Positions 1 to 64,000 of a stretch of 64,000 nt of DNA are shown here, piece after piece. Within the stretch, counting starts at the first letter, position 1. Each line of letters starts with the position of its first letter. The stretch is from a virus. A program made the translations under genes and the position numbers. The stretch lies in IMG/VR virus record IMGVR_UViG_3300044981_000152, positions 1 through 64,000 of that record. The stretch is one strand, 5' to 3'. A model generated the notes under the pieces. That model was not told the DNA's origin and made no database searches. It saw only the letters and a list, made by a program, of their open reading frames with translations.

Positions 1-1
1 C

Positions 2-280
2 GCCACCACGGTCCCCGGCAACCTGGCCCCGTACAGCGTGTACTGGGGCACCAACACCGGCATGTACCCGCTGTCCGCGGGGCTGGAGAACATCTACCTC
101 ATCAACAGGGACCGGAACTACGTGATTCGACCCTATGTTCGAGAGTGCCTGCCTGTCGATGTGTATCCGACCACCAGCTCTCCGGATACGCTGCCGTTCG
201 CATTGGTCGACGACACCACGTTCGCGGTGAGAGGCCCCAAGTACCTCGGCCGTTTGGCGCGAGTCGCGACCAGCGTTTGA
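2..280 (+). CDS. Probable major capsid protein, C-terminal part (cut by window edge)
   Basis: The reading frame is open from base 2 to a TGA at 278-280, giving the last 92 residues of a longer protein. The tail of the protein (Tyr-rich, with an R-P-Y-V-R-E segment followed by D-V-Y-P-T-T-S-S-P-D) looks like the C-terminus of an HK97-fold actinophage capsid protein. It lies directly upstream of a small linker gene, head-tail connectors and the tail genes, where the capsid gene is expected in siphoviruses. A strong terminator hairpin follows. The start and most of the protein lie outside the window, so the family call rests on position and a weak resemblance. Confidence 0.5.
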   Translation, partial: ATTVPGNLAPYSVYWGTNTGMYPLSAGLENIYLINRDRNYVIRPYVRECLPVDVYPTTSSPDTLPFALVDDTTFAVRGPKYLGRLARVATSV

Positions 281-339
281 GCTGGGCTTCTAGCCTTCCG
301 GTCTAGACCTGCCGGGAGACTAGAACTCCGGAGTACTGA

Positions 340-388
340 CCGGGCCAGGACCGTGCCGATTCCCGCTGCCGGCGCTGTCCTGGCCCGG
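340..388 (+). terminator. Hairpin after the capsid gene, possible partial terminator
   Basis: CCGGGCCAGGAC (340-351) pairs perfectly with GTCCTGGCCCGG (377-388): 12 bp with a 25-nt loop. There is no U-tract after it, so it may attenuate transcription or protect the capsid mRNA rather than fully terminate. It sits between the capsid end and the AGGAGG ribosome site of the next gene. Confidence 0.5.
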
Positions 389-408
389 CGTTCCGAGGAG
401 GAACCTTC

Positions 409-651
409 ATGCACATCAAGAAGAACCGCGGCGGCTCGGCCATCCGCTGGCGCGACGGCCGCGAGTACTCCTGGCCGGAGGACGGGTCGGTGTGCGAGGT
501 GCCGGACGAGCTCGGCCGGGACCTGCTCAGGCTCGACCCCGGCGAGCATACGCGGGTCGAACCGCCCAGGCCCGCGCCGAAAGCAGCAGCGACAAAGGCG
601 GCAGCCCCGGAGGCGGCGAAGCCCGCGGCGCCAGCCTCGGCGGGCAAGTAA
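409..651 (+). CDS. Small acidic-then-basic head protein of unknown function
   Basis: This 80-aa protein has an excellent AGGAGG site 7 nt before its ATG. Residues 1-45 form a compact region (K-K-N-R-G-G-S-A-I-R-W then D-G-R-E-Y-S-W-P-E-D-G). Residues 50-80 are a low-complexity Ala/Pro/Lys tail. A similar short gene with a Pro/Ala-rich tail occurs at 5317-5571 before the second tail-tube-like gene. Small proteins of this layout follow capsid genes in many actinophages, but I cannot assign a function. Confidence 0.75.
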   Translation: MHIKKNRGGSAIRWRDGREYSWPEDGSVCEVPDELGRDLLRLDPGEHTRVEPPRPAPKAAATKAAAPEAAKPAAPASAGK

Positions 652-656
652 GCCGC

Positions 657-1289
657 TCACGTCGCCCGCGGCTGGCCCATGACCTCGGCGATCAGGCCCT
701 GCGTCAGCGGCTGGTGGGCGATCAGGAACTCCTTACGGCCCGGCTGCGTCGTGACGCCCGGGATGTGGTCCGGGCAGAGCACCTGGCCGCCGGTCATGAC
801 GATGCCGGCCTGGACGTTCGGGCAGGCCTGCGGGTTCGGGGCGGCCGGGTCGGCGGATGGCTGCAGGTGCTGGGGCAGGAACATGAGCACGTTCACCTGC
901 TGGCGGCGCGGGTCGTCCGGCGGCCAGTGATACGTCGCGGCGATCATCTCAGCTTCGGCGGCTTTCAGGTCGTCGCCGTGCTGGCCGACCCAGCTGATCC
1001 GGGCGATGACGCAGGTCGCGCACTGGAACGGGCTGCCGATGGTGCGGACCGGGACCTGGGACAAGGCCTGCGTCATCGCCTGGAACAGCATTCCGGGCAG
1101 CGTCTCCTTCAGGGCGCCGGCGACTGCCTCGCCGATGAGCTTAGAGGCGTTCGGCTGCAGGCCTGGCGGGACGCGGTGCCCGTTGGGCGTGTGACCGGGC
1201 GGGGCAGCCTCGTCCGTCTCGGAGGCGGCATCGGCAGCGGGGATCTCGGCGGCCTGCTCGTCGTCGGCGCGGCGCGGGTGGTTTGTCAT
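657..1289 (-). CDS. Hypothetical leftward gene within the structural region
   Basis: The protein is 210 aa if started at ATG 1289; an ATG at 1298 adds three residues. The N-terminal 50 residues are acidic and Pro/Ala-rich, followed by an amphipathic region. A C-A-T-C pair near residue 94 and later isolated cysteines (C-P-N, C-P-D-H) suggest a metal site. It is divergent from the connector gene at 1328 with 38 bp between them, so any promoters are very close. It runs against the head operon and looks like an inserted cargo gene. I do not recognise the family. Confidence 0.6.
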   Translation of the reverse strand: MTNHPRRADDEQAAEIPAADAASETDEAAPPGHTPNGHRVPPGLQPNASKLIGEAVAGALKETLPGMLFQAMTQALSQVPVRTIGSPFQCATCVIARISWVGQHGDDLKAAEAEMIAATYHWPPDDPRRQQVNVLMFLPQHLQPSADPAAPNPQACPNVQAGIVMTGGQVLCPDHIPGVTTQPGRKEFLIAHQPLTQGLIAEVMGQPRAT

Positions 1290-1327
1290 GCACCGCATTA
1301 TGGCAGCGAGTGGAGCAAGGCGGTGTC

Positions 1328-1996
1328 ATGCCCGACGCAGACAGCCCTGTTCCCTTGTGCTCGGTCAGCCAGTTCACGTCTGGGCCATACACCGATCTAG
1401 TTTCCGGCTACTCCTCGACGGCCTTGTCGGACCTGATGATCGAGGCGACGCGGGCGTGCGAGTCGGAGGTCGGCCACCGGCTGGCCCCGTTCACGGGCAT
1501 CACCGAAAGCCACCGGCTCGAGGGGATGGACCCGGACGAGTACACCGACTCCGCCAACCTCCCGATGGACCTCCAGGGCACACTGGGCAGGTCATACGCG
1601 TACGCGCTGGGCGCGAGCACCCTGGTCCGGCACTGCTGGCTGAATGAGAAGCCGGTCCGCTACCAGGAACTGTGGTCATACTCGGTTTCCCAGCTCAAGC
1701 TGGTCCGCTCCTACGGCGGCAGCGAGCTGCTGACCCCGAGCCAGTACACCGGGCCGGACATCGACACCGGGCACATCTGGCTGAACCTGGGCATCTTCGC
1801 GCCGATCGGATCGTACGCCTACCCGGTGTACTCGGGCGGGTACACGGCGGCGATCCCCGGTGACCTGGTGCGGGCCTGCCGGTACATGGCGGCGTGGATG
1901 GCGATCCGGGACCTGAACCCGAACACCACCGACCATGACCCGGAAGCGCTGCACACCGACGCGCTGATGCTGCTGTCGAACTATATGCCGACCTGA
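1328..1996 (+). CDS. Probable head-tail connector protein
   Basis: This 222-aa protein starts at ATG 1328. The frame is open further upstream but the earlier part is Cys/Gln-rich and unlikely. The middle (residues about 20-120) is helical with a conserved-looking Y-S-S-T-A-L-S-D-L-M-I-E-A-T-R-A-C-E-S-E-V segment, as in gp6-like connectors that form the ring between portal and tail. It precedes the tail-terminator candidate, in the expected order. The call is from position and general character, not from a diagnostic motif. Confidence 0.55.
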   Translation: MPDADSPVPLCSVSQFTSGPYTDLVSGYSSTALSDLMIEATRACESEVGHRLAPFTGITESHRLEGMDPDEYTDSANLPMDLQGTLGRSYAYALGASTLVRHCWLNEKPVRYQELWSYSVSQLKLVRSYGGSELLTPSQYTGPDIDTGHIWLNLGIFAPIGSYAYPVYSGGYTAAIPGDLVRACRYMAAWMAIRDLNPNTTDHDPEALHTDALMLLSNYMPT

Positions 1997-1998
1997 CC

Positions 1999-2289
1999 GT
2001 GGCCGCCCGCAAGGTGGTTCACGAGAAGCCGCGGAAGCAGGACGGGCGGGGCGCCCGGCATCCGTGCACGGTCGGCAAAGCCAAGGCGAAGGCCGCGCCG
2101 AAGCCGAAGGTCAACGCCGCCGCGACCAAGAAGGCCACCGTCAAGGCCGCCAGGCGCGCGGCCGGGAGCCGCAAGGCCAAGGTCGGGGCGGCTAAGAGCG
2201 CGGCCAGGACGGTCAAGGCCCGCGTGGCAGCGGCGAAGACGGCAGCGCGGGCGTCGGGGAAGACCGCGGCAGCTAAGAAGCCGTGCTAG
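1999..2289 (+). CDS. Lys/Ala-rich histone H1-like basic protein
   Basis: The protein is 96 aa from a GTG two bases after the previous stop. Nearly all of it is Ala, Lys and Arg with repeating A-A-K-x-A-A-R and K-A-K-V units, like histone H1 C-terminal tails and the Lys-rich extensions of actinobacterial HU. It must be strongly basic and probably binds nucleic acid. Its place between connector and tail-terminator genes makes a packaged DNA-condensing or head-completion role possible. No folded domain is visible. Confidence 0.7.
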   Translation: MAARKVVHEKPRKQDGRGARHPCTVGKAKAKAAPKPKVNAAATKKATVKAARRAAGSRKAKVGAAKSAARTVKARVAAAKTAARASGKTAAAKKPC

Positions 2290-2303
2290 CGAGGCGGTGA
2301 CCG

Positions 2304-2792
2304 ATGTCGACCGCTGACGTAGTGGCCAGGGAGACCGCCTGGCTCCAGGCCGCAGGCGATAGCCTGCCCGCGCTCCTGACGGCTAACAGCGGCCCGTGGC
2401 AGGTCGTCCAGGCGTACTGGCCCCGCACCCCGCACGCCAACCAGCGCGGCATCTACGTCGTCCGGGCGAGGCTGCTGGACCCGCGCGTGTCGTCCCAGCG
2501 GATCCGGCCCCGCTACCAGCTCACCCTCAAATGCGTGTGGCCGGTCGTGGCCACGTCCGCAGGGCTGCTGGAATCCGAGCAGCAGAACCTGGACAGCGCC
2601 CTGGACCCTTTGATGCAGCGGATCCGCGGCCCCGTCGGTGATAAGTCCCACGGCGGCCGGTTCCTGAGCGCGGGGGAGAACCCGCGCACGGTCGACGTGC
2701 CGTTCGAGGACCCGGAACGGACCATGGCCGCCGCGAAACGGCTCCTGGCGACGGTCGTTTACTTCATCGACGATTTCGAGATCAGCGGCTGA
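2304..2792 (+). CDS. Probable tail terminator / head-tail joining protein
   Basis: This 162-aa protein has a weak GAGGCGG site before ATG 2304. An N-terminal helix (A-D-V-V-A-R-E-T-A-W-L) is followed by beta-strand-rich sequence and a C-terminal segment (R-T-V-D-V-P-F-E-D-P-E-R-T, then Y-F-I-D-D-F-E-I-S-G). The size and position, between connector and tail-tube genes, match tail terminators, which cap the tube and join it to the head. The assignment is by synteny. Confidence 0.6.
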   Translation: MSTADVVARETAWLQAAGDSLPALLTANSGPWQVVQAYWPRTPHANQRGIYVVRARLLDPRVSSQRIRPRYQLTLKCVWPVVATSAGLLESEQQNLDSALDPLMQRIRGPVGDKSHGGRFLSAGENPRTVDVPFEDPERTMAAAKRLLATVVYFIDDFEISG

Positions 2793-2817
2793 GCGGCGGT
2801 CACGACGCCAGCCCCGC

Positions 2818-3384
2818 TCAGTCCCTTCGGCAGTCCGCGTCCCGGCAGCCCGGCCCCGCGCTGCATGGCTCGTACGAGCCGCCGCCGTCCAGCCGCCGGA
2901 CCTCGCCCAGCGCACATTCCAGTGCGCTCACGGTGTCCGGGTGGTCGTGGTGGCAGCGCCAGGAGTCGCGCCGGGCTGGGCGGCTTCCTTCCGGATAGGT
3001 GGCCCTCACCGCGCCGTAACGGCTCCCGCGCCAGCCGCTGCCGCCCGTCATGATGTCCCGGCCGCGGTCCCGCGCCAGCTGCTGAAGGCTGAACTGGCGC
3101 CTGTAGTCCGTGGCCGTCATCACGCCACTGCGGTTCCTGGCCTTGCCTAGCTCGTCGCGCAACCGGGTGACCTCGCGGGCCCACTCTGCCAGCGGATGGG
3201 TACTCAGGTGCGAGGCTACTTGCACCTCGACGGCCATAGCCCGGCGCCGGGCTACGTCAAGGACCGGATCGCCGAGGGACGTGATCAGCTCCGTCTCGCT
3301 CATCGGCAGCTCGGCATGCGTCCATTCGCACAGCGGGCAGTGGTAGAGAGTCGTCCCGGCCGGAAGCTGCTCAGTGTCGCTCAT
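2818..3384 (-). CDS. Hypothetical zinc-binding leftward protein
   Basis: This 188-aa protein begins with a treble-clef-like pattern (C-P-L-C at residues 16-19 and a later H-L-S-T-H near 60) and has several Cys/His residues near the C-terminus. Its ATG overlaps the stop of the upstream gene at 3381-3671 in an ATGA, so the two form a leftward pair inside the rightward structural arm. Function unknown; the C-H patterns suggest Zn2+ binding. Confidence 0.6.
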   Translation of the reverse strand: MSDTEQLPAGTTLYHCPLCEWTHAELPMSETELITSLGDPVLDVARRRAMAVEVQVASHLSTHPLAEWAREVTRLRDELGKARNRSGVMTATDYRRQFSLQQLARDRGRDIMTGGSGWRGSRYGAVRATYPEGSRPARRDSWRCHHDHPDTVSALECALGEVRRLDGGGSYEPCSAGPGCRDADCRRD

Positions 3385-3671
3385 GCGGACACGCGCTCCA
3401 GTTTCCAGCCGGCGCCGAGGATGGCGCGAGCCACGGCGCGCGGAGCGTGGCTGCTGACCATTGCGGCGGCGGTCTCCAGAACGTCCGTCAGCTCATCCAT
3501 CTCGGCTGACGGTTCGCTCTCGTCCGCCAGCGTGACCAGGTAGGCAACCCACTGCCGGAGCTGGGCCAGCGTGAGCCAGTCGTGCGGTGGCACCACGTGC
3601 ACCAGTACCTGAAGGCCCGAGTCATCGATCTGGACGGTGCCGGGGACGTCGTTGATCGGCAAGTCGCTCAT
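3381..3671 (-). CDS. Hypothetical small acidic leftward protein
   Basis: The protein is 96 aa from ATG 3671; ATG 3677 and GTG 3680 are in frame and possible. It has short beta strands (V-Q-I-D-D-S-G-L-Q-V-L-V-H-V-V) followed by helices with acidic clusters. It is translationally coupled by ATGA to the zinc-binding gene downstream. It diverges from the tail-tube-like gene at 3701 with a 29-bp gap that must hold any promoters. No recognised family. Confidence 0.6.
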   Translation of the reverse strand: MSDLPINDVPGTVQIDDSGLQVLVHVVPPHDWLTLAQLRQWVAYLVTLADESEPSAEMDELTDVLETAAAMVSSHAPRAVARAILGAGWKLERVSA

Positions 3672-3700
3672 GGCCATCACGGTAGCGGCTAGGCGGGTGG

Positions 3701-4876
3701 ATGACCTACCTCAGCAGGACCGCCAAGCTCGGGATCGCCGCCGAGGCGACCGCCAGCCAGTACACCGCGCCTGTCTTCACCGTCCCGTTCCTGCCCGGCG
3801 CGACCCGGTACTCCGATCACATCACCCAGCTGTACGACCGGACCGCCCGCGCCACCGACACCGATACCCAGGACATCCAGCAGGGGCCCTGGTGGTCGGC
3901 GTGGCAGGTCACGTCCGACTGTTACGCGGACTGGGCCGGGTTCCTGTACCGGGCCCTGGTCGGCCCGGACACGTTCACTCCGGGCACCTCGACAACGTTC
4001 GCCCAGCCGTCAGCGGCCGGGGCGGCGTCGGTGTACCTCGCCGCCCCGCCGCCGGCGGGCGCGGTCATGCAGCTCGGCTCGGGCACCGCCCTTGAGTGGG
4101 CGCAGACCGGCACGCCCTCCGGATCCGGCCCGTACCTCGTGCCTGTCACCAGCCCGGTCACGGGCCTCCGGTTCGGCCACGGCGCGGGCGATCCGGCCCT
4201 GTCCCGCGCCACCCACGTGTTCACCCAGCACCGGGTCATCGGCCAGGCGTGGCCGTCGTACAGCTTCACCAGCGACGACGGGACAGAATCGCTCGGCTGG
4301 CCGGGCTGCTTCCTCGGCGAGGCGCGGCTGCAGGTCCGGCACGACGCCTGGGCGAAGCTGGTCTCCAAGTGGAACGGGTGGCCGCCCGCCGCCGCGGCAA
4401 CCTTCACCGAAGCCGAGACGGGCGCGCAGCCGTTCGCCGGATGGTCCTGGCAGGTCACCACCGCCGGCGGCACCTCGACCCGCGGCGTCGACCTGGACCT
4501 GGCGCTGGCCCGGAAACTCCAGGTCACCCCCGCCTGCAACGGCTACCAGGGGCCGTACTTCATCGGTGCCGGGCCGCTGAACGCATCGGGGTCATACTCG
4601 GCGATCTTCGGCACGACCGCCGACCTGAACCTGTACCGGCAGGCCATCCAGGAGCCGGCGGTCATGACGCTGGCCCAGCCGGTGCTGCAGGGCGGGTCGT
4701 CGATCGCGGTCACCGCGTCGCTTACCGGGTGGACGCAAGGCGAGGTCTCGCTGGCCGGCGACTACGTGACGGCCAAGTTCAGGTACAGCGGGATCGCGAA
4801 CACGACGGATTCGCCATTCGCCGGGGTCGGCAGCGTAGTCGTCCAGAACTACTATCAGGCCGCATATGGCCCCTGA
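3701..4876 (+). CDS. Tail tube-like protein, paralogue 1
   Basis: This 391-aa beta-rich protein is related to the product of 5573-6844. Both carry D-(I/V)-Q-Q-G-P near residue 60, a long strand-rich middle, and a matching late segment (L-A-R-(K/Q) ... T-P ... G-Y-Q-(G/N)-P-Y-(F/L)-I-G). Siphovirus major tail proteins build the tube around the tape measure and are encoded just before the tail assembly chaperones, as here. Two copies suggest one forms the main tube and the other a minor or decorated ring. This copy has no usable strong ribosome site (GGCGGGTGG before ATG). Confidence 0.65.
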   Translation: MTYLSRTAKLGIAAEATASQYTAPVFTVPFLPGATRYSDHITQLYDRTARATDTDTQDIQQGPWWSAWQVTSDCYADWAGFLYRALVGPDTFTPGTSTTFAQPSAAGAASVYLAAPPPAGAVMQLGSGTALEWAQTGTPSGSGPYLVPVTSPVTGLRFGHGAGDPALSRATHVFTQHRVIGQAWPSYSFTSDDGTESLGWPGCFLGEARLQVRHDAWAKLVSKWNGWPPAAAATFTEAETGAQPFAGWSWQVTTAGGTSTRGVDLDLALARKLQVTPACNGYQGPYFIGAGPLNASGSYSAIFGTTADLNLYRQAIQEPAVMTLAQPVLQGGSSIAVTASLTGWTQGEVSLAGDYVTAKFRYSGIANTTDSPFAGVGSVVVQNYYQAAYGP

Positions 4877-4903
4877 GCCGGTCGTTTTAGCGAACGATTC
4901 CAG

Positions 4904-5161
4904 TTACCGGGACAGGCGCCGGAAAGTGATCTGGAAACGCCAGCAGAGCCGCCCCGGCTGCTCGGCCGTCATGATCCGGGCGGTCTGCCAGTCCGGCCGG
5001 CAGAGGGTCGTGTGACGCAGGGCGTACATCGCGAGGCGCGCAGCCAGCCAGCGCGGGCCGCAAGCCTGGATGTAGGCGCTTCCCCGGTCGTCCCAACTGC
5101 GCGTGCCGATGTTGAGTGTCCGCGCGATGCCCTTGCGGTGCAGCCAACCATAAGCGCTCAT
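4904..5161 (-). CDS. Hypothetical small leftward protein
   Basis: The protein is 85 aa from ATG 5161 (ATG 5170 is an alternative). It is basic and aromatic, with an N-terminal M-S-A-Y-G-W-L-H-R-K-G. It lies alone on the - strand between the two tail-tube paralogues, where a rightward gene would otherwise continue. Competing frames are open over the same bases, so the gene is plausible but not certain. Confidence 0.4.
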   Translation of the reverse strand: MSAYGWLHRKGIARTLNIGTRSWDDRGSAYIQACGPRWLAARLAMYALRHTTLCRPDWQTARIMTAEQPGRLCWRFQITFRRLSR

Positions 5162-5316
5162 GCCCGCCATGGTCCCACGCCTGAACTGTCACGCGAGCCG
5201 GGGGCCGGGGCTGGTGGAGGTGCCGGAAGCGGGCCGGTGCCTCCTCCTGTCCCGGTCACCCGCTACCGGTCATCACCCGCGCCCGTCGCCCCTTCTCGCC
5301 GCCTGGAGGCCGCCGC

Positions 5317-5571
5317 ATGCCCGAGTACCGCTTCGCCGGCCCGGTCCCCTACGACTACCCGGCCTCCAGGGACGCTAAGGGCGCACCCCTCGGAACCGTG
5401 GAGCCCGGCGCTACCCAGGATCTGGACGAGGCCCCCGACTGGTGGTGGGTGCCCGCCGGCGACGGCGGCGGCGGCGGGAGCACGGAACCCGCCGGCCCGC
5501 AGCCGGCCCCGCCCGCAGCCATCCCGCAGCCCACCGACGAGGCCGGCGTGACCGGCAGCGAGGAGAACTGA
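5317..5571 (+). CDS. Small linker protein before the second tail-tube gene
   Basis: This 84-aa protein has a GGAGG site 7 nt before the ATG. Residues 1-50 are a compact region ending in D-W-W-W-V-P. Residues 50-84 are Gly/Pro/Ala-rich and acidic. It resembles in layout the small protein at 409-651. The tail-tube paralogue follows after two bases, so it belongs to the tail operon. Function unknown. Confidence 0.7.
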   Translation: MPEYRFAGPVPYDYPASRDAKGAPLGTVEPGATQDLDEAPDWWWVPAGDGGGGGSTEPAGPQPAPPAAIPQPTDEAGVTGSEEN

Positions 5572-5572
5572 G

Positions 5573-6844
5573 ATGCCTGCGCCTGCGCCTCCGACCACCG
5601 TCTACCCGGTATGCGAACAGCTCCTCCAGGCCGCCAAGGAGATCGGCGGCTTCGCCGTCTCCCCGGCCACCCAGGCGTCGTACTCCAGCATCCCGGTCGC
5701 CGGGTTCACCCCGTCGCCCAAGGTGACCTGGATCGAGGACAGCTCGATGTGGGGCGACTTCGTGAAGACCCACGACGTCCAGCAGGGCCCGATCTGGGCG
5801 GAAAGCGAGATCAAGGAATCGCCCCTGTACGGCGACACGTTCCCCCTGTTCGCGTACAACCTGATGGGCGACCTGGTGTCCACGGGCACCACCGCGTCGC
5901 CGACGTGGACGACCTCCGGCGCCCTGGCAGCGGGCGCGACGAGCATCCCGGTCACCTCCGGGTCGGTCGCCGTCTCGGGGACCTTCATCCAGGTCGACAC
6001 CCTCGCCGGCGACACCGAGTGCGTGATCGTCGGCTCCGGCTCGACGTCCACCAACATCGTGCTGAACGCGACGACGCCGCTGCGGTTCAGTCACCTGACC
6101 GGGATCACGATCACGACCGTCGTGGCACCGTTCACGCACACGATCAGCCTGCTGAACCCGTACGGCAACACGGGCGTCACCACAGGGCAGGGGCCGACCC
6201 ACACGTTCGTCCACCGGACCAACATCCCCGGCGTCGGCAACAACTACGCCTGGTCGTTCGCCTACGGCGTGATGAGCGAGATCTCGATCATGGGCAAGGC
6301 ATCGGGGGCGCTGACCTGGGCCGGGAAGGTGACGCACTACTCCCGCGCCTACCCGGCGTTCGTCCCGCTGCCCGGCTTCTCGACAGTGCGGATGATCCCC
6401 GCGTGGAAGGGCCAGACCACCGTCGCGTCCTCGGTGCTGAACGACGTCACCCAGTGGACGGTCAAGCTGGCCCGGCAGGTCGAGACCACGCCCACCGCCG
6501 ACGGCTACCAGAACCCCTACCTGATCGGCCGCGGCAACGTCGACGCCACGTGGAACCTGACCTACGACCCGGCCCTGGACGAGTCGCCGCTGTCCCACGT
6601 CCTGACCAACGACCAGCCCACCTTCGCGTACTCGATCAGCAACGGCGGCTCCGGCGCCGGGCTCGTGGCGTTCAACATGGCCGCACAGCTGGCCGCGTAC
6701 AAAGATTCCCCACTCAAAATGGATAAAACATTTTTTGGTTGGGAAGCGACAGGAGATTTTATTGGTAACACAACTAATGCCGGAAATAGTCTAGGCCGGA
6801 GCCCCATCAGCCTCGTCTTCCAGAACGCCACCCCTACTTACTAG
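5573..6844 (+). CDS. Tail tube-like protein, paralogue 2
   Basis: This 423-aa protein has a GAGGAG site before ATG 5573. It shares with 3701-4876 the D-V-Q-Q-G-P motif (about residue 65) and the L-A-R-Q ... T-P-T-A-D-G-Y-Q-N-P-Y-L-I-G segment (about 300). It sits immediately before the frameshifted tail chaperones, the usual place of the major tail protein, so this copy is the better candidate for the main tube. The last 45 codons contain a sharp AT-rich patch with codons such as AAA, ATT and AAT that are rare elsewhere in the window. Confidence 0.7.
   Translation: MPAPAPPTTVYPVCEQLLQAAKEIGGFAVSPATQASYSSIPVAGFTPSPKVTWIEDSSMWGDFVKTHDVQQGPIWAESEIKESPLYGDTFPLFAYNLMGDLVSTGTTASPTWTTSGALAAGATSIPVTSGSVAVSGTFIQVDTLAGDTECVIVGSGSTSTNIVLNATTPLRFSHLTGITITTVVAPFTHTISLLNPYGNTGVTTGQGPTHTFVHRTNIPGVGNNYAWSFAYGVMSEISIMGKASGALTWAGKVTHYSRAYPAFVPLPGFSTVRMIPAWKGQTTVASSVLNDVTQWTVKLARQVETTPTADGYQNPYLIGRGNVDATWNLTYDPALDESPLSHVLTNDQPTFAYSISNGGSGAGLVAFNMAAQLAAYKDSPLKMDKTFFGWEATGDFIGNTTNAGNSLGRSPISLVFQNATPTY
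6705..6792 (+). other. AT-rich patch inside a high-GC tail gene
   Basis: Within the 3' end of the second tail-tube gene the sequence falls to roughly 40% GC for about 85 bases, with a run of six T at 6731-6736 and codons ending in A or T (encoding K-D-S-P-L-K-M-D-K-T-F-F-G-W). Sequence on both sides is about 70% GC. The frame stays open, so this is coding. It could be a recent recombination patch or an internal regulatory signal. Confidence 0.7.
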
Positions 6845-6901
6845 ATGTAACTAGGCTGCTTCTTCCTGTGACATCTTCCCCTTCCCGCAAAGCGAGGCTG
6901 A

Positions 6902-7369
6902 ATGAAGCGTCACCTGGTCCCCGGGACCGAGCACTGGTTCGACCTGAGGGACCTGTCCGAGCTCAACAGCGACCACCAGGACGAGTACAACGCCGCCGCG
7001 ATCGACATCAGGCTGGCGAAGCAGAAGGCCGCCGCCGAGGCGATCGCCGCCGCGAACCCGGCCGTGATCCCGGACCCGGACCAGGACATCCCGGTGCGCC
7101 TGACCGCGGTCGACACCCGGCCGGTGCGGGACCTGCTGCTGTCGTGGATCCTGGCCGGTTCCTCGTTCGGCGTGCCGCTGCCGTGGCCGCTGCCGCTCGT
7201 CCCGTGGAACGTGCTCCGCAAGGCGCTCGAACCGTACTACGACGCGCTCAACGGCGAGATCCCCGAGGTCCCAAAAGAGGCGCCGACCGGTTCGGATGGC
7301 AGTACCACCTCGGCGAGTACCTCCGGGGAAACTGTCCCTGCCCCCCCGGCGGAGCAACCCCCGGCGTGA
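6902..7369 (+). CDS. Tail assembly chaperone, short form (gpG-like)
   Basis: This 155-aa product is read without frameshift. The N-terminal two thirds are helical and charged, with a hydrophobic stretch (L-L-L-S-W-I-L-A-G-S-S-F) around residues 80-95. The C-terminus is Ser/Thr/Pro-rich. It lies between tail-tube and tape-measure genes, the universal position of gpG/gpT chaperones that coat the tape measure during tail assembly. A slippery heptamer near codon 125 allows extension into the -1 frame. Confidence 0.8.
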   Translation: MKRHLVPGTEHWFDLRDLSELNSDHQDEYNAAAIDIRLAKQKAAAEAIAAANPAVIPDPDQDIPVRLTAVDTRPVRDLLLSWILAGSSFGVPLPWPLPLVPWNVLRKALEPYYDALNGEIPEVPKEAPTGSDGSTTSASTSGETVPAPPAEQPPA

Positions 7370-7500
7370 TCCGGCACGCCCGGTGGATCGCGGAGGGCCG
7401 CGTCCACCCGAGAGGCCCCAAGGACATCCCGCTGGCGGTCGGCAACTGGGTGGACCCGGTGGCGCAGGCGCTCCACGCGATACGGAACGGGCGGCAATGA
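6902..7500 (+). CDS. Tail assembly chaperone, -1 frameshifted long form (gpGT-like)
   Basis: The product is 199 aa: 125 codons in the first frame, then 74 residues in the -1 frame from 7276 to the stop at 7500. The extension (R-G-A-D-R-F-G-W-Q-Y-H-L ... ending I-R-N-G-R-Q) has no start codon with a ribosome site of its own and fills the gap up to the next gene exactly. Fusion by programmed -1 slippage is the rule for this gene pair in siphoviruses; the minor long form recruits the tape measure. Confidence 0.8.
7270..7276 (+). promoter_or_regulatory. Slippery heptamer CCCAAAA for -1 frameshift
   Basis: In the zero frame the codons are CCA (7271-7273) and AAA (7274-7276) with C before them, which is a canonical X-XXY-YYZ site. 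Re-pairing in -1 gives CCC AAA and continues as AGA GGC GCC into the long open -1 frame. It lies 93 nt before the zero-frame stop. Confidence 0.85.
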
Positions 7501-7501
7501 C

Positions 7502-7915
7502 GTGAACCTCGCCGAGTTCGCCGCCGCTGCGCGGGACCTGGCGGAGCGAGCCAAGGCTGAGCTCGCGATCGAGGTCGCCCGCGCCGGGGCGAAGGAGCTG
7601 CTCGCCGCGCTGGAGGTGACGACCCCGGTGCGTACCGGGGCGCTGCGGGCCAGCGAGGAGATCCGCGAGGTGAGCGGCTCCGGGGCGTTCGCCACGGCAC
7701 TGGTCGGGCCGGACATCGTGTATGACCGGATCCAGAACGACGGCGGCACCATCCACGTCAAGCGGGCCAAGGTGCTGGGAACGCCCGAGGCCGGGTTCTT
7801 CGGCAAGCAGGTCACGATCAAGGGCCAGCACTACATGGAGCGGGCTGAGGAAGAGGCCGCGCCGATGGTGGAGGCGGCCGGCCGGGCCGTGCTCGACGAG
7901 ATCCTGCACCTGTGA
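7502..7915 (+). CDS. HK97 gp10-like tail completion protein
   Basis: This 137-aa protein starts at GTG 7502, directly after the chaperone stop. It begins with an Ala-rich helix, then V-T-T-P-V-R-T-G-A-L-R-A-S, the signature of gp10-family proteins ((T)PVxTGxLRxS), then D-I-V-Y-D-R-I-Q-N-D-G-G and a C-terminal helix. These proteins act in head-tail joining or tail completion. Here the gene lies between chaperones and tape measure, an unusual place since it is normally upstream of the tube gene. Confidence 0.7.
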   Translation: MNLAEFAAAARDLAERAKAELAIEVARAGAKELLAALEVTTPVRTGALRASEEIREVSGSGAFATALVGPDIVYDRIQNDGGTIHVKRAKVLGTPEAGFFGKQVTIKGQHYMERAEEEAAPMVEAAGRAVLDEILHL

Positions 7916-7960
7916 CCTGCCCGATCCGCTGATGGCCTCGCCGGGTGGTGATGACGGGCC

Positions 7961-10900
7961 GTGATCAACGACACCATCGTCATCAACGCCGAGGAGGCGA
8001 TCGGCCAGCTCGACGCCTTCGCAGCGGCGGCGGACAAGGCCGAGGCGTCGCTGGCCAAGCTGAACAGCGGCGGGGCGGGCGGGGCCGGGGCGGACAAGCT
8101 CGCGGCGTCCATGGACAAGGCCGCGGCGTCCATGTCCGCGGCTGCCGACCGTATCGAGGCGGCATCGACCCGGGCCGCCGCGTCGATGGGCCGGCTGTCA
8201 ACGTCGGCGCGGGAGGCCACCGGGGGCCTGGACACGATCGCCGGGAGCGCCGACAAGGCTGCGGCAGCCGAGGACAAGGTAGCCGGGTCCGCTGACGCTG
8301 CCGCGGCAGCGCTGGACAAGCAGGCTGTCGCCGGCGAACGGGCCGGGGGATCCAGCGAGGCGGCGGCTGCCGGCGCGACGAAGTTCTGGGACGGGCTGAA
8401 GACCGTCCTGCTCGGCGTCGGCGTGGCCGCAGGTTACGGCATCGATCGCGCCATGAAGTTCCAGAGCCAGATGCTGCTGCTGCACACCCAGGCGGGCGTG
8501 TCGGTGGCCGACACCCAGAAAATGTCCCAGGGCGTGCTGCTGATCAGCACCCAGACCGGGCAGTCCCTGACCGACGTCGCCGCGTCGGCGTACCACGTCG
8601 CATCGAACATGGAATCGGTCGGCGGCACCGTCCCGCAGATGCTCAACGCGGTGAAGATCGCCGCCCAGGGCGCGGCGGTCGGGCACTCCAACCTCGTGGA
8701 CACCACCAACGCGCTGACCAGCGTCATCGCCTCCGGTATTCCCGGCGCGAAGAACTACCAGCAGGCGATGGGCGCCATCAACGCCACCGTCGGCGCCGGC
8801 GACATGACGATGCAGGACCTGTCCGAGGCAATGTCCACCGGCGTGGTCCCCGTCGTCAAGGGCTACGGGCTGACGCTGAAGGACACCGGGGCGGCGCTGG
8901 CCACCTACGGCGACCTGAACATCCGCGGGGCAAAGGCCGGCACCGAGCTGCGGATGGCGGTGCAGGCCCTGGCGGTCCCCGCAGCGACGGGGAAGGCGGA
9001 GCTCGCGTCGCTCGGGCTGACGACGAAATCCCTGTCGAACGACATGGAGTCCGGCGGGCTGCTGAAGGCCCTGGACGACCTGAGCGCCCGGTTCAAGGCG
9101 AACGGGATCGACGCTCACAACATGGGCGGCGTCATCACCGACATCTTCGGCAAGAAGGCCGGGGCGGGCTTGTCCCTGCTGATGGAGAACCTGGACCGGT
9201 TCCAGTCCAAGTACCCGGCGCTGACGAAGGGCGCGAACGACTTCAATGCCGCGTGGGCCGCGACCCAGGCGACCCCGGCGCAGAAGTGGAAGGAACTGAC
9301 CGCCGGGCTGCAGGCCGGCGCGGTCGGGTTCGGGACGGCGCTGCTGCCCGCGTTCTCTACGGCAGTCGGGTGGGCTGACAAGCTGCTGGCCGATATCAAC
9401 GGGTCCAAGTCCGGGGCCAGGGACATGGCCCTGGCGTTCGGCGGCCTCGCTGCCCTGTTCACCGCGAAGAAGCTGACCTCCGGGATCGAGAGCGCGTTCA
9501 CGACCGGCGAGAAGGTTCTGGCCGGGGCCGGGAAGCTCCTCGGCATCGACAAGCTGGCGAACCTCGGGTCGGGCGGCGCGGCGGCCGGGATGCAGCGGGC
9601 CGGGGACACCATGGCCGGGGCGGCCGGGGCCATGCAGCGGGCCGCGGACACCATGGCGGGGGCGGCTGCGGGGAACAAGGAAGGCTCAGCGGCCGGGGGT
9701 CTCGGCGCGCTCGCCGGGGCCAAGGGCGCTGGTGCCGCCGCGGCGGAGGGAGAGGCGGCCCTCGGCGGTCTCGGCGCGGCGGGCATGGCCAGGGTGATCG
9801 GCGGCACCGCCATCTTCGGCACCCTGCGCGCCGGGCTGGCCCTGGCGATCGAGGACGCCATCGCCCGCGCCATCACGTCGGTGATGCCGAAGCCCACGAC
9901 GGCGCAGCAGAAGGCGATCAGCGCCGCGCCGTCCGGCGTGGAGTCCGTCCTGAACACGGTCCTGGGCAAGTCCGGCGCGGGCAACCTCCAGGCCGGGATC
10001 ATGGACTACCAGCACTTCATGCGGTCCCAGGCCGCTGACATCGGCAACTACATCAAGACCGGCGCCGAGTCCGACTTCCATGCCGCCGCGAGCTTCTTCG
10101 GGTTCGGCGGCGGGTCGCGGCCCCAGCCCGCCGCCCCGCCTGCCGCGCCGACCGCCGGCCTGGCCATGCTCGGCGCCGGCGGGCACCCCGGGACGGCGCT
10201 GAAGATCACCGCCGACACGACCGGGCTGGACGCGGCTAAGGCGAAGGTCGCGCAGCTTGAGGACCTGATGCGGTCCGGCGCCGGCGCGAAACTGAAGCTT
10301 CCCCCGCCGGACTTGTCGGCGCTGGACTCGGCGAAGGGGCAGGCGCAGGCCAGGGCGACGGCGATTGAGCAGGCCGCTGACGCTGCGCTGAAGAAGCCGG
10401 TCAAGCCCGCGCCCCCGGACCTGTCGCCGTACGCGGCGGCGGCCGGGCCTGCCCGTGCTGACGGCAACGCGATCAGCGAGGGCCTGGCGCAGGGCATCCT
10501 GTCCGGTGAGGGTGCGGCCATCGCGGCGGCCAAGCAAGTAAGTGCCGCGGTCACCGCGGCCATGGCCACCACCCTGCAGACCCGCTCCCCGTCCAAGGTC
10601 ACGCAGCAGATCGGCGCGAACACCGTCGAGGGCCTGATCACCGGGCTGGAGGGCGGCCAGCCGGCGCTGACCGCCGCCGCGACGGCGCTGGGGAAGATCA
10701 CCGCCAAGGCCGCCGACGTGACCGCCATCGACTCGGCGATCTCCAAGGGCATCGGCTACGCGGGCAAGGACTCGGCGCTGGTGGCGTTCCTCAAGGCTGA
10801 CGAGGCCAAGCTCACCGGCCTGGCCGCGCAGCGGACGAAGCTCGAGACCGAGATCACCGACTCCCAGCAGATCGCCCAGTCGGCCATCTCGGGCATGTCG

Positions 10901-11677
10901 ATCACGGGCGCGGGCTCGTACACCCCCGCGTCAGCGGCCGGGCCGCAGTCGGCGCAGGGGGCTATCGCCGGCATGCAGCAGATGGCAGCCGACCAGAAGG
11001 CGTTCGCCCAGCAGCTCGCCCTCGCGGGGAAGGAAGGGCTGAACGCCCAGTCGCTGTCCCAGATCGCCCAGTCCGGCGCGCCGGCCGGCCTTCCGCTCCT
11101 GCAGGGCCTGACCGGGCCCGGTGGAGGCAAGGCCGCCATCGCCCAGATCAACCAGCTGGAAGCCTCCATCGTGGCCAGCTCCTCGAAGATCGGCGATGTC
11201 GGCGGCCCGGCGATGTACGCCGCGGGGCAGCAGGTCGCCAGCGGGCTCGCTGCCGGGCTCAAGGCGTCACTGTCCGGGGTCGACAACGCCATGAAGTCGA
11301 TGGCCCAGCAGATCGTCGCCGTCATCAAGAAGGATCTCAAGATCGCGTCGCCGTCCGGGGTGATGGCCGAGCTCGGCTTCGAGATCCCGGCCGGGGTCGC
11401 CAGGGGCATCGACGGCGCCTCGGCCATGGCCGAGGCGGCGATGACGCGGATGGGCGGCCGGCTGGCCGGCGGGTTCTCCCGCCCGCCCGGCGGCGGCTAC
11501 GGCGGCGGGGGAGCGGGCGGCGGCGGCACCGTGACCGTCACCAACATCTTCCACGTGACCGTCCAGGGCTCGGTCATGACCGAGCATGACCTGGCCGCGC
11601 ACCTGCAAGACGTCCAGCAGGCCCACGCGAACAACAACTGGCAAGGGGGCTGGCAGGCCCCCGGCCGGGCCGCGTAA
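7961..11677 (+). CDS. Tail tape measure protein
   Basis: At 1238 aa this is the second-longest gene of the window, starting at GTG 7961. Residues 1-130 are Ala-rich coiled coil. Residues about 150-420 resemble the tape-measure core (T-Q-A-G-V-S-V-A-D-T ... L-T-D-V-A-A-S-A-Y-H-V-A-S ... T-N-A-L-T-S-V-I). Hydrophobic Ala/Gly helices follow, with two related late segments containing (R/A)-S-P-S-(K/G)-V (about residues 880 and 1130). A Gly-rich C-terminus ends it. Tape measures set tail length; at about 0.15 nm per residue this would predict roughly 185 nm. Position after the frameshifted chaperones is decisive. Confidence 0.9.
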   Translation: MINDTIVINAEEAIGQLDAFAAAADKAEASLAKLNSGGAGGAGADKLAASMDKAAASMSAAADRIEAASTRAAASMGRLSTSAREATGGLDTIAGSADKAAAAEDKVAGSADAAAAALDKQAVAGERAGGSSEAAAAGATKFWDGLKTVLLGVGVAAGYGIDRAMKFQSQMLLLHTQAGVSVADTQKMSQGVLLISTQTGQSLTDVAASAYHVASNMESVGGTVPQMLNAVKIAAQGAAVGHSNLVDTTNALTSVIASGIPGAKNYQQAMGAINATVGAGDMTMQDLSEAMSTGVVPVVKGYGLTLKDTGAALATYGDLNIRGAKAGTELRMAVQALAVPAATGKAELASLGLTTKSLSNDMESGGLLKALDDLSARFKANGIDAHNMGGVITDIFGKKAGAGLSLLMENLDRFQSKYPALTKGANDFNAAWAATQATPAQKWKELTAGLQAGAVGFGTALLPAFSTAVGWADKLLADINGSKSGARDMALAFGGLAALFTAKKLTSGIESAFTTGEKVLAGAGKLLGIDKLANLGSGGAAAGMQRAGDTMAGAAGAMQRAADTMAGAAAGNKEGSAAGGLGALAGAKGAGAAAAEGEAALGGLGAAGMARVIGGTAIFGTLRAGLALAIEDAIARAITSVMPKPTTAQQKAISAAPSGVESVLNTVLGKSGAGNLQAGIMDYQHFMRSQAADIGNYIKTGAESDFHAAASFFGFGGGSRPQPAAPPAAPTAGLAMLGAGGHPGTALKITADTTGLDAAKAKVAQLEDLMRSGAGAKLKLPPPDLSALDSAKGQAQARATAIEQAADAALKKPVKPAPPDLSPYAAAAGPARADGNAISEGLAQGILSGEGAAIAAAKQVSAAVTAAMATTLQTRSPSKVTQQIGANTVEGLITGLEGGQPALTAAATALGKITAKAADVTAIDSAISKGIGYAGKDSALVAFLKADEAKLTGLAAQRTKLETEITDSQQIAQSAISGMSITGAGSYTPASAAGPQSAQGAIAGMQQMAADQKAFAQQLALAGKEGLNAQSLSQIAQSGAPAGLPLLQGLTGPGGGKAAIAQINQLEASIVASSSKIGDVGGPAMYAAGQQVASGLAAGLKASLSGVDNAMKSMAQQIVAVIKKDLKIASPSGVMAELGFEIPAGVARGIDGASAMAEAAMTRMGGRLAGGFSRPPGGGYGGGGAGGGGTVTVTNIFHVTVQGSVMTEHDLAAHLQDVQQAHANNNWQGGWQAPGRAA

Positions 11678-11696
11678 GCCCGCCTCTTTCCAGCCT

Positions 11697-11723
11697 CAGC
11701 CCCGGCCCGCGCGCCGGGGCTTT
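11697..11723 (+). terminator. Intrinsic terminator after the tape measure gene
   Basis: AGCCCCGGC (11697-11705) pairs with GCCGGGGCT (11712-11720), a 9-bp GC-rich stem with a 6-nt loop followed by TTT. It lies 20 bp after the tape-measure stop and before the next GTG start, so it probably lowers expression of the distal tail genes. Confidence 0.65.
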
Positions 11724-11750
11724 CCCATGTGACCGCGAAGGAGCGCCAGC

Positions 11751-12242
11751 GTGTCCATTTACCGGGCCTACGAGGTCGACTCGGCCGGCATCTCGATCAG
11801 CGGCACGTCGCTGACCCCGGCGCTGTACATCGCGGCTGCGGCGGCGGCGGACTGCAACGTCGTCAAGCTGAAGGTCGCGGTCGAGGGGGCGTCGTCCCCG
11901 TCGCCGCCGTCCAACGGGTCGGTGCTGTTCACGCTGAACAAGGTCACCGGGGCCGTGGGCGGCGGCGCGACCGTCACCGCCAGCCCGACCGGGCAGAGCA
12001 GCCTCGCTGCGCAGACCACGTTCAAGTCCGGGTCCACGGCGCTGACCGGGCTCACCCAGTCCACCGAGTACTGGGCGACGGTCATCCCGTTCACGACCGG
12101 GGCGCAGTGGTCCGATGACTTCGAGAACACCGGCCTGGAGGTCAACGTCCCCGCGTCGGGCACCTACGCCGTGTACTTCACCGCCGCCGCCGGTGCCGGG
12201 TCCGGGTGCAATGCCCGCGTGATGCTGTGGTTCGCCGAGTAG
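11751..12242 (+). CDS. Minor tail protein, small beta-rich
   Basis: This 163-aa protein starts at GTG 11751 with GAAGGAG upstream. It is Ala/Thr/Gly-rich beta sequence without helices. The late part (V-I-P-F-T-T-G-A-Q-W-S-D-D-F-E) resembles L-P-Q-T-T-G-S-A-W-E-E-F in the product of 22592-23080, so the two may be distant paralogues. The location between tape measure and large minor tail gene suggests a distal-tail or baseplate component. Confidence 0.6.
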   Translation: MSIYRAYEVDSAGISISGTSLTPALYIAAAAAADCNVVKLKVAVEGASSPSPPSNGSVLFTLNKVTGAVGGGATVTASPTGQSSLAAQTTFKSGSTALTGLTQSTEYWATVIPFTTGAQWSDDFENTGLEVNVPASGTYAVYFTAAAGAGSGCNARVMLWFAE

Positions 12243-12288
12243 CGCCCTGACCTCTCCGAGAGCCTGCCGGCTGGCATAGGAGGCTGCG

Positions 12289-15200
12289 GTGCCCAGCCCT
12301 GCCCAGTTCTGCAACGGCACCGCCGGCGCGGGAGTCTCCTCGGCGACCGTCTCGGTCACGGCGGCGACCGGCGGCGGGGACGCCCTGGCCGTCATCGTCT
12401 CCATGGGCGGCTCCGGCTCGCCGACGGTCACGTCGGTCACCGACACCAAGTCGAACACCTATACGCTCGTAGCCTCCTACACGACGGCGGCGCCGTTCCT
12501 GTACCTGTACGCGGCGACCGGGGCCACGGCGGCGCTGACCACCTCGGACACGGTGACCGCCCACTTCTCGGGGAGCACCTCGAGCGGCGCGGGGATCATC
12601 GGCGCGGACTGCCCCGGCGTGGCCACGGTCGACGTGAACGCCACGCCGGCGTCGGGCACGTCGACCGCACCGTCGGTCAGCGGCACCCCTGCCGCGTCCG
12701 GCGAGACGGCGATCGCCGCGTTCACGTGGTCCAACCCCGGCGGCTCGGGCACCGTCGGCTCGCCGTTCACCCAGCTCGGCCAGAACCACATCACCAGCAA
12801 CATCTACACGACCTGCTCCTACGACACGAGCCCGCCGTCCGGGTCGCCGCTGACCGCGTCGTATGCGATCAGCAGCACGACGTGGCGGGCGATCCTGGTC
12901 ACCTTCAAGCCGTCCGCGCCGCCGTCCCCGTTCACCCCGCCGCCCCGGCCCGCGAAAGGCGCCCAGGCGGCCGTCAGGGGCTCCGGGAAAGGAGCCAGGG
13001 GCGCCCCGCGGGTTTTCGTCCCGGTCACCCCTTCCGTGTTCACCCTGCCGTCCAGGCCGTCCAGGGGCGCCCAGGCCGCGGCCAGGGGCGCCGGGAAGGG
13101 CGCGCAGGGCGCCCCGGCGGTGGCCATCCCGCCGCCCGCGGTCAACCAGTGGGCGGCCACCTTCAGCCAGCCGTCGTCGTTCGGCACCACCCCGCCGGCG
13201 CTCCAGTCGGTGGTCGTGCCGCTGACCCCGGCCTCCTCGGTCGGCGGCGGCACGGGGATCGTCACGCCGGGGAACTGGCTGTTCTGCATCACCGGGTCCA
13301 ACCAGGACACGCCGCTGCCGGCGGTCACCTGGGGCTGCGCGGACGACATCCACTCCTGGTGGCGGCCGCTGGCCCCGTCGGGGGCCGGGGGGAACACCCG
13401 GTGCGGCATCTGGTACACCCCGAACCTGGCCCGGCAGGCGGGCGCCGTGTACGTCGCGCCGTCCGGGGCTGCGTCCTCGTTCTCGGTGCTGGTCGTGGAG
13501 ATCGCCGGGATCGGCCCGTGGGACACCGTGACCGGCTTCTACGGGGCGTTCGCGAACGCGGCCACGGCCCTGAGCCTGAGCCTGCCCGCGCCGGGCCCGG
13601 CGTCGTTCGTCATCGCCGGCGTGTGCGGGGACCTGACGACGGCCGGGCAGTCGTTCGCGCCGGCCGGATGGCACCCGCTGACCGCCGTCACCGCCAGCAA
13701 CGGCACCGACCATTCGTGTGACGCGGTGCTGACCGCCGCCACCCTGGCCTCCACCGCCTCCCCGGTCAGCGTCACCGCGTCGTCGTCGTCGCCCTGCGAC
13801 CTGTCCGGGTTCATCCTGGCCGTCCAGATCGGCGCCGCCTCGCCCATCCCCTCCGTCCCGGGGGTGAGCCCCGGGTGGGCGGGGCGGATGATCCTGGAGT
13901 TCGCGCCCGGCGGCGGGTTCGGCACCCCCCCGGATCAGCTGAACTGGGTCGCCCTGTCGGACTCGGCGGCGGCACCGGGCACGGTGAAACGGTTCTGGGG
14001 ATGGGCGGACAACTCGGGCGTCCCCTACCGGCTGGGGCAGCTCCAGTCCGGCACCGGCAGCGTGCAGCTCGACAACAGCACCGGGCCTTCCGGCGGGGGC
14101 GGGGGCGACCTCACCCCGTCGAACCCCGCGAGCCCCTTCTACCCGGACGTGACGACCGGGACGCCGCTCCGGCTCCGCGCCGCGCTGGGCACCCTGAGGG
14201 ACGGCACCGTCGTCAACCGGTGGTACGTCATCCAGCGCAACGCCCTGGACTGGACGGAGAAGCGCACCGGCACGCTGCGGAACTGGGTCGAGGCCGGCCT
14301 GACCGACATCTGGTCGGCGGTCGCCGCGTCGTGCCCGTCCCCCTACCGGGGAGAAATCGGGCAGGAAGCCTCGCTGTACGCGTGGTGGCCGATGGACGAC
14401 CAGCCGCAGGCCGGCGGCGTCCAGCCTACGTCCCTGGTCAACGCGGCGCCGGGAAACACGAACGTCCTGAACATCACCGCCTCGCCGGGCGGGGTCACGG
14501 GCGGCCACCAGTACACCACGGCGGGGGTCGACGCGACCTCCGACGCCGACCCCGCCCCCCCGTCGGTCGCCGTCTACACGTGCGGGGCGCTGCAAGGCTG
14601 GATGTACGGCGACCCGCCGTCGTCCCCGCAGTCCTCGGCGGCCGGGAACCCGGTCACCGCCAGCCCCGGCTCGGCGGCATGGCAGCAGGCCGGGATGCTC
14701 GGGAGCACCGGCGCCAACGGCTGGTTCCTCGCCGTCAATGACCCGGCCTTCCCGCCGCTGTCGTCCGGGGTCACGGTGAAGGGCTGGTTCAACGCCGCGT
14801 TCTTCGGCACCGCGACCGCGAGCACCGCCGCAGACCTGTCCGGCGACAACCTGGCCGGGCAGCCCTACGCGCCCATCACCCTGTGCACCCTGTCCACCTC
14901 CGCCGCCCCCGTCGCGGTGCTGCAGCTGGACCGGGCGACCGGGCACCTGAACCTCATCACCTACAACGGCGCCACGGGCACCAGCAGCAGCGTCTACGCC
15001 GGGTCGGACCTGCGGTCGCAGTCCTGGCACTGCGTCGACATCCAGCTCACCACGACCACGTGGGCGGTCCTGGTAGACGGCGACCTCCTCGCCTCGGCGT
15101 CCGGCACCGCCACCGGGATGAGCAACTTCACGTGGCTGACGCTGAACGGCGACTACGGCACGAACGGCGGCGCGTCCCCCTCGTCCATCCAGCACGGCGG

Positions 15201-16617
15201 CAACGTCGCCTACTCCCACTGGGCCGTGTTCGGCGCGTACCTGCCCGCGTGGCGGCTGACCGCCCACTACTGCGCGGCCATCACCGGGTTCGGGCTGCTC
15301 CCCGCCCCCCAGTCGCTGGCCCTGTCCACGGTCACCTCCACCGACACGGGCGGCACCGCGACCTCCTACACCCCCGACGGCACCCTGTTCGACGGCTCCT
15401 ACGGCATCAGCGGGAACGTCTTCACGTTCACCGCCAAGACGGTGGCGGTGGCGGGCACGGCCACGTCCGGGCCGTCCGCCGAGGCGGCCACGGCGGGCAT
15501 CATCGACCCCTCCAGCGGCGACGGCTGCGCCGTCTGGGCATCCTGGTCCGCCCTGGCCCCCAAAGTGCAGGTCTACACCGCCGCCGCCGCGAACGCCGAG
15601 ACCCTGGCCTCGGCCGCGGCCGGGTCCGGGGACTCGTTCTCCTCCGGATACGGGTCCGGGGCGTCCGGCCACGGGGTCTGCCACGTCTCCGGCGGCACCG
15701 GGGCCGCGCCCCCGTCCGGGCCGTCCCAGCTCGGCGACATCGTGGCGCAGCGGATCGAGCGGATCCTGGGCTACGGCGGGGTCACCTACCCCGGCCGGGC
15801 GATCGACGAGACCCTGGCCACCCTCCCGGTCCAGGCCGCCCTCGACGTGGGCGGGCAGCAGGCCGGCGCGAACATCCAGAACCAGGTCTACAGCGACAAC
15901 GGGCTGCTGAACGTCGACAACTGCGGGGTGCTGTGCTACCGGGCCCGGCCCCGCCTGGCCTCGGACACGGTGATCTGGAACCTGTCCTCCGCCGGCCCCG
16001 CCTACGGGCTGCCGTTCGCCCCGGACCAGGCGTTCGGCAACGACCCGCAGCGGGTGTGGAACACCATCCAGGTCGCCCCGTACTCCCCGGACGGCGCCAC
16101 CCCGCCGCTGATCACCCCGTCATCGGCATCCGCGGTGGCCGTCTCGCAGCAGCAGTACGGCAACCGGCCGCTGCCCTGGTCGGTGTCCTACCTGCAGTCC
16201 GCCGCGGCGATCCAGGCGCAGGTGAACTGGCTGATCGCCCAGTTCGGCAGCCTGAGACGGCGCGTGACCTCCCTCAAGGCCGACGCCGCGTCCCACCCGG
16301 CGGCGTGGCTGTTCGTGCTCGGCGCCAACCCCGGCGACCTGGCGCAGGTGACCGACCAGCCGATGCAGGGCGGCCCCCTGTCCGTGGGCACCTACCGGAT
16401 CAGCTCGATCAGCAGGCGGATCACGTTCGGCGCGAACAAGACCAGCCCCGAGGCCAGCCTCACCATCGTCGCTGACCCCGAGCCTGCCTGGTACTGGACG
16501 AACCCGCCCGCAGGCGGCGGTGGCGGTGGCGGGGGCGGGCCCGGCTCCCCGGTCACTGACGAGGCCGCCGCCGCCATCACCGACGAGGCGGGCAGCACCA
16601 TCCTGAGCGAGGGCTGA
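12289..16617 (+). CDS. Large minor tail protein with LamG-like domain
   Basis: This 1442-aa multi-domain protein starts at GTG 12289 with AGGAGG upstream. Residues 1-215 are Thr/Ser-rich beta sequence. Residues 218-285 hold two copies of a basic linker (R-P-x-(K/R)-G-A-Q-A-A-x-R-G-x-G-K-G-A-x-G-A-P). A second beta domain follows to about 520. From about 540 the sequence resembles the conserved part of actinophage minor tail proteins (R-F-W-G-W-A-D, N-R-W-Y-V-I-Q-R). Around 820-950 there is a concanavalin/LamG-like domain (S-W-H-C-V-D-I-Q-L ... W-A-V-L-V-D-G). It probably forms the tail tip or binds host carbohydrate. Its stop overlaps the next start (TGATG). Confidence 0.75.
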   Translation: MPSPAQFCNGTAGAGVSSATVSVTAATGGGDALAVIVSMGGSGSPTVTSVTDTKSNTYTLVASYTTAAPFLYLYAATGATAALTTSDTVTAHFSGSTSSGAGIIGADCPGVATVDVNATPASGTSTAPSVSGTPAASGETAIAAFTWSNPGGSGTVGSPFTQLGQNHITSNIYTTCSYDTSPPSGSPLTASYAISSTTWRAILVTFKPSAPPSPFTPPPRPAKGAQAAVRGSGKGARGAPRVFVPVTPSVFTLPSRPSRGAQAAARGAGKGAQGAPAVAIPPPAVNQWAATFSQPSSFGTTPPALQSVVVPLTPASSVGGGTGIVTPGNWLFCITGSNQDTPLPAVTWGCADDIHSWWRPLAPSGAGGNTRCGIWYTPNLARQAGAVYVAPSGAASSFSVLVVEIAGIGPWDTVTGFYGAFANAATALSLSLPAPGPASFVIAGVCGDLTTAGQSFAPAGWHPLTAVTASNGTDHSCDAVLTAATLASTASPVSVTASSSSPCDLSGFILAVQIGAASPIPSVPGVSPGWAGRMILEFAPGGGFGTPPDQLNWVALSDSAAAPGTVKRFWGWADNSGVPYRLGQLQSGTGSVQLDNSTGPSGGGGGDLTPSNPASPFYPDVTTGTPLRLRAALGTLRDGTVVNRWYVIQRNALDWTEKRTGTLRNWVEAGLTDIWSAVAASCPSPYRGEIGQEASLYAWWPMDDQPQAGGVQPTSLVNAAPGNTNVLNITASPGGVTGGHQYTTAGVDATSDADPAPPSVAVYTCGALQGWMYGDPPSSPQSSAAGNPVTASPGSAAWQQAGMLGSTGANGWFLAVNDPAFPPLSSGVTVKGWFNAAFFGTATASTAADLSGDNLAGQPYAPITLCTLSTSAAPVAVLQLDRATGHLNLITYNGATGTSSSVYAGSDLRSQSWHCVDIQLTTTTWAVLVDGDLLASASGTATGMSNFTWLTLNGDYGTNGGASPSSIQHGGNVAYSHWAVFGAYLPAWRLTAHYCAAITGFGLLPAPQSLALSTVTSTDTGGTATSYTPDGTLFDGSYGISGNVFTFTAKTVAVAGTATSGPSAEAATAGIIDPSSGDGCAVWASWSALAPKVQVYTAAAANAETLASAAAGSGDSFSSGYGSGASGHGVCHVSGGTGAAPPSGPSQLGDIVAQRIERILGYGGVTYPGRAIDETLATLPVQAALDVGGQQAGANIQNQVYSDNGLLNVDNCGVLCYRARPRLASDTVIWNLSSAGPAYGLPFAPDQAFGNDPQRVWNTIQVAPYSPDGATPPLITPSSASAVAVSQQQYGNRPLPWSVSYLQSAAAIQAQVNWLIAQFGSLRRRVTSLKADAASHPAAWLFVLGANPGDLAQVTDQPMQGGPLSVGTYRISSISRRITFGANKTSPEASLTIVADPEPAWYWTNPPAGGGGGGGGGPGSPVTDEAAAAITDEAGSTILSEG

Positions 16618-17852
16618 TGTCCAAGATCACGGCGTACTCGGCGATCGCCAGCGTCAAGACCGACGACCTGCTCCTGGTCGTGGACGTGCACGACACGAGC
16701 ATGGCGTCCACGGGCACCGACAAGAACATCCAGCTCGGGCAGCTTCCCGCTGTCACCGCGTTCAACGCGAAGTCCTACGGCGCGGCCGGCAACGGCGTCA
16801 CCGACGACACCACGGCGCTGACGAACTGGATCAACGACGTCAACGCCACGACGGCCGGGGCGTTCGCCTACCTGCCCGCGGGCCGGTACATGGTCTCCAG
16901 CGCCCTGCCCGCCGTTACCGCGAAGGGGGTCACGTTCCTCGGCGCGGGCTGGTGCTACACCAGCTCGGAGACGCAGGGGTCGATGATCAGCGCGACCTCG
17001 TCGTTCAGCACCAGCGGGACCGTGTTCACGGTGAGCGGCGACGGCTGCCAGATCCAGGGCATCACCCTGGACGGCGGCGCCCGGGCCGCGAACTGCATCA
17101 CGATCCAGGGCGGCAACTGCCGGTTCTTCAGCGCCGGGGCCCGCGCCCCGGGCAACGGCGGCACCTGCGTCAACATCGCCACCGGGGGCAACTCGGCGTG
17201 GGTGTCGATGTGCCACATCAACGGGGTCACCAACACCGGCAACGGCATCACCGGGATCATGGTCAACGACACCGACCTGATCGTCATCGGCGCCAAGGTG
17301 GACAACACCAACACGGCGTGCGTGCAGATCCTGACCCCCGCCGGCGGCGCGATGATCGTCGACTCCCACCTGACCGCCGGGTCCGGCGGCGGCAACGACA
17401 TCTGGATCAACGGCTCGCCGAACAACGTCGTCATCGCCAACAACCGGTTCGACAACTGCCTCGCCTCCCCGGTGCAGATCTCGCCGGGGTCGTCCACCCC
17501 GGCGAATATCCAGATCACCGCCAACCAGTTCCAGTCCAAGACGATGACCGCCAACACCTTCGCCCTGATCGCCGTCGACACGACCACTCACAGCGTGAAC
17601 GGGCTGCACATCGTCGGGAACGCCGGCTACGGCGGGAGCGGGAACCTGGCCCAGAACGGGCTGGCCGCGCAGACCGTGGCCGGGGCGGCGTCCTCGAGCC
17701 CTACGAAGATCGCCTCGGCCGGGAGCCTGTTTAACTCCAACAACTTCTGGGTCAACTCGACGATGTACGCGGCGTCCAGCAGCCCGACCGTCGGCAGGGG
17801 GAACATCATCACCAATGACGGGGCGACGTACTCGGCTGTGACCGACATCTGA
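16617..17852 (+). CDS. Tailspike-like beta-helix protein
   Basis: This 411-aa protein's ATG overlaps the stop of the large minor tail gene. A short N-terminal adaptor is followed by F-N-A-K-S-Y-G-A-A-G-N-G-V-T-D-D-T-T-A-L (residues 49-68), the hallmark of the pectate-lyase-3 / right-handed beta-helix fold of tailspikes. Later repeats of N-x-(V/I)-x-I-x-x-N (G-S-P-N-N-V-V-I-A-N-N-R-F) are beta-helix rungs. It probably binds or degrades a host surface polysaccharide. No catalytic residues can be named from sequence. Confidence 0.8.
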   Translation: MSKITAYSAIASVKTDDLLLVVDVHDTSMASTGTDKNIQLGQLPAVTAFNAKSYGAAGNGVTDDTTALTNWINDVNATTAGAFAYLPAGRYMVSSALPAVTAKGVTFLGAGWCYTSSETQGSMISATSSFSTSGTVFTVSGDGCQIQGITLDGGARAANCITIQGGNCRFFSAGARAPGNGGTCVNIATGGNSAWVSMCHINGVTNTGNGITGIMVNDTDLIVIGAKVDNTNTACVQILTPAGGAMIVDSHLTAGSGGGNDIWINGSPNNVVIANNRFDNCLASPVQISPGSSTPANIQITANQFQSKTMTANTFALIAVDTTTHSVNGLHIVGNAGYGGSGNLAQNGLAAQTVAGAASSSPTKIASAGSLFNSNNFWVNSTMYAASSSPTVGRGNIITNDGATYSAVTDI

Positions 17853-17898
17853 CCGCCCTGGCCGTAAACGGAGGCGCCGAACCGGGACGGGGGACCGA

Positions 17899-18210
17899 GT
17901 GCCGGACTCCGCGTTGCTGTCCATACTTTCGAGCGCGGGCGTAGCCGGGGTCTTCTGCGTGCTGTTCATCATCGGCATGCTGCCGACCCGCGGCGAAGTA
18001 AGCCGGCTGGAGAAGAACGCCGACGACTGGAAAGCCGCCTTCGAGCGCATGGACGCCGCCCGCGAAACCGAGCGCAAGGCCAACGACGAGCTCCGCGCCG
18101 CCAACATCGTGCAGGCGCAGCGGGCCGACGCGGCGGTGGAGACCGCGAAACTGGCCCGCGAGCTCCTGGAGGACTTCAGGCGGAGGGCCAGCAATGCGCC
18201 TGCTCCCTAA
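17899..18210 (+). CDS. Membrane-anchored coiled-coil protein, holin-like candidate
   Basis: This 103-aa protein starts at GTG 17899. Residues 8-29 form one transmembrane helix (S-S-A-G-V-A-G-V-F-C-V-L-F-I-I-G-M-L). Residues 33-98 are a charged coiled coil rich in Ala, Arg and Glu. It opens the lysis cassette, four genes before the channel and endolysin. Single-TM proteins with cytoplasmic coils are common beside actinophage holins. It could be a holin, an antiholin or a membrane organiser. Confidence 0.6.
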   Translation: MPDSALLSILSSAGVAGVFCVLFIIGMLPTRGEVSRLEKNADDWKAAFERMDAARETERKANDELRAANIVQAQRADAAVETAKLARELLEDFRRRASNAPAP

Positions 18211-18433
18211 GAAGAAGGTTCACGGCGGCGGGGCCGGGGACGCCATGCGCGCCGCGGCCGAAGCCGGCGTCGAGGCGGGCGAGCGGCTGGCCTCGGCCGG
18301 CGAGGTGCACGCCGCAGCGGCCCGGCAGGCGGCCGGGGAGAAGGGCATCATCGACGACCTGCGGGCCCTGCGGGAACGCAATCACATCGCCGCTCTCATC
18401 GTCGCGTCGCTCCGGGAGGCAGGTGATCACTGA
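18194..18433 (+). CDS. Small actinophage protein (DUF7620-like)
   Basis: This 79-aa protein overlaps the previous gene by 17 bp. It has a basic N-terminus (M-R-L-L-P-K-K-K), an Ala/Glu helix, and a C-terminal L-R-E-R-N-H-I-A-A-L-I-V-A-S-L-R motif that I associate with small proteins of actinophage lysis cassettes. No signal or membrane segment is present. The function is unknown. Confidence 0.6.
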   Translation: MRLLPKKKVHGGGAGDAMRAAAEAGVEAGERLASAGEVHAAAARQAAGEKGIIDDLRALRERNHIAALIVASLREAGDH

Positions 18434-18858
18434 TGGTCAAGCGCGTCACCTGGCGTTCCTGGGCGGCAACCGCCGTTATCGCCGCCGCCTGGCTGGTCTT
18501 CGGGATGTTCTACAGCAACGCCGGCGGCAGCTTCGAGGAGTGGGTCTTCAAGGTCGGGACGCTCGGCGGGACGTTCGTGCCGCTGATCCTGGTCGGCGCC
18601 TACCTGGCCAGCGGGAACCGGGGGACCGCCAACGACGTCGGGGCCGGGATGATCCGCTGCGCCCTGGGCATCGTGATCATCTGCGCGCCGCTCGCCTACG
18701 CCTCCTGGGCCGACGGCGGCGCGATCACCCCGTCGGTGTGGGGGTGGATCGAGGTGTCCGGCCCGGCGGCGGTGTCGCTGTGGCTGCTGCAGCTGGCCTT
18801 GTCGATCTCGCGGACCCTGCGGCACGGCCGGGGCGGGAACGGCGGCGATAAGCCGTGA
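18433..18858 (+). CDS. Polytopic membrane protein, candidate holin
   Basis: This 141-aa protein's ATG overlaps the previous stop. Four hydrophobic segments are visible (about 10-27, 40-60, 75-92, 105-125), with a basic N-terminus (M-V-K-R-V-T-W-R) and a basic C-terminal tail. It lies in the lysis cassette with the K+ channel and GH25 endolysin, so it is one of two or three holin candidates. It is larger than most holins, and a membrane protein unrelated to lysis is possible. Confidence 0.6.
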   Translation: MVKRVTWRSWAATAVIAAAWLVFGMFYSNAGGSFEEWVFKVGTLGGTFVPLILVGAYLASGNRGTANDVGAGMIRCALGIVIICAPLAYASWADGGAITPSVWGWIEVSGPAAVSLWLLQLALSISRTLRHGRGGNGGDKP

Positions 18859-19118
18859 CTAGCACCGCCCGCGCCGGCTGGCAGTGCCCGGAGTGCAAAA
18901 CGGTCTACAGCCCGGACGTGACCGAGTGCCGCTGCGCCACCGCAAGGCAGGCCGCTCCTTCGTGGCCGCAGAACCTGACGTGGCCGGCCGTCATCCCCGG
19001 CGGTGCTCCGCATAGCACGTCAGCACCGTGCACCTGCCCTTCAGCATGGGGTGGCCTCTACCCTCCGCCAGCATGCCCGGCCCACGGGCAGACGGAGATG
19101 CTGCAGGTGAGGTGCTGA
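18855..19118 (+). CDS. Small zinc-ribbon protein
   Basis: This 87-aa protein starts at a GTG overlapping the previous stop. C-P-E-C (residues 10-13) with a later C-R-C (about 25-27) forms a probable zinc ribbon. A second group (C-T-C, then C-P-A-H) lies near the C-terminus. It sits within the lysis operon and is probably cytoplasmic. Function unknown. Confidence 0.6.
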   Translation: MTSTARAGWQCPECKTVYSPDVTECRCATARQAAPSWPQNLTWPAVIPGGAPHSTSAPCTCPSAWGGLYPPPACPAHGQTEMLQVRC

Positions 19119-19505
19119 ATGCAGCAGCACACCGTCCAGCAGATCCAGAAGGGCCGCAATGAGGGCAAGTACGTCTACACGGGCGGCAACCGGCGAATCG
19201 GCCGGTACATCGAATGCTGCGACGGCGGCTGGGAAGACGAGGGTGTAGGCCACGCCACAGCGGATGAGGCGTACCGGTGTATGCGCGTGCGCCTGCTGGA
19301 GAAGGTGCGCCTTGACCGCAAGCTAGGCGACTGGTCCGGCTGCCGGGCACCATCGACGGACGGAACGCGCTGCGATGTCCCGACGAAGGACGCCGCCGAG
19401 ATCCCGCCGATGCACTTCCTCGAGCCGCTCTGCGACACGCACCGGACGTTCGATGTTGTCCAGGAGATGTGGGGCGGTCCCGGCGACTGGTCGGGATCGT
19501 GGTGA
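19119..19505 (+). CDS. Hypothetical protein with Cys pairs
   Basis: This 128-aa protein starts at the ATG directly following the TGA of the zinc-ribbon gene. It has a basic N-terminal region (G-K-Y-V-Y-T-G-G-N-R-R-I-G-R-Y-I), a C-C pair near residue 33 and C-R-A-P / C-D-V-P motifs later. The mix of Cys and aromatic residues suggests a small folded domain. No family is recognised. Confidence 0.6.
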   Translation: MQQHTVQQIQKGRNEGKYVYTGGNRRIGRYIECCDGGWEDEGVGHATADEAYRCMRVRLLEKVRLDRKLGDWSGCRAPSTDGTRCDVPTKDAAEIPPMHFLEPLCDTHRTFDVVQEMWGGPGDWSGSW

Positions 19506-19509
19506 TCCC

Positions 19510-19641
19510 GTGCTTCCTTTCGCCGCCATCCTTGCCCTGACCTGCGCCCTGGCCCTCGACCTCGCCGGGAACGGGCCGAGTACCCCGTTTCGCTGCTGCC
19601 GGGCTCGTGCTCCTGTTCCTCGCCGCGGTTCTTCCCTCTAG
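19510..19641 (+). pseudogene. Small membrane gene, probably frameshifted
   Basis: A GTG at 19510 opens a 43-aa frame with a clean hydrophobic helix (F-A-A-I-L-A-L-T-C-A-L-A-L-D-L-A-G) and then a Cys/Arg-rich end. In the alternative frame the same bases encode a second perfect membrane helix (F-A-A-A-G-L-V-L-L-F-L-A-A-V-L-P-S-R). The natural product is therefore probably a two-helix membrane protein broken by a one-base shift near 19575-19590, through mutation or sequence error. Another reading is that only the short form is made. Confidence 0.4.
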
Positions 19642-19651
19642 GAGGCGCACG

Positions 19652-20032
19652 GTGAGCCGACTGCGCTGGATGGCGCTGCCCGCGGCAGCGGTGGCCGTCA
19701 TCGCCTGCGCCTTGTGGTGGGCCCGGATCCGTAACGAGTTCTTCGTCATTCTCGGCAGCCGCAACGAGGCCGGGGGCTGGTACGGGTTCCACTCGGGTGC
19801 GGGCGGGGCCGCCTGGATGGGCGTGATACCCGCGTTGGCGCTGTTCTACTGGCATGGCACCTGTCATGACAGCCCGTGGTGCCTGCGGTGGGGCAAGTAC
19901 CCGGCCGCAGGCGGCGTCTTCAAGCTGTGCCGGCATCACCACCCGGACCTGCGGGGCATCCGGCCGCACCGGGACCTGATCCACCGGATGCACCGCGAGC
20001 ACCAGGAACGGCTGGCGGGCAGGCCCTCGTGA
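19652..20032 (+). CDS. Membrane protein of the lysis cassette
   Basis: This 126-aa protein starts at GTG 19652 with AGGAGG 6 nt upstream. One or two membrane segments (about 5-22 and 48-65) precede a Cys/His-rich cytoplasmic part (Y-W-H-G-T-C-H-D-S-P-W-C-L-R-W-G, then C-R-H-H-H-P-D-L) that may bind metal. The C-terminus is basic (H-R-M-H-R-E-H-Q-E-R). Its stop overlaps the GTG of the potassium channel gene, so the two are coupled. Function unknown. Confidence 0.65.
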   Translation: MSRLRWMALPAAAVAVIACALWWARIRNEFFVILGSRNEAGGWYGFHSGAGGAAWMGVIPALALFYWHGTCHDSPWCLRWGKYPAAGGVFKLCRHHHPDLRGIRPHRDLIHRMHREHQERLAGRPS

Positions 20033-20373
20033 CCCACCGCCGCCGCGCCCTGGCCATCATTATTGCCGCTGTCGTGCTCGACGTTGCGCTCGGCGTGGCC
20101 TTCGCAGCCGCCGAGCGCGTGAGTGTCGCGGACGGCCTGTACTGGGCCACGACAACGGCAACGACAGTGGGCTACGGGGATATCACTCCGCACGGCTGGC
20201 TGCCGCACCTAGTCGCGATCGGCGTGATGATCACGGTAATCCCCTTGTTCGCCAGCGCTTTTTCCTTGCTCACAAGCGGCCTCACCAGCACCCACGTGGC
20301 AGCGAGTGAGAAACGGATGAAGGCTCACCTTGAGCGGCGGCTGCGGGAGCACCTCGGAAAGGGGGCGGGATGA
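20029..20373 (+). CDS. Two-helix potassium channel pore protein
   Basis: This 114-aa protein starts at a GTG overlapping the previous stop. Residues 7-28 form TM1, residues 33-45 a pore helix (V-A-D-G-L-Y-W-A-T-T-T-A-T), residues 46-51 the K+ selectivity filter T-V-G-Y-G-D, and residues 60-83 TM2. A basic amphipathic helix ends the protein. This is the complete minimal pore module of KcsA/MthK-type channels, which work as tetramers. There is no RCK or voltage-sensor domain. Its ATGA overlap with the GH25 endolysin gene places it in the lysis operon. It could dissipate membrane potential at lysis, alter the lysogen's K+ flux, or block superinfection. The channel call is strong; the role is inference. 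Confidence 0.9.
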   Translation: MTHRRRALAIIIAAVVLDVALGVAFAAAERVSVADGLYWATTTATTVGYGDITPHGWLPHLVAIGVMITVIPLFASAFSLLTSGLTSTHVAASEKRMKAHLERRLREHLGKGAG

Positions 20374-21176
20374 CCGCGAGCGCGCAGGGAATCGACGTCA
20401 GCGACTTCCAGGGACAGTACGGCTGGAGCGCGGCGAAGAAGGCTATCCCGGACCTTGCCTTCGGCGTCTACCGGCTCACGCAGGGCCTCGGTGCCAGCGG
20501 GACGGCATCTCCGGACCCGGATGCAGCATGGAACCACGCCCAGATCGCCGCGCAGGGACTGCACCGGGGGGCGTACCACTTCCTTGACCCGCACCTGCCC
20601 GGCGAGGTGCAGGCGCAGTACTTCGCCGGTGAGCACGCGAAGCTCGGCACGACGGCCGCGGACATGTTCTGGCTCGACAACGAGACGGCCGGCGAGTCCC
20701 CGGCCGCCGTGGCAGCCTGCGCGACCGCGTTCATGACCGAGCTGGGCAAGCTGGTCCCGCACAACCCCCGCGGGGTCTACACGTTCATCGACTTCGCCCG
20801 GCAGGGGAACTGCGCCGGACTGGAGGGCTACCCGCTGTGGCTCGCTTACCCGGCCGCTGACGCGCCTTCCTCGCCGCCGCCGTGGCACCGCTGGACGTTC
20901 TGGCAGTGGGGCACCAGGAACGGCACCGACACGGACGCTTTCAACGGCACCGTCTCGCAGCTTGACGACTGGATCGCGTCCTACCAGCCGAAGACGGGGC
21001 CGTACCGTCATACCGCGCCCGGCAACCGGACGCTCGGTCAGATCGCAGCGAGCAGGGGCACGACACCGCAGCACATCGCCGAAGTGACGATGGGGGCGCT
21101 CTCAAATGCGGACATCGTGACCATCTCGGGGCTGGCGCTGCCTGCCGGTTTCCCGTTTTATACGACCAATCCGTGA
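20370..21176 (+). CDS. GH25 endolysin with LysM-like C-terminus
   Basis: This 268-aa lysozyme cleaves N-acetylmuramyl-glucosaminyl bonds in peptidoglycan. Residues 7-15 (G-I-D-V-S-D-F-Q-G) give the first conserved Asp (D9). A-Y-H-F-L-D (68-73) and F-W-L-D-N-E (100-105) complete the GH25 active site (D103, E105). A W-x-F-W-Q-W strand lies at 175-180. Residues about 215-262 (N-R-T-L-G-Q-I-A-A-S-R-G-T-T-P-Q-H-I) are LysM-like and probably bind the wall. There is no signal peptide, so release needs a holin. It is coupled by ATGA to the K+ channel gene. Confidence 0.92.
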   Translation: MTASAQGIDVSDFQGQYGWSAAKKAIPDLAFGVYRLTQGLGASGTASPDPDAAWNHAQIAAQGLHRGAYHFLDPHLPGEVQAQYFAGEHAKLGTTAADMFWLDNETAGESPAAVAACATAFMTELGKLVPHNPRGVYTFIDFARQGNCAGLEGYPLWLAYPAADAPSSPPPWHRWTFWQWGTRNGTDTDAFNGTVSQLDDWIASYQPKTGPYRHTAPGNRTLGQIAASRGTTPQHIAEVTMGALSNADIVTISGLALPAGFPFYTTNP

Positions 21177-21583
21177 TCCAGCAGCCACCCTTTGACGGCC
21201 TGGGTCATTTCCGCTTCGGGCCAGGACCCGTCCGGCCGGGTGATCCCCGCCAGCCTGCCGGCCAGTTCCCCGGCGAGGCGTTCCCGGCACTCGTGGATCG
21301 CCTCGCTGATCACCTTCGCCACGCCGGCGGGGATGACGAGCACCTCCCCGTGCCAGCCGTCCGCCGGGTCGTCGGCCCAGAAGCCGGCCACGTCAAGGCC
21401 GTAGTGCCTGCTCGCCGAGACGTGCCCGCGCCACACGGCCAGCCCGGATGCCGTGGCGGCCTCCGCGAGCTGCCGTGCTGTCTTCAGGTTCCGCTCCGCG
21501 GCCAGCCTTTCGGCTTCCAGTTTCCGCTCGACCCGCTCACGCACGGCGTCGGCAGCGGCCCAGTCGACCTCGATCTCGCTCAT
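21158..21583 (-). CDS. Hypothetical leftward protein after the lysis genes
   Basis: This 141-aa protein starts at ATG 21583; the frame extends upstream but with unlikely sequence. The N-terminal 45 residues are a charged helix (A-V-R-E-R-V-E-R-K-L-E-A-E-R-L-A-A-E-R-N), followed by a mixed domain (G-L-D-V-A-G-F-W-A-D-D) and a C-terminal helix. It converges on the endolysin gene with a 19-bp overlap and is coupled upstream to a paralogue of the 26120-26422 gene. Function unknown. Confidence 0.6.
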   Translation of the reverse strand: MSEIEVDWAAADAVRERVERKLEAERLAAERNLKTARQLAEAATASGLAVWRGHVSASRHYGLDVAGFWADDPADGWHGEVLVIPAGVAKVISEAIHECRERLAGELAGRLAGITRPDGSWPEAEMTQAVKGWLLDHGLVV

Positions 21584-21876
21584 CCCGTAAGCATGGCACG
21601 CGGGCCGGGCAGCCCCGCATCCTCCGGCCATGGCCCCTGCGGGCCGGGGTAGCCGTCCGGGTAGTAGGCGCACACGATCCACGGGCCGTCCGGGGCGATC
21701 CGGTACCGGGCCGCGCAAGCGTCCCAGATCTCCATACCCGGCGCAGGCGCCCAGTAGATCGCATGGCCCAACGGCGACAGGAAGCTGACCAGCACGGTCC
21801 CGTTCAGCCGCACTAGCTGGTACTCGACAATCGCCGCCGGGTCCGGCTGCGCTCCGCGCACCTCTAGCTCGCTCAC
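21580..21876 (-). CDS. Hypothetical protein, paralogue of 26120-26422
   Basis: This 98-aa protein starts at GTG 21876, chosen because the paralogue aligns from the same V-S-E. ATG 21894 would add six residues. Shared segments: A-x-V-E-Y-Q-(L/M)-V-R-L-(N/D)-G, L-V-S-F, W-x-P-x-P-G-(M/F)-E-I-W, C-A-A-R, P-D-G-P-W and A-Y-Y-P-(D/E)-G-(Y/F)-P-G-P. It is overlapped by ATGA with the downstream gene. Two diverged copies 4.5 kb apart on the antisense strand of a fibre region suggest duplicated cargo. Function unknown. Confidence 0.65.
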   Translation of the reverse strand: MSELEVRGAQPDPAAIVEYQLVRLNGTVLVSFLSPLGHAIYWAPAPGMEIWDACAARYRIAPDGPWIVCAYYPDGYPGPQGPWPEDAGLPGPRAMLTG

Positions 21877-21880
21877 GGGG

Positions 21881-22099
21881 TCACCGCCGCTCATACCGGG
21901 CGGTGAACGACGCGAGGATCTCGTACTTGTCCGGGGTCACGCTCTTGTCCAGCCGCCGCGAGCAGCCGACGCCCGGGTAGCGGCTGTCGTACCAGTAGTC
22001 GTCATCGAAGCTGCGGACCAGGACAGCGCGATGTTCCCAGTCGACGGCAATCGTGCCTGGTGCCCAGCGGCGGGGCTCGGGCGGCCTGCTGCTGCTCAT
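21881..22099 (-). CDS. Small leftward hypothetical protein
   Basis: This 72-aa protein starts at ATG 22099 (ATG 22114 in frame). It has strand-rich sequence (G-T-I-A-V-D-W-E-H-R-A-V-L-V-R-S-F) and an aromatic D-D-D-Y-W-Y-D motif. It is the promoter-proximal member of a three-gene leftward group (22099 to 21158). It diverges from the fibre-like gene at 22174 across a terminator-like hairpin. Confidence 0.55.
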   Translation of the reverse strand: MSSSRPPEPRRWAPGTIAVDWEHRAVLVRSFDDDYWYDSRYPGVGCSRRLDKSVTPDKYEILASFTARYERR

Positions 22100-22123
22100 C
22101 CGCCCATTCTGCACGTTCCCCTG

Positions 22124-22152
22124 AGCCCCCTGCCGCCCGGTATGGGGCTTTT
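22124..22152 (+). terminator. Intrinsic terminator before the fibre genes
   Basis: AGCCCC (22124-22129) pairs with GGGGCT (22144-22149) and is followed by TTTT. It would stop rightward transcripts from the lysis cassette, leaving the fibre cluster from 22174 dependent on read-through or its own promoter. Confidence 0.55.
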
Positions 22153-22173
22153 CTCATGCCGGGAGGCAAGCAG

Positions 22174-22572
22174 GTGTCCAAATTGCTCTGGTCGCAAGGA
22201 AGCCTGACCGTTACATCAGTGACGGATCTGGTGAGTTCTTTGTACGTCGAAACCATTTACGGGGTGCAAGACTTCACCATTCACCTCAACCCGACCTCGG
22301 GGAATCTCCTGCTGGGAGCACACGCCGTCCTGAGTAGTTCGGCAACTGGTTACATCCTGCCGCCTGGCGTGGATGGGGGCTACGAAGGCGCAGGTAGTTG
22401 GGGCGCCTGGACGGTCTCAGAGGGGTCCAGTTTTTCCCTCGAATTCTCACAGCCCAACACCAGCGGCGAGAACTGGATGCTGTTCGGCGGTGATTCCGAC
22501 TACAACTCGATGCTCTCCGTAGCCCCCGCCTCGGACAGCGCCACCTTCAATTACATGCTGTTCCTCGGCTGA
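22174..22572 (+). CDS. Fibre-like beta-rich protein
   Basis: This 132-aa protein starts at GTG 22174, chosen because GGGAGG lies 7 nt upstream; ATG 22156 is in frame but inside the terminator tail. It is Ser/Thr/Gly-rich, aromatic and strand-forming throughout (T-V-T-S-V-T-D-L-V-S-S-L-Y-V-E-T-I). Base composition is lower GC than the flanks, hinting at a recent acquisition, as is common for receptor-binding genes. Confidence 0.6.
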   Translation: MSKLLWSQGSLTVTSVTDLVSSLYVETIYGVQDFTIHLNPTSGNLLLGAHAVLSSSATGYILPPGVDGGYEGAGSWGAWTVSEGSSFSLEFSQPNTSGENWMLFGGDSDYNSMLSVAPASDSATFNYMLFLG

Positions 22573-22591
22573 CGAGAAAGGGAGTTAGGAA

Positions 22592-23080
22592 ATGGCAATC
22601 TCCGACATCTACACTTTTAGGTCGGGCTCAGTCTCCATCGCGGCGACGAGCGCCACGGCGGTCATGTCCGTAGTGCCGGCCGGCACCACCGTCCGCGGCT
22701 GGGTGGTCGGCGTCCGCGTCGACATCGGCGTCACCGCCGCAGCGGCCGGGAACTCGATGCTGTTCCAGCTCGCCCGGCCCGGCAACACCATGACCGGCAC
22801 CAGCCTCGCCGTCGGCGACCCGCACGACTACTCCGCCCCCGCATCGATCATGGAGTCCTGCACCACCTGGTCGACCGCGCCGACCGTCGGCACGATCTTG
22901 TGGGAGCAGGAACTGCCGCAGACCACCGGCTCAGCCTGGGAGGAATTTCCGCCCCTCGGTTACGAATGGGGCATTCCGGCGATTGCCAACGGCAGCGCGA
23001 ATGCCGGGGTGCATTTGTTCGTGACGGCGAGCGTCGCCACGAGCACCCCGGTGTTCGTTGACTTGATCGTCAGCGAGTAA
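22592..23080 (+). CDS. Fibre- or tail-associated beta-rich protein
   Basis: This 162-aa protein has a GGGAG site before the ATG. The sequence is Ala/Thr/Val beta-strand rich and ends H-L-F-V-T-A-S-V-A-T-S-T-P-V-F-V-D-L-I-V. It resembles the product of 11751-12242 in its second half (Q-T-T-G-S-A-W-E-E-F against F-T-T-G-A-Q-W-S-D-D-F). Probably a structural tail or decoration protein. Confidence 0.6.
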   Translation: MAISDIYTFRSGSVSIAATSATAVMSVVPAGTTVRGWVVGVRVDIGVTAAAAGNSMLFQLARPGNTMTGTSLAVGDPHDYSAPASIMESCTTWSTAPTVGTILWEQELPQTTGSAWEEFPPLGYEWGIPAIANGSANAGVHLFVTASVATSTPVFVDLIVSE

Positions 23081-23180
23081 CCCCGTCATTCCGGGAGGCC
23101 CTGGTTGCGGTGCGGGCCGGGGCCGCCCGGAGCGGGAGGAGTAATCCCGCCCCCCTGCCCTCGGGAGGGGGTGAGCCCTC

Positions 23181-24029
23181 GTGTCCTTCACCGTCAAGGT
23201 CACCCTGTCCGGCACAGGTGCCACGAACGACGACCTGACATTGCAGGTCAAGGTACTGACCGGCGCGACCGAAGCAAGCGGGACCAGCGCCGCGAGCCGC
23301 GGCGCGGCCACCGCGCAGGCCAGCATCACGCCGAACTTCTCGCACTCGCTGCCCGTCTTCGCGATCGAAGACGACACCTCCAGTACCGCGTTCACCGCCG
23401 CCGCCAGTAACACGTTCTACAACAACATCACCAACTCTGCTAACGGCGCGTGCGGCGCGGACGGGTACTACTCGGGCACCGTAACCTCCGGTACCCCGGT
23501 CACAGTCGGGTCGTCAGCGCCGACCGGGCAGACCACCGCGTGGGCGGTCTACGAGGTGCCCCCGTCGGGCGGCAGCACGCCCGCGGTGGACGGGTCATCT
23601 CCTGCTGTCGTCAGCGTGCAGGGCAGCGGCGCGCTCACCGGGACGACAGCCGCGTTCACGCCGCCTGCGGGCAGCGTGCTCGTGGCGCTAGTCTCCGCGG
23701 ACGCCAACACCAGCAGCGGCGCCCTCGGCATCGCCATCACCGACACGTCCGGCCTGGGGCTGACCTGGACCGCCAGGGCGAACTCGAACACGACGACCGC
23801 GGCGCCCGCGGCGGCGGTCTTCACCGCCACGATGCCGGGCGCGGGTGTTTCGGGCAAGGCCCAGCCCCGCGCCACGGTCCCGGTCCCGCGGCGGCGGGCC
23901 CCGCGGGTCACGTGGTCTGCGGAGGCCGGGCTGCTGAACGCTCACGGCCCGTCCGGCCTGGTCCCGTCGCTGATGACCAACCGGACTGAGGTGACCGGCA
24001 GGAGCACGGGCCGGATCATCCGCCGCTGA
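23181..24029 (+). CDS. Tail-fibre-like protein ending in a Pro/Arg repeat
   Basis: This 282-aa protein starts at GTG 23181. Residues 1-215 are two Ser/Thr/Ala-rich beta domains (first around S-F-T-V-K-V-T-L-S-G, second around A-F-T-P-P-A-G-S-V-L-V-A-L-V-S-A-D). Residues about 225-260 contain one copy of the repeat that fills the next gene (Q-P-R-A-T-V-P-V-P-R-R-R-A-P-R-V-T-W, then N-A-H-G-P-S-G). This physically links the two proteins as parts of one appendage. Function inferred from context. Confidence 0.65.
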   Translation: MSFTVKVTLSGTGATNDDLTLQVKVLTGATEASGTSAASRGAATAQASITPNFSHSLPVFAIEDDTSSTAFTAAASNTFYNNITNSANGACGADGYYSGTVTSGTPVTVGSSAPTGQTTAWAVYEVPPSGGSTPAVDGSSPAVVSVQGSGALTGTTAAFTPPAGSVLVALVSADANTSSGALGIAITDTSGLGLTWTARANSNTTTAAPAAAVFTATMPGAGVSGKAQPRATVPVPRRRAPRVTWSAEAGLLNAHGPSGLVPSLMTNRTEVTGRSTGRIIRR

Positions 24030-24094
24030 CCTGGCCTCCCGCGACTACGAGAAGGGGACGCCGCCTGTTTTCGCCGGAGACGCGGAGGTAGCAG

Positions 24095-25777
24095 GTGGCC
24101 GTCAACGGTACCGTCCAGCCCCGCGCGTCAGTCCCGGTCCCGCGTCGAGCCTCTGCGCGGGCAGTGTGGGCGGGTGGCGCAGGCCAGCCGGCCGCGCGGC
24201 CGGTCCCGTCCGGGTGGTTCATCGTCCGCCGCCAGCCTTCCGGCGCGGTCTTCGGTGGTCTGGCCGTCTTCCCGCCCGTCGCAACGGGGACGGTCCAGCC
24301 CCGCCCGACGGTCCCGGTCCCGCGGCGTACGACCGCGCGGGCCGTGTGGCAGCACGTCACCGGCTCTGCGGCGGCTGTCGTCTCCGGGCCGGCCGGGTCG
24401 GTTCAGCCCCGCGCCACAGTGCCGTTGCCGCGCCGGGCCCCCGCGCGGGCCTGGTGGCAGCAGGCCGCCGGCCCCGGCAACGCCCACGGCCCGTCAGGAT
24501 CGGTTCAGCCGAGGGCGGCCGTCCCGGTCCCGAGGCGTGCCACAGCACGGGCCTGGTGGCAGCAGGTCCAGGGCCCGGCCAACGCGCACGGCGGTAACGG
24601 ATCGGTCCAGCCGCGCGCCGCCGTCCCGGTCCCGAGGCGCGCTGCGGCGCGTGTCACCTGGCATGGCGGCCCGGTCCCCGGCATCACCCCGCAGCCGGTC
24701 ACAGGCGGCCTCGTCAAGCGCCGGGCCCCGGCACGGGGCACCTGGCAGGGCCCCGCCGCCGTCACCACCACGAACGCGCACGGCCCGGCCGGCACCGTCC
24801 AGCCGAAGGCCACCGTCCCCGAACCCCGCCGCACCACGGCGCGGGTCCTGTGGGAGTACGGTCTCGGCCCCGCGAACGCTCACGGGCCGTCAGGATCAGG
24901 CCAGCCTCGCGCCACGATCCCGGTCCCGCGCCGTTACCCGGCCAGGGCCTTCTGGCACGGCACGGCCGTCAGGACCGCGAACGCGGTCCCGGTCGTCCCC
25001 GGCACGATCCAGCCGCGCGCCACGGTCCCCGAGCCCCGCCGGTACCCGGCCCGGACGGTGTGGCGGGGTCCTGCCGCTGTTACCACGTCCAACGCCCCGC
25101 CCGTCGCCGCAGCCGCGCCTCCGGCTCGCCCCGTCATCTCCCGCCGGGTCCCCGGGCGCGGCCTATGGCGCGGCACCGCCGCACCAGGCCAGTACAGTTC
25201 CCCGGCCACCGGCGGCCGGGTCACCCGGCGCGCTCCCGCACGGGCCGTCACCCGCGGCAACCCGGCGCCGTTCCCGCCGCCGAACGGCACAGTCCAGCCT
25301 GAACCCACCGCTGCGGCCCGCCGCCACCAGGCCGCGCGGGTCATCTGGCGCGGCCAGGCCGTCCCCGGCCAGCAGGCCCGGCCCGCTACAGGCGGCCTCG
25401 TCAAGCGCCGCACCACGGCGCGCGGCCAGTGGCACGGGGGCGCCGGCGCCCCGCCGCCAGCAGGCACGCCGGGCACGCCAGCGACCGGCGGCCGGGTCAT
25501 CACCCGCCGCCCGCCCAGCCGCGGCCAGTGGGCCGGCACCGTCACCCGCACCGCCAACGCGCCGCCCGTCGCCGTCCCGCCGCCCAGGCCGAGGACCGGG
25601 CTGCCGCGCCGGTACCCGGCCCGCGGCCAGTGGCGGTCCGCCGCCGGGCAGGTCCGGCCGCCGGTCGTGTACACCGCCACCGGCGCCCGGCAGCTCTGGG
25701 CGGCCACCGGAGCACGGCAAGCCTGGACCGCCGGCACGGCACGGCAGGCCTGGACCGCCGGCACCGCCCGCAACTGA
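24095..25777 (+). CDS. Pro/Arg-rich tandem repeat protein
   Basis: This 560-aa protein has GGAGG 7 nt before GTG 24095. It consists almost wholly of about 14 repeats of 30-45 residues with the core (V-Q-P-R-A-T-V-P-V-P-R-R)-x-x-A-R-x-x-W, separated by Gly/Pro/Asn spacers such as N-A-H-G-P-S-G. Later repeats degenerate to (G-G-(L/R)-V-(K/T)-R-R)-x-x-A-R-G-x-W. The C-terminus has a short tail with four T-(G/A)-x-A-R-Q-x-W units. It is extremely basic and unlikely to form a normal globular fold. I know no named family. It may be a fibre stalk, a wall-binding protein or a DNA-binding structural protein. Confidence 0.75.
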   Translation: MAVNGTVQPRASVPVPRRASARAVWAGGAGQPAARPVPSGWFIVRRQPSGAVFGGLAVFPPVATGTVQPRPTVPVPRRTTARAVWQHVTGSAAAVVSGPAGSVQPRATVPLPRRAPARAWWQQAAGPGNAHGPSGSVQPRAAVPVPRRATARAWWQQVQGPANAHGGNGSVQPRAAVPVPRRAAARVTWHGGPVPGITPQPVTGGLVKRRAPARGTWQGPAAVTTTNAHGPAGTVQPKATVPEPRRTTARVLWEYGLGPANAHGPSGSGQPRATIPVPRRYPARAFWHGTAVRTANAVPVVPGTIQPRATVPEPRRYPARTVWRGPAAVTTSNAPPVAAAAPPARPVISRRVPGRGLWRGTAAPGQYSSPATGGRVTRRAPARAVTRGNPAPFPPPNGTVQPEPTAAARRHQAARVIWRGQAVPGQQARPATGGLVKRRTTARGQWHGGAGAPPPAGTPGTPATGGRVITRRPPSRGQWAGTVTRTANAPPVAVPPPRPRTGLPRRYPARGQWRSAAGQVRPPVVYTATGARQLWAATGARQAWTAGTARQAWTAGTARN

Positions 25778-25793
25778 CCCGGAAGGTGGCGCG

Positions 25794-26123
25794 GTGATCA
25801 CGCTGACCCAGCTGGCTCAGAGCACCGAGCCGATCCAGTTCTCCGTCCAGGCCACCCAGAACGGGGTGCCGTACAACTTCAGCGCCGACCCCGTTTATGT
25901 CTCGTTCGTCCCCGAGGGGGCGCCCCCGCCCGACCCCCAGGCGGGCCAGTGGAATACGGCATCCGTCGAGACCGACCCCGGACCGGTCTATTGGATCACG
26001 ATCCTGGTCGGCCCGCTCAACGGCGGCGTCCCGCTCGCCATCGGCACGTATATCGCGTACTGGAAAGTCACTGACAACCCGGCTGTTCCCGTCAAGGCAG
26101 CCGCCTACGTGATCATCTCTTAG
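25794..26123 (+). CDS. Small beta-sandwich-like appendage protein
   Basis: This 109-aa protein starts at GTG 25794 with GGAAGGTGG upstream. It opens with T-Q-L-A-Q-S-T-E-P-I-Q-F-S-V-Q-A-T-Q-N-G and shows alternating strands to G-T-Y-I-A-Y-W-K-V-T-D. The pattern resembles the Ig-like or BppU N-terminal folds of baseplate and fibre proteins. It is the last structural gene before an opposing leftward gene that overlaps its stop by 4 bp. Confidence 0.6.
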   Translation: MITLTQLAQSTEPIQFSVQATQNGVPYNFSADPVYVSFVPEGAPPPDPQAGQWNTASVETDPGPVYWITILVGPLNGGVPLAIGTYIAYWKVTDNPAVPVKAAAYVIIS

Positions 26124-26422
26124 GCGGCTGGCAGCATCCTGGCCGGCCTGGGAAGCCCCGTCTCCGGCCACTCGCCGCGCGGGCCGGGGAAGCCCTCAGG
26201 GTAGTACGCGCCGACGAACCACGGCCCATCCGGCGGGATCCGGCAGCGCGCCGCGCACGGACCCCAGATCTCGAAGCCGGGATCCGGAAGCCATGCCAGC
26301 GCGATGTCCAGGGTCGAGTGGAAGCTGACCAGGATGGCGCCGTCGAGACGGACCATCTGGTACTCGACCACCGCCCCGGCGCGCGGGGGCCGCTGCACGG
26401 CCTCGATCCCGGTCTCGCTCAC
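26120..26422 (-). CDS. Hypothetical protein, paralogue of 21580-21876
   Basis: This 100-aa protein starts at GTG 26422. The two copies share the Y-Q-(M/L)-V-R-L-(D/N)-G, G-(F/M)-E-I-W, C-A-A-R, P-D-G-P-W and Y-Y-P-(E/D)-G-(F/Y)-P-G-P blocks. It diverges from the gene at 26453 with a 30-bp gap. Function unknown. Confidence 0.65.
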   Translation of the reverse strand: MSETGIEAVQRPPRAGAVVEYQMVRLDGAILVSFHSTLDIALAWLPDPGFEIWGPCAARCRIPPDGPWFVGAYYPEGFPGPRGEWPETGLPRPARMLPAA

Positions 26423-26452
26423 CCGCTCAACACTAACCGGAAGGAACCCGCT

Positions 26453-26788
26453 ATGTCCGAAACCCCCCCGGCCCCCGCGCCCGCACCGCCCGCAGCCCCG
26501 GCTGCCCAGCCGCCGCATGAGGGGCTGCTCGAGCGGTTTGCCGACCACCTGCCCGGCCACGGCGCCGGCATCACCCCGCCAGCCGCCCAGCCGGGCCCGA
26601 TCCCGCCCGCGCTCCGCTCCGACATCAAGCTCCACGCCGCCGACGTGTTCGACGTCGCCGACCTGGTCCTGCAGGTCACCGAGGCCGTAGACCCGTCAGT
26701 AGCCGGCGTGGACGAGCTGGTGACCAAGACGCTGGCGCTGGCCAGGAACGCCGCCAGGATCGCCGGGCAGGTCCACGCGACGGCGTAG
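26453..26788 (+). CDS. Small Pro/Ala-rich structural-region protein
   Basis: This 111-aa protein starts at ATG 26453 with GGAAGGAA upstream. Residues 1-55 are Pro/Ala-rich and disordered. Residues 56-111 are an amphipathic two-helix region (S-D-I-K-L-H-A-A-D-V-F-D-V-A-D-L-V-L-Q-V). A very strong terminator follows, making this the last gene of the rightward late operon. Function unknown. Confidence 0.65.
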   Translation: MSETPPAPAPAPPAAPAAQPPHEGLLERFADHLPGHGAGITPPAAQPGPIPPALRSDIKLHAADVFDVADLVLQVTEAVDPSVAGVDELVTKTLALARNAARIAGQVHATA

Positions 26789-26804
26789 CAGCAGCGACGA
26801 GACG

Positions 26805-26848
26805 AGCCCCCGGCTCGCTGGTCCTTCGGGACTGGCGGGCCGGGGGCT
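26805..26848 (+). terminator. Strong terminator of the rightward late operon
   Basis: AGCCCCCGGC (26805-26814) pairs perfectly with GCCGGGGGCT (26839-26848). Inside is a second stem GTCC-TTCG-GGAC with a stable UUCG tetraloop. The U-tract is weak. It lies 16 bp after the last + strand gene. Confidence 0.75.
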
Positions 26849-27103
26849 GTTCTGCGTTTCCGGGCGGTCACCGGCGGGTATCACCGGGTCACGAGTCCCC
26901 AGTGCCGGGTGCTGCGCGCAGGCAGCCCCGGCATCGCGCTGATGAGGATAGGCGCGCAGTCAACACCCCCTAGCCTCCCCGGCCGCCCTGGGTCAACCTC
27001 TGCAGTACCTTGGCAAATCCGGAAACCACCCGCCAGGACGGCCGGGCGAGGGAAACGAGGCGCGGACTGGCTAGCTTTCCCTTCGGTGCGATCTTGAAAC
27101 GCC

Positions 27104-27140
27104 AACCGCCGCCCGTCCTGCTAGGACGGGCGGCGGTTTT
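27104..27140 (+). terminator. Long perfect-stem terminator, possibly bidirectional
   Basis: AACCGCCGCCCGTCCT (27104-27119) pairs over 16 bp with AGGACGGGCGGCGGTT (27123-27138), loop GCT, followed by TTTTCTC on the + strand. The opposite strand has a weaker tail (GGCGTTTC). It sits between the rightward late genes and the leftward secreted-protein gene ending at 27199 and probably insulates both. Confidence 0.8.
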
Positions 27141-27198
27141 CTCGTGTCTGACGGTCACCGGGGAAGCGGGAGGTCTCCCCGGTGCCGCGTCACGGCGG

Positions 27199-28116
27199 TC
27201 AGGCTGCGAGGGTGTAGTGCCCCGCGTCCTTGATCAGCGCCGTGGTGATGGTGCCGGTCGGGCAGTTGAAGTACGCAGCGTTGAAGTCAGTCAGCGGCAG
27301 TGAGCAGCCGATGCCCTTCCACTGCTGGTTGGCCTGGTCGTTCTCCTGGAATGCGAGGCCCTGCGTGCCCGCGCCGCCCCACGCCGTGTCGTCGAGGACG
27401 AAGTTCACGCCGCCGTACCCGTGACGGTAGAACGAGGAGTTGTCCAGGCCGATGTTCTGGAACTCGAAGAGCTGGCCTGCTACCTCGACCGGTGCCCACA
27501 GCTGGTACGGGTCGGCGCTGGTCACGGTCGGGGCACCGTGCGCGCCGTCAAGGGTGATCTCGGGGCCGCCGTCCTGCAGCGGGCCGCCGATGAACGTCTC
27601 GCAGGGCCGCAGCACGGTCGCCCACCGCTGGACGCGGTGACCACGGACGGTCCGGTACAGGTCCTGCACCGACACGCAGTAGGCGGTCTGCGCGGGCTTG
27701 GCGCTGTCGTAGGAGGTGAAGATCGGGTCGTTCGCCTCGGCGCCGCCGGGAGTGAAGACGGCCAGGTACTCCCCGAACCCGAACTGGCCGCCGGCGGCCT
27801 CAGGCTCTCCTGCCGCCTGCGCGACGGTGAAGTCCTGCGCGCCGGTGCCGGACGGGTAGTCCTCGGTGTTCACGCCCACGGGCTCGTTCCAGTAGCCGAA
27901 CCCTCCGTTCGTGTTGGGATCAGGGGCCAGGACCGCGAGGGCGAGGTTTCCCTTCGCCGCGTAGGCGAGGGTGGCGCCGCCGCACGCGGTCTTACCCGTG
28001 CAGCTGAGCGATGACGCGGCTGCGGTTCCGGTCGTCGCGATCGCGCTCACCGCCAGCACGCCGCCGACCATGGTCAGCGACGCAGCGGTGGCGAGCACCT
28101 TGCTCTTGATGGACAT
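27199..28116 (-). CDS. Secreted protein with Sec signal peptide (possible lysogenic-conversion gene)
   Basis: This 305-aa protein has GGAAGGGA upstream of ATG 28116. Residues 1-35 are a classical signal peptide: K-S-K, a hydrophobic core (L-T-M-V-G-G-V-L-A-V-S-A-I-A), then T-A-A-A-S as the likely cleavage site. The mature part is Gly/Asp/aromatic-rich with six Cys, compatible with disulphides, and no membrane anchor. It lies alone between a terminator and the helicase/methyltransferase gene, the usual setting of a phage moron expressed from the prophage. No enzyme motif is recognised. Confidence 0.75.
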   Translation of the reverse strand: MSIKSKVLATAASLTMVGGVLAVSAIATTGTAAASSLSCTGKTACGGATLAYAAKGNLALAVLAPDPNTNGGFGYWNEPVGVNTEDYPSGTGAQDFTVAQAAGEPEAAGGQFGFGEYLAVFTPGGAEANDPIFTSYDSAKPAQTAYCVSVQDLYRTVRGHRVQRWATVLRPCETFIGGPLQDGGPEITLDGAHGAPTVTSADPYQLWAPVEVAGQLFEFQNIGLDNSSFYRHGYGGVNFVLDDTAWGGAGTQGLAFQENDQANQQWKGIGCSLPLTDFNAAYFNCPTGTITTALIKDAGHYTLAA

Positions 28117-28211
28117 AGAGTCCCTTCCGTTTCGTTTGCTCAGCCAGAGCCCTGCGCCCGGCTGTCTTGCGCCCGGCCCGGATAAGCGGGAGGGACCGGA
28201 GTCTGAGGGAG

Positions 28212-30755
28212 TTACGAGGCCTCGACGTCCGCGGGGGCCTCGTCGAGCAGGTCGAACAGCGCGGGCACCGAGGCCTCACTCGCGGCACCCTGGACGTAGG
28301 CAGCGCCATCGGCGAAGTAGCGGGGGCTCAGCTCGACGCCGACACCGCGGCGCCCGGCCTTGACCGCGCAGTAGGGGACCGTCCCGATGCCCATGAACGG
28401 GTCGAACACCGTCTCGCCCGGCATTGAGTAGCGGACGAGCAGCCGGTCAACGATGTCGAACTGGATCGGGCAAAGATGCTGTTCTTGCCCCTTGCGCTCC
28501 TGGAGCATGTTCAGGGTGCGCATCCGGGCGATATCGGTCCACGCGTCGGGGTGCCAGCTCGGCGGCTGCAGCAGCATGAACCCGGACGGCAGCCGCCCTT
28601 TACGGTCAAGACGCTCGCCGATCGCGACGTGCTGCTCATAGTCGTAGACACTGGCCAGGTAGTGATCGCGGAAACGGCGGAAGATCTGCTGCGCGGGAAG
28701 ATTCTCCAGTTCCTCGGGCAGCAGCGGCCTGTTCCCGCTCGACCGCCAGAAGCCGTGAGCGTCAGTCTGCCAGCGGGCCCGCGAGTACTCGCTCTTGCTC
28801 TTGACCACGGGGACGTCGGCGTAGCCGTCTGAGTTGTCGGTCGGCGGCTTGCGCCATAGCAGCACGTACTCCGGGCATCCGACGCCCATCTTGGAGCCGT
28901 CCTTGCAGTTCTCGGTCCACCCGAGCCGGTAGGTCTGGTTGTTCTCCCGCACGACATCGGTAATGACGGGGATCATCCCGAGCGGCGCGAACCCGTGCTT
29001 GGCGTAGTGGGTGATCGCTTCGGCGTGGAAGTACTGGACCGTCTGGAAGCCGAGCCCCGTCAGGCCCCCCGGAGTGATCCGGTCCTTGACATGGATCGCG
29101 GCCACGCGTCCAGGTGCAAGTACGCGGAACAGCCCGGGAGTCAGGAAGTCCATCTGCTCCCAGAAACGGGAATTGTCCTCGTTATGGCCGAAGTCGTTAT
29201 ATGACGGCGAATACTCATATTGAGTGCTGAATGGTATGGACGTAACAATTAGGTCCACGCTTGCCGTTTCCATCGCGGCGGTTTCGAGTACCGCATCGTT
29301 GTTTACGAGCCGGTAGCTGCCGCCGCTGATCTCGCGTCGTTGTACCCCGATTGACCTGGTAAAACCTCCCGAGAGTGCGTCTCTGGCCAAGCCGCGCTCG
29401 CGGATGATCTCGCCCATCCTGGCGACCAGATCGTCATGCTGCTGCCACTTGCGCTCAAGCTGCGCCCGGATGCCGCGCTCGGCGTCGCTGTAGATGATGT
29501 CGATCCGCACCGGCTCCGTCTGGAGGAAGCGGTGGATCCGGTGGATGGCCTGGATGAAGTCCGCGAACTTGAACCCGATGCCGGTGAAGACCGCGCGGTG
29601 GCAGTAACGCTGGAAGTTGCATCCCGAGCCCGCAATTACCGGCTTGGTCGACAGGACGTTGATTTTCCCGTCGCTGAAATCGATGATCCGCTGCTCGCGC
29701 TCGTCGAGGTCCTGGGAACCCCACACCGCCACGGAATCGGGAACCGCCGCCGCGATCGCGCGCCGCTCGTCCTCCAGGTCGTGCCACAGCAGGAAGTGAT
29801 CATCGGGCGACTCGGCCACGAGCTCCGCCGTCTTCGCAACCCGCGCATCAAGGCTGGTGCGCTTCTCGGCTGCGGCCTCCTGGACGCCGAACGTGGCATC
29901 CCTGAACATGAAACCCTGGCCGTCCTTGTGCTCGCCCGCGCCGAAATACGGCGCCAGCGGCGACGGAACCTCATGCCAGCGGACGTCGAGCGGCGGCAGC
30001 TCGTAGCCCATGTCGTCGTGGCCGAGATCGGAGGGGCGGTTCAGGAAGAGGGCCCACGAGGCGATCCAGGCCCAGAACTCCTCCTCCATATGAGGATGCA
30101 GGGTCAGGTTGTCGGCCTTGGTCGAGTCGCGCTTGAAGAACCGGGTCCGGGCCTGGCCGACGTCCATGATGTCCAGGAATGCCGCGTAGGCGAGCAGCTC
30201 CTCGTACTCGTTCGGGCTCGGCGTGGCCGTGGCCACGAACCGGTAGGCGGAACTACCCTCGTACAGCCGCATCAGCTCGCGGAAAGTCTTTGTGCCGCCG
30301 CGGCCGCGGAGTATCGCCGCCTCGTCGAGCGACACGACGTCGAAGCCGCGCGGGTCCAGCTTCCCCTCGCGCACCGACTCGTAATTCGTGATGTAGATGC
30401 CATCGGCCGAGGCCTCGGCCGATGTGCGGATGAACTGGGTCTCGACGCCGATCAGCCGGGCGTCGCGGGCGAACTCCTGCCGGACGCCGAGCGGGCAGAC
30501 GATCAGGCCGCGGCCGGCGCCGAGCTTCCCGGCGATCAGTCTGAGCGACTCCAGTTGCACCAGGGACTTGCCGAGCCCGAAGGAGGCGAACCAGGCGCGA
30601 CGGCCGCCGCTGACACCCCACAGAACCATGTCCCGCTGATGCGGCTTGAGCGCCGGGTGCACCTCGTCCGGGCCGACGTCGAGGCCTGTAGACGTCGCCA
30701 GCCGGGCCTTGGAGTCCAGGAACGCCCGGTAGCTGAGCGCTGGCCCCTCACCCAT
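28212..30755 (-). CDS. SNF2-like helicase / DNA methyltransferase fusion
   Basis: This 847-aa protein starts at ATG 30755, fixed by AGGAGG 6 nt upstream; the frame runs on into IscB but that part is not protein-like. Residues 58-66 are a Walker A-like G-L-G-K-S with Q following, and 144-147 a D-E-A-A box. Around residues 420-470 is helicase motif VI (Q-A-I-H-R-I-H-R). The C-terminal half is a beta-class amino-methyltransferase: motif IV as T-S-I-P-F near 506 and motif I F-D-P-F-M-G-I-G-T at 784-792. It probably methylates adenine-N6 or cytosine-N4 while translocating. No nuclease domain is seen, so it is a methylation or counter-restriction enzyme rather than a full restriction system. Similar fusions are known in mycobacteriophages. 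Confidence 0.85.
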   Translation of the reverse strand: MGEGPALSYRAFLDSKARLATSTGLDVGPDEVHPALKPHQRDMVLWGVSGGRRAWFASFGLGKSLVQLESLRLIAGKLGAGRGLIVCPLGVRQEFARDARLIGVETQFIRTSAEASADGIYITNYESVREGKLDPRGFDVVSLDEAAILRGRGGTKTFRELMRLYEGSSAYRFVATATPSPNEYEELLAYAAFLDIMDVGQARTRFFKRDSTKADNLTLHPHMEEEFWAWIASWALFLNRPSDLGHDDMGYELPPLDVRWHEVPSPLAPYFGAGEHKDGQGFMFRDATFGVQEAAAEKRTSLDARVAKTAELVAESPDDHFLLWHDLEDERRAIAAAVPDSVAVWGSQDLDEREQRIIDFSDGKINVLSTKPVIAGSGCNFQRYCHRAVFTGIGFKFADFIQAIHRIHRFLQTEPVRIDIIYSDAERGIRAQLERKWQQHDDLVARMGEIIRERGLARDALSGGFTRSIGVQRREISGGSYRLVNNDAVLETAAMETASVDLIVTSIPFSTQYEYSPSYNDFGHNEDNSRFWEQMDFLTPGLFRVLAPGRVAAIHVKDRITPGGLTGLGFQTVQYFHAEAITHYAKHGFAPLGMIPVITDVVRENNQTYRLGWTENCKDGSKMGVGCPEYVLLWRKPPTDNSDGYADVPVVKSKSEYSRARWQTDAHGFWRSSGNRPLLPEELENLPAQQIFRRFRDHYLASVYDYEQHVAIGERLDRKGRLPSGFMLLQPPSWHPDAWTDIARMRTLNMLQERKGQEQHLCPIQFDIVDRLLVRYSMPGETVFDPFMGIGTVPYCAVKAGRRGVGVELSPRYFADGAAYVQGAASEASVPALFDLLDEAPADVEAS

Positions 30756-30809
30756 CCCCCGCCTCCTGCTCGCTGCCGATCCTGACCTGACCGATCCGGT
30801 CCCTGCGGT

Positions 30810-30825
30810 GCTGTCAGCAGACAGC
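30810..30825. repeat. Terminal hairpin of the IscB unit, partly repeated at 32155-32165
   Basis: GCTGTC-AGCA-GACAGC is a perfect 6-bp stem with a tetraloop, spanning the iscB stop. The 11-mer GTCAGCAGACA inside it recurs in inverted orientation at 32155-32165 in the leader of the unit. IS200/IS605 ends carry such subterminal hairpins, so this may mark the element end. Confidence 0.45.
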
Positions 30826-32019
30826 ATGGTCGTATCCGTCTGACCGCTGGACGATCCGGCAATAGCGGTAGCGCACTCCATCTCGAGTGCCATCGCGGGC
30901 GACGATCCGGAAGTCGCCCCTGGTGCGGACAACTACGCGGCCGAGGTGCGACCCAGCGCGCTTGGGGGTACGCGCCCGCACCAGGTCTCCGGTCTGGAAG
31001 CCGTGGACCTGCTTTACCCGCGGCAAGCGCGTTCGCGGGAAGCCGTAAGCGTCGGTGCACGTCCGCTTATGCGTCCCGCGCCCGGTTGCCCTCACTGCGT
31101 ACGTGGCTGCAGTCCCGGCTCCGCGAAGCTGATCCACCTCACCGCAGCACGCGGCATCAAGGGCGTGAGACTTCGGTGTCCCGGTCCGGTGCCTGTTCCA
31201 TTTGGTGCGGGCGCCGGTCCAGCATTCGACGGCGACACCTAGGCTGCGCAGGGCGACGAGACAGGCGTACTTAGTGGAGTTCACCGCTGCCGCATCGCGC
31301 AAAGGAGCCTTGGCCTGCGCGAGGATTTTCGCGAGCCGGGCAGCGTCCGTCACGAATTCCCGTACGGGCATGCTGCCCTTTGCCTGGTTGCACGGGATAC
31401 AGGCCAGGGTGAGATTAGAGACCCGGCTGCTCCCGCCACATGAGCGCGGAACAATATGGTCAATGTTCAGCGGGACGCCTGCCGCATCGCAGTAGGCGCA
31501 CTTCCGGCCCCACTTCTCCAGCAGGTACTCGCGTGCCTCGTACCCGGCAAGTTCCCCCTGCTGGTATTCGGTGCCGCTGATCTCTGGGTTCTGCATGGCC
31601 TGCATGTCAAACCGGACCAGCTCCAGGTCAATCACGCTGACCGGGCACCAGTGCCGGAGTCGCCGCGCCCACGTCTCGACATGCTGAACGCGAGACCGCA
31701 GCGACGGCGCCAGCCAGCCCTTCGGCCTAACGCGGTTGCTGAACCTTGGCGGCCGGTAGCGCAGGTTTGACGACCGCCGCCGCCGCCGGTATCCGGCGCG
31801 CTGCTGCATTCTCTTGTGAATCCCGGCGGACCTATGGGTGATCTCCAGCAGCGCGAGGATGTCGCGGGCGCCGCCGAGTTGGCGGGTAACCGCCATCCCG
31901 GTTGCCTTCGAGCCTGGATCCACGCCGAGGCGAACCGCCCGGCCCGAGCGCAGCAGGGCGCGAGCGCGAGACGGATGGCACGGCATGAGCGGGTTACCCC
32001 GTTTGTCGAGCACGAACAC
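30814..32019 (-). CDS. iscB: IscB RNA-guided nuclease (Cas9 ancestor family)
   Basis: This 401-aa protein starts at GTG 32019 with GAGGGGAG 8 nt upstream. The frame is open to 32235, but those 72 codons coincide with the structured leader RNA. Layout: PLMP domain (residues 3-24, F-V-L-D-K-R-G-N-P-L-M-P-C), RuvC-I (G-V-D-P-G-S, D34), Arg-rich bridge helix (78-110), RuvC-II (E133), HNH with two C-x-x-C pairs (C174/C177, C207/C210) and catalytic D187-H188, RuvC-III (K-S-H-A-L-D-A-A, H285, D288). The C-terminal RNA-binding domain has G-F-P-R and G-F-Q-T-G-D. All catalytic residues appear intact. The family nicks or cuts double-stranded DNA guided by an omegaRNA encoded just upstream. IscB in a phage lysogeny region may act in homing or against rival elements. 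Confidence 0.92.
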   Translation of the reverse strand: MFVLDKRGNPLMPCHPSRARALLRSGRAVRLGVDPGSKATGMAVTRQLGGARDILALLEITHRSAGIHKRMQQRAGYRRRRRSSNLRYRPPRFSNRVRPKGWLAPSLRSRVQHVETWARRLRHWCPVSVIDLELVRFDMQAMQNPEISGTEYQQGELAGYEAREYLLEKWGRKCAYCDAAGVPLNIDHIVPRSCGGSSRVSNLTLACIPCNQAKGSMPVREFVTDAARLAKILAQAKAPLRDAAAVNSTKYACLVALRSLGVAVECWTGARTKWNRHRTGTPKSHALDAACCGEVDQLRGAGTAATYAVRATGRGTHKRTCTDAYGFPRTRLPRVKQVHGFQTGDLVRARTPKRAGSHLGRVVVRTRGDFRIVARDGTRDGVRYRYCRIVQRSDGYDHAVC

Positions 32020-32231
32020 CCGACGGACTCCCCTCGCGGGGGTAACGCCAGCCTTACGGCTGGTCTCCTCTCGGCCATGTTGCGCTCGCGCCCCTCGCGG
32101 GAAGCCGGGTGCCTTTCGGCCGCGCCGCCCCGTTTCGTGCCCACCCCTGGGGTTGTCTGCTGACGGCGCTTCGAGGGTCCGGGGCTGAGGAGGCACCCCG
32201 GAGTCGGTCTTCTGTCCTGCCTGCAACGTAG
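32020..32231 (-). ncRNA. Candidate omegaRNA (HEARO RNA) of IscB
   Basis: The leader directly upstream of iscB, read leftward, contains four short stems closed by GNRA tetraloops: GCC-GAAA-GGC (32111-32120), CCC-GCGA-GGG (32092-32101), CCAGCC-GTAA-GGCTGG (32048-32063) and CCCC-GCGA-GGGG (32030-32041). A CCGGGG/CCCCGG stem lies farther 5'. In IscB systems the omegaRNA lies 5' of the gene and carries its guide at its own 5' end, so the guide should be near 32160-32250. Boundaries are estimates; the RNA may run into the iscB start. Confidence 0.7.
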
Positions 32232-32321
32232 TCACCTCCTAAGCGACTCGGCCTGGTAACTGATGTAAAGGTCACGGGGATCAGTTACGTACTCCGCTAT
32301 CCGGTCGCCAGCCGCGGTCAT
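32232..32321 (-). CDS. Short frame coupled to xis, probably truncated
   Basis: This 29-aa frame has its ATG overlapping the excisionase stop (ATGA). It reads M-T-A-A-G-D-R-I-A-E-Y-V-T-D-P-R-D-L-Y-I and so on, good protein-like sequence, and ends at TGA 32232 inside an AGGAGGTGA. That AGGAGG would serve a following gene, yet only the IscB leader follows. It may be a complete small protein, or the IscB unit may have replaced the original downstream gene. Confidence 0.5.
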   Translation of the reverse strand: MTAAGDRIAEYVTDPRDLYISYQAESLRR

Positions 32322-32554
32322 GCGACCTCCCCTGCGCTCGGGCCGAACTGCTCGGCCTTCAGCCGGTCGACGTACGCCTCGCACTCGCTCATCGGTATGC
32401 GGCGCTCCTGCGGGCCCAGCTCCAGCTTGCGGACCTCGCCGGCGCGCAGGAGCTTGTACAGCTTCGACAAGGACACGCCGATCTTCTTCGCCGCCTCCTT
32501 GTAGGTGAGCATCAGCGGCTCGCCCACGTCGCGTTCGGGGTACTTGTTGCCCAC
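32318..32554 (-). CDS. xis: Excisionase-like helix-turn-helix protein
   Basis: This 78-aa protein has an N-terminal winged-helix/MerR-like HTH: L-T-Y-K-E-A-A-K-K-I-G-V-S-L-S-K-L-Y-K-L at residues 16-35, then R-R-I-P-M-S-E-C-E-A-Y. Proteins of this form (AlpA/Xis-like) bind att DNA and favour excision. It diverges from the integrase gene with 114 bp between them, which carries a perfect palindrome. The pairing with int supports the role. Confidence 0.75.
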   Translation of the reverse strand: MGNKYPERDVGEPLMLTYKEAAKKIGVSLSKLYKLLRAGEVRKLELGPQERRIPMSECEAYVDRLKAEQFGPSAGEVA

Positions 32555-32601
32555 GCCGCCCGGCTCCTTCGGCTCCAGTCCGTCTCCGGATCATCTCCAT
32601 C

Positions 32602-32622
32602 GTGAAGGTAGCACACCTTCAC
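32602..32622. promoter_or_regulatory. Palindromic operator between xis and int
   Basis: GTGAAGGT (32602-32609) and ACCTTCAC (32615-32622) form a perfect 8-bp inverted repeat with a 5-bp spacer, in the divergent xis/int intergenic region. The half-site matches sites at 60404-60410, 60461-60468 and 60543-60550 between the two regulator genes at 60 kb, so it is a good candidate binding site for the same repressor. Confidence 0.7.
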
Positions 32623-32668
32623 GCGCCTGTCACCGCCAGCCGCTGCCAGCGGCTGTACCATTTCGGGC

Positions 32669-34054
32669 ATGAGCGATGCACCCAGGACGCGGAGAGCCAA
32701 TCTGGAGTCGTGGACCAGCAGCGAGCCGAACGCCCGCGGCTACTACGAGGCCAAGGTCTGGATGGGCTTCAAGGCCAGCGGCCAGCCCGACCGGCGCCAC
32801 ATCCAGCGCAAGACCCTCGCCGCGGTACGCAAGCGGGTCCGCGAGCTGGAGCGGATGCGGGACAGGGGCGCGGTCGGCCAGTCCGGCAAGGTGCCCACCG
32901 TCGAGGAGATGCTGACCCGGCACCTGACCGTCGTACTCGTCCAGCGCGGCCGGGCCCCCCGCACGATCGCGGACTACTGGTCTAAGTGCCGCAACGACAT
33001 CTTCCCGCGGTGGGGCGGCCAGCGGGTCGACCGGCTGCGCCCGGAGCACATCGAGGACGGCCTGGCCGCGATGCTCGACGAGGGCCACGCGCCGTCTCAT
33101 GTCCGCAAGGTGCTGGCCATCCTGTCATCGGCGTACGAGGTGCAGGCGAAGCGGGCCGCGGCCTACGGGATGGCCGGCGGGACGACGCTCACGAACCCGT
33201 GCCGGTTCGTGGAGCCGCCCGAGCTCGGCGAGGCGAACCGCAAGTCACTCACCCGCAAGCAGGCCCGCGCCGTCCTGGCCGCCGCGCGGGGGCGCGGCCA
33301 GTTCGCCCGGTGGGCGGCCGGCCTCAGCCTCGGGCTGCGGCAAGGTGAGGTGCTCGGGCTGCGGTGGCGGTTCATGGACATCGACGTTCCCGGGGGCGAG
33401 CAGGGCGAGGCGCGCGTCTGGGCGCAGCTCCAGCGGCTCACCTGGGAGCACGGCTGCGATGACGCGCACGCCTGCGGGCGCAAGTACCACAAGACCCGGC
33501 CGTGCCCGGCGAAGTGCTCACGGCACGCCCGCGCCTGCCCGCCGCCGTGCCCGGACGGCTGCGCGGACCACGCGCGGCACTGCCCGAGGCGCAAGCTCCC
33601 CCGCGGTTCGGTGCGGCTGAACGGCGCGCTGGTGCTGCGGGAGACGGTCAAGGAGAAGAAGCGCAAGACCGTCCCCGTCTACCCGGAGGTGTGCGAGGTG
33701 CTGCGCGAGCACCGCTCGGCCCAGTACGAGGCGCGGATGCTCGCCGGGTCCGAATGGACGGACTACGATCTCGTCTTCTGCCAGTGGAACGGCTCGCCGG
33801 TCGACCCGCGGCGGGACTGGCAGGAGTGGGCCCGCATCCTCGAGGCCGCGGGCATCCCGCACGCCGGGGTCCACGCCGGGCGCCACACCGCCGCGACGAT
33901 CGCCATCGGCGAGGGGGCCGCGCTTGACGCGGTGCAGGATCTGCTCGGCCACGCCGACGCGAGGACTACGGCGGGTTACGTCCACACTGCCTCGCCGGCC
34001 GCCAGGAGCGCCGCGAGGGCGGTCGGCCGGGCCCTGTTCGAGGGCGACGACTGA
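32669..34054 (+). CDS. int: Tyrosine site-specific integrase
   Basis: This 461-aa protein begins with an arm-binding domain (residues about 20-60), then a core-binding domain (75-180) and a catalytic domain. Catalytic residues: Arg in G-L-R-Q-G-E-V-L-G (about 226), H-A-G-R-H (about 402-406), L-L-G-H (about 425) and nucleophile Tyr in G-Y-V-H-T (about 437). Residues about 261-311 are an inserted Cys/His-rich segment with nine Cys (C-x8-C, C-P-A-K-C, C-P-P-P-C, C-A-D-H) that must bind zinc. It recombines attP, found 77 bp downstream as a tRNA-Thr fragment, with the host tRNA gene. Confidence 0.92.
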   Translation: MSDAPRTRRANLESWTSSEPNARGYYEAKVWMGFKASGQPDRRHIQRKTLAAVRKRVRELERMRDRGAVGQSGKVPTVEEMLTRHLTVVLVQRGRAPRTIADYWSKCRNDIFPRWGGQRVDRLRPEHIEDGLAAMLDEGHAPSHVRKVLAILSSAYEVQAKRAAAYGMAGGTTLTNPCRFVEPPELGEANRKSLTRKQARAVLAAARGRGQFARWAAGLSLGLRQGEVLGLRWRFMDIDVPGGEQGEARVWAQLQRLTWEHGCDDAHACGRKYHKTRPCPAKCSRHARACPPPCPDGCADHARHCPRRKLPRGSVRLNGALVLRETVKEKKRKTVPVYPEVCEVLREHRSAQYEARMLAGSEWTDYDLVFCQWNGSPVDPRRDWQEWARILEAAGIPHAGVHAGRHTAATIAIGEGAALDAVQDLLGHADARTTAGYVHTASPAARSAARAVGRALFEGDD

Positions 34055-34363
34055 GGCCGCGTGAGCCGCTATTGTGCCCACAAATGGTCCCATTGACGCT
34101 CGCAGGAAGTGGCCGGAAGCCTCTGACCTGGGAGCCGCCTATCGGAATCGAACCGATGACCTACGCATTACGAGTTCTTGGAATACCTCTCCATGCTACT
34201 TTCTGCCGCTGCCGACAACTGCATAACCCCTGGTCAGTACAGCCGTTGATAGCGGCTGAGTGCTGCTGGAATTGTCCCCGGAACTGTGCCCACACTGAAT
34301 GCGTTGCTCGCGGCCTATCGAACACCGGGATTGGTGACATTCCGTAGCGGGCACCATGGAGCC
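34055..34363. other. Non-coding att region
   Basis: This stretch holds the tRNA-Thr-derived core and no convincing gene. Integrase arm sites would be expected here, but I see no clear repeat family. Confidence 0.5.
34131..34174 (-). other. attP: Attachment core (attP) identical in form to the 3' part of tRNA-Thr(CGT)
   Basis: Read leftward, the segment starts at a CTCGTAA anticodon loop, continues through the variable loop, a perfect T-arm (ATCGG-TTCGATT-CCGAT) and the acceptor 3' strand AGGCGGC-TCC. The bases 5' of it (AGAA before the loop) cannot pair with TGCG, so the 5' half of the tRNA is absent. Phages use such tRNA 3' ends as crossover cores and restore the host gene on integration. 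Its location next to int, with phage genes on both sides, indicates attP. Confidence 0.8.
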
Positions 34364-34546
34364 ATGCGCGCCTGGATCGAGCTCCCCCCGGACTCGGGAT
34401 GGGGTGCGGTACGCCTGACGAGGTCGGTTCTGGAGGATCTCGGGTACTGGACTGAGGAGGTCCGGGGTACCGGGAACGTGATGCTCCGGTTGTCGGGGTC
34501 CAGGCTCAGTGCGGAGGTGCTGTGGGAGATGCCGGGACAGGGGTGA
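34364..34546 (+). CDS. Small hypothetical protein next to attP
   Basis: This 60-aa protein starts at ATG 34364; a longer start at 34286 is possible. It has W-I-E-L-P-P-D-S-G-W-G-A-V-R-L-T-R and a short helix, like a small DNA-modulating or regulator domain, but no family is recognised. No strong ribosome site is visible. Confidence 0.4.
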   Translation: MRAWIELPPDSGWGAVRLTRSVLEDLGYWTEEVRGTGNVMLRLSGSRLSAEVLWEMPGQG

Positions 34547-34681
34547 ACCTCCAACGGATAGCTCGGTTTCGTTGAAGCGAAGGGCTGGCGCTCCAACGTG
34601 CGTTGGAAGTTCGCAGCGAGGAGAAGGAGCCTCAGAATTCTCCGGGCGCGACCTGGCTGTCACACGCTCGCGTATACAGGT

Positions 34682-34915
34682 ATGGACGAACCTGAATATC
34701 CCAGCGAACCGCTCACGCCCGAGTTCCGGGCGCGCCTCATCGCCGCTGCCGAGCGCCAGCTCCGCGTCCGGCGCGAGATCCTGCTTCTCGCCGGGCATGC
34801 TTCGGGGCACCTGCCCGGAGGTCGGCGCTGGTGTCGCATCTGCCGTAAGAAGTGGCCGTGCGAGCCGGTATTCGATGCGGCCCGGCCGGCGCTGGATGCG
34901 TTCGCTGACATCTGA
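34682..34915 (+). CDS. Small zinc-finger-like protein
   Basis: This 77-aa protein starts at ATG 34682. An acidic N-terminus (D-E-P-E-Y-P-S-E-P-L) precedes a helix (R-A-R-L-I-A-A-A-E-R-Q-L-R-V-R-R-E) and a C-R-I-C-R-K-K-W-P-C-E-P segment. That closing motif is common in short actinobacterial proteins. The gene could belong to phage or host-derived DNA beside attP. Confidence 0.5.
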   Translation: MDEPEYPSEPLTPEFRARLIAAAERQLRVRREILLLAGHASGHLPGGRRWCRICRKKWPCEPVFDAARPALDAFADI

Positions 34916-35865
34916 GGGTGCCGGGACAGGGCTAGAACAGCAGCGAGGGAGAAGCGCGGCCAGTCTCCTGGCCTGCACCGTTGCCGCGTTTCCGCAGGTG
35001 GCGTCTTGAGCGTGGCCAGGATGCTTGCCGTAGATCGGCGGCGGCGAGACAGGGCCGTCCGGGAGGGCCTACGAGCCTAGGAACCCCAGCCCTCCCGGAA
35101 CCACCCGTACGGGAAGAACTCGTGCGCGCCACTGCGAGATATTCAGCGCCGCTCGCAGCCCGGCTCTGGAAAGCAGGCCTTTGCTAAGGGCCTCCAGGCT
35201 GTCAACCGCTGGCCATTCTAGCACTGTGGTTAGATCGGGCAGCGAAGAGAAGGACGGCATACACGGGCTGTGCCGCGCTTGGCCCTGAGCGTTCGTTTGC
35301 CTGCGAGGGTGTCAGCCCAGGACGCTGGCCGGTATGCCAGCGGCCGGTCTCAGCCTAGCGCGGAGCCCGGCCGGGGGTGGCGTCCCGCGTCCAAGTACCC
35401 CGGAGGGGTACAACTGCATCCTGGCAATCGGAGGCAGGAAATATTATAACCGCGATCTGGCCAGGCCGTCCGGCCTGCGATGATTCCGCGTTTCCGCAGG
35501 TCGCGTTTCGGCTGTGGCCCTGCATGCGCGGAGCCCGGCCCCTCGCGTCTTCCTGGCGGTGTCGCGCGGGCCGGGCTCCGTCAAGCAGGGCCAGTCTCGC
35601 CGCGGTCTGCTGACTGGCTGCCGGTAATCGAAGTTACAGACCGCTTCTCTATCCGGCGGCGGTACGCACGCGGTCTCAGCCTAGCGCGGGAGCCCGGCCG
35701 TGCCCCGTATCAACGGTCCGGGGCGCGGACGGGCTCCGTTAAAGCCGGCCCTGTGTCCGGCACTGCTCCGGTGCGGCGGTCATATCCCGAGCACTTCGAG
35801 GGTGATCAGTCCCGGTTACTCAAGACGGGTAGGCCGCGCCGCCCGGCTCAACCTGCCTCACCAGC
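34916..35865. repeat. 950-bp hairpin-rich gene-free region with a three-copy repeat
   Basis: No convincing gene is present. Strong hairpins: TCCGGGAGGGC/GCCCTCCCGGA (35058-35099, 11 bp), GGAGCCCGGCCC/GGGCCGGGCTCC (35530-35579, 12 bp) and GGAGCCCG/CGGGCTCC enclosing GCCCCG/CGGGGC (35689-35737). The arm GGAGCCCGGCC occurs at 35362, 35530 and 35689 (one with an extra G), about 160-170 bp apart. GGTCTCAGCCTAGCGCGG precedes the first and third copies, and CGCGTTTCCGCAGGT occurs near 34987 and 35488. It may be a terminator cluster ending the leftward early operon or repeated small-RNA units. Confidence 0.65.
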
Positions 35866-36309
35866 CTAGCGGTGGCCGTTCCCATTGAACAGCACCCCGG
35901 CTTCCAGGCGGCGCCACACCTCGAGCGCCTCCTGACGCCGGGTCATGCCCGGCGTCGCCGCCGTTTCGCCGCCGTAGCAGCGGCAGGTGCGCTCATGATG
36001 GGCGAGCGGCCCGGCTACCTCCATGAACTGGCATTCCTTGTGGACGTGGCGGATCCCGCCCGTCCTGTCGGCCTTCATGCATGGCATCGCCTGCCCGGAG
36101 TCGCCCGCTTCCTCGCTGAACGGCTCGTCGCAGTGCAGGCAGTTCTCGCCGACAGGGAAGGGCTTGCGCATCTCGGCGATCAACTGGCCGTCCTCGTCGT
36201 AGCAGATGTACGACCACCAGGGCTCGCCGAACCACCCCCAGTTGGCGCGGCGCACTTCGATGGGAATGTTATCGTACGGAGTGCCCGGCTTCCCGGTGTC
36301 AGCACCCAT
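35866..36309 (-). CDS. Hypothetical zinc-binding protein, last gene of the early operon
   Basis: This 147-aa protein starts at ATG 36309 (GTG 36312 also fits), with GAGGGGAG upstream. Aromatic W-G-W-F-G-E-P-W-W-S-Y is followed by C-L-H-C-D-E-P (about 57), C-M-K, H-K-E-C and C-R-C-Y, a multi-Cys zinc site. It overlaps the end of the upstream gene. No family recognised. Confidence 0.7.
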   Translation of the reverse strand: MGADTGKPGTPYDNIPIEVRRANWGWFGEPWWSYICYDEDGQLIAEMRKPFPVGENCLHCDEPFSEEAGDSGQAMPCMKADRTGGIRHVHKECQFMEVAGPLAHHERTCRCYGGETAATPGMTRRQEALEVWRRLEAGVLFNGNGHR

Positions 36310-36964
36310 CACGGCTCCCCTCGGTTCGCAGTTGCGCAGTCGCTTCCTTCAGCCGTTCCAGGCCCACGCCGCGCTCGCCGTTACGGCCCACGATCCGCAT
36401 GAGCACATCCAACTCGCCCAGCTCGCGCGGCTCGAAGCGCCTGACCGGCTCGACCAGCGCAGCGGCACCGTCAGCGACGCGCCACTGTGCCGCGACCTCG
36501 CCTTCCCCTTCGTCGGTGATGACCTGGGCGTGCAGGTCCAGGTACGGGAAAGCGGCGGCGATGGCCTGCCAGTCCTCCGTGACCTCCTTGGCGGTCGGCC
36601 ATTTGCCGATGTTCCAGGTGGAGCAGCCGATCGCGCCGTCCCAGTCAAGCCAGCCGTGCGGGCCGCCGATCCAGGCCGAGACGATCCGCGAGTTGGTGAG
36701 GTGGTAAAGCGCGAGGCCGCCGATCGACTGGTACCACTCACCAGCGGCCTGCCAGGACATGTCCCAGTAGCTGTAGCCGCCGGCCTCGCGCCGGATCATC
36801 CCGATCCCGAGCACGTCGGCGACGGCCTTCTCCCACGCGCGGTCATTGGTGGAGAAGTACGGGCCGTTGGTCCGCAGCAGGATCTCATTCGCCTGCTTGC
36901 GGGTGACCGGCTCGGGCTTCTCGGGGACCACGATCAGGCGCGGCCACTTGGTCAGGTCTCGCAC
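36299..36964 (-). CDS. Conserved-type actinophage hypothetical protein
   Basis: This 221-aa protein has a basic N-terminus (R-D-L-T-K-W-P-R-L-I-V-V-P) and a T-R-K-Q-A-N-E-I-L-L-R-T segment. Aromatic-rich central sequence follows (G-G-Y-S-Y-W-D-M-S-W, G-G-P-H-G-W-L-D-W-D-G-A-I-G-C-S-T-W), then an acidic helical C-terminus. It looks like a single folded domain of moderate size. The function is unknown. Confidence 0.7.
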   Translation of the reverse strand: MRDLTKWPRLIVVPEKPEPVTRKQANEILLRTNGPYFSTNDRAWEKAVADVLGIGMIRREAGGYSYWDMSWQAAGEWYQSIGGLALYHLTNSRIVSAWIGGPHGWLDWDGAIGCSTWNIGKWPTAKEVTEDWQAIAAAFPYLDLHAQVITDEGEGEVAAQWRVADGAAALVEPVRRFEPRELGELDVLMRIVGRNGERGVGLERLKEATAQLRTEGSRDGC

Positions 36965-37001
36965 GGTTCCTCATCCTCCCGTACCTCGCGGGGCACCCCG
37001 A

Positions 37002-37262
37002 TCACGCCCCGATCCCCGCGAGGCGGTTCACGTAAAGCGTCCTGCCGTCCAGCCAGTCACCGAGCCCGGCGTACGGATGCAGCAGCCGCCCGTCGTCGTC
37101 GCGCGTCTCGAAGTTGTCAAACGGGAGCGCGCCGCAGCCGGCGGCCCACCGCGCGGCTGTCGTGACGGGCGCCAGCGTCGACCAGCCCTCACGGACCTCG
37201 ACGGTGACCTCAGTGCCGGTCACGTTCACCGCGATCTTCCGATTGGCGGTCTCAGTGCTCAC
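37002..37262 (-). CDS. Small hypothetical protein
   Basis: This 86-aa protein starts at GTG 37262, overlapping the stop of the next gene. It has a strand-rich start (K-I-A-V-N-V-T-G-T-E-V-T-V-E-V-R) and a later L-P-F-D-N-F-E-T-R-D-D-D-G-R segment. No known motif. Confidence 0.6.
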   Translation of the reverse strand: MSTETANRKIAVNVTGTEVTVEVREGWSTLAPVTTAARWAAGCGALPFDNFETRDDDGRLLHPYAGLGDWLDGRTLYVNRLAGIGA

Positions 37263-37504
37263 CGGGCACCTCCTTCCACGGGCCGTAGGTGACGGTACGG
37301 GCGGACGAGCACAGCGGAATCGGGCCAGCATCGCACCTCATGGCGCGCTCGGCGCTCGTTGTCGGGGCCGGTGCCCAGGATGGCCGCCTCCCCGCTGAGG
37401 TCGTCGTAGCGGACGCCCCACTCGATCTTCAAGGCCTCGATGCGGCCCGTGATGATGTCCTCGGCTTCGTCCAGCTCGCGGGTGAGGTCGGGCTCAGCGG
37501 CCAT
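37259..37504 (-). CDS. Small acidic hypothetical protein
   Basis: This 81-aa protein starts at ATG 37504. An N-terminal acidic helix (L-T-R-E-L-D-E-A-E-D-I-I) precedes a D-D-L-S-G-E-A-A-I-L segment and a basic tail. It overlaps both neighbours by a few bases, so it is translationally coupled. Confidence 0.6.
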   Translation of the reverse strand: MAAEPDLTRELDEAEDIITGRIEALKIEWGVRYDDLSGEAAILGTGPDNERRARHEVRCWPDSAVLVRPYRHLRPVEGGAR

Positions 37505-37673
37505 AGGTGACTCTCCCTTGCAAGTCGAGCCCGGCGTCACAGTCCGGGCATACGAACCCCACCTGCTCGCCGTCGTGCGTTTCCACTACGACCAGCTGGA
37601 AGTGGGAGCAGTTAACCTGACGGACATAGGTACGCATAGCCAGCCGGTCGGCGGTCAAGTCACGGCCCGGCAT
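37494..37673 (-). CDS. Small zinc-ribbon-like protein
   Basis: This 59-aa protein starts at ATG 37673. N-C-S-H-F-Q-L-V-V-V ... V-G-F-V-C-P-D-C-D-A-G is a typical short zinc ribbon (C-x-H ... C-x-x-C). Overlaps with both neighbours place it firmly in the operon. Confidence 0.6.
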   Translation of the reverse strand: MPGRDLTADRLAMRTYVRQVNCSHFQLVVVETHDGEQVGFVCPDCDAGLDLQGRVTYGR

Positions 37674-38001
37674 CGGTCTCCCCTGTCTCAGCCGGGGCGG
37701 CCCCGGAGGGCACCTCCAGGTTGTCACGTCCGAACGCCTTAGCGGCGACAGCGGAAGCCGCCTCGAAGTGATGGTGCCAGGCAAGGTAGCCGCTTGATCC
37801 AGGGCCGGGTTCATTTTCGTCGGCATGACGGAGGATGGCGCTCGCGATCTTGTCGGCCAGGAGGGGAACGGCTGCTTCCAGGGCTGCGCGGGCGAGTGCG
37901 TCAGGCTCAGGGCTGCCGGGCCGGGTCAGATCGTCACGGAACTGGTCGCGGATGGCGGCTGTAGCAGCAGCGAGAACGGGGGCAGGGATGGGGTCAGGCA
38001 T
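37660..38001 (-). CDS. Small helical hypothetical protein
   Basis: This 113-aa protein starts at ATG 38001. It is Ala-rich and helical from residue 5 to 65 (A-A-A-T-A-A-I-R-D-Q-F-R-D-D), with a central W-H-H-H-F-E-A-A segment and an acidic tail. The start overlaps the next gene by 8 bp. Similar D-P-x-P starts occur at 38881. Confidence 0.6.
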   Translation of the reverse strand: MPDPIPAPVLAAATAAIRDQFRDDLTRPGSPEPDALARAALEAAVPLLADKIASAILRHADENEPGPGSSGYLAWHHHFEAASAVAAKAFGRDNLEVPSGAAPAETGETDAGP

Positions 38002-38452
38002 CACGGCCCGGCTCGATCGCAGTCTGCTCACGCTCCAGATACCGCTGCCACACTGTCAGGCCGTCGTCGCCTTGCATGTAAGGCAGCATCACCTGGGCCA
38101 TGTCGGCCACGCCCGCCTCGATCAGCGCCAGCTGCGCCTCCAGCCAGTCCTTGAGAACGCGCCACGCAACGCGCTCGGCTTGCTCCAGGCTGGTGTACCG
38201 GTTAGGGACGTGACCGCGCCGGTAGCCTTCCTGCAGGGCCTTGTGGGTGCCGCGCACGTTGACCGGGAGCGCGAAGGTCCGCGGCCCGTATGGCGTGGTG
38301 ATCACGAACTGCAGGCCGCTCGGCTTGAAGTTGTCATAGGTGATCCCGATGGCCGACGCACCGTGCTGGGCCAGCCGGGCGATACATTCCGAGGCTGATT
38401 TGGTGGCCTCGATCGTGGTCGTGTAGTTGAGCGGCCCTTTGCCTACGGGCAT
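37994..38452 (-). CDS. Hypothetical actinophage protein
   Basis: This 152-aa protein contains Y-T-T-T-I-E-A-T-K-S-A-S-E-C-I-A-R-L and A-L-P-V-N-V-R-G-T-H-K-A-L. W-R-V-L-K-D-W-L-E-A-Q-L-A-L-I-E and a helical C-terminus follow. I have a weak memory of similar proteins in actinobacterial phages. It appears to be a single soluble domain. The biochemical role is unknown. Confidence 0.7.
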   Translation of the reverse strand: MPVGKGPLNYTTTIEATKSASECIARLAQHGASAIGITYDNFKPSGLQFVITTPYGPRTFALPVNVRGTHKALQEGYRRGHVPNRYTSLEQAERVAWRVLKDWLEAQLALIEAGVADMAQVMLPYMQGDDGLTVWQRYLEREQTAIEPGRDA

Positions 38453-38476
38453 GGTTCCTCCAGTTCTTCCCGCATC

Positions 38477-38881
38477 TCACTCATCCTCGGTGCCTTCTTT
38501 CAGCCCCAGCAGGGCAGAAGTGATGGCCAAGCGGATCTCGCATTCTTCGGCGGGCGCAGGGTCGCCGTGCTCGTCGCGGCAGCAGTCGCACAGTCCGTGG
38601 CGCTCGACGGTGACGCAATCCGGGCAGGCTTCGATCTCGTACCGGTCAAGCCCGATGCCTGCCCACGTGCGGTGCTCCGGGCACCTCTCAAGGTGCCTGG
38701 AATAGGCCGTCAGCGAGTGGAGTGCCAGCACTCTCTCAACCGCACAAAGGAGGAGAGGGACGTGCACGGCGCATGTGAGCTTGGGGCGGAAGAACTGGCT
38801 GTCCGCGTCAGCGTATGTCCGGATCTCGTCCAGGCGTTCCCGGATGACGGAGACGGGGGTGGTGGGGTCAGGGTCGGGCAT
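38477..38881 (-). CDS. Cys-rich hypothetical protein
   Basis: This 134-aa protein starts at ATG 38881 in an ATGA overlap. A helical first half with L-L-L-C-A-V-E-R-V is followed by C-P-E-H, C-P-D-C, and C-D-C-C-R-D-E-H, two likely zinc sites. No recognised family. Confidence 0.6.
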   Translation of the reverse strand: MPDPDPTTPVSVIRERLDEIRTYADADSQFFRPKLTCAVHVPLLLCAVERVLALHSLTAYSRHLERCPEHRTWAGIGLDRYEIEACPDCVTVERHGLCDCCRDEHGDPAPAEECEIRLAITSALLGLKEGTEDE

Positions 38882-39087
38882 CACGGCCACGCGAGGTTCT
38901 GGCCGGGCCGCTGCACGTCGTGAGCGCAGAGCCAGTCCTCGTTGCCGTCCGGGTCCGTGACCTTATAGGCGAGGTGCGGCTCGGGGCGGTTGCTGTCGGT
39001 CTCGCAGTCGCGGGCCTCCAGCACGGGCATCGTGAATCCGGGCATCAGGCGGTGCTCGATGATGTCGCCGGTCTTGAACTGGTCCAT
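38881..39087 (-). CDS. Small hypothetical protein
   Basis: This 68-aa protein has an excellent AAGGAGG site 9 nt before ATG 39087. It begins M-D-Q-F-K-T-G-D-I-I-E-H, which looks like a small barrel fold, and contains D-P-D-G-N-E-D-W-L-C-A-H. Function unknown. Confidence 0.65.
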   Translation of the reverse strand: MDQFKTGDIIEHRLMPGFTMPVLEARDCETDSNRPEPHLAYKVTDPDGNEDWLCAHDVQRPGQNLAWP

Positions 39088-39090
39088 GGG

Positions 39091-39144
39091 TTAGTCCTCC
39101 TTGGTTGGTGCCGCCGCGGGGGCGGCTAGCTCGGGTCGCGCCAT
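39091..39144 (-). CDS. Possible 17-aa coupled peptide
   Basis: The ATG at 39144 overlaps the stop of the upstream gene (TGATG). The 17 codons end just after the AAGGAGG that serves the gene at 39087. It may be a real microprotein, or only translation that keeps ribosomes on the message. Confidence 0.3.
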   Translation of the reverse strand: MARPELAAPAAAPTKED

Positions 39145-39593
39145 CAGCACGCCTCCCATAGTGTCCGCGGCATCCGCTCGGTGCCGGTCTGGCCCCGCGG
39201 CCTCGACGGACGGTCCCAGCCGGGATGAGGCGGCCGCTCGGCCACGACCCGCCATCCGGCCGCGCGCAGCGACGCACCGGGCTCCCCGGCCTGGGTGTAC
39301 GTCACCAGGCGCGAATACCCCAGCGCTTTCGCAGCTTTCCAGCACGCCCCGTACAGCATCGAGCAGGCGTTCGGCCAGCCATCCGACGTCACCCGTGTTA
39401 CCTCCAGCGTCTGCCCGTCGTCGAACAGCCGCGCCACCGGCCGGCCCGCAATGGCCACGCCTCGCAGCACGCCCTCCTGATCGGCCGCTCCCACGGCGAA
39501 CTTCATCCCGCGGGGGGGGGCGTGGTGCCGGTGCCACATGGCCGTGAACGCCTTCGCCTCGCGCTGGGAGACGGGGACCAGGTGCAGGGTCAT
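39144..39593 (-). CDS. XF1762 family protein (GNAT-like)
   Basis: This 149-aa protein has W-H-R-H-H-A-P-P (about residue 20-27), G-V-A-I-A-G-R-P-V-A-R, T-L-E-V-T-R-V-T-S-D-G and a late L-V-T-Y-T-Q-A-G-E-P-G-A-S-L-R-A-A-G-W. These match the phage XF1762 family, which has an acetyltransferase-like fold. Substrate unknown. A run of nine G lies in the coding sequence at 39512-39520, a possible slippage site. Confidence 0.8.
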   Translation of the reverse strand: MTLHLVPVSQREAKAFTAMWHRHHAPPRGMKFAVGAADQEGVLRGVAIAGRPVARLFDDGQTLEVTRVTSDGWPNACSMLYGACWKAAKALGYSRLVTYTQAGEPGASLRAAGWRVVAERPPHPGWDRPSRPRGQTGTERMPRTLWEAC

Positions 39594-40046
39594 TCAGAAC
39601 GCCGGCTCGTCGTCCAGGCCCTCGCCGGCCTCGTCTTCGCCGGCTCCATCCCAGCCCCAGCCGCCGGCCGGAAGCGCCGGTCTCGGCTCGGGCCGTTTCA
39701 GCGGAGTCGGCAGGCGGACCACCTGGCATGCGGGGCCCATCACCACGTCGGCGATGATCCGGCCGTCCCAGTCGCGGACGACGAGGCCCTCAGCGCCGAA
39801 CACCGATGCGCTGGCGATCCAGCCGGTGTGGTCGCGGCGGCCGGGTAGCTCCACGCGGCCCCATATCCCGTCAGGCCGGGAGTCCCCGGCCGGAGCCTCC
39901 TCGCCGCCAGCCGGCTCCCGGAGCGCGGCGAGGGTGCGCTCCATCACCTCGCGGATGTCGTCGGTCACCGGGTACGGCGCGTAGCATGCGCACACCTTCT
40001 GCAGCAGCTCCAGGTCGGCCCTGCTGACGGTTACGGTCTCGCTCAT
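39594..40046 (-). CDS. Hypothetical protein
   Basis: This 150-aa protein starts at ATG 40046. An N-terminal helix (S-R-A-D-L-E-L-L-Q-K-V-C-A-C-Y) is followed by a beta-rich part (G-W-I-A-S-A-S-V-F, G-L-V-V-R-D-W-D-G-R-I-I-A-D-V-V) and an acidic Gly/Pro tail. The stop lies next to the start of the XF1762 gene. Confidence 0.6.
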   Translation of the reverse strand: MSETVTVSRADLELLQKVCACYAPYPVTDDIREVMERTLAALREPAGGEEAPAGDSRPDGIWGRVELPGRRDHTGWIASASVFGAEGLVVRDWDGRIIADVVMGPACQVVRLPTPLKRPEPRPALPAGGWGWDGAGEDEAGEGLDDEPAF

Positions 40047-40048
40047 CC

Positions 40049-40333
40049 TCAGTCCTGCCGCCCGGCCATCAGGTGCCGGACCGACTCGCCGATGTGGTCC
40101 AGGGGCTCCCATTCGACCGTCTCGGTCTGCTCGATCACGTGGTGCGCCCCGTCGTAGTCGATCTCCTGACGGCTGACGTAGACGGCCCGGTGCCACGTCG
40201 GCTCGCCTTCGGCCGGCCGGTCGTGACCGTCAGGCTCGGTGCAGTGCAGGTCGATGCGGCCTCCCTTGACCGCGCGGCACTTGCGGGGCTCCGCGTCCGG
40301 CGCGGCCGGGTTCTCTCGTCTCTCGATGCTCAT
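40049..40333 (-). CDS. Hypothetical protein with metal-type motif
   Basis: This 94-aa protein contains C-R-A-V-K-G-G-R-I-D-L-H-C-T-E-P-D-G-H, a compact C-x-H-x-C pattern. A strand-rich second half follows (E-T-V-E-W-E-P-L-D-H-I). It is coupled by ATGA to the 46-aa gene upstream. Confidence 0.6.
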   Translation of the reverse strand: MSIERRENPAAPDAEPRKCRAVKGGRIDLHCTEPDGHDRPAEGEPTWHRAVYVSRQEIDYDGAHHVIEQTETVEWEPLDHIGESVRHLMAGRQD

Positions 40334-40470
40334 TTCTGCTCCGTCCAGATAGTCACGGTGGCCAGATCCTGGGATGCCATCACCGAGATCACCTCAAGGT
40401 CGTCCCCGTCGATGGCTATGGCGTCCTCAGGCATTGCCTTCAGGTGGTCGATCAGCTGGGTTACGGTCAC
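40330..40470 (-). CDS. Small coupled protein, 46 aa
   Basis: The gene starts at GTG 40470, with AAGGAGAT 7 nt upstream. It reads V-T-V-T-Q-L-I-D-H-L-K-A-M-P-E-D-A-I, then strand-rich D-L-E-V-I-S-V and V-T-I-W-T-E-Q-K, ending in an ATGA overlap with the next gene. The motif L-x-x-L-P-E-D-A-x-V is common in small phage proteins. The ribosome site and coupling argue that it is real. Confidence 0.6.
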   Translation of the reverse strand: MTVTQLIDHLKAMPEDAIAIDGDDLEVISVMASQDLATVTIWTEQK

Positions 40471-40542
40471 GGCGATCTCCTTTCCCGTTTGACGGCGATG
40501 CACGGCAGCGGACAGATGTAGACGGCGTAAGGGCTGGCCCGC

Positions 40543-40707
40543 TCACCGGAGCAGCAGCATCTCAAGGGCGAGCAAGAGCATGGAGACGAGGTTCACCGCC
40601 TGCGTGCGCCGGCTCAAGGTGGCGCCGGCCAGCACGCTGCCGAGCTGGCAGATGCACAGGAGCACCAGCACTCCACCCGTCACGGCGTGCCATGTTCCGA
40701 GGTTCAT
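40543..40707 (-). CDS. Small two-helix membrane protein
   Basis: This 54-aa protein starts at ATG 40707. Two hydrophobic helices are visible: T-G-G-V-L-V-L-L-C-I-C-Q-L-G-S-V-L-A-G and N-L-V-S-M-L-L-L-A-L-E-M-L-L. It overlaps the upstream gene's stop in ATGA. Membrane function unknown. Confidence 0.65.
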   Translation of the reverse strand: MNLGTWHAVTGGVLVLLCICQLGSVLAGATLSRRTQAVNLVSMLLLALEMLLLR

Positions 40708-41105
40708 TCGCTGTCTCTTTTCTCGTCGCCGCGTTCTTCCAGCTCGCACCCGAACTCGTTCCCGCAGCAGAAGTGATGCTCCCTGCACGAGCGTCTCATC
40801 AGCTCCCCGGCGGGCAGCGTCTCACCGGGCGCCAGCGATTCCTTCACGCGGTCCGCCAGCACCTTGCAGAACGCCCAGTAGTGGCCCTGGTGAGAGTTGC
40901 CGGTGTGGTGCCCGCAGCGGGGGCAGACGACACAGCGGCACGCCATGGTCCCGTCAGGCATGTGGTAGACGCTGGGAGCCTCGGCGTCGCACGCCGAGCC
41001 GGGCACGGGGGCGAGGCCGATAACCTCGCCGAGGATGAAGCCCTTCGCGGCCAGTTCCGCTCGCAGCGCGTCATCGGGCGGCGGGGGCATGTCGTCAGGC
41101 TGCAT
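40704..41105 (-). CDS. Cys/His-rich hypothetical protein
   Basis: This 133-aa protein has C-R-C-V-V-C-P-R-C-G-H-H-T-G-N-S-H-Q-G-H-Y-W and R-R-S-C-R-E-H-H-F-C-C-G-N-E-F-G-C, clearly metal binding. It overlaps the end of the WhiB gene by 11 bp. Confidence 0.65.
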   Translation of the reverse strand: MQPDDMPPPPDDALRAELAAKGFILGEVIGLAPVPGSACDAEAPSVYHMPDGTMACRCVVCPRCGHHTGNSHQGHYWAFCKVLADRVKESLAPGETLPAGELMRRSCREHHFCCGNEFGCELEERGDEKRDSE

Positions 41106-41754
41106 GCGGGGCCACCCCCCGCTGTGACCGTTTCCGCGTCCGCTGGTACTCCCGGTCCAGCCCGGCCAGGGCGTCAGGGACAGCCCGGCCCGCGTTGCGC
41201 TGCCGCGCCGCCTCGGCGTGGGCCTGCCGCAGTACCGCCAGCCACGGCTCCGCGGGCAGCGGGGCGACCCGCCGCGGTCCGGCCAGCGCCGCCGGATTCC
41301 GGGCCCACCGGCCGGCCGACGGCTTCCGGGCCCGGTGCGCAGCGTCGTACGCGTCCAGTTCCCGCAGCAGGATCTCCCGGTGCAGCGCCGCCTCCGGGTC
41401 CGGGGGGATTCCCGGCGGGGCCTCGTGCGCGCCGGCGGCGAGGCGGATCAGGGCGTCGATCAGCGGCTGCGCGCGGTGGCCGCCCATCGGGGCCGACGCC
41501 TCGTCGGCGCGGGCCATCGCCTCAGCCAGGACCTCGTCGCCGATGCCCGCGGGGAGCGCGGCGCGCTCGCCGGGGACCAGTCCGCCGAAGACCCCGTACT
41601 GCTCGCCGGCCGACAGCGCGGCCCGCAGGCACCGGGCCCGGACCGGGCAGCCCTGGCAGACCGTGCGGGCCCTGGCCAGATCGGCGGGGGTGTCGGGGAA
41701 GAACAGGTCCGGGTCCTCGTCCAGGCACGCGGAGCGGTCGCGCCAGCCGGTCAC
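41095..41754 (-). CDS. whiB: WhiB-family Fe-S transcription factor
   Basis: This 219-aa protein starts at GTG 41754, overlapping the stop of a 20-aa frame. It has the four WhiB cysteines (C10, C33, C36, C42) in the order C ... C-x-x-C-x5-C and the G-V-F-G-G turn at residues 54-58, which together bind a 4Fe-4S cluster and contact sigma factor. The protein is about twice the usual WhiB length; a C-terminal Ala/Arg-rich helical region (residues 75-219) has no motif I recognise. Phage WhiBs such as WhiBTM4 can block the host WhiB2 and cause superinfection exclusion. Confidence 0.88.
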   Translation of the reverse strand: MTGWRDRSACLDEDPDLFFPDTPADLARARTVCQGCPVRARCLRAALSAGEQYGVFGGLVPGERAALPAGIGDEVLAEAMARADEASAPMGGHRAQPLIDALIRLAAGAHEAPPGIPPDPEAALHREILLRELDAYDAAHRARKPSAGRWARNPAALAGPRRVAPLPAEPWLAVLRQAHAEAARQRNAGRAVPDALAGLDREYQRTRKRSQRGVAPHAA

Positions 41755-41813
41755 AAGATGCTCCGCTCAGCCGCCCGGTCCTTGATGTGTTCCGGGGGAG
41801 TCGTTATCGTCAT
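41751..41813 (-). CDS. 20-aa leader frame coupled to whiB
   Basis: AAGGATC lies 8 nt before ATG 41813. The short product (M-T-I-T-T-P-P-E-H-I-K-D-R-A-A-E-R-S-I-L) ends in TTGTGA, where the stop overlaps the whiB GTG. The GTG start has no ribosome site of its own, so whiB translation probably depends on this frame. Confidence 0.5.
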   Translation of the reverse strand: MTITTPPEHIKDRAAERSIL

Positions 41814-41830
41814 CAGTGCTTGATCCTTCC

Positions 41831-41866
41831 CGGGCGGCCAGCCCCTACCGTGTTGCTGGCCGCCCG
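41831..41866. terminator. Perfect hairpin upstream of whiB
   Basis: CGGGCGGCCAGC (41831-41842) pairs with GCTGGCCGCCCG (41855-41866), a 12-bp stem with a 12-nt loop between DUF2303 and whiB. No U-tract follows on the leftward transcript. It may reduce read-through to whiB or stabilise the DUF2303 message. Confidence 0.5.
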
Positions 41867-41881
41867 TCCATCGTTTCCGGC

Positions 41882-42745
41882 TCAGGCTGGCTGGCCGTGC
41901 ATCACCGTCACGTTGCACTCGGCCGCGAGCTTGTCGACGACCTTGGTCACGGCCTCCCGGGCGACCCGTGCCGGCTCGTTCATGAAGTACCCGAGCGCCA
42001 GCGTCTTGTCCTGGCCGATGCGGTACCGGAGCCGGACCGCCATCACGGCCGGCGCGATGTCCTCGTACGGGGCGATCAGGAGGTCGAACTCGTTCGGCAT
42101 CTCGATCGTGCCCCGCTTGGCGTTCTGCCCGGTGGCCGCGATCTCCTCGATGTAGCTGAACTGGGTCTGCCCGGAGGAGACCCGCGTGCCGCTGGTCATC
42201 GCGACCTTGAGGGTGGCCTTGAAGTTCTGGGCGGTCTCTAGCAGGTCGGCGGACTTGACCGCGCCGGCCGGGTCGATGTCGCTGGCGTGCTCCTCAAGGA
42301 ACTCCGCGAACGCCTCCTGCCCCATGAACCTCCGGTCCTTCGCGGTCCAGTCCTGCCACGGGAGCGTCGGTGTCAGGGCCAGGATGAGCCGGTGCTGCTG
42401 CCAGCGGGCACCCTCGCCGGCGGCCAGGCCGTCGCCGTCCGCGTCGGTGCCCCGGTGGGCGTCGAGGACGGCCGTCACGGTGCCCGCGTCGAGATCGGCG
42501 AACACCTCGGAGTCCTCGTCGGCGTGCTTCCCGTAGTACCGGGCGAAGCTGGCCACGTTCCGCACGGTGACCGTGCCGCGCTTGCGCTTGGGGAAGTCGC
42601 GGTACGTGTCGCCGGTCAGGTCGATCTGCTCGAGGCGGCCGCCGGGCAGCGCGACCGCGTAGAAGGCGCCCAGATCTAGCTCGTTCGGCTTGGCGGCGCA
42701 GGTGGCCAGGTCGCGGACGACCTCGGCGTCTATGGTTTCTGTCAT
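41882..42745 (-). CDS. DUF2303 / YfdQ family protein
   Basis: This 287-aa protein contains V-R-N-V-A-S-F-A-R-Y-Y-G-K-H, F-A-D-L-D-A-G-T-V-T-A-V-L-D-A-H, L-P-W-Q-D-W-T-A-K-D and F-A-E-F-L-E-E-H, all typical of the phage YfdQ/DUF2303 family. It is usually found among early or recombination genes; its activity is unknown. The ATG overlaps the stop of the upstream gene. Confidence 0.85.
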   Translation of the reverse strand: MTETIDAEVVRDLATCAAKPNELDLGAFYAVALPGGRLEQIDLTGDTYRDFPKRKRGTVTVRNVASFARYYGKHADEDSEVFADLDAGTVTAVLDAHRGTDADGDGLAAGEGARWQQHRLILALTPTLPWQDWTAKDRRFMGQEAFAEFLEEHASDIDPAGAVKSADLLETAQNFKATLKVAMTSGTRVSSGQTQFSYIEEIAATGQNAKRGTIEMPNEFDLLIAPYEDIAPAVMAVRLRYRIGQDKTLALGYFMNEPARVAREAVTKVVDKLAAECNVTVMHGQPA

Positions 42746-43092
42746 TGCCTCACTCCTGGCACGTCGCGGTCCTGGAAGATCGGGAGGGTGTTCGGGTCGT
42801 TGCGGGACAGGTTGCCGTCCTCGTCCGGGTAGAAGATGGACGCCGGGGCCTCGGCCCTCGGCGCGCGGAGCTCGACAGCCCCGGCCACCTTCACGATGTC
42901 GTCGTTGCCGCTGAACGGCGAGACCTCGATGGTCAGCCGCAGGGTGCCCTTCTTGCCGGTCTCCCTGACGGCCGCCACGAGCTCGGCGAGGCGCGTGGCG
43001 GCCTCGTCGGCGACCAGGCCCTTGTTGACTTCGCTGAGCACGTCAGCGAAGGGCCGCACGGTGGCGGCCTGTGCTGTGTTCGTTCCTGGCAT
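42742..43092 (-). CDS. Conserved partner of DUF2303
   Basis: This 116-aa protein has F-A-D-V-L-S-E-V-N-K-G-L at residues 15-26, then K-G-T-L-R-L-T-I-E-V-S-P and F-Y-P-D-E-D-G-N-L-S-R-N-D-P. Small proteins with this layout sit beside DUF2303 genes in other actinophages, and here the two are ATGA-coupled. Function unknown. Confidence 0.65.
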   Translation of the reverse strand: MPGTNTAQAATVRPFADVLSEVNKGLVADEAATRLAELVAAVRETGKKGTLRLTIEVSPFSGNDDIVKVAGAVELRAPRAEAPASIFYPDEDGNLSRNDPNTLPIFQDRDVPGVRQ

Positions 43093-43131
43093 CGTGGTTC
43101 CTTCCTCGGTGATGGTTTGGTTAGCGGGAGG

Positions 43132-43608
43132 TCAGTGGGGCGTGACTCCGGGGAGCGCGAGCTGCCCGGCGGCTTCCTGCTCGGCCGGGCTCATCGCCAG
43201 CGGCGGCGGCGGGTCATCGGGCCGGTGGAGATTGCACAGGGCGCCGTCCGGGCCGTCCTTCGCCCACCCCTCGTACGGCATCCAGTCGATGACCTGGTCG
43301 GAGGTCTCGAAGTGGATGCAGGACGGTCCTTCCTCCTCGTCGCCGAGCGTGTCACCGCAGGTTCCCTCCTGCCCGTCGGGGGCGTCGCATTCGGCGACCC
43401 AGCACGGGATGGAAAGCTCCTTCACGCGGACAGTAGCCAGCTCGGCCAGGAGTTCCGGGTCCGGGGCGCGGTCCTCGCGCAGTTCGGCCAGCGCCTTGTC
43501 CGCTTCGGCGCGCGTGACGAAGTGAGGGCTCCCGAGCCCGTCATCGTCGAAGTCGTACGGGTTCGGGTCGAGCTCGAAGCAGGGCTCCGGCAGCTGGCGG
43601 ATGGTCAT
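43132..43608 (-). CDS. Hypothetical protein with metal site
   Basis: This 158-aa protein starts at ATG 43608 in an ATGA overlap. It has acidic D-P-N-P-Y-D-F-D-D-D-G-L-G and then C-W-V-A-E-C-D-A ... C-G-D-T ... C-I-H-F, likely Zn2+. The C-terminus is Pro/Ala-rich. No family recognised. Confidence 0.6.
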   Translation of the reverse strand: MTIRQLPEPCFELDPNPYDFDDDGLGSPHFVTRAEADKALAELREDRAPDPELLAELATVRVKELSIPCWVAECDAPDGQEGTCGDTLGDEEEGPSCIHFETSDQVIDWMPYEGWAKDGPDGALCNLHRPDDPPPPLAMSPAEQEAAGQLALPGVTPH

Positions 43609-43916
43609 GATGCCGCCGCCCGACCGGCGCCGGCAAGCTCGTACAGGTGCCAGACAAGGCCGCTCATCCTCGGACAGGTGCCGACCCACCGGGCGTTATC
43701 CGGCAGCGGGTGGCCCGTGCCGAACACCTGGAAGTGACGGGCGGTCTTAGGTGCGCCGTTAGTGAACTCGGCCCAGAACTCCACCTCGTCCAGGGTGTTC
43801 CCGTTGGCGACGTGAACCGGGTCTCCGGTCAGGTCGAAGGTCCACGGCCGGTCGTCCACCGGGACCGCGTAGCGGAACATGCGCCGGAGCGGCGCTCCCT
43901 GCTCATCGGTGCTCAT
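43605..43916 (-). CDS. Small strand-rich hypothetical protein
   Basis: This 103-aa protein starts at ATG 43916 (ATGA overlap). F-R-Y-A-V-P-V-D-D-R-P-W-T-F-D-L-T-G-D-P opens it, followed by V-E-F-W-A-E-F and F-Q-V-F-G-T-G-H-P-L-P. This resembles DUF7352-type small phage proteins, with low certainty. Confidence 0.6.
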   Translation of the reverse strand: MSTDEQGAPLRRMFRYAVPVDDRPWTFDLTGDPVHVANGNTLDEVEFWAEFTNGAPKTARHFQVFGTGHPLPDNARWVGTCPRMSGLVWHLYELAGAGRAAAS

Positions 43917-44320
43917 TGGCGTGTCCCTTTCTCGTCGGTGCCTCTTTCGCGCTTGTGCCGCACTGAGTGAATCTCCGGCTCCGGGCACTCGCACGGATCA
44001 CCGATGCAGGAGGCGTGGCGGCCGTCGCGGCAGTCCGGATCGAGCAGCGGGCCCGCTCCGACCGCCTCCAGGTCCCGCGGCGGCTCGCCGATGAGGGCCG
44101 AGAACCAGCAGGAGGTTCCGTCCGGCCCCGTGCAGGCGGCCTCGGTGCGGTCGGCGAGCGCGCAGATCCTCTCCCGTTCGGCGGCCCGCATGAAAGGCGC
44201 AGCGGCGAGAAGGGCGGCCTCCAGCTCGTCGCGGGGGAACGGCTGGCCGGTGACGCGGAAAGCGCTGAACGCCTCATCGGCCGCCTCGTAAGCGCCGGCG
44301 GGCAGCGAGTCCTCAGCCAT
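43913..44320 (-). CDS. Small Cys-rich hypothetical protein
   Basis: This 135-aa protein starts at ATG 44320, overlapping the upstream gene by 8 bp. An Ala-rich helical first half contains E-R-E-R-I-C-A-L-A-D-R-T-E. The C-terminal half has C-R-D-G-R-H-A-S-C-I-G-D-P-C-E-C-P. The run A-E-R-E-R-I resembles small actinophage regulatory proteins, a weak indication only. Confidence 0.55.
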   Translation of the reverse strand: MAEDSLPAGAYEAADEAFSAFRVTGQPFPRDELEAALLAAAPFMRAAERERICALADRTEAACTGPDGTSCWFSALIGEPPRDLEAVGAGPLLDPDCRDGRHASCIGDPCECPEPEIHSVRHKRERGTDEKGTRQ

Positions 44321-44654
44321 TCGGGGCCTCCCCTTCGTCGGTGCGCTCTTGATCTTGCTCATCGCGTCCGATCACCTGCCGTACGGCCTCAGCGAGATCC
44401 TCCGGCCAGCCTCCGGCCGGGTAGTGCGCCATCCAGCCGTCAACAACCTCGCGAACCTGGGCCTTCAGGTCTGCGACGGCCCGGGCGGCGACAGCGGAGC
44501 CGATCCTCATGTCCAGTTCCCGCTGTTCCGGGTGGCGTTCCTCCCACGGGAGCATCAGGAATCCCGGCCGGTCCTTCAGGGCGGAGCGCTCGGCTTCGAA
44601 GTCGCGGCGGACCTGGTGGACGACCTGGCCGAGCGGTTCGCGGGGGTCGCTCAT
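44313..44654 (-). CDS. Small helical hypothetical protein
   Basis: This 113-aa protein starts at ATG 44654. It is helical and charged (Q-V-V-H-Q-V-R-R-D-F-E-A-E-R-S-A-L), with P-W-E-E-R-H-P-E-Q-R in the middle and an acidic C-terminus. No motif is known to me. Confidence 0.55.
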   Translation of the reverse strand: MSDPREPLGQVVHQVRRDFEAERSALKDRPGFLMLPWEERHPEQRELDMRIGSAVAARAVADLKAQVREVVDGWMAHYPAGGWPEDLAEAVRQVIGRDEQDQERTDEGEAPNG

Positions 44655-44893
44655 TGCCCAGCCTCCTGCTCGGGCCGGTCGACCGGCCCGACCGTGATCC
44701 ACCTCACCGAGTTACACCCATCGCACGTGAACGCGACCTCGCGGGGTTCGGTGATCTGGTCTGCGTCGGCGATGATGTAGACGATGCTTGTGCCGCAGTC
44801 GCAGCCGAGTTCGATGCCCGGCCCGCCCTCCGTGGATACCGGGTTGGCCCATAGCAGGCTGCGGGGCGGCGGGACGTAATCGTTGTCAGCCAT
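44651..44893 (-). CDS. Small zinc-ribbon protein
   Basis: This 80-aa protein has C-D-C (about 32-34) with F-T-C-D-G-C-N-S-V (about 55-62), a probable zinc ribbon. It overlaps both neighbours. Function unknown. Confidence 0.6.
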   Translation of the reverse strand: MADNDYVPPPRSLLWANPVSTEGGPGIELGCDCGTSIVYIIADADQITEPREVAFTCDGCNSVRWITVGPVDRPEQEAGQ

Positions 44894-45137
44894 TTCCGTC
44901 CCTCGGGTCCGCCTCGGTACCGTCCGCGTAGAGCACCCTGACGGGCGTGGTGTCCGGATTGTGGCCGGACAGGATCAGCAGGCAGGCGAAGCACACGCCC
45001 TCATCCGGGCCGGGATTGGGCGCGTCCCAGCCGTAATAGTCGTCCTCCGGCGTGCACTGGTAGGTGCGCTTGCAGCGACTGCATGTCACCTGCTGCCACT
45101 GGAGCGCCTCGTTCAGGTCCATGGCGGGCTCAGCCAT
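44886..45137 (-). CDS. Small zinc-ribbon protein
   Basis: This 83-aa protein has C-S-R-C-K-R-T-Y-Q-C (about 19-28) and C-F-A-C (about 49-52), a two-knuckle zinc ribbon. An acidic C-terminus follows. It overlaps both neighbours by 8 bp. Confidence 0.6.
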   Translation of the reverse strand: MAEPAMDLNEALQWQQVTCSRCKRTYQCTPEDDYYGWDAPNPGPDEGVCFACLLILSGHNPDTTPVRVLYADGTEADPRDGNG

Positions 45138-45408
45138 GATCCGCCCCTTCGTCGCTGCGATCTTCCGGTCCTGTCCCGGTGATGGCCAGGATCTCCTGAG
45201 CTAGGTGAGGGCAGCAGGACCCCGGCAGCTCAAGGTGCCCCCGGCAGTGGGACGTGATGGTGGCCAGCTTGCGCTCAGCGGCCAGTGCCCGGTCCAGGGT
45301 CCGTTCCAGCACTCCGTCATGCAGGCATGCGGGGCACAGCCGGGTGACCGCGTTACCGGCACCGGCGAGGTCTTCGCGGGCTGTCTCCGGGTCCATGTCA
45401 GCGCTCAT
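45130..45408 (-). CDS. Small Cys-containing helical protein
   Basis: This 92-aa protein has C-P-A-C-L-H-D-G-V-L-E-R-T-L-D-R (about 25-40) followed by a helix and H-C-R-G-H ... C-C-P-H. It is coupled by ATGA to the next gene. No family recognised. Confidence 0.6.
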   Translation of the reverse strand: MSADMDPETAREDLAGAGNAVTRLCPACLHDGVLERTLDRALAAERKLATITSHCRGHLELPGSCCPHLAQEILAITGTGPEDRSDEGADHG

Positions 45409-45605
45409 GCTGCGCTCCTAGCCGCTGGCCACCCGGCCGCCTCCGCATCCCACCAGCAGTACCAGGTGTGACCGCAGACCGCGCAGCCGTAGGAAGCTCG
45501 CAGGCTCCCGCGGTCCTCAACGGGATCGCCGAGGGGCAGCGCTACCGGGGCATCGCCGGGGAAGCACTCGGGGCAGGCGTCGGCCAGGGTCGAGGGCGTG
45601 CTCAT
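45405..45605 (-). CDS. Small zinc-binding protein next to dnaB
   Basis: This 66-aa protein starts at ATG 45605, overlapping the dnaB stop. C-P-E-C-F-P-G-D (about 11-18) and C-A-V-C-G-H-T-W-Y-C-W-W make a zinc ribbon. It is the first of a run of small zinc-ribbon genes downstream of the replication genes. Confidence 0.6.
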   Translation of the reverse strand: MSTPSTLADACPECFPGDAPVALPLGDPVEDRGSLRASYGCAVCGHTWYCWWDAEAAGWPAARSAA

Positions 45606-46972
45606 GCGGCACGCTCCAGTCCGCCCGAGGGGCTCCAAGGGCGGTACAGGCTGGTGCACCTCGCGTAGTGGCCCTGGAAAGCCAGCGTCACCGTGGCCTG
45701 CGCGCCCTGCCTGTTCTTCGCCACGATCAGGTCGATCTCCCCGGCCCGCGGCGACTCGCGCTCGTAAGCGTCCTCGCGGTACAGCAGGATCACGATGGAC
45801 GAGTCCTGCTCAACCGAGCCCGACTCGCGGAGATCGGCGAGCAGCGGCCGGTGGTCGGAGCGCATCTCCGGGCCGCGGTTAAGCTGGCTGCCGACCATGA
45901 CGGGAACCTCGAACTCCTTGGCCAGCAGCTTGATGCCGCGGGAGATCTCCGACACCTCGGCCTGCCGGGACTCGGTTTTGCCGGCCGAGGTCATGAGCTG
46001 GAGGTAGTCGACGACGACCAGGCCGGCCGGCGTCCCGGCCCGCCGCATGGATCGCAGCTCCGACCTGATGCCCTGCACCGTCAGGTACGGATCGTCGTTG
46101 ATCATCAGGTGCGGGCATGCGGCCAGCTTTCCGTACGCTCCCGCGATCCGGTCCCAGTCGCCGTCATCCAGGCTCGCGCCGCGGATACGGTGAAGGCCGA
46201 CGCCGCCCTCGGCGGCCAGCAAGCGCTCCGTGCATTCCTGCCCGGACATCTCCAGGCTGGCGAACAAGACCGGGATGCCAGCCGTCAGGGCCGCATGCGC
46301 GGCAACGTTGAACATGACGGTGGTCTTGCCGACCGAGGGCCGCGCCCCCACGGTGACCATCTCCCCCGGCTGGAAGCCCAGGATCACCTCATCCAGGTCC
46401 CGCCACCCCGACATCACCCCGGAGGCCGCGTCCGGGCCTTTCTCGATCCGCTCGAGGGCCGGGGTGGCGAGGGTGGCGATGCTGCATGCCCGCGTCGCGG
46501 CCGAGCGGCCCGTGGCCTCGTCCAGTGCGCGGTATGCGGCCTCGATCCGCTGCGGTATCTCGTCGGCGTCGATATCCAGCGCCCACCCGTACTGCCCGAT
46601 CCGGGTACCCGCCTCGATCAGGCCCCGGAGCGCGGCGTACTTGGCGACGATCCGGGCGTAGTACCCGGCGTTCGCCGCAGTCGGCACCGACGCTATGAGG
46701 GTGTGGATGTACGGGGCACCCCCGACCTTTCCGAGCCGGCGTGTCGCCTGGAGATGGTCAGCGACCGTGATCGCGTCGACCGGGCCGCCGCGGGCCTGGA
46801 GCTCGAGGATCGCTTCGTGGATGACCTGATGCGCCGGCAGGGAATGATCCGAGGGGCGCATCACCTCAGCCACGTCGGCGAGGGCTTCCTTCGACAGCAG
46901 CATGCCGCCGAGGACGCACTGTTCCGCCGCGAGGTCGTGCGGGGGCACGCGCTCGAAGTCGTCGTCGTTCAT
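45602..46972 (-). CDS. dnaB: Replicative DNA helicase DnaB
   Basis: This 456-aa protein starts at ATG 46972. The N-terminal domain (residues 8-150: P-P-H-D-L-A-A-E-Q-C-V-L-G-G-M-L) is the DnaB-N interaction domain. The RecA-like C-terminal domain has Walker A G-A-R-P-S-V-G-K-T-T (209-218), Walker B V-V-V-D-Y-L-Q-L (319-326) and Q-L-N-R-G after it. It unwinds DNA 5'-3' as a hexamer at the phage fork. It is coupled by ATGA to the loader gene, with the initiator upstream: a complete lambda O/P-like set with its own helicase. Confidence 0.95.
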   Translation of the reverse strand: MNDDDFERVPPHDLAAEQCVLGGMLLSKEALADVAEVMRPSDHSLPAHQVIHEAILELQARGGPVDAITVADHLQATRRLGKVGGAPYIHTLIASVPTAANAGYYARIVAKYAALRGLIEAGTRIGQYGWALDIDADEIPQRIEAAYRALDEATGRSAATRACSIATLATPALERIEKGPDAASGVMSGWRDLDEVILGFQPGEMVTVGARPSVGKTTVMFNVAAHAALTAGIPVLFASLEMSGQECTERLLAAEGGVGLHRIRGASLDDGDWDRIAGAYGKLAACPHLMINDDPYLTVQGIRSELRSMRRAGTPAGLVVVDYLQLMTSAGKTESRQAEVSEISRGIKLLAKEFEVPVMVGSQLNRGPEMRSDHRPLLADLRESGSVEQDSSIVILLYREDAYERESPRAGEIDLIVAKNRQGAQATVTLAFQGHYARCTSLYRPWSPSGGLERAA

Positions 46973-47703
46973 GCGCCCGGCTTCCTGCGGTCGGTGCCGG
47001 TCATCGCGACCACCTCGCACATTTCCGCGAGGCGGCTGGCGGCACGCTCCCCGATCTGGTCAGCCAGCTTCGAGGGGGGCAGGTTGCTGGTGACGATCAG
47101 CGGCAGGCAGTTGGCGTAGCGATGGTCGATGACGGAGTAGACCCGTTCCTGCGTCCACTCCGATGGCTTCTCCGCGCCGATGTCATCGATGACGAGCAGG
47201 GCAGCGCGCTGGCAGTCGCGGATGGTCTGCACGGCGGCATCGCCGGGGCGCAGGTCGTCTAGCAGGTCGGTCAGGCGGGTGAAGATGACGTTCGGGGCGG
47301 TGCGGGCGGCAGGCCCTCCCCAGTCCACTGCCGGGGGTTCCTCGCCGTGCGGCCTGACGCCGGTCGCCTGACACCAGGCGGCGAGGGCCATCCATGCGGT
47401 GTGGGTCTTGCCTGTCCCGACCTGGCCCGCGAGGTACAGGCCCTGCGCCTTCCTGCCCCGCGATGCCCACTCCGCGGTGGCGGCGGGGATCTCGACGGGG
47501 GCGCGGAACCTCGGCGGGGTGAAGCACAGGATCGCCTCGGCAAGTTGTTCCCTCGCGCAGTGCGGGCACTCTGCCGAGGCCGGGTAGTCGCCGCGCTCGT
47601 CATGGCGGATCACCGTAGCCCACTTGCCGTCGCCTCTGCACTCGGCTGATACCGCGTCCGGGAAGAACCCGGACAGGTCGCCGTGGTTCTGCTTACCAGC
47701 CAC
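46969..47703 (-). CDS. DnaC-like helicase loader ATPase
   Basis: This 244-aa protein starts at GTG 47703 with GAGGAG 7 nt upstream (an ATG at 47718 is a weaker choice). C-P-H-C (46-49) marks a zinc region. Walker A G-Q-V-G-T-G-K-T lies at 93-100, Walker B L-L-V-I-D-D-I-G at 169-176, then Y-S-V-I-D-H-R-Y and V-T-S-N-L-P (sensor 1). It would load DnaB at the origin. It lies between initiator and dnaB. Confidence 0.9.
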   Translation of the reverse strand: MAGKQNHGDLSGFFPDAVSAECRGDGKWATVIRHDERGDYPASAECPHCAREQLAEAILCFTPPRFRAPVEIPAATAEWASRGRKAQGLYLAGQVGTGKTHTAWMALAAWCQATGVRPHGEEPPAVDWGGPAARTAPNVIFTRLTDLLDDLRPGDAAVQTIRDCQRAALLVIDDIGAEKPSEWTQERVYSVIDHRYANCLPLIVTSNLPPSKLADQIGERAASRLAEMCEVVAMTGTDRRKPGA

Positions 47704-48595
47704 CGTGGTACTCCTCATCGCTGTAGTTCGCCTGCTTGATGCCGGCCGGGGCCTGCGGCTGCGGAGGCGGCGTGTCTTCGTCCAGCCAGCACTTCTTGTT
47801 GAGCCACGTGGCGGGGTACTTGCCGTAACCCCGAAGCACCTGCGGGTCGTCGCAGTACCGCTTGACGGCCTCAAGGAGCACCTGCGGGTCGGCCCCCTCG
47901 CGGATCGCCTTCGCGTATGCCGTCTCGGCGTCGCCGGGTGCCTTGTGGACCGGGTAGGCGGCGTACCACTCGGCGAACTGCGGGTCGGTCGCCTTCTGGC
48001 CTGCCGGGCGTCCGCGTTTAGGCTTTGCCGCTTGCGGGGGGTGCCCGTTGGCTCCGGCATCGAAGAGAGCGCCGTCGCCGGATTTTGCGGGAGTAGATCT
48101 CTCCGTAGGAGAGATCTTTACTTCCTGTTCTCTTCCTGTTCCGGGTGCAGATTCTGCGGGGGGGTGGTGCAGATCTTGCGGGGGCGCAGGATTTGCGGGG
48201 GGTGCAGATTCTGCGGGGTTCTGACTTGTGGCCTGCGGTGATGCCTGACCCCGCAAATCCTGCGGGGGTGCAGTATTTTCGGGGTGCAGATTCTGCGGGG
48301 GTGCAGATTCTGCGGGGGTGCGGGTATTTATGCGGTAGAGGTTGCAGCCTTTCGGCCCGGCGTTGTACCGGACCTCCAGTTCGCCGAGTTTCACCAGTTC
48401 GGCCAGGGCGGTCTGCACGGCGCGCTCACTCAGCCCGGTCTTGCTGGCCAACTCGGCGTTGCTCGGCCATGCCCAGCCCGGGTACGGGCCGTCGCCCTTC
48501 TCGCGGATGGCCCATGCGACCCGCAGCAGCACCAGCTTCGCGCTGTGCCGGGACCTGGAATGGTCCCAGACCCACTCGCTGACGCTGATGGCCAC
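47693..48595 (-). CDS. Replication initiator-like protein with internal origin
   Basis: This 300-aa protein starts at GTG 48595 with GAAGGCGG 7 nt upstream. Residues 15-85 form a winged HTH (V-L-L-R-V-A-W-A-I-R-E, W-P-S-N-A-E-L-A-S-K-T-G-L-S-E-R-A-V-Q). Residues 90-165 are a low-complexity repeat (A-E-S-A-P-P, P-P-Q-(N/D)-L) that is encoded by the iteron array at 48144-48317. Residues 210-285 form a helical C-terminal domain (Q-F-A-E-W-Y-A-A-Y-P-V-H-K ... Y-C-D-D-P-Q-V-L-R-G). This is lambda-O architecture: DNA binding, origin in the middle, helicase-loader contact at the end. Confidence 0.8.
   Translation of the reverse strand: MAISVSEWVWDHSRSRHSAKLVLLRVAWAIREKGDGPYPGWAWPSNAELASKTGLSERAVQTALAELVKLGELEVRYNAGPKGCNLYRINTRTPAESAPPQNLHPENTAPPQDLRGQASPQATSQNPAESAPPANPAPPQDLHHPPAESAPGTGREQEVKISPTERSTPAKSGDGALFDAGANGHPPQAAKPKRGRPAGQKATDPQFAEWYAAYPVHKAPGDAETAYAKAIREGADPQVLLEAVKRYCDDPQVLRGYGKYPATWLNKKCWLDEDTPPPQPQAPAGIKQANYSDEEYHGGW
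48095..48330. other. ori: Putative phage replication origin: iterons within the initiator gene
   Basis: Four perfect copies of GGTGCAGATTCTGCGGGG start at 48144, 48201, 48283 and 48300. Variant copies lie at 48166, 48183 and 48267, and an inverted one spans about 48249-48263. Spacing is 16-22 bp. Each unit contains the dyad GCAGA-T-TCTGC. At one end, AGATCTCTCC (48095-48104) and GGAGAGATCT (48108-48117) form a perfect 10-bp inverted repeat, next to a relatively AT/pyrimidine-rich stretch (48117-48142) that could unwind. Iterons with internal dyads inside the initiator gene are the layout of lambda ori. Confidence 0.75.
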
Positions 48596-48704
48596 CCGTG
48601 GCCGCCTTCCCGATCACGCCCTCACGATTCCTGTCGCTCATGCTCTCCATACTGTACTATCATAGCGGAGAACGTGAGGGAATAATGTAGCGGAGGTCCC
48701 CGCC

Positions 48705-48986
48705 GTGGATCAACTGGAACTGCCAGCCTGGTGTGGCATCATGGATTCCATGGGCGTCACACCGGAGATGCGCGCCCGGCTGACGAAGGCCGGCCGCAAC
48801 TACACGCGCGCCAAGGAGGCGTTCGACGCTGCCCGCGGCGAGCTGGTCGGGGCCATCATCGACGCGCGCAAGGATGGCACCCTCATCGAGGACATCGCGG
48901 GCCTGGTGCCGTACCGGCAGACGCAGGTGAACCGCGTTCTTGAGGCGGCGGGCCTGACCGAGAAGCGCTCCAAGCCGGAGTCCTGA
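48705..48986 (+). CDS. Small HTH protein on the opposite strand
   Basis: This 93-aa protein starts at GTG 48705 (GGAGG 9 nt upstream; ATGs at 48741 and 48750 are alternatives). Residues 60-85 (I-E-D-I-A-G-L-V-P-Y-R-Q-T-Q-V-N-R-V-L-E-A-A-G-L) form an HTH. A charged helical N-terminal part precedes it. It is the only rightward gene within the leftward early operon. It diverges from the initiator gene across a 109-bp promoter-sized gap, so it may regulate replication-gene expression. Confidence 0.6.
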   Translation: MDQLELPAWCGIMDSMGVTPEMRARLTKAGRNYTRAKEAFDAARGELVGAIIDARKDGTLIEDIAGLVPYRQTQVNRVLEAAGLTEKRSKPES

Positions 48987-49050
48987 GCTTCCGCCTCCTG
49001 ACCCGTCCCACAAGACACCCATAACGCCGCTCCCCTCATCGCCCGGCCGG

Positions 49051-50922
49051 TCACGCTGCACGCTCCAGGTCCGCACCGGTGATCGCCTCGACCAGCGCCG
49101 AGATGATGACCTCCGCCACCGGCGGCGTAACAGCGTTGCCGTACTGGCGCACCTTCTCGCGCTTGCTGCCGAGCACCTGATAGGCCGCGCCGAACGCCAT
49201 GGCCGCGCCGATCTCGCCGGGCTCCAGCATCCGGAACAGCACGTCCTCGACGCTGACGGCGGCACTGGCGAGCGCCCAGCGGTCGGTTGCGGTGATGGCT
49301 CCCACGGGCTCGGCCGCGGTCCTGGCCACGCCCGTGCCGTAGTACGGCATGAGCAGGTGGGCCAGGTGCTCCCAGGTGATCAGCGACTGATGACCTGCCG
49401 TGGTGAGGGTACGGAACGGCTCGCTGGCCGGGGTGGACATCTGCCCCTGATCACCCCGCGCCGTGTTGTTCCGCATGATCATCGCCAGGCCGGGCGGCGA
49501 GATGAGCGCGTGGTGGGCACCGGAGGCGCTGACCGTGCTTATCGGCCCGGTTACCGGCTGCGCGTCCATGTTGCCGCGCATGACGGCGATGAACGGCGGC
49601 ACGGCAAGCCCGGTCTCGGCTCTGGCCGTCTGGGTCCGCATCGGGTCAGACGCCGGGAGCGCTTCCTTGCCCTCGCGGCCCTCGACGGGGACGAGCATCG
49701 GCGCCTGCGTGACGAGCCCGTGATTGCCCCCGTCCGCGACCACCGTGGCCAGCGGTTCAGTCTCGGCCAGGATTGAGCGGTTGCGCCCGGAGCGCAGCGG
49801 CACCAGGAACGGCGGCGTCACGAGCCCGAACGGCTGGCTTGACGCGGTGAGGGATGCGAGCGGCTCGGTCACGGCCGACGTGCGCAGGTCATCCTGGCCG
49901 CCGCGGTTGACAGTCAGGAACGGCGGGCACGCCAGCGCCTTCGTCGCCGTGGCGGTCTGCGTCGTCAGCGGCTCGTCGACCGGCCATGTCCGGACACCCG
50001 GCCGCCGCTCGAACGTGTTCCCCGCGGCCTCCAGCGTGATCGGCCGCGCGTACCGCTTCAGGCCGGCCTCGATCCGCGCGATCGTCTTCGGCTTCAGCGG
50101 GACCGCACGGTCCCCGATCCGGATTCCGGCGAGGGACCAGTCGATGGCCGCAGCCGCCGGCATCGCCGCAGGCTCCACGACCTGGCTGCATGAGACGCGC
50201 GGGCAGCGGTAGACGTACTGCTGCCGGTAGCGGCCCATGTCGCTGCCCGCGCGCTTCCACCACTGCACCGCGGCCACCGCCTGCTCGCACGACGGGCACC
50301 AGGCCAGCGGGCGCAGCCACCGGTCCCAGTCGGGGTCACGGCCGAGCGATGCCGACCAGTAGGCCAGGTACAGCCGGTCCCTGGACTGCGGCGCGTACGG
50401 CGTGACCAGCGGCCGGGCGTGCATCGAGTTGATCGCGATCAGCCGCGTCCGGTAGCCCAGGTTCGCGATCGAGGCGACCCATTCCCGCCACGCGGTCCAC
50501 GCCCGGACATCGGTAACGTTCTCGACCACCCCGGCCAGCACCGGCCGGCCGCGCAGCTGCATCGCCTCCAGGTACCGGGGTACGTCCCACATCAGGGAGC
50601 GGGACCGGTCGGTGGCCTCATCGGGCAGCGTCTCCCCGAACAAGTCAGGCTGCTTGTCGTAGTCGCGGCGCTGGCCGCGGGCCACGGACCAGGTAGGGCA
50701 CTCCGGCGATGCCCAGAACAGGTCACCGGCGGGGAACTTCTCCACGTCGGCGTCGTGCAGGTCGCCCTGGTAATGCTCGGTGGCGGGGAAGTTGAGCGCG
50801 TGCGACTCGATCGCGCGGGCCCAGTGGTTCGCCGCTAGCCGCGCGGTGACGCCGGGGACCGCTGTCGCGCCCTGGCTGCTGCCGCCGGCGCCGCAGAAGA
50901 AATCGATCAGGGTCAGGCTCAC
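49051..50922 (-). CDS. C5-cytosine DNA methyltransferase with repeated recognition region
   Basis: This 623-aa protein has motif I D-F-F-C-G-A-G-G (7-14), catalytic S-P-E-C-P-T-W-S (C75), E-N-V (motif VI), Q-S-R-D-R (motif VIII) and the C-terminal G-N-A-V-T-P-P-V-A (motif X). It would methylate cytosine-C5. Between VIII and X the protein is much longer than the family norm and holds about six diverged repeats of 40-50 aa, each with (E/D)-P-(L/M)-x-T-x-(T/S)-A and A-P-P-F-(L/I)-x-V. A C-P-S-C ... C-P-R-V-S-C zinc pair lies at about 205-250. Repeated recognition modules may give several target sequences. No restriction partner is adjacent, so it is an orphan, probably anti-restriction, methylase. 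Confidence 0.88.
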   Translation of the reverse strand: MSLTLIDFFCGAGGSSQGATAVPGVTARLAANHWARAIESHALNFPATEHYQGDLHDADVEKFPAGDLFWASPECPTWSVARGQRRDYDKQPDLFGETLPDEATDRSRSLMWDVPRYLEAMQLRGRPVLAGVVENVTDVRAWTAWREWVASIANLGYRTRLIAINSMHARPLVTPYAPQSRDRLYLAYWSASLGRDPDWDRWLRPLAWCPSCEQAVAAVQWWKRAGSDMGRYRQQYVYRCPRVSCSQVVEPAAMPAAAAIDWSLAGIRIGDRAVPLKPKTIARIEAGLKRYARPITLEAAGNTFERRPGVRTWPVDEPLTTQTATATKALACPPFLTVNRGGQDDLRTSAVTEPLASLTASSQPFGLVTPPFLVPLRSGRNRSILAETEPLATVVADGGNHGLVTQAPMLVPVEGREGKEALPASDPMRTQTARAETGLAVPPFIAVMRGNMDAQPVTGPISTVSASGAHHALISPPGLAMIMRNNTARGDQGQMSTPASEPFRTLTTAGHQSLITWEHLAHLLMPYYGTGVARTAAEPVGAITATDRWALASAAVSVEDVLFRMLEPGEIGAAMAFGAAYQVLGSKREKVRQYGNAVTPPVAEVIISALVEAITGADLERAA

Positions 50923-51380
50923 GACGCGTCGCCGCCCCTCCGGTTCTGTCCCGGCTTGTACCGGGGTGCGAGATCACGTCGCCTGGTCCGTCCCGGCGTC
51001 CCTCGGAGCGATGCCCCGCGCTTGGCCAGCTCCCGTTTCATCTCAGCGCGGAACTCGGCACCGGACAGGCCCGTGGAACCGGCCGGGAGAACGTCAGGCT
51101 CGGACGCTCCCCCTGCCGGGTCTTGTCCGCCCGGGCCCGCTTCCGCCGGAAGTCCCGGCCTGGTCTCGGGCGGCGTTTCCGGCGGCACCCGGCCCGGACC
51201 GAGCCCGGTATGAGCAGGCTCGGGCCGGGCGGGTGCCGCGTTCCCTGGTGCCTGGATGAGGTCAGGCACCGAGGACGAGGTTAGGCCGGACTCCCCCACG
51301 GGATTAGGGGAGCCCGGCTCGCGCACTGGAGCCCGGCCTGGGGGCTCGACAGCCGCGCGTCTGGGGGTTCGGGGGGTCAC
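50919..51380 (-). CDS. Disordered Pro/Gly-rich protein with basic tail
   Basis: This 153-aa protein starts at GTG 51380, overlapping the upstream stop. Residues 1-110 are Pro/Gly/Glu low complexity. Residues 108-153 form a basic region (A-E-M-K-R-E-L-A-K-R-G-A-S-L-R and R-T-R-R-R-D-L-A-P-R-Y). It is coupled to the methyltransferase gene. Possibly a small nucleic-acid-binding or scaffolding protein; no family recognised. Confidence 0.55.
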   Translation of the reverse strand: MTPRTPRRAAVEPPGRAPVREPGSPNPVGESGLTSSSVPDLIQAPGNAAPARPEPAHTGLGPGRVPPETPPETRPGLPAEAGPGGQDPAGGASEPDVLPAGSTGLSGAEFRAEMKRELAKRGASLRGTPGRTRRRDLAPRYKPGQNRRGGDAS

Positions 51381-51637
51381 TTCGGCGCCGCCTTTCCTGC
51401 CGCCATGGCGGCCGCCGCGGTCTCGGGAATCTCGCACTGCGGGCACGCATCCCACTGGCGCGGCCCCTTCTGGTTGCGCGGGACTCCGGTGCCCGTGCGG
51501 GCGTCGTACTGGCGAAACTTCCAGCCGTCCGCGGCTGCCCTGATCCGCGCCGAGGTGGCATCGGAAGCCAGTTCGGGATGCTCGGCTCCGCAGCCGTCGC
51601 AGACGAGCCGGGAGAAGCCGACCGCACGCACGCTCAC
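51377..51637 (-). CDS. Small zinc-ribbon protein
   Basis: This 86-aa protein starts at GTG 51637, overlapping the ParB stop by GTGA. L-V-C-D-G-C-G-A-E-H-P-E-L (about 11-23) and C-P-Q-C-E-I (about 68-73) form a zinc ribbon of the type used by small phage adaptors. Confidence 0.6.
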   Translation of the reverse strand: MSVRAVGFSRLVCDGCGAEHPELASDATSARIRAAADGWKFRQYDARTGTGVPRNQKGPRQWDACPQCEIPETAAAAMAAGKAAPK

Positions 51638-52395
51638 GACACACTCCGAAGCTCGCCAAGCTCCGCCAGCGCCGCCGCGACGGTCCGCTCGTCGGCGCGG
51701 ATGGCGGTCTCCCAGCATTCGCCGCACGCGAGCTTGCCGACGCGGCGGCGCGCGGAGTGCTCGCGTCCGTTGCACAGTGCCCGCGCCTTGCGGGCCAGCG
51801 GGTGCTGGCTGGTGAAGTGGTCCGGCTCCCACACCGGGCCCATCGCGGGCCGCCCGTCCCGCTTGCGGTCCTTCGCCCGGACCCGCCGCACCGCGGACAC
51901 CCCGTCGGATGCGGACAGGTCACCGCGCCGGATCGCCTCCTGCGACTTCACGTCCAGGTCGAGCAGCGACAGGTAATAGCCGACCGTGGCGTCCGATAGG
52001 CCGATCGACCGGGCGATCCGGATGTTGCTGTAGCCCTTCTTGCGGAGCTTGCCCATCGCCTCGGCCTTGTCCATCGGGTTCAGGTCGGCCCGCTGGCAGT
52101 TCTCCACCAGCATCAGTTCCTCAGGCTCGGCGGCCGGGGAGTCCTTGGCGGCCTGGCGGAACGCGATCGGCACCATCTCCAGCCGCGCCCGCTTCGCCGC
52201 CGCGAACCTGCGGTGCCCCGCGATGATCTGGTAGTGGCCGGGCTTGTCCGGGTGGTGCTCGACGACGACCGGCTGGAGGATGCCGTGCACGGCGACCGAC
52301 GCGGCCAGCCCGGAGATGTCCCCCAGCTCGTCGCGGATGTTGTCCGGGTGCGGGTGGAGCCGGCTGATGTGGGCGTAATGCTTGCTGGCGGTCAT
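51634..52395 (-). CDS. ParB-like protein (N-terminal ParB/Srx domain and HTH)
   Basis: This 253-aa protein has a ParB domain at residues 5-105 (H-P-H-P-D-N-I-R, L-A-A-S-V-A-V-H-G-I-L-Q-P-V-V-V, and G-H-R-R-F-A-A-A). An HTH follows at about 115-140 (Y-S-N-I-R-I-A-R-S-I-G-L-S-D-A-T-V-G-Y-Y). The C-terminus carries C-G-E-C (about 224-227), unusual for plain ParB. No parA or parS repeats are seen nearby. Phage ParB-like proteins can serve as regulators or nucleases, so a transcription role is more likely than segregation. Confidence 0.85.
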   Translation of the reverse strand: MTASKHYAHISRLHPHPDNIRDELGDISGLAASVAVHGILQPVVVEHHPDKPGHYQIIAGHRRFAAAKRARLEMVPIAFRQAAKDSPAAEPEELMLVENCQRADLNPMDKAEAMGKLRKKGYSNIRIARSIGLSDATVGYYLSLLDLDVKSQEAIRRGDLSASDGVSAVRRVRAKDRKRDGRPAMGPVWEPDHFTSQHPLARKARALCNGREHSARRRVGKLACGECWETAIRADERTVAAALAELGELRSVS

Positions 52396-52499
52396 TTGCC
52401 CCCCCCCGCTTTCCTGCGGGCTAGCTCATCCCTGGCGCGCTGCGCGATCTCGCCCGGTTCCGGTTCGGTGTCGCGGCCCCGGTAGGTGTAGCCGCTCAT
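52392..52499 (-). CDS. 35-aa coupled peptide
   Basis: ATG 52499 overlaps the stop of the membrane gene upstream. The stop overlaps the ParB start (ATGA at 52392-52395). It is charged (Y-R-G-R-D-T-E-P-E-P-G-E-I-A-Q-R-A-R-D-E-L-A-R-R-K). Nine C (nine G on the coding strand) encode the terminal G-G-G. Tight coupling on both sides supports it. Confidence 0.55.
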   Translation of the reverse strand: MSGYTYRGRDTEPEPGEIAQRARDELARRKAGGGK

Positions 52500-52651
52500 C
52501 GGCGCTCCATCAGCCAGTGCGACCGCCGGCGCCTCCCGGCTACAGCTACCCCGGCAGCAGCAGCAGAGAGGATCACGGCTCTCCGGTACCGGCCGTCCAG
52601 GGCGGAAGAGATAGCGCCGAGGAGGGATGCGGCGGCGATGACGCGGATCAT
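52496..52651 (-). CDS. Small membrane protein, 51 aa
   Basis: This 51-aa protein starts at ATG 52651. Two hydrophobic helices, V-I-A-A-A-S-L-L-G-A-I-S-S-A-L and V-I-L-S-A-A-A-A-G-V-A-V-A-G, surround an arginine loop and a basic tail. It is ATGA-coupled at both ends. Function unknown. Confidence 0.6.
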   Translation of the reverse strand: MIRVIAAASLLGAISSALDGRYRRAVILSAAAAGVAVAGRRRRSHWLMERR

Positions 52652-53166
52652 GCTGGCACCGCCGCAGCAATGCGCGGGTACTCATCCCAGGTGCGCCCGT
52701 CAAGCTCGCGGCCCCGGACGTTCAGCGACCTGATGTCCTCGGCTAGAGCGACCATGGCCGGGGTCGGGTCATAGTCGGCGGGTGCCCACGGGTAGCTGTC
52801 CTCATCGACTCGCGCGTCCCGCGACTCCTGTCGCGCCTCCTGAAGTTGGAGCGCAAGCTCGGCCTGCTGGCGCTTGATCAGGAGGTAGGGCAGCACGGCC
52901 GCGATAACTTCGGCGGCTCGGTCACCTTCCAGCACCCATTGGTACTGCGTACGGTGATGCGCCCTGTCTTCCTTTGGCTCGTAAGAGCGGACGCTGCCAC
53001 CGTAGATAGATGCAGCGAGGTCGTGCGGTTCCCTCCGAGTCCCAGAGATGCCGACTCGCGGGGCGCAGTAGGTACGTCCCCGGCGAGTGCTGCTGGACGC
53101 GGTGATGTACCCGTCGCTGTCAATGATTCCGGCGAGGTACGCGAGGATCGTAGGCTCAGGCGGCAC
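52648..53166 (-). CDS. LAGLIDADG-type homing endonuclease-like protein
   Basis: This 172-aa protein starts at GTG 53166 with GAGGGAG 7 nt upstream. Residues 9-20 read L-A-G-I-I-D-S-D-G-Y-I, a good LAGLIDADG motif, followed by Y-C-A-P-R-V-G-I-S, a strand pattern and Y-L-L-I-K-R-Q-Q-A-E-L-A-L. One motif per chain implies a homodimer if active. The C-terminal 50 residues are an unrelated acidic extension. The gene overlaps the end of DUF5131 by 11 bp, so it has been incorporated in the operon rather than inserted in an intron. It may act in homing or as a repurposed DNA-binding protein. Confidence 0.75.
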   Translation of the reverse strand: MPPEPTILAYLAGIIDSDGYITASSSTRRGRTYCAPRVGISGTRREPHDLAASIYGGSVRSYEPKEDRAHHRTQYQWVLEGDRAAEVIAAVLPYLLIKRQQAELALQLQEARQESRDARVDEDSYPWAPADYDPTPAMVALAEDIRSLNVRGRELDGRTWDEYPRIAAAVPA

Positions 53167-54142
53167 GGGGGAACTCCCTCGGGAAAGGCTCGGGCCATTC
53201 GGCGGCGTTGCCGCCTTTCCGGTCGGCGCAGCCCCATTCGCGGGCGAGTGCAGCGCCGGCCTGCTTGAACAGGAACGGGATGCGGGCGTCCTGGCACTGA
53301 TCCCGCAGCGACCGTGCCCACTCGGGAAGCATCGGCCGCGCACCCGGGCCCGACTCGCCGCCAGCGACAACCCATGACACCGAGCCGGGGCAGGCCGCGT
53401 AGATCTCGCCGGCCGCCGTCTTCACGTCGCCGTAGAGCGCATCGACGAAGACGTTGCCCCGGATCTGGAGGTTGCGGAGGTCGATCGCGCCGAGCAGCGG
53501 CTCCGCGGAAACCCACAGCACGCCGGCGGCGGGCTGGCAGGACAGCAGCGCGTGCACCCGGATCGCCGCCCAGTGCTGATCCTCAGCCGAGACGCCCAGG
53601 CACAGGTTCGGGATCGGCCACGGCGCCTGCTGGCCAAAGTGGGTGTCGATGTAGTCGGCCCACGCCCGGCCGCCGCGCCCGAGGTCGGCGGCCAGCTGGT
53701 CCCAGCGGGCCTCGTACATGGCCCGGAACTCCGGCGAGGTCAGCAGCGAGCGCATCCGGCCGTGCCGCTTCGTCAGGAGCTGGAAGGTGTGCCACCGCGC
53801 CATGGCCATGACGGCGAACACCTCGGCGATGAACTGATCCGGCACGTCCTCGTAGAACAGGTCCGCGAGGCTGTTGACGAACACCTTGCGCGGCTTGCGC
53901 CAGTGCAGCGGCTGCTCTAGGCGTTCAGGCAGGAGGTTGACGCGGCCGGTCCAGTCGGCCCGGCCAGGGGTCTGCACGGTCAGGCCATCGAACGCGGCGG
54001 CTACCTTCGGGTTCGGGTTCCCGGCCCGGATGCGCGCCTGGATGATCGCGTAACAGTGATCACATCCCGGCGACACGCGGGCACAGCCGAGCACGGGGTT
54101 CCAGCTCGCGTCGCTCCACTCGATCGCGGTGTTGTCGCTCAT
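53156..54142 (-). CDS. DUF5131 family protein (phage Gp37/Gp68)
   Basis: This 328-aa protein has I-E-W-S-D-A-S-W-N-P-V-L-G-C (8-21) followed by C-D-H-C-Y-A (27-32), the Cys signature of the Gp37/Gp68 family, then F-V-N-S-L-A-D-L-F-Y (about 87-96) and V-A-G-G-E-S-G-P-G-A-R-P-M-L (about 263-276). The family is common in phages and plasmids. Three clustered Cys suggest an Fe-S or radical-SAM-like chemistry that has not been settled. Coupled in the operon. Confidence 0.88.
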   Translation of the reverse strand: MSDNTAIEWSDASWNPVLGCARVSPGCDHCYAIIQARIRAGNPNPKVAAAFDGLTVQTPGRADWTGRVNLLPERLEQPLHWRKPRKVFVNSLADLFYEDVPDQFIAEVFAVMAMARWHTFQLLTKRHGRMRSLLTSPEFRAMYEARWDQLAADLGRGGRAWADYIDTHFGQQAPWPIPNLCLGVSAEDQHWAAIRVHALLSCQPAAGVLWVSAEPLLGAIDLRNLQIRGNVFVDALYGDVKTAAGEIYAACPGSVSWVVAGGESGPGARPMLPEWARSLRDQCQDARIPFLFKQAGAALAREWGCADRKGGNAAEWPEPFPREFPRAA

Positions 54143-54378
54143 GCGGCCCTCGGAACTTGCCGGTCGCCAGCGGTCTCAGGCGCGGTAACCGCCGCCTTCA
54201 CGTCGTCGAGGAGAGCCTGACTCGCCGCCGTCACCGTGATCTTCGGCGGGGCCTTTACCGGTGCGACGAGCCGCAGCCTGGCCTCCAGCGTCCGCAGCGC
54301 CTTCCAGCCGGTCCCGAGGGTGGCCAGGTAGCAGGCTGCGCCGATCACCTCGGCTGTGATTATCTCGGGGGTGTTCAA
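54139..54378 (-). CDS. Small hypothetical protein with TTG start
   Basis: This 79-aa protein starts at TTG 54378, in a TTGA overlap with the upstream stop and with GGGGAG 5 nt before it. Residues 5-30 are a weakly hydrophobic helix (A-E-V-I-G-A-A-C-Y-L-A-T-L-G-T-G-W). The C-terminal half is soluble. No family recognised. Confidence 0.5.
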   Translation of the reverse strand: MNTPEIITAEVIGAACYLATLGTGWKALRTLEARLRLVAPVKAPPKITVTAASQALLDDVKAAVTAPETAGDRQVPRAA

Positions 54379-54548
54379 TGCAACTCCCCGGCGGCGAGGA
54401 TGAGCGTCACGGTGATCGCCGCGCAGATGACGACCGCGCCCACTGCGGCAGCCGGCGTAAAGGGCTTGGGCGTCTTGCCGATCCGGCCGACCGCCATCAG
54501 CGCGGCAAGAACCTCGAAGGCGGCTATCACGTACAGGGCGTACTTCAT
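54375..54548 (-). CDS. Small two-helix membrane protein
   Basis: This 57-aa protein starts at ATG 54548 in an ATGA overlap. Two hydrophobic helices (A-L-Y-V-I-A-A-F-E-V-L-A-A-L-M and A-V-V-I-C-A-A-I-T-V-T-L-I-L-A) flank a short basic loop. Function unknown. Confidence 0.6.
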   Translation of the reverse strand: MKYALYVIAAFEVLAALMAVGRIGKTPKPFTPAAAVGAVVICAAITVTLILAAGELH

Positions 54549-54898
54549 GCGGGTCCTCCGTTGCTGTCGTCGCGCTTCCTGCAGTGCCCGCACACCGGGA
54601 GCGGCCCGTGCCGGTCCCGGTGGTCAAGCCACGGCCCTTTCCCCCGGTCACCCGCAGGGCACAGGGGCTTCCAGGAGCCGGGGCGGGCGTAGTGAGCTAC
54701 TGACCCGTTCGGCGAGTAGAGAAGCTGCCGGGGCCCGGGTTCCGCAGGTGCTGCAGCGGGAGCCGGCGAGGCCGACGGGAGATCCTGCATCGGGGGATCA
54801 GGCAGCGGCGACACATCAGCCCTCGGCACCGACGGCGGCGGGCCGGCGTGCAGCCCGACCTTGGCCGGACCGCGCTTCTTGCGCTTGAAGATCCTCAC
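54545..54898 (-). CDS. Disordered protein with basic start and Cys end
   Basis: This 117-aa protein has M-R-I-F-K-R-K-K-R-G as a basic N-terminus, a Pro/Ala-rich middle, and C-P-A-G-D-R-G-K-G-P ... C-G-H-C-R-K-R-D at the end. It may be a short nucleic-acid- or membrane-associated protein. No recognised family. Confidence 0.55.
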   Translation of the reverse strand: MRIFKRKKRGPAKVGLHAGPPPSVPRADVSPLPDPPMQDLPSASPAPAAAPAEPGPRQLLYSPNGSVAHYARPGSWKPLCPAGDRGKGPWLDHRDRHGPLPVCGHCRKRDDSNGGPA

Positions 54899-54957
54899 GG
54901 AGTACCTGCCTCTCTGACGGCCTGCCCGGCGGCCAGGGCGATGCTGCCGGCGATCAC
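54895..54957 (-). CDS. 20-aa coupled peptide
   Basis: GTG 54957 overlaps the upstream stop (GTGA), with AAGGTG nearby. The product is hydrophobic (I-A-G-S-I-A-L-A-A-G-Q-A-V-R-E-A-G-T-P). Either a tiny membrane peptide or a coupling frame. Confidence 0.35.
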   Translation of the reverse strand: MIAGSIALAAGQAVREAGTP

Positions 54958-55145
54958 AAGAGCACCTTCCCGGCGGCGGCCAGGACGGCGGTGATCACCG
55001 ACATGACCACGCACAAGACGGCGAACGCCACCCTGAGCCGCCGTTCTCCCGCCACGGCGCTCCAGCAGGCGAGGCCGAAGGCGGCGACGGCGAACCACGC
55101 GGCGATGAAGAGCACCGCGGCGGCGAGAACGGGATGGGTCGTCAC
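54954..55145 (-). CDS. Small two-helix membrane protein
   Basis: This 63-aa protein starts at GTG 55145 (GTGA overlap). Hydrophobic segments V-L-A-A-A-V-L-F-I-A-A-W-F-A-V-A-A-F-G and V-A-F-A-V-L-C-V-V-M-S-V-I-T-A-V-L form a hairpin. This is one of four small membrane genes between 54 and 55.5 kb. Confidence 0.6.
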   Translation of the reverse strand: MTTHPVLAAAVLFIAAWFAVAAFGLACWSAVAGERRLRVAFAVLCVVMSVITAVLAAAGKVLL

Positions 55146-55486
55146 CGAGGCCCCCGTCCCCGGCTTCCGGCCGGCACGGCGATCGCCCGGCCCCGGTAGC
55201 GCCTGGCCAGCCACGGCAGCCGCCACCCCGGATACACGCGCTCCGCCTCCGTCGCCTCGTGGTAGCGGGCCACCAGCTCGTACCACCGGTCAGCCATCGC
55301 ACCGGAGAGGGTGATCCCGTCCCGCTGCGCGCCAGGTGCCCGGCACGGCCGGGACCAGGCCCGGCGCAGGACCACCGCCAGGACGATGATCACGGCGGCG
55401 GTGACCAGGGCGACGGCAAGGTCGACTACGCCGCCTCCGCCATGGCCGCCCCCGTCCGGCGGGGACCAGCTGTACGCCGTCCTCAT
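55142..55486 (-). CDS. Single-pass membrane protein
   Basis: This 114-aa protein has a Gly/His-rich N-terminus, a TM helix at about 22-40 (L-A-V-A-L-V-T-A-A-V-I-I-V-L-A-V-V-L) and a basic cytoplasmic domain (R-R-A-W-S-R and W-Y-E-L-V-A-R-Y-H-E-A-T-E). ATGA overlap with the HNH gene. Confidence 0.6.
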   Translation of the reverse strand: MRTAYSWSPPDGGGHGGGGVVDLAVALVTAAVIIVLAVVLRRAWSRPCRAPGAQRDGITLSGAMADRWYELVARYHEATEAERVYPGWRLPWLARRYRGRAIAVPAGSRGRGPR

Positions 55487-56037
55487 GCTGCCGCCCTTTC
55501 CGCCTCGGTGAGCCGCCGCCCGTCGTCCGTCAGCCAGAAAGTGACGCCGGGGCCGTCCGGCCGCTCGAAGTACATGACGCCGACCTCGGCCGGGTCCTGC
55601 CAGGAGAACAGCGCGTAGCCCTTCCCCTCGTCGTGCGGGTCGGTGCGGCCGTCAACGCGGCCGTGGCACTTCTCGCCGCCGAGTCCGAGCAAAACGACCA
55701 AATTCGAGGGCACTGGCCGTCCGCCCTGGCTGGCCCGGACGCGGTGGCCGAGGCTGTAGTGCTGGCCCTTGATGGGGGTGCCGCAGCAGACGCAGCAAAA
55801 GCGGTCGCGGGCCAGTACCAGCGCGCGGACCTCAAGCGAGATCAGGTCCTCGCCGCGGACCGTGACGATCCGGTACGTCTTGCACCGCCAGCATTTCTCC
55901 GCTTTCCAGTCGATCTCCGACCGGGGCCTGAGGTCGGCCGCCCTGCGGAGCGCGATGATCTCCGCGGCCTTCTCTGCCGTGTGCTGCTTGTGGTCGCAGG
56001 CGGCGGTGAGCGTGCCACCTCGGGCGAGGCTGGTCAT
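55483..56037 (-). CDS. HNH endonuclease-like protein
   Basis: This 184-aa protein starts at ATG 56037. C-W-R-C (about 50-53) is a first zinc knuckle. The HNH core is R-D-R-F-C-C-V-C-C-G (about 78-87), then S-L-G-H-R (His), P-S-N-L-V-V-L-L (Asn), and C-H-G-R-V-D (His). This is the expected order with both metal ligands and catalytic His present. It lies close to recombination genes and may be a homing-type or structure-specific nuclease. Confidence 0.78.
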   Translation of the reverse strand: MTSLARGGTLTAACDHKQHTAEKAAEIIALRRAADLRPRSEIDWKAEKCWRCKTYRIVTVRGEDLISLEVRALVLARDRFCCVCCGTPIKGQHYSLGHRVRASQGGRPVPSNLVVLLGLGGEKCHGRVDGRTDPHDEGKGYALFSWQDPAEVGVMYFERPDGPGVTFWLTDDGRRLTEAERAAA

Positions 56038-56120
56038 GGCGCGAACCTCGCGTCCTTCCGCCACTGGCGCATCCTCCGGCGCTCACCCAGGGCCCGGATC
56101 AGCCGAGCGAGGGCGCTCAT
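56034..56120 (-). CDS. 28-aa basic peptide
   Basis: ATG 56120 to TGA at 56034, coupled by ATGA at both ends. Arg-rich helix (A-R-L-I-R-A-L-G-E-R-R-R-M-R-Q-W-R-K-D). Its position between two good genes and the exact overlaps suggest it is real. Confidence 0.5.
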   Translation of the reverse strand: MSALARLIRALGERRRMRQWRKDARFAP

Positions 56121-56539
56121 GAGCCGTACCCCTCGATCGCGTTCCGCTCGGCCCGCTGCGTGGCGCCGATGCTCCGGCAGGTGTCCCAGTCGTCCTTCAG
56201 CAGGCGGAGCACTTCCTTCGCCGCGTCCAGCTCAGCCTTAAGCGCGTCGGCGGCGAACACAGCCCCCGCCGCGGCGAGGCGCGACGCCTGGTCTCGCTGC
56301 TGCTGCGGCCCGTCGGCGGACATGAACTCCTCGGCCCGGACGATCGTGGCGACCTTGACCGCCTCGGCGACATCGGTCTGGAGCTGCCGGATCTCCTCGA
56401 TCTTGTCCCGTCGCATCCGCTGGATCGCGACCATCACCTGGGCGATCTCGCGCGGGCCCAGGTCTTCCGCCTGCCGCCCGCGCGGATGCTCGCCGGGCGA
56501 CAGGATGCGCTCGATCGCGACGGCTTCCAGGGTGGTCAC
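56117..56539 (-). CDS. Helical hypothetical protein near recT
   Basis: This 140-aa protein is almost entirely helical (I-A-Q-V-M-V-A-I-Q-R-M-R-R-D-K-I-E-E-I-R-Q-L and A-A-D-A-L-K-A-E-L-D-A-A-K-E), so a coiled coil is likely. It overlaps the RecT end by 4 bp. Such proteins accompany RecT/exonuclease pairs in actinophages, but the role is unknown. Confidence 0.65.
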   Translation of the reverse strand: MTTLEAVAIERILSPGEHPRGRQAEDLGPREIAQVMVAIQRMRRDKIEEIRQLQTDVAEAVKVATIVRAEEFMSADGPQQQRDQASRLAAAGAVFAADALKAELDAAKEVLRLLKDDWDTCRSIGATQRAERNAIEGYGS

Positions 56540-57462
56540 GCGGGCTCGCTCCCCGGCACGAACCCCTCCGGCCAGCCGTCCTCCGGGGTGCTCCTGGCGG
56601 GGTTGCCGAGGTCTTCATCCGCTGCGTCATCATCAGCGACCTGGCCGGGCAGCACGCGGGGCGGCCGCTCGGTCACTTCCCCGGCGTTCGCGGTCGGCGT
56701 GAGGTCGACCCGGATGCCGTTGTCCGCCTGCATCGCGGTGACCATCTCGGCGGACTTCGGGAGCAGCGCGAAGTTCCGCAGGATCATGGTCTTCTTCCCC
56801 ATGGGCAGGAAGTGGTCGGTCCAGGGGCCGACGATCTTCCCGTTCTGGTTCCGCGGCGCATGCCTGTCCCGGTGCTGCTGCATCTCCTCAACTGACCAGG
56901 GGTCGGTGAGGGAGTAGCCGCCGCCGATGACCCGGGCGACCGAGTAGAAGCACACCGGATCACCGTGCAGGCCGCGGTAGGAGGGCTTGTGCAGGAGCTT
57001 GTCGCCGTCCTCGTGGAACTCGATGTCGAACTCTTCGCCCTCGTAGACGACCCGCGACGCGATCCCGGCGAGCTTGCCCGACCGGTAGCCGAGCTCGATG
57101 TACCCCTTGTAGCCGACGACGAGCTGGGCGCGATGCCGGCGCTGGGCGTTGTCCCAGTACGGAAGCGGCCACGCGTGCCCGAGACTGGCCACGCCGGGCC
57201 GCAGGTCAAGCTGGGCGCACGTCATCAGCGACCCGAGGAAGCTTTCCGGGTCGCACTTGTCGAGGTTCTTGATGGTCCGCAGGCACGTCATCGCGTCGCG
57301 GACAAGCTGGGTCGCCTCGCGGCCCTTCGGCATGGCCGCCTGGAATTCCGGGGTCATCCGCTCAAGCTGCTGCGCGAGCGTCCTGACCTGCTCGGGCTCG
57401 GAGCCGTTCCCGTTGCTGCCGTTGCGCTGGGCTGCTGCCCGCGCGGCTAGTTCTCGTCCCAT
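56536..57462 (-). CDS. recT: RecT-like single-strand annealing protein
   Basis: This 308-aa protein has the RecT core from about residue 50 to 230: C-A-Q-L-D-L-R-P-G, L-G-H-A-W-P-L-P-Y, V-V-G-Y-K-G-Y-I-E-L-G-Y-R-S-G (about 116-130), V-V-Y-E-G-E-E-F and M-G-K-K-T-M-I-L-R-N-F. The C-terminus is acidic and disordered. It anneals single strands during recombination-dependent replication, with the YqaJ exonuclease encoded 3 bp upstream. Confidence 0.93.
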   Translation of the reverse strand: MGRELAARAAAQRNGSNGNGSEPEQVRTLAQQLERMTPEFQAAMPKGREATQLVRDAMTCLRTIKNLDKCDPESFLGSLMTCAQLDLRPGVASLGHAWPLPYWDNAQRRHRAQLVVGYKGYIELGYRSGKLAGIASRVVYEGEEFDIEFHEDGDKLLHKPSYRGLHGDPVCFYSVARVIGGGYSLTDPWSVEEMQQHRDRHAPRNQNGKIVGPWTDHFLPMGKKTMILRNFALLPKSAEMVTAMQADNGIRVDLTPTANAGEVTERPPRVLPGQVADDDAADEDLGNPARSTPEDGWPEGFVPGSEPA

Positions 57463-57464
57463 GG

Positions 57465-58442
57465 TTACGCATCCCCCTTGAGCGTGACGTTGAACTGGCG
57501 GAATCCCTTGTCCGTGACGACCTCAGCGGCCACGTCGGGATACTTCTCGCGCAGGACCGCGATTCCTTCCTTCGGGACGCTGGTCTTGCTGCGGTTCGCC
57601 CACCGGGCGACGGTCTCGCCCTCGTACGTGGCCGTCCCGGCGTCGCCCATGGCGGCGGTGATGAGCGCCTTGATCTCGTTCTTCCGGCCCTTGGCGGCGC
57701 TCTCGTTGGCGAGCTCCTTGCGGTACTCGCGCAGCAGGGCCACGTCGGCGGCGGACAATTCCGCCGTCTTGCCGTCGTCCGCCTCGGGGTACAGGCGCGC
57801 GATCAGGTCGGCCGACGCGCGGCCTTCGAGGGCGGGCGGGGTGCGGGCCTCGACCAGGTGCCAGAACTCTTCCTCGCACGCGGTCAGGTCGGCGATGAAC
57901 GCCTCGTCCCGCTCGATCCGGCGGATGACCGGGGGCTGCCCGCCGACCTGCGCGGCCAGCCATGCGTGCGGCAGGCCGGTGACCGCCATGGCGTGCTGGG
58001 CCTGCGCCTCGGCGCCGTCGGCGACGATCTCGCCCTCGCCGTCTTCCCACTCGCCGCGGCGGTGGTAGTTCGTGTTCTTGATCTCCAGGATGCCGCCGTC
58101 GGCCGTGAGCCGGTCGACGGACACCCGCTGCCACGTCCGCTCGGCGTGCTGCATGAGCCCGCAGCGGCGGGCGCTGACGCCGGTCTTGAACGTGAACCAC
58201 TCGGCGATGGGCCCCTCGACGTAGTTGCCCCAGGCCATGCCGTCGGTCTGCTCGCGCTCACCCCGGTCGTCGCCGGTCTTGTCGAGGTAGACCTCCATGC
58301 GGGTCTTCCACGGGTCCAGGCCCAGGACCGCGAGGGCGTCGCTGCCGCCGATGCCGTCCCGCCGCAGCCTCAGCCACTCCTCGCGGGGCGTGTCGTAGCG
58401 GGCCACCAGGATGCCGGCCGGCGTGACCTTGCGCCCGGTCAT
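57465..58442 (-). CDS. YqaJ-type recombinase exonuclease
   Basis: This 325-aa protein starts at ATG 58442. Core motifs: R-R-D-G-I-G-G-S-D-A-L-A-V-L-G (about 28-42), N-Y-V-E-G-P-I-A (E about 79), V-S-V-D-R-L (D about 113) and I-L-E-I-K-N-T (E-x-K about 123-125), the lambda-exonuclease metal site. A later Q-H-A-M-A-V-T-G region completes the fold. It degrades double-stranded ends 5'-3' to feed RecT. Confidence 0.9.
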   Translation of the reverse strand: MTGRKVTPAGILVARYDTPREEWLRLRRDGIGGSDALAVLGLDPWKTRMEVYLDKTGDDRGEREQTDGMAWGNYVEGPIAEWFTFKTGVSARRCGLMQHAERTWQRVSVDRLTADGGILEIKNTNYHRRGEWEDGEGEIVADGAEAQAQHAMAVTGLPHAWLAAQVGGQPPVIRRIERDEAFIADLTACEEEFWHLVEARTPPALEGRASADLIARLYPEADDGKTAELSAADVALLREYRKELANESAAKGRKNEIKALITAAMGDAGTATYEGETVARWANRSKTSVPKEGIAVLREKYPDVAAEVVTDKGFRQFNVTLKGDA

Positions 58443-58795
58443 GACGCACCGCCTGCGGCTGCCCGACCCTCGGCCGACGTGAGCACCTCGGCCAGGGGGG
58501 ATCTGCCCGCGGTGACGTACGCCGGGTCGATCTCGCGGGTCACGAACTCGGCGAAGCGGTCCGCGTCGTCCTTGCCGTCCACGATCCAGGCCGCGACCAC
58601 GCGCTGGAGCTTGGCGGCCTCGGCGTACCCGATCTGCCACGCTTCCTCGGCCACGTGGCGGGCCATGACGGCAGGGTCGGGATGGGTGCCGCGTTCCACG
58701 GCGAGGTCCAGCTGGAAACTCGCCGGGCCAGTGTGCGAGGTCTCGTCGCCGGGCCGCGCGCCGCCGGTCAGGATCACGACGTACTGGCCGCTCAT
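58439..58795 (-). CDS. Small hypothetical recombination-region protein
   Basis: This 118-aa protein starts at ATG 58795 and ends in an overlap with the exonuclease start. Q-Y-V-V-I-L-T-G-G begins a beta strand. E-E-A-W-Q-I-G-Y-A-E-A-A-K-L-Q and A-W-I-V-D-G-K-D-D-A-D-R-F follow. Likely a soluble domain; no known family. Confidence 0.6.
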   Translation of the reverse strand: MSGQYVVILTGGARPGDETSHTGPASFQLDLAVERGTHPDPAVMARHVAEEAWQIGYAEAAKLQRVVAAWIVDGKDDADRFAEFVTREIDPAYVTAGRSPLAEVLTSAEGRAAAGGAS

Positions 58796-59136
58796 GCCGC
58801 TGTCTCCCGGTCGTTCCGGGGCTCGCACCCCGGGAACACGCGGATCAGCTCAGCCGTCCAGTACGCGACGTGCTCAGCGGCCCGCTCCAGGGCCGTGTGC
58901 AGCGCCTCCGGGTCACCCTTGAGGTCGTCCCATTCGGATGCGGGGTGGATGAGGTCACGCGAGAGCGCGTCGTACAGGTCCAGGGCGTCCTGCAGCGCGC
59001 CGGCCTCGGCCTTCGCGGCATCGCGGACGCTGGCGGGCCATTCGGGGCTGGTGGCGCGGGCGAGGACCAGGAGCCCGTACGCGACGGTCTCGCGGCGGCA
59101 CTCCGGGGTGATCGCCCCGGTCCCGTTGATGATCAT
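58792..59136 (-). CDS. Small helical hypothetical protein
   Basis: This 114-aa protein starts at ATG 59136 in an ATGA overlap. C-R-R-E-T-V-A-Y-G-L-L-V-L-A-R and A-L-Q-D-A-L-D-L-Y-D-A-L form helices, then H-P-A-S-E-W. No motif recognised. Confidence 0.6.
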   Translation of the reverse strand: MIINGTGAITPECRRETVAYGLLVLARATSPEWPASVRDAAKAEAGALQDALDLYDALSRDLIHPASEWDDLKGDPEALHTALERAAEHVAYWTAELIRVFPGCEPRNDRETAA

Positions 59137-59621
59137 GCTGCCTGCCCCTCCCGCCGCCGTTCGGCCTCCACCTGGTGCATGGCGAACGCGATAGCCCGGC
59201 GTACCCCGACGGCGGTCTCGTCGAGTTCCTCGTGGATGCTGCGGCGGGCCTTGCGGACGTAGGCGTGGATGTCCTCGTACCACCCGTCGCGGATGTCCTG
59301 CCCGAACCGCAGCCATACCGCGTCGTCGCCCGCGTACAGGACGACCCCGGTGCCGGGACGCTGCCCGTACTTGTGGTAGTCGCACCGGCACGGCGGCTCC
59401 GGCTCGGGGGCGGGGCTGCCGGTGACGGCCAGGAACGGTCCCGTGTGATGCTCGGCGTAGCCTCCCGCCATCGCTGCCGCGTGCTGCGGTACCGGCACGG
59501 CCGGGTACTCGTGCGCTACTTCCGGCAGGGGGACGAGCACGCCCGCGGCGGACACGGCACGACCCGCGGCCGGCGTCGTCGTGCGCGCGGAGCGGAACCG
59601 GCGGGGCCTGCGGCGGCTCAT
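59133..59621 (-). CDS. Hypothetical protein with basic start
   Basis: This 162-aa protein has S-R-R-R-P-R-R-F-R-S-A-R at the N-terminus, a disordered Ala/Pro part, then C-R-C-D-Y-H-K-Y-G and a helical C-terminal region (V-R-R-A-I-A-F-A-M-H-Q-V-E-A-E-R-R). The middle D-A-V-W-L-R-F-G-Q-D may be a small fold. Unknown function. Confidence 0.6.
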   Translation of the reverse strand: MSRRRPRRFRSARTTTPAAGRAVSAAGVLVPLPEVAHEYPAVPVPQHAAAMAGGYAEHHTGPFLAVTGSPAPEPEPPCRCDYHKYGQRPGTGVVLYAGDDAVWLRFGQDIRDGWYEDIHAYVRKARRSIHEELDETAVGVRRAIAFAMHQVEAERRREGQAA

Positions 59622-59965
59622 GACGCCGCCTGCCCGGTGAGCGCGGCGAACGCGGCGTCATGGTCGGGGGTGTAGTGCGCGTCGACGGTCAGCGACTCGC
59701 CGTCCTGGGTCCACCGGCGCTGGGCGAAGTACGTCTCGTTGCGGAAGTCCAGCGGGACGCCGAGCCAGTCGGCGATGGCCTGCGCTTTCGCGAGGCGCTC
59801 GGCGGGGGTGCCGTCGGCGATCTTGATGCTGATGACGGCATCGAGCTTGGGCCGTCCGTCCGGGTGGTTATCCCAGTAGGCGGAGACCTCGGCGAGGACG
59901 ATGCTGCCCCCGGAGGTCCCGTTCCCGGTCGCGAGGGACTTCTCGCGTTCAGTCAAGCCGATCAT
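59618..59965 (-). CDS. First gene of the leftward early operon, hypothetical
   Basis: This 115-aa protein has GGAG upstream of ATG 59965. It has strands I-V-L-A-E-V-S-A-Y-W and K-L-D-A-V-I-S-I-K-I-A-D-G and a helix P-A-E-R-L-A-K-A-Q-A-I-A-D-W-L. Being first in the operon, it may be an early regulator or counter-defence protein; no motif proves this. Confidence 0.6.
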   Translation of the reverse strand: MIGLTEREKSLATGNGTSGGSIVLAEVSAYWDNHPDGRPKLDAVISIKIADGTPAERLAKAQAIADWLGVPLDFRNETYFAQRRWTQDGESLTVDAHYTPDHDAAFAALTGQAAS

Positions 59966-60028
59966 GTCTCGTTCTCCGTTTCCGATATCGGTCTGTTATC
60001 CTTTGGTTGTCCGTTCTCCGGACATCCC

Positions 60029-60052
60029 GCCCCGCTGCGTCACCAGCGGGGC
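60029..60052. terminator. Hairpin between repressor and early operon
   Basis: GCCCCGCTG (60029-60037) pairs over 9 bp with CAGCGGGGC (60044-60052), loop CGTCAC. It lies downstream of the XRE gene (- strand) and upstream of the early operon. No U-tract is visible. It could limit read-through from the repressor to the early genes. Confidence 0.5.
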
Positions 60053-60067
60053 GAAGTTCCCTCTTTG

Positions 60068-60388
60068 CTAGGCCGCCGCCCCGTTCACCTGGGGCGGGCA
60101 CTCGTGGCCGGGCTCCCACAGGCTGCTGCACCCGACGCATACGGTCGCGAGGCGCGTGCCGGGCCGGCCGTCCTTGCGCTCCAGCGATTCCCCGGAGCAG
60201 CCGAAGACTTCCGCCAGCCGGGCGATCATCGCGGGATGGGCGTTGCGGGTGCCGCTCTCGATCATGCTGACCAGGGCGAGGGATACGCCGAGCCGCCGCG
60301 CCACGTCGCTCTTGGTCAGGCCGGCCTGCTTGCGTGCCCAGGTCACGGCCTGCGGCTCGTGGTCGAAGACTGGCTTGGGGTTGCCCAT
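60068..60388 (-). CDS. XRE-family HTH repressor candidate
   Basis: This 106-aa protein starts at ATG 60388. A Cro/C1-type HTH spans about residues 18-63: W-A-R-K-Q-A-G-L-T-K-S-D-V-A-R-R-L-G-V-S, then A-L-V-S-M-I-E-S-G-T-R. A C-terminal C-V-G-C ... H-E-C-P site suggests zinc. It is divergent from the HTH gene at 60558, with several GTGAAGG-type sites between them. Possible immunity repressor or Cro equivalent. Confidence 0.82.
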   Translation of the reverse strand: MGNPKPVFDHEPQAVTWARKQAGLTKSDVARRLGVSLALVSMIESGTRNAHPAMIARLAEVFGCSGESLERKDGRPGTRLATVCVGCSSLWEPGHECPPQVNGAAA

Positions 60389-60399
60389 GACGGGAACAA

Positions 60400-60555
60400 T
60401 AGTGTGAAGGGACGTTATATGCAAGTACCTACCGGCACCTTCTCGCACCTTTTTCACAAGCCCTTCACAGACCTGCGCCGAAGTGTTACCGTCACGGGCG
60501 GGCGGGATACGCGCACCTGGTAGACACCTGGTGTGAACCTATGTGAAGGTAGACC
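60400..60555. promoter_or_regulatory. Switch region with repeated GTGAAGG-type operators
   Basis: Half-sites in the divergent region: GTGAAGG (60404-60410), the inverse CCCTTCAC (60461-60468), TGTGAACCTA (60532-60541) and TGTGAAGGTA (60542-60551). The last two are direct repeats one helical turn apart that end just before the ATG at 60558. The same half-site forms the palindrome at 32602-32622 in the xis/int region. The arrangement fits a CI/Cro-like switch. Confidence 0.65.
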
Positions 60556-60557
60556 GC

Positions 60558-61244
60558 ATGGATACGCGCCCGCCACAGCCCCCCGAAGGCCGTCTCATAG
60601 GCGATGCAGCCGAACGCCTCGACCTCTCCATCAGGGAAGCAGCCCGCCGCGCCGGCATCTCCTACGGCCGCTGGCGCCAGATCGTCCAGGGCTACCAGAA
60701 CGTCTCCCCCGGCAACTACGCGATAGTCCGCATACCCGACACCGGACGCGCGGCCAGGACCCTGGCGAAGATGGCGGCAGTCGCCGGCGTCACGCCCGAG
60801 CAGATGGAGACCATCGGGCAGCGTCCCGCCATAGCCGAGGTGATGCGCAGCCTGCCGGGCGCCCCGCGCCCTGTGCTCGCCGGCGAGTCCCCTCCTGACG
60901 CCCCGCCCGGCTTCATCAGCCGGGAGGCAGAGGAGGCAGCGCGGCCGTTCAGGGACGAGATCTGGCTGCGGCGCGGCGAGTGGAGAGAAAAGTACGCCTC
61001 CGCCCATCCCGGCATCGCCCCCAGCGACATCCCGGAGCCGCCCGGTGCCGCCCTGTTCGGCGAGGGCAGCCCTGACGCCCAGGACTGGGACCGCATGGGG
61101 AGCCGCGGCCTCGACCTCCAGGGGCGCATATGGGTCCTCGCCGCCACGCAGGTCCACGAGGCCAGGGCAAAGGACCGGGAAGCGGCCGGGTTAACCGGCC
61201 CGGTTCGCAGCAAGCCTCGGCAGCGTCGTATTACCGCGCGGTAA
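60558..61244 (+). CDS. HTH regulator, second arm of the immunity switch
   Basis: This 228-aa protein starts at ATG 60558 with GAAGGT upstream; an in-frame GTG at 60543 lies inside an operator. Residues about 20-60 form an HTH (A-E-R-L-D-L-S-I-R-E-A-A-R-R-A-G-I-S-Y-G-R-W-R). A second helical part includes A-A-V-A-G-V-T-P-E-Q-M-E-T-I-G. The remainder is charged and may mediate oligomerisation. It is the longer, rightward-transcribed member of the pair and may be the lysogeny repressor. Confidence 0.78.
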   Translation: MDTRPPQPPEGRLIGDAAERLDLSIREAARRAGISYGRWRQIVQGYQNVSPGNYAIVRIPDTGRAARTLAKMAAVAGVTPEQMETIGQRPAIAEVMRSLPGAPRPVLAGESPPDAPPGFISREAEEAARPFRDEIWLRRGEWREKYASAHPGIAPSDIPEPPGAALFGEGSPDAQDWDRMGSRGLDLQGRIWVLAATQVHEARAKDREAAGLTGPVRSKPRQRRITAR

Positions 61245-61395
61245 CGATACCGGCACGGACATAAGTGACCGCCTGCCGGCTATTGCCGGGCTGCGGACTG
61301 TGACACGAGGATTTCTGGTCTACTGGTGCAATGAGAGGGGCACGCTTAGCTCCGAGGAGCGGCGGGCAACGCAAGTTCAAGGGGAGGGCCTGGCG

Positions 61396-62388
61396 ATGAT
61401 GCCGGAGGTTGGCGCACGCGACGGCACGGCGGCAGCGGATTGCGGAGAAGTGGCCCGGCGGATGCAGGTGCGGGAGGATCAGTACGCTGCCCTGCTCGCC
61501 GCCATCGTCGCCGACCCGGACCGGCCGGACCTGGCCCGGTGCCTGTCGCGCCAGACGGCGACGGACCGGGAGCTGCGCGCGTGGCTGGCTGGCCACGAGG
61601 CCGCCGACGCCTACGCTGAGTCCGTAGCCCGGCGGGCCTACGAGCGGGGCCGCGCCGACGAGCGCGCCGCCCAGGCGCAGCGCAAGGGCCGCCACGCCGC
61701 CGTCCCGGCTCAGCGCAGCTTCTTTCCCAGGTTGGTCCAGGGGATCGCCGGGCTGCCGCTCCTGGCCAAGCTAAGTCTCGGCTTCGGCGCTGCCGCGGTA
61801 GTCGCGGCGGGCGGCGCCGGGATCGCAGCGCATACCGTCCTCGCGCATCCCTCCGCCGCCGCAGCAGCCCCGGCCGCCGCCGCGCCGAGCTATGACACCG
61901 TGGCCACGCCGCTCCCGCCCCCGTCCTCGTCGCCAGCCGCTCTTACCCATCCGAAGGTGGACGCTGCGAGAGCGGGCCAGCTCCCCGTGCCCGTCATCAC
62001 GCTCCCGTCCTTCGCTACGACCCCGGCGGCGTCCGCATCCCCACCTGCGCCATCGCCGCAGCCGCCCGCCGCCGGCACGCTCACCGCGTCCACGACGTTC
62101 ATCGACCTCGGCGCGGGGGACCTCCCCCAGTTCGCGATCACGGCGCAGGGCGGCAGGGTCGCATGGGCGGCGAACTGCACCGGCCAGGTACTGGCCTGCA
62201 GCAGCACGAGCGGGCTGCTCGAGGACGGCGGCACGGTCACCGTCGGGATCACGGTCAGCCCCGACGCGCTGCTCAGCGGGGGGGCGGCCGTGATCATCGT
62301 GGACCCGGGGCACATCCGGGTCACCGTGACCTGGCCGGCCGCCCCGGTCCCGTCCGTGAGCGATACGCCGACGCCTTCGTCCTCCTGA
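61396..62388 (+). CDS. Single-pass membrane protein, anti-sigma-like layout
   Basis: This 330-aa protein starts at ATG 61396 (or 61399) after GGGGAGGG. The N-terminal cytoplasmic part (residues 1-115) is helical and charged. A TM helix follows at about 125-150 (L-S-L-G-F-G-A-A-A-V-V-A-A-G-G-A-G-I). Then comes a Pro/Ala/Ser linker and an outside beta-sandwich-like domain (about 235-315: F-I-D-L-G-A-G-D, W-A-A-N-C-T-G-Q, T-V-T-V-G-I-T-V) ending in a Ser/Thr/Pro tail. It resembles actinobacterial anti-sigma or surface anchor proteins. In a prophage switch region it could be a surface-exposed exclusion factor. Confidence 0.65.
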   Translation: MMPEVGARDGTAAADCGEVARRMQVREDQYAALLAAIVADPDRPDLARCLSRQTATDRELRAWLAGHEAADAYAESVARRAYERGRADERAAQAQRKGRHAAVPAQRSFFPRLVQGIAGLPLLAKLSLGFGAAAVVAAGGAGIAAHTVLAHPSAAAAAPAAAAPSYDTVATPLPPPSSSPAALTHPKVDAARAGQLPVPVITLPSFATTPAASASPPAPSPQPPAAGTLTASTTFIDLGAGDLPQFAITAQGGRVAWAANCTGQVLACSSTSGLLEDGGTVTVGITVSPDALLSGGAAVIIVDPGHIRVTVTWPAAPVPSVSDTPTPSSS

Positions 62389-62424
62389 ACCGGGGCCGCC
62401 CGCTGCTGCGCTAGCCTTCCCTCC

Positions 62425-63708
62425 GTGAGCCACCCGATCACGCCCGCCCCAGCGCCGGACCGCCCGGCCGCCTCCGACCTGATCACCGTCCTGCGGGACA
62501 AGGCTCCCAGGCTGGCGATGACGCTGGCCGCCGGGCAGATGGCGTGGCCGCTGGCCGCCCGCCTGCGCGCCCGCGCCCGCGAGATGCGCGCCTACACGGT
62601 CAAGGTGCCCGGTTCGGATGACATCTACGACGACCTCCACGAGTGGGTGCTCGGCCGGCTGGCACCGAGGGAGCAGCGCGCCCTGGTCGCGTGGTCCTCC
62701 AGGCGGGGCATGCTGATGGAGGCGGCCAGCATCGGCGGCCGGCCTCGCGAGCCCGAGCCCCCGTCGCTTCGGCTGCGCTACGACGGCACCCGCGAGCAGG
62801 CCATCACCGCCGGCGGCCACAAGGTCAAGGTGGTCGTGGCCGAAGGCGTCCAGGGCAAGGATGAAAGCACCTACTGGAAGCCGCCCGAGATCGTGTTCAC
62901 CGCATCGTCGGCTGCGGGCCGTGACGCGCTCCTGGCCGAGATCCGGCGCGTGCTGGCCCGCTCCCGCAGCCGCGAGCGCAGGCCGTCGTTCCGCATGCTG
63001 AACTCCTGGGGCGAGTGGGAGAAGCTCGACGACCTGCCGCCCCGGACCCTGGACAGCGTGGTCCTCCCGGACGGGCAGCTGGAGCGGCTCACCGCCGATG
63101 TCGGCCGCTGGCTGGCCAGCGAGCAGGACTACCTCCGCCGCTGCGTCCCGTGGCATCGCGGCCACCTGTACGAGGGGGCGCCCGGAACCGGCAAGACGTC
63201 GGTGGCCCGGGCCATCGCCAGCCACTTCGGCATGGATGTCTGGTACCTGCCCCTGGCCGACGTGAAGAAGGACGGCGACCTGCTGCGGGTCGCATCCAGG
63301 GTCAGCCCCCGGTCCATGCTGCTGCTGGAAGACGCCGACGTGTTCCACGCCGCCACCAGGCGCGACGACGAGAACGGCGTGACGCTCTCCGGGCTGCTGA
63401 ACGCGCTCGACGGGATCGCCACCCCGCACGGGCTGCTCACCGTGCTGACGAGCAACAACCCCGGCGCCCTGGACTCGGCCGTCATCCGGGCCGGGCGGAT
63501 CGACCTGACTGAGCACTTCGGCACCGCCGACGCCATGCAGGTGAGCCGCCTGGTGTCGCGCTGGTACGGGGCGCCGGCCACGGTGCCGGGCGACGTCTGC
63601 GGGATCACCCCGGCCGACGTGATCGAGGCGTGCAAGCGGCACGACGACCCGGCTTCGGCCGTGGCCGACCTCGCCAGCCGGACCGCGGCGGCGGTAAGAG
63701 CAGCCTAA
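62425..63708 (+). CDS. BCS1-like AAA+ ATPase
   Basis: This 427-aa protein starts at GTG 62425, 37 bp after the membrane protein stop. Residues 1-60 have no clear TM. The middle (60-200) is a BCS1-N-like mixed domain. The AAA+ core has Walker A E-G-A-P-G-T-G-K-T-S (about 249-258), Walker B M-L-L-L-E-D-A-D (about 297-304), sensor 1 T-S-N-N (about 345) and R-finger segment R-A-G-R-I-D-L (about 354-360). BCS1 proteins are AAA chaperones or translocases; bacterial homologues appear in defence or toxin settings. Its pairing with a membrane protein beside the immunity genes suggests a lysogeny-linked system. Confidence 0.85.
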   Translation: MSHPITPAPAPDRPAASDLITVLRDKAPRLAMTLAAGQMAWPLAARLRARAREMRAYTVKVPGSDDIYDDLHEWVLGRLAPREQRALVAWSSRRGMLMEAASIGGRPREPEPPSLRLRYDGTREQAITAGGHKVKVVVAEGVQGKDESTYWKPPEIVFTASSAAGRDALLAEIRRVLARSRSRERRPSFRMLNSWGEWEKLDDLPPRTLDSVVLPDGQLERLTADVGRWLASEQDYLRRCVPWHRGHLYEGAPGTGKTSVARAIASHFGMDVWYLPLADVKKDGDLLRVASRVSPRSMLLLEDADVFHAATRRDDENGVTLSGLLNALDGIATPHGLLTVLTSNNPGALDSAVIRAGRIDLTEHFGTADAMQVSRLVSRWYGAPATVPGDVCGITPADVIEACKRHDDPASAVADLASRTAAAVRAA

Positions 63709-64000
63709 GCGCCGCAGCGGCACCGTCCCGCGCTGTCGTCCGGCATCATCGACGCCATCGCCGGGCAGCTCGCCTCATGCCGGAACGCGGGCATCTCGGT
63801 CACCGTCGTCCACGGCGGGTGATCGTATCCCCGCGGACGGGGGACGGCTGGCGGCGGTTCCGGCTGCCGGACCTCCCGCAGGAACGCCGCCGCAGCCGTG
63901 AACTCCCTGCGCGCCCACGCGATCACCAGCACCAGGACGGCGGCGAAGGCCGCCGCCGCGGCGATCCAGTCTCCGCGCCAGCCGAGCGCGCCAGCGGCAC
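63705..64000 (-). CDS. Membrane protein with Cys tail, partial
   Basis: The leftward frame is open from the window end (64000) to a stop at 63705. Visible residues: a hydrophobic helix (W-I-A-A-A-A-A-F-A-A-V-L-V-L-V-I-A-W-A), a basic boundary (A-R-R-E-F), a Pro-rich part and a C-terminal R-C-R-C-G. The start lies outside the window. It converges on the BCS1-like gene with a 4-bp overlap. Function unknown. Confidence 0.55.
   Translation of the reverse strand, partial: AAGALGWRGDWIAAAAAFAAVLVLVIAWARREFTAAAAFLREVRQPEPPPAVPRPRGYDHPPWTTVTEMPAFRHEASCPAMASMMPDDSAGRCRCGA

What the first reader, a model, noticed from the sequence alone, without database searches (positions are those of the whole stretch)
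30814..32231. IscB RNA-guided nuclease with omegaRNA in a temperate actinophage
The gene encodes all IscB landmarks (PLMP, RuvC-I D34, bridge helix, RuvC-II, HNH D187-H188 with two C-x-x-C, RuvC-III H285/D288, G-F-Q-T-G-D C-terminus) with no visible lesion. A leader with four GNRA-capped hairpins precedes it. IscB is usually a passenger of IS200/IS605 elements; here it sits, without tnpA, between the excisionase and a helicase/methyltransferase gene. It may have been adopted for homing, immunity against rival phages, or att-site competition.
Basis: partly seen in the sequence, partly recalled or inferred. Interest (0 to 1): 0.92.

Follow-up and report, generated by a model that had tools for sequence, protein, structure and literature searches.

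The report
Phage-borne IscB element with clipped N-terminus
A bacterial virus of actinobacteria carries a known kind of small RNA-guided DNA-cutting enzyme (IscB, a relative of the ancestor of Cas9) with its guide RNA, wedged in front of one of its own genes; the enzyme has lost a piece that all 113 relatives checked over that stretch still have, so it may no longer work, and the find is ordinary apart from that missing piece.

Summary
The gene is a real IscB (NCBIfam guided_IscB, 385 bits) and the leader is a real omegaRNA (Rfam HEARO, E=5e-7). Both lie in a temperate actinophage between the excisionase and a helicase/methyltransferase gene. Missed: the protein lacks 24 residues, the second half of the N-terminal PLMP domain, which 113 of 113 relatives covering that stretch keep. 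The right-end hairpin that most relatives have is also absent. Overrated: lack of tnpA and a phage location are both usual for IscB. Comparing chromosomal copies with their empty sites shows how these elements sit: left flank = guide, right flank = an ATGA motif, often a gene's start codon. The phage element fits (1,533 bp, 30756-32288): it separates a Shine-Dalgarno (GCGGAG) from the helicase start codon, so its guide, CCGGATAGCGGAGTAC, should target the IscB-free version of that gene. Best reading: an RNA-guided homing passenger, long under selection, now probably weakened and immobile. No empty-site phage was found, and cleavage and RNA expression are untested. New member of a known kind; interest modest.

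The parts
30756..32288 (-). inferred whole element (1,533 bp): left end GTAACTGATCC at 32288, right limit just before the helicase start codon ATG at 30755
   Evidence: left end as in actinobacterial copies (GTAACGGGATCC), whose limits were fixed by empty sites in sister species; the window limits are by analogy, no empty-site phage found
32289..32304 (-). predicted 16-nt guide CCGGATAGCGGAGTAC (left flank of the insertion, contains Shine-Dalgarno-like GCGGAG)
   Evidence: directly 5' of HEARO position 1; guide length from PMC9640706; geometry as in relatives
32060..32288 (-). omegaRNA (HEARO) scaffold; Rfam hit 32104-32288, conserved 3' motif AACATGGCCGAG lies further on, within 32060-32104
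   Evidence: Rfam RF02033 43.2 bits E=4.7e-7; alignment with 20 relatives keeps the conserved motifs, 41 of 49 consensus pairs formed
32020..32062 (-). two terminal GNRA hairpins (CCAGCC-GTAA-GGCTGG, CCCC-GCGA-GGGG), the second carrying the iscB Shine-Dalgarno
   Evidence: sequence, hairpins listed; same layout described for IsrB in PMC9581776
30814..32019 (-). iscB, 401 aa, GTG start; RuvC-I D34, bridge helix, RuvC-II E133, HNH D187-H188, RuvC-III H285/D288, GFQTGD
   Evidence: NF040563 385.5 bits, PF14239 and HNH, alignments, PDB IscB/IsrB matches
31935..31936 (-). junction of the in-frame 24-codon (72-nt) deletion in the PLMP domain, between residues A28 and V29
   Evidence: 113 of 113 relatives covering the stretch keep the segment; AlphaFold confidence of the remnant 55-73 against 89-96 in an intact relative
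30756..30813 (-). right-end region: lacks the CCTCCC-hairpin-GGTTTCC motif of most relatives; carries AGGAGG that can serve the helicase start
28212..30755 (-). helicase / N4-N6 DNA methyltransferase gene whose start codon abuts the element
   Evidence: PF01555, relatives begin at about the same N-terminus
32232..32321 (-). 29-aa ORF that starts at the xis stop codon (ATGA), runs across the guide and ends in the omegaRNA; probably a by-product of the insertion
   Evidence: sequence
32318..32554 (-). excisionase (HTH), likely start 32512
   Evidence: PHROG 66 excisionase 3e-8; 56% identical to the gene next to a related integrase in L125/L126
32669..34054 (+). tyrosine integrase
   Evidence: PF00589, 62% identical relatives L124-L126
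34123..34177 (.). probable attP core, 55 bp, 98% identical to L124-L126 downstream of their integrase

Best explanation
An IscB-omegaRNA element of the OMEGA/HEARO kind jumped or was copied into an actinophage, between the Shine-Dalgarno and the start codon of the helicase/methyltransferase gene. Its omegaRNA takes its guide from the left flank, so the ribonucleoprotein should cut the same gene in phage copies that lack the element (guide CCGGATAGCGGAGTAC followed by ATGG), and repair from the occupied copy would convert them: homing, or a gene drive between co-infecting or resident phages. The occupied site is spared because the guide is followed by the element, not by the motif. The right end supplies a new Shine-Dalgarno, so the helicase gene can still be translated. 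The enzyme was under selection for most of its history, but it has lost half of the PLMP domain that contacts the RuvC domain and the 3' hairpins of the RNA, and its right end lacks the usual motif; it is therefore most likely impaired now and no longer mobile as a transposon. Shown: the parts, the deletion, the geometry in relatives. Inferred: cleavage, homing, loss of activity.
For: IscB identity. OmegaRNA identity: Rfam, conserved motifs in an alignment with 20 relatives, 43 of 52 consensus pairs with changes on both sides. Geometry: in the Nocardiopsis metallicus copy L018 the rejoined flanks restore an aldehyde dehydrogenase frame GITPWNYPL|MMAVWK; sister species carry that site and the L016 site uninterrupted at 90-98% identity, while the two bearers match in two pieces broken exactly at the element limits. 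Most of the relatives inspected have ATGA directly after the right end; the window has ATGG at the equivalent place and a Shine-Dalgarno GCGGAG at the end of the left flank. Past selection: end branch 0.7 changes per site, yet an open frame and 90 of 100 conserved positions kept; 6 stops expected without selection, 1 of 300 simulations had none. Impairment: PLMP segment missing against 113 of 113 relatives, remnant poorly modelled (versus 69), lowest HEARO score and lowest share of consensus pairs, right-end motif absent. PLMP truncation abolished nicking in IsrB (PMC9581776); the PLMP-motif domain is described as important for RNP assembly (PMC12991159).
Against: No empty-site phage was found, so the guide's target in nature and the motif ATGG are inferred. 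The motif differs from the ATGA of relatives. The closest relative is only 59% identical, so it is not known whether the deletion is one individual's loss or a trait of a lineage. A 24-aa loss could be tolerated.
Confidence: 0.66

Rival explanations
1. A fully working homing element: the shortened PLMP domain is tolerated, perhaps compensated by the altered omegaRNA, and the phage spreads it by cutting IscB-free alleles, helped by its own RecE/RecT recombination.
For: Catalytic residues, zinc cysteines, bridge helix and RNA core kept; long history under selection; RecE- and RecT-like genes in the same phage.
Against: PLMP segment kept by all relatives checked; PLMP truncation abolished nicking in IsrB (PMC9581776); remnant modelled poorly; right-end motif missing.
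Confidence: 0.18
2. Assembly or sequencing artefact: the 72-nt deletion is not in the real phage, and the element is an ordinary intact IscB.
For: A single IMG/VR virus record with one copy, no second record to check.
Against: The loss is exactly in frame and the gene also departs from relatives elsewhere, as do the omegaRNA and the right end.
Confidence: 0.08
3. Domesticated by the phage for superinfection immunity or competition with other phages.
For: Temperate phage, IscB-omegaRNA on the same strand as xis and the helicase gene; no right-end motif, hence probably fixed.
Against: The only exact match of the guide in its own record is its own locus, and viral matches are chance hits; the guide is simply the flanking sequence, as expected for elements of this kind.
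Confidence: 0.05
4. Exapted as an RNA-guided regulator: a poorly cutting complex binds the helicase start region of other copies and tunes expression.
For: The guide covers the Shine-Dalgarno of the helicase gene in the inferred empty allele; probable loss of activity without loss of the frame.
Against: All catalytic residues are kept, unlike nuclease-dead regulators derived from TnpB (own knowledge); the occupied allele lacks the motif next to the guide, so it would not regulate itself.
Confidence: 0.03

Closest known systems
IscB-omegaRNA / HEARO elements of Actinomycetota (e.g. Streptosporangiales L007, Nocardiopsis L016-L018, Streptosporangium L011)
   Same: same protein family, same omegaRNA motifs, same left end GTAAC, same kind of place between a Shine-Dalgarno and a start codon, no Y1 transposase nearby; the window protein branches first in this clade with 98% SH-aLRT
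   Different: 24-aa PLMP deletion, no right-end hairpin motif, ATGG instead of ATGA, shorter guide-adaptor hairpin, carried by a phage
Phage-borne HEARO/IscB reported in PMC9755519, and PHROG 2214
   Same: IscB in viral genomes, without TnpA
   Different: this one is truncated in the PLMP domain
OgeuIscB (PDB 7XHT, 7UTN, 8CSZ) and TbaIscB (9K30), solved IscB-omegaRNA-DNA complexes
   Same: RuvC, bridge helix, HNH, WED/TI order
   Different: they have the whole PLMP domain; 20% identity or less by fold alignment
IsrB (DtIsrB, PDB 8DMB)
   Same: PLMP, RuvC, omegaRNA architecture; target-adjacent motif NTGA (PMC9581776) resembles ATGA
   Different: IsrB lacks HNH; the window protein has it
TnpB gene drive of IS200/IS605 (PMC11870625)
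   Same: guide recorded from the insertion flank, cutting of element-free copies
   Different: TnpB/Cas12 lineage, shown in plasmids, not in this phage

Membership tests
IscB (RNA-guided OMEGA nuclease) | split RuvC with bridge helix and inserted HNH, catalytic residues kept | tested here: met
   D34, E133, H188, H285, D288
IscB (RNA-guided OMEGA nuclease) | complete N-terminal PLMP domain | tested here: not met
   PLMP motif and helix kept, following 24 aa missing; a truncated member by descent, not a different family
IscB (RNA-guided OMEGA nuclease) | curated family score | tested here: met
   NF040563 385.5 bits against cutoff 175
IscB (RNA-guided OMEGA nuclease) | RNA-guided cleavage of DNA next to a target-adjacent motif | not testable with these tools
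   needs purified complex
HEARO / omegaRNA (RF02033) | covariance-model match directly upstream of the gene | tested here: inconclusive
   43.2 bits, E=4.7e-7, whole model 1-211, but under the gathering score 83; 11 of 20 relatives are under it too, all above 50
HEARO / omegaRNA (RF02033) | conserved core motifs and pairing shared with IscB relatives | tested here: met
   conserved motifs kept; 41 of 49 consensus pairs
IscB mobile element of this clade | left end GTAAC at HEARO position 1 | tested here: met
   against window 32288
IscB mobile element of this clade | right-end hairpin CCTCCC...GG(T)TTCC followed by ATGA | tested here: not met
   absent in 30756-30813, ATGG follows
IS200/IS605 insertion sequence | Y1 transposase TnpA | tested here: not met
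   none among the neighbouring ORFs scanned; also none beside full-length relatives in 18 genomes
Homing endonuclease-like element | empty allele in sister genomes at exactly the inferred site | tested here: inconclusive
   met for two relatives; no sister phage found for the window

The most novel reading that the evidence does not exclude
A natural IscB that works with half a PLMP domain and a compact omegaRNA, fixed in a phage as an RNA-guided homing or exclusion system without transposon ends.
Probability: 0.13. Interest if true: 0.6.

Novelty: new member of a known kind. Interest (0 to 1): 0.36.

Why it matters
If active, the protein would show that a domain thought essential can be halved, useful for miniature editors, and would be a concrete case of RNA-guided homing in a phage with a named target (the helicase/methyltransferase start). 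If inactive, it is a snapshot of decay of an OMEGA element in a phage. The side result, that these elements settle in front of an ATGA, often between a Shine-Dalgarno and a start codon, with the flank as guide, is shown for two relatives by their empty sites and makes targets predictable from sequence.

Tried and rejected
Empty-site search: guide 17-mer in viral contigs gave 4 chance hits; guide+ATG 16-mer gave 8 hits without the context (one of these contigs, L276, also carries a remote helicase relative); the xis protein found no relative in viral contigs by the exact-peptide scan; integrase relatives L124-L126 have xis but other genes after it; the phage collection had nothing near. A tblastn hint that viral copy L203 shares the deletion was an alignment artefact: its translation has the segment. 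Folding the leader alone gave no significance against shuffles (z=0.19), so the RNA case rests on covariance, not on energy. Relatives of the window genome could not be drawn because it is a virus record. The idea that the 29-aa ORF is the old N-terminus of the helicase is in frame but unproven; many relatives of the helicase start where the window one does.

Full report
What is there. The window is 64 kb of a 99-kb virus record. The reading frame 30814-32235 (-) contains IscB. NCBIfam's guided_IscB model scores 385.5 bits (cutoff 175) and Pfam's RRXRR and HNH families match. The frame is longer than the gene: its first 72 codons lie in the omegaRNA, and the likely start is the GTG at 32019, just after a GAGGGGAG Shine-Dalgarno, giving 401 aa. 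By sequence and by fold the closest solved structures are IscB and IsrB complexes.

The lesion. Against the full-length chromosomal and viral relatives aligned first, the window protein runs ...LLRSGRA-VRLGVDPGSK..., where all others carry about 24 more residues, such as RVHRVVPFVIRLTDRLARNSRFQP. Of 79 further viral copies that cover the stretch, all have the segment; the one apparent exception, L203, was an alignment artefact. That makes 113 of 113. In 18 genomes with several copies each, the matches likewise break around residue 28. AlphaFold models an intact relative's PLMP domain at 89-96 pLDDT, but the window's remnant at 55-73, with a well-ordered RuvC core. The missing piece holds two strands of the domain. 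The PLMP domain contacts RuvC and the terminal hairpins of the RNA, and truncating it abolished nicking by IsrB (PMC9581776; PMC9640706); the PLMP-motif domain is described as important for RNP assembly (PMC12991159). 'No visible lesion' is therefore wrong, although loss of function is an inference.

The RNA. Rfam's HEARO model matches 32104-32288 (-) end to end at 43.2 bits, E=4.7e-7, below the gathering score. Twenty relatives scored with the same model give 50.5-121.4 bits, 11 of them also below gathering, so the window's is a true but weak member. In an alignment with them the window keeps the conserved motifs, including AACATGGCCGAG beyond the end of the Rfam hit, and 41 of 49 consensus pairs; the 5' adaptor hairpin is short and the central helix has mismatches. 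The four GNRA hairpins are real. Folding energy alone says nothing.

Where the element begins and ends. Pairs of actinobacterial copies stay alike from GTAAC/GTAAAGGGATCC, which is HEARO position 1, to a hairpin CCTCCC-GGCCTGAAGGCC-GGGGTTTCC and then ATGA. In Nocardiopsis metallicus the element splits an aldehyde dehydrogenase gene, and rejoining the flanks restores GITPWNYPL|MMAVWK. Searching the genus with the rejoined flanks found the uninterrupted site in sister species at about 89-92%, and a second site (copy L016) at up to 98%; in the two bearers the same queries matched in two pieces, broken at 42/42 and 45/46. So the left flank, which is the guide, is followed directly by ATGA in the empty site; in several copies the ATG is a start codon and the left flank holds its Shine-Dalgarno. 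The window has the same layout...GATAGCGGAGTAC | 1,533 bp | ATGGGTGAGG..., with GCGGAG in the left flank and the helicase start codon on the right. Two differences: ATGG for ATGA, and no right-end hairpin motif.

How it probably works. The guide CCGGATAGCGGAGTAC would direct cutting of the helicase/methyltransferase gene in copies without the element; repair against an occupied copy would install it. The element's own site is spared since the guide is followed by GTAACTGA. The new AGGAGG before the ATG keeps the helicase gene translatable. RecE- and RecT-like genes in the same phage could do the repair. All of this is inference from anatomy and from related OMEGA systems (TnpB gene drive, PMC11870625). 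In its own 99-kb record the guide matches elsewhere only with two or more mismatches.

Working or decaying. The protein branches first in the actinobacterial IscB clade (98% SH-aLRT) on an end branch of 0.7 changes per site, three times the median. It has lost 10 of 100 conserved positions, level with the most divergent relative; three are due to the deletion. Without selection about six stop codons would be expected over such a branch, and 1 of 300 simulations had none. So it was under selection for most of its history. Third-position G+C is 0.78 against 0.85 in the helicase and 0.95 in the integrase, as for a newcomer. My reading is recent impairment of a once active element; a tolerated deletion is the main rival.

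Novelty. IscB in phages and without TnpA is known: 'only a few' HEARO are near TnpA and over 16% of fragments are viral (PMC9755519); PHROG 2214 is a phage family of this protein; one scan found 124 viral contigs with relatives; Y1 transposases occur in 13 of the 18 genomes but none near a full-length IscB copy. What is special here is the halved PLMP domain, whose function cannot be settled by computation.

Noticed in passing
L018:5652-7338 and sister genomes L261-L264: An IscB element interrupts an aldehyde dehydrogenase gene in Nocardiopsis metallicus; sister species have the uninterrupted site. Direct demonstration of site and flanking motif ATGA for this clade.
   Followed up: yes
relatives L004-L040, right ends: IscB elements of this clade often sit exactly between a Shine-Dalgarno and an ATGA start codon, and their right end supplies a new Shine-Dalgarno: nearly harmless insertions.
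   Followed up: partly
34123-34177: 55 bp 98% identical to sequence after a 62% identical integrase in L124-L126; probable attP core, by its position perhaps the 3' end of a tRNA gene (not tested).
   Followed up: partly
28212-30755: Helicase fused to N4/N6 DNA methyltransferase, relatives of up to about 60% identity in over 80 viral contigs and 314 phage records of very different hosts (Mycobacterium, Pseudomonas, Flavobacterium).
   Followed up: partly
49051-50922, 51634-52395, 53156-54142, 56536-58640: C5 cytosine methyltransferase, ParB-like protein, DUF5131 protein, RecT and RecE homologues in the same phage.
   Followed up: no
27199-28116: Protein of 305 aa with a signal-peptide-like start and no Pfam match, between the lysis side and the helicase gene.
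   Followed up: no
L033, L037, L039: Three Streptomyces IscB copies have a different right end (AAAGGAGGTGATC..ATGTATG) from the rest of the clade.
   Followed up: no
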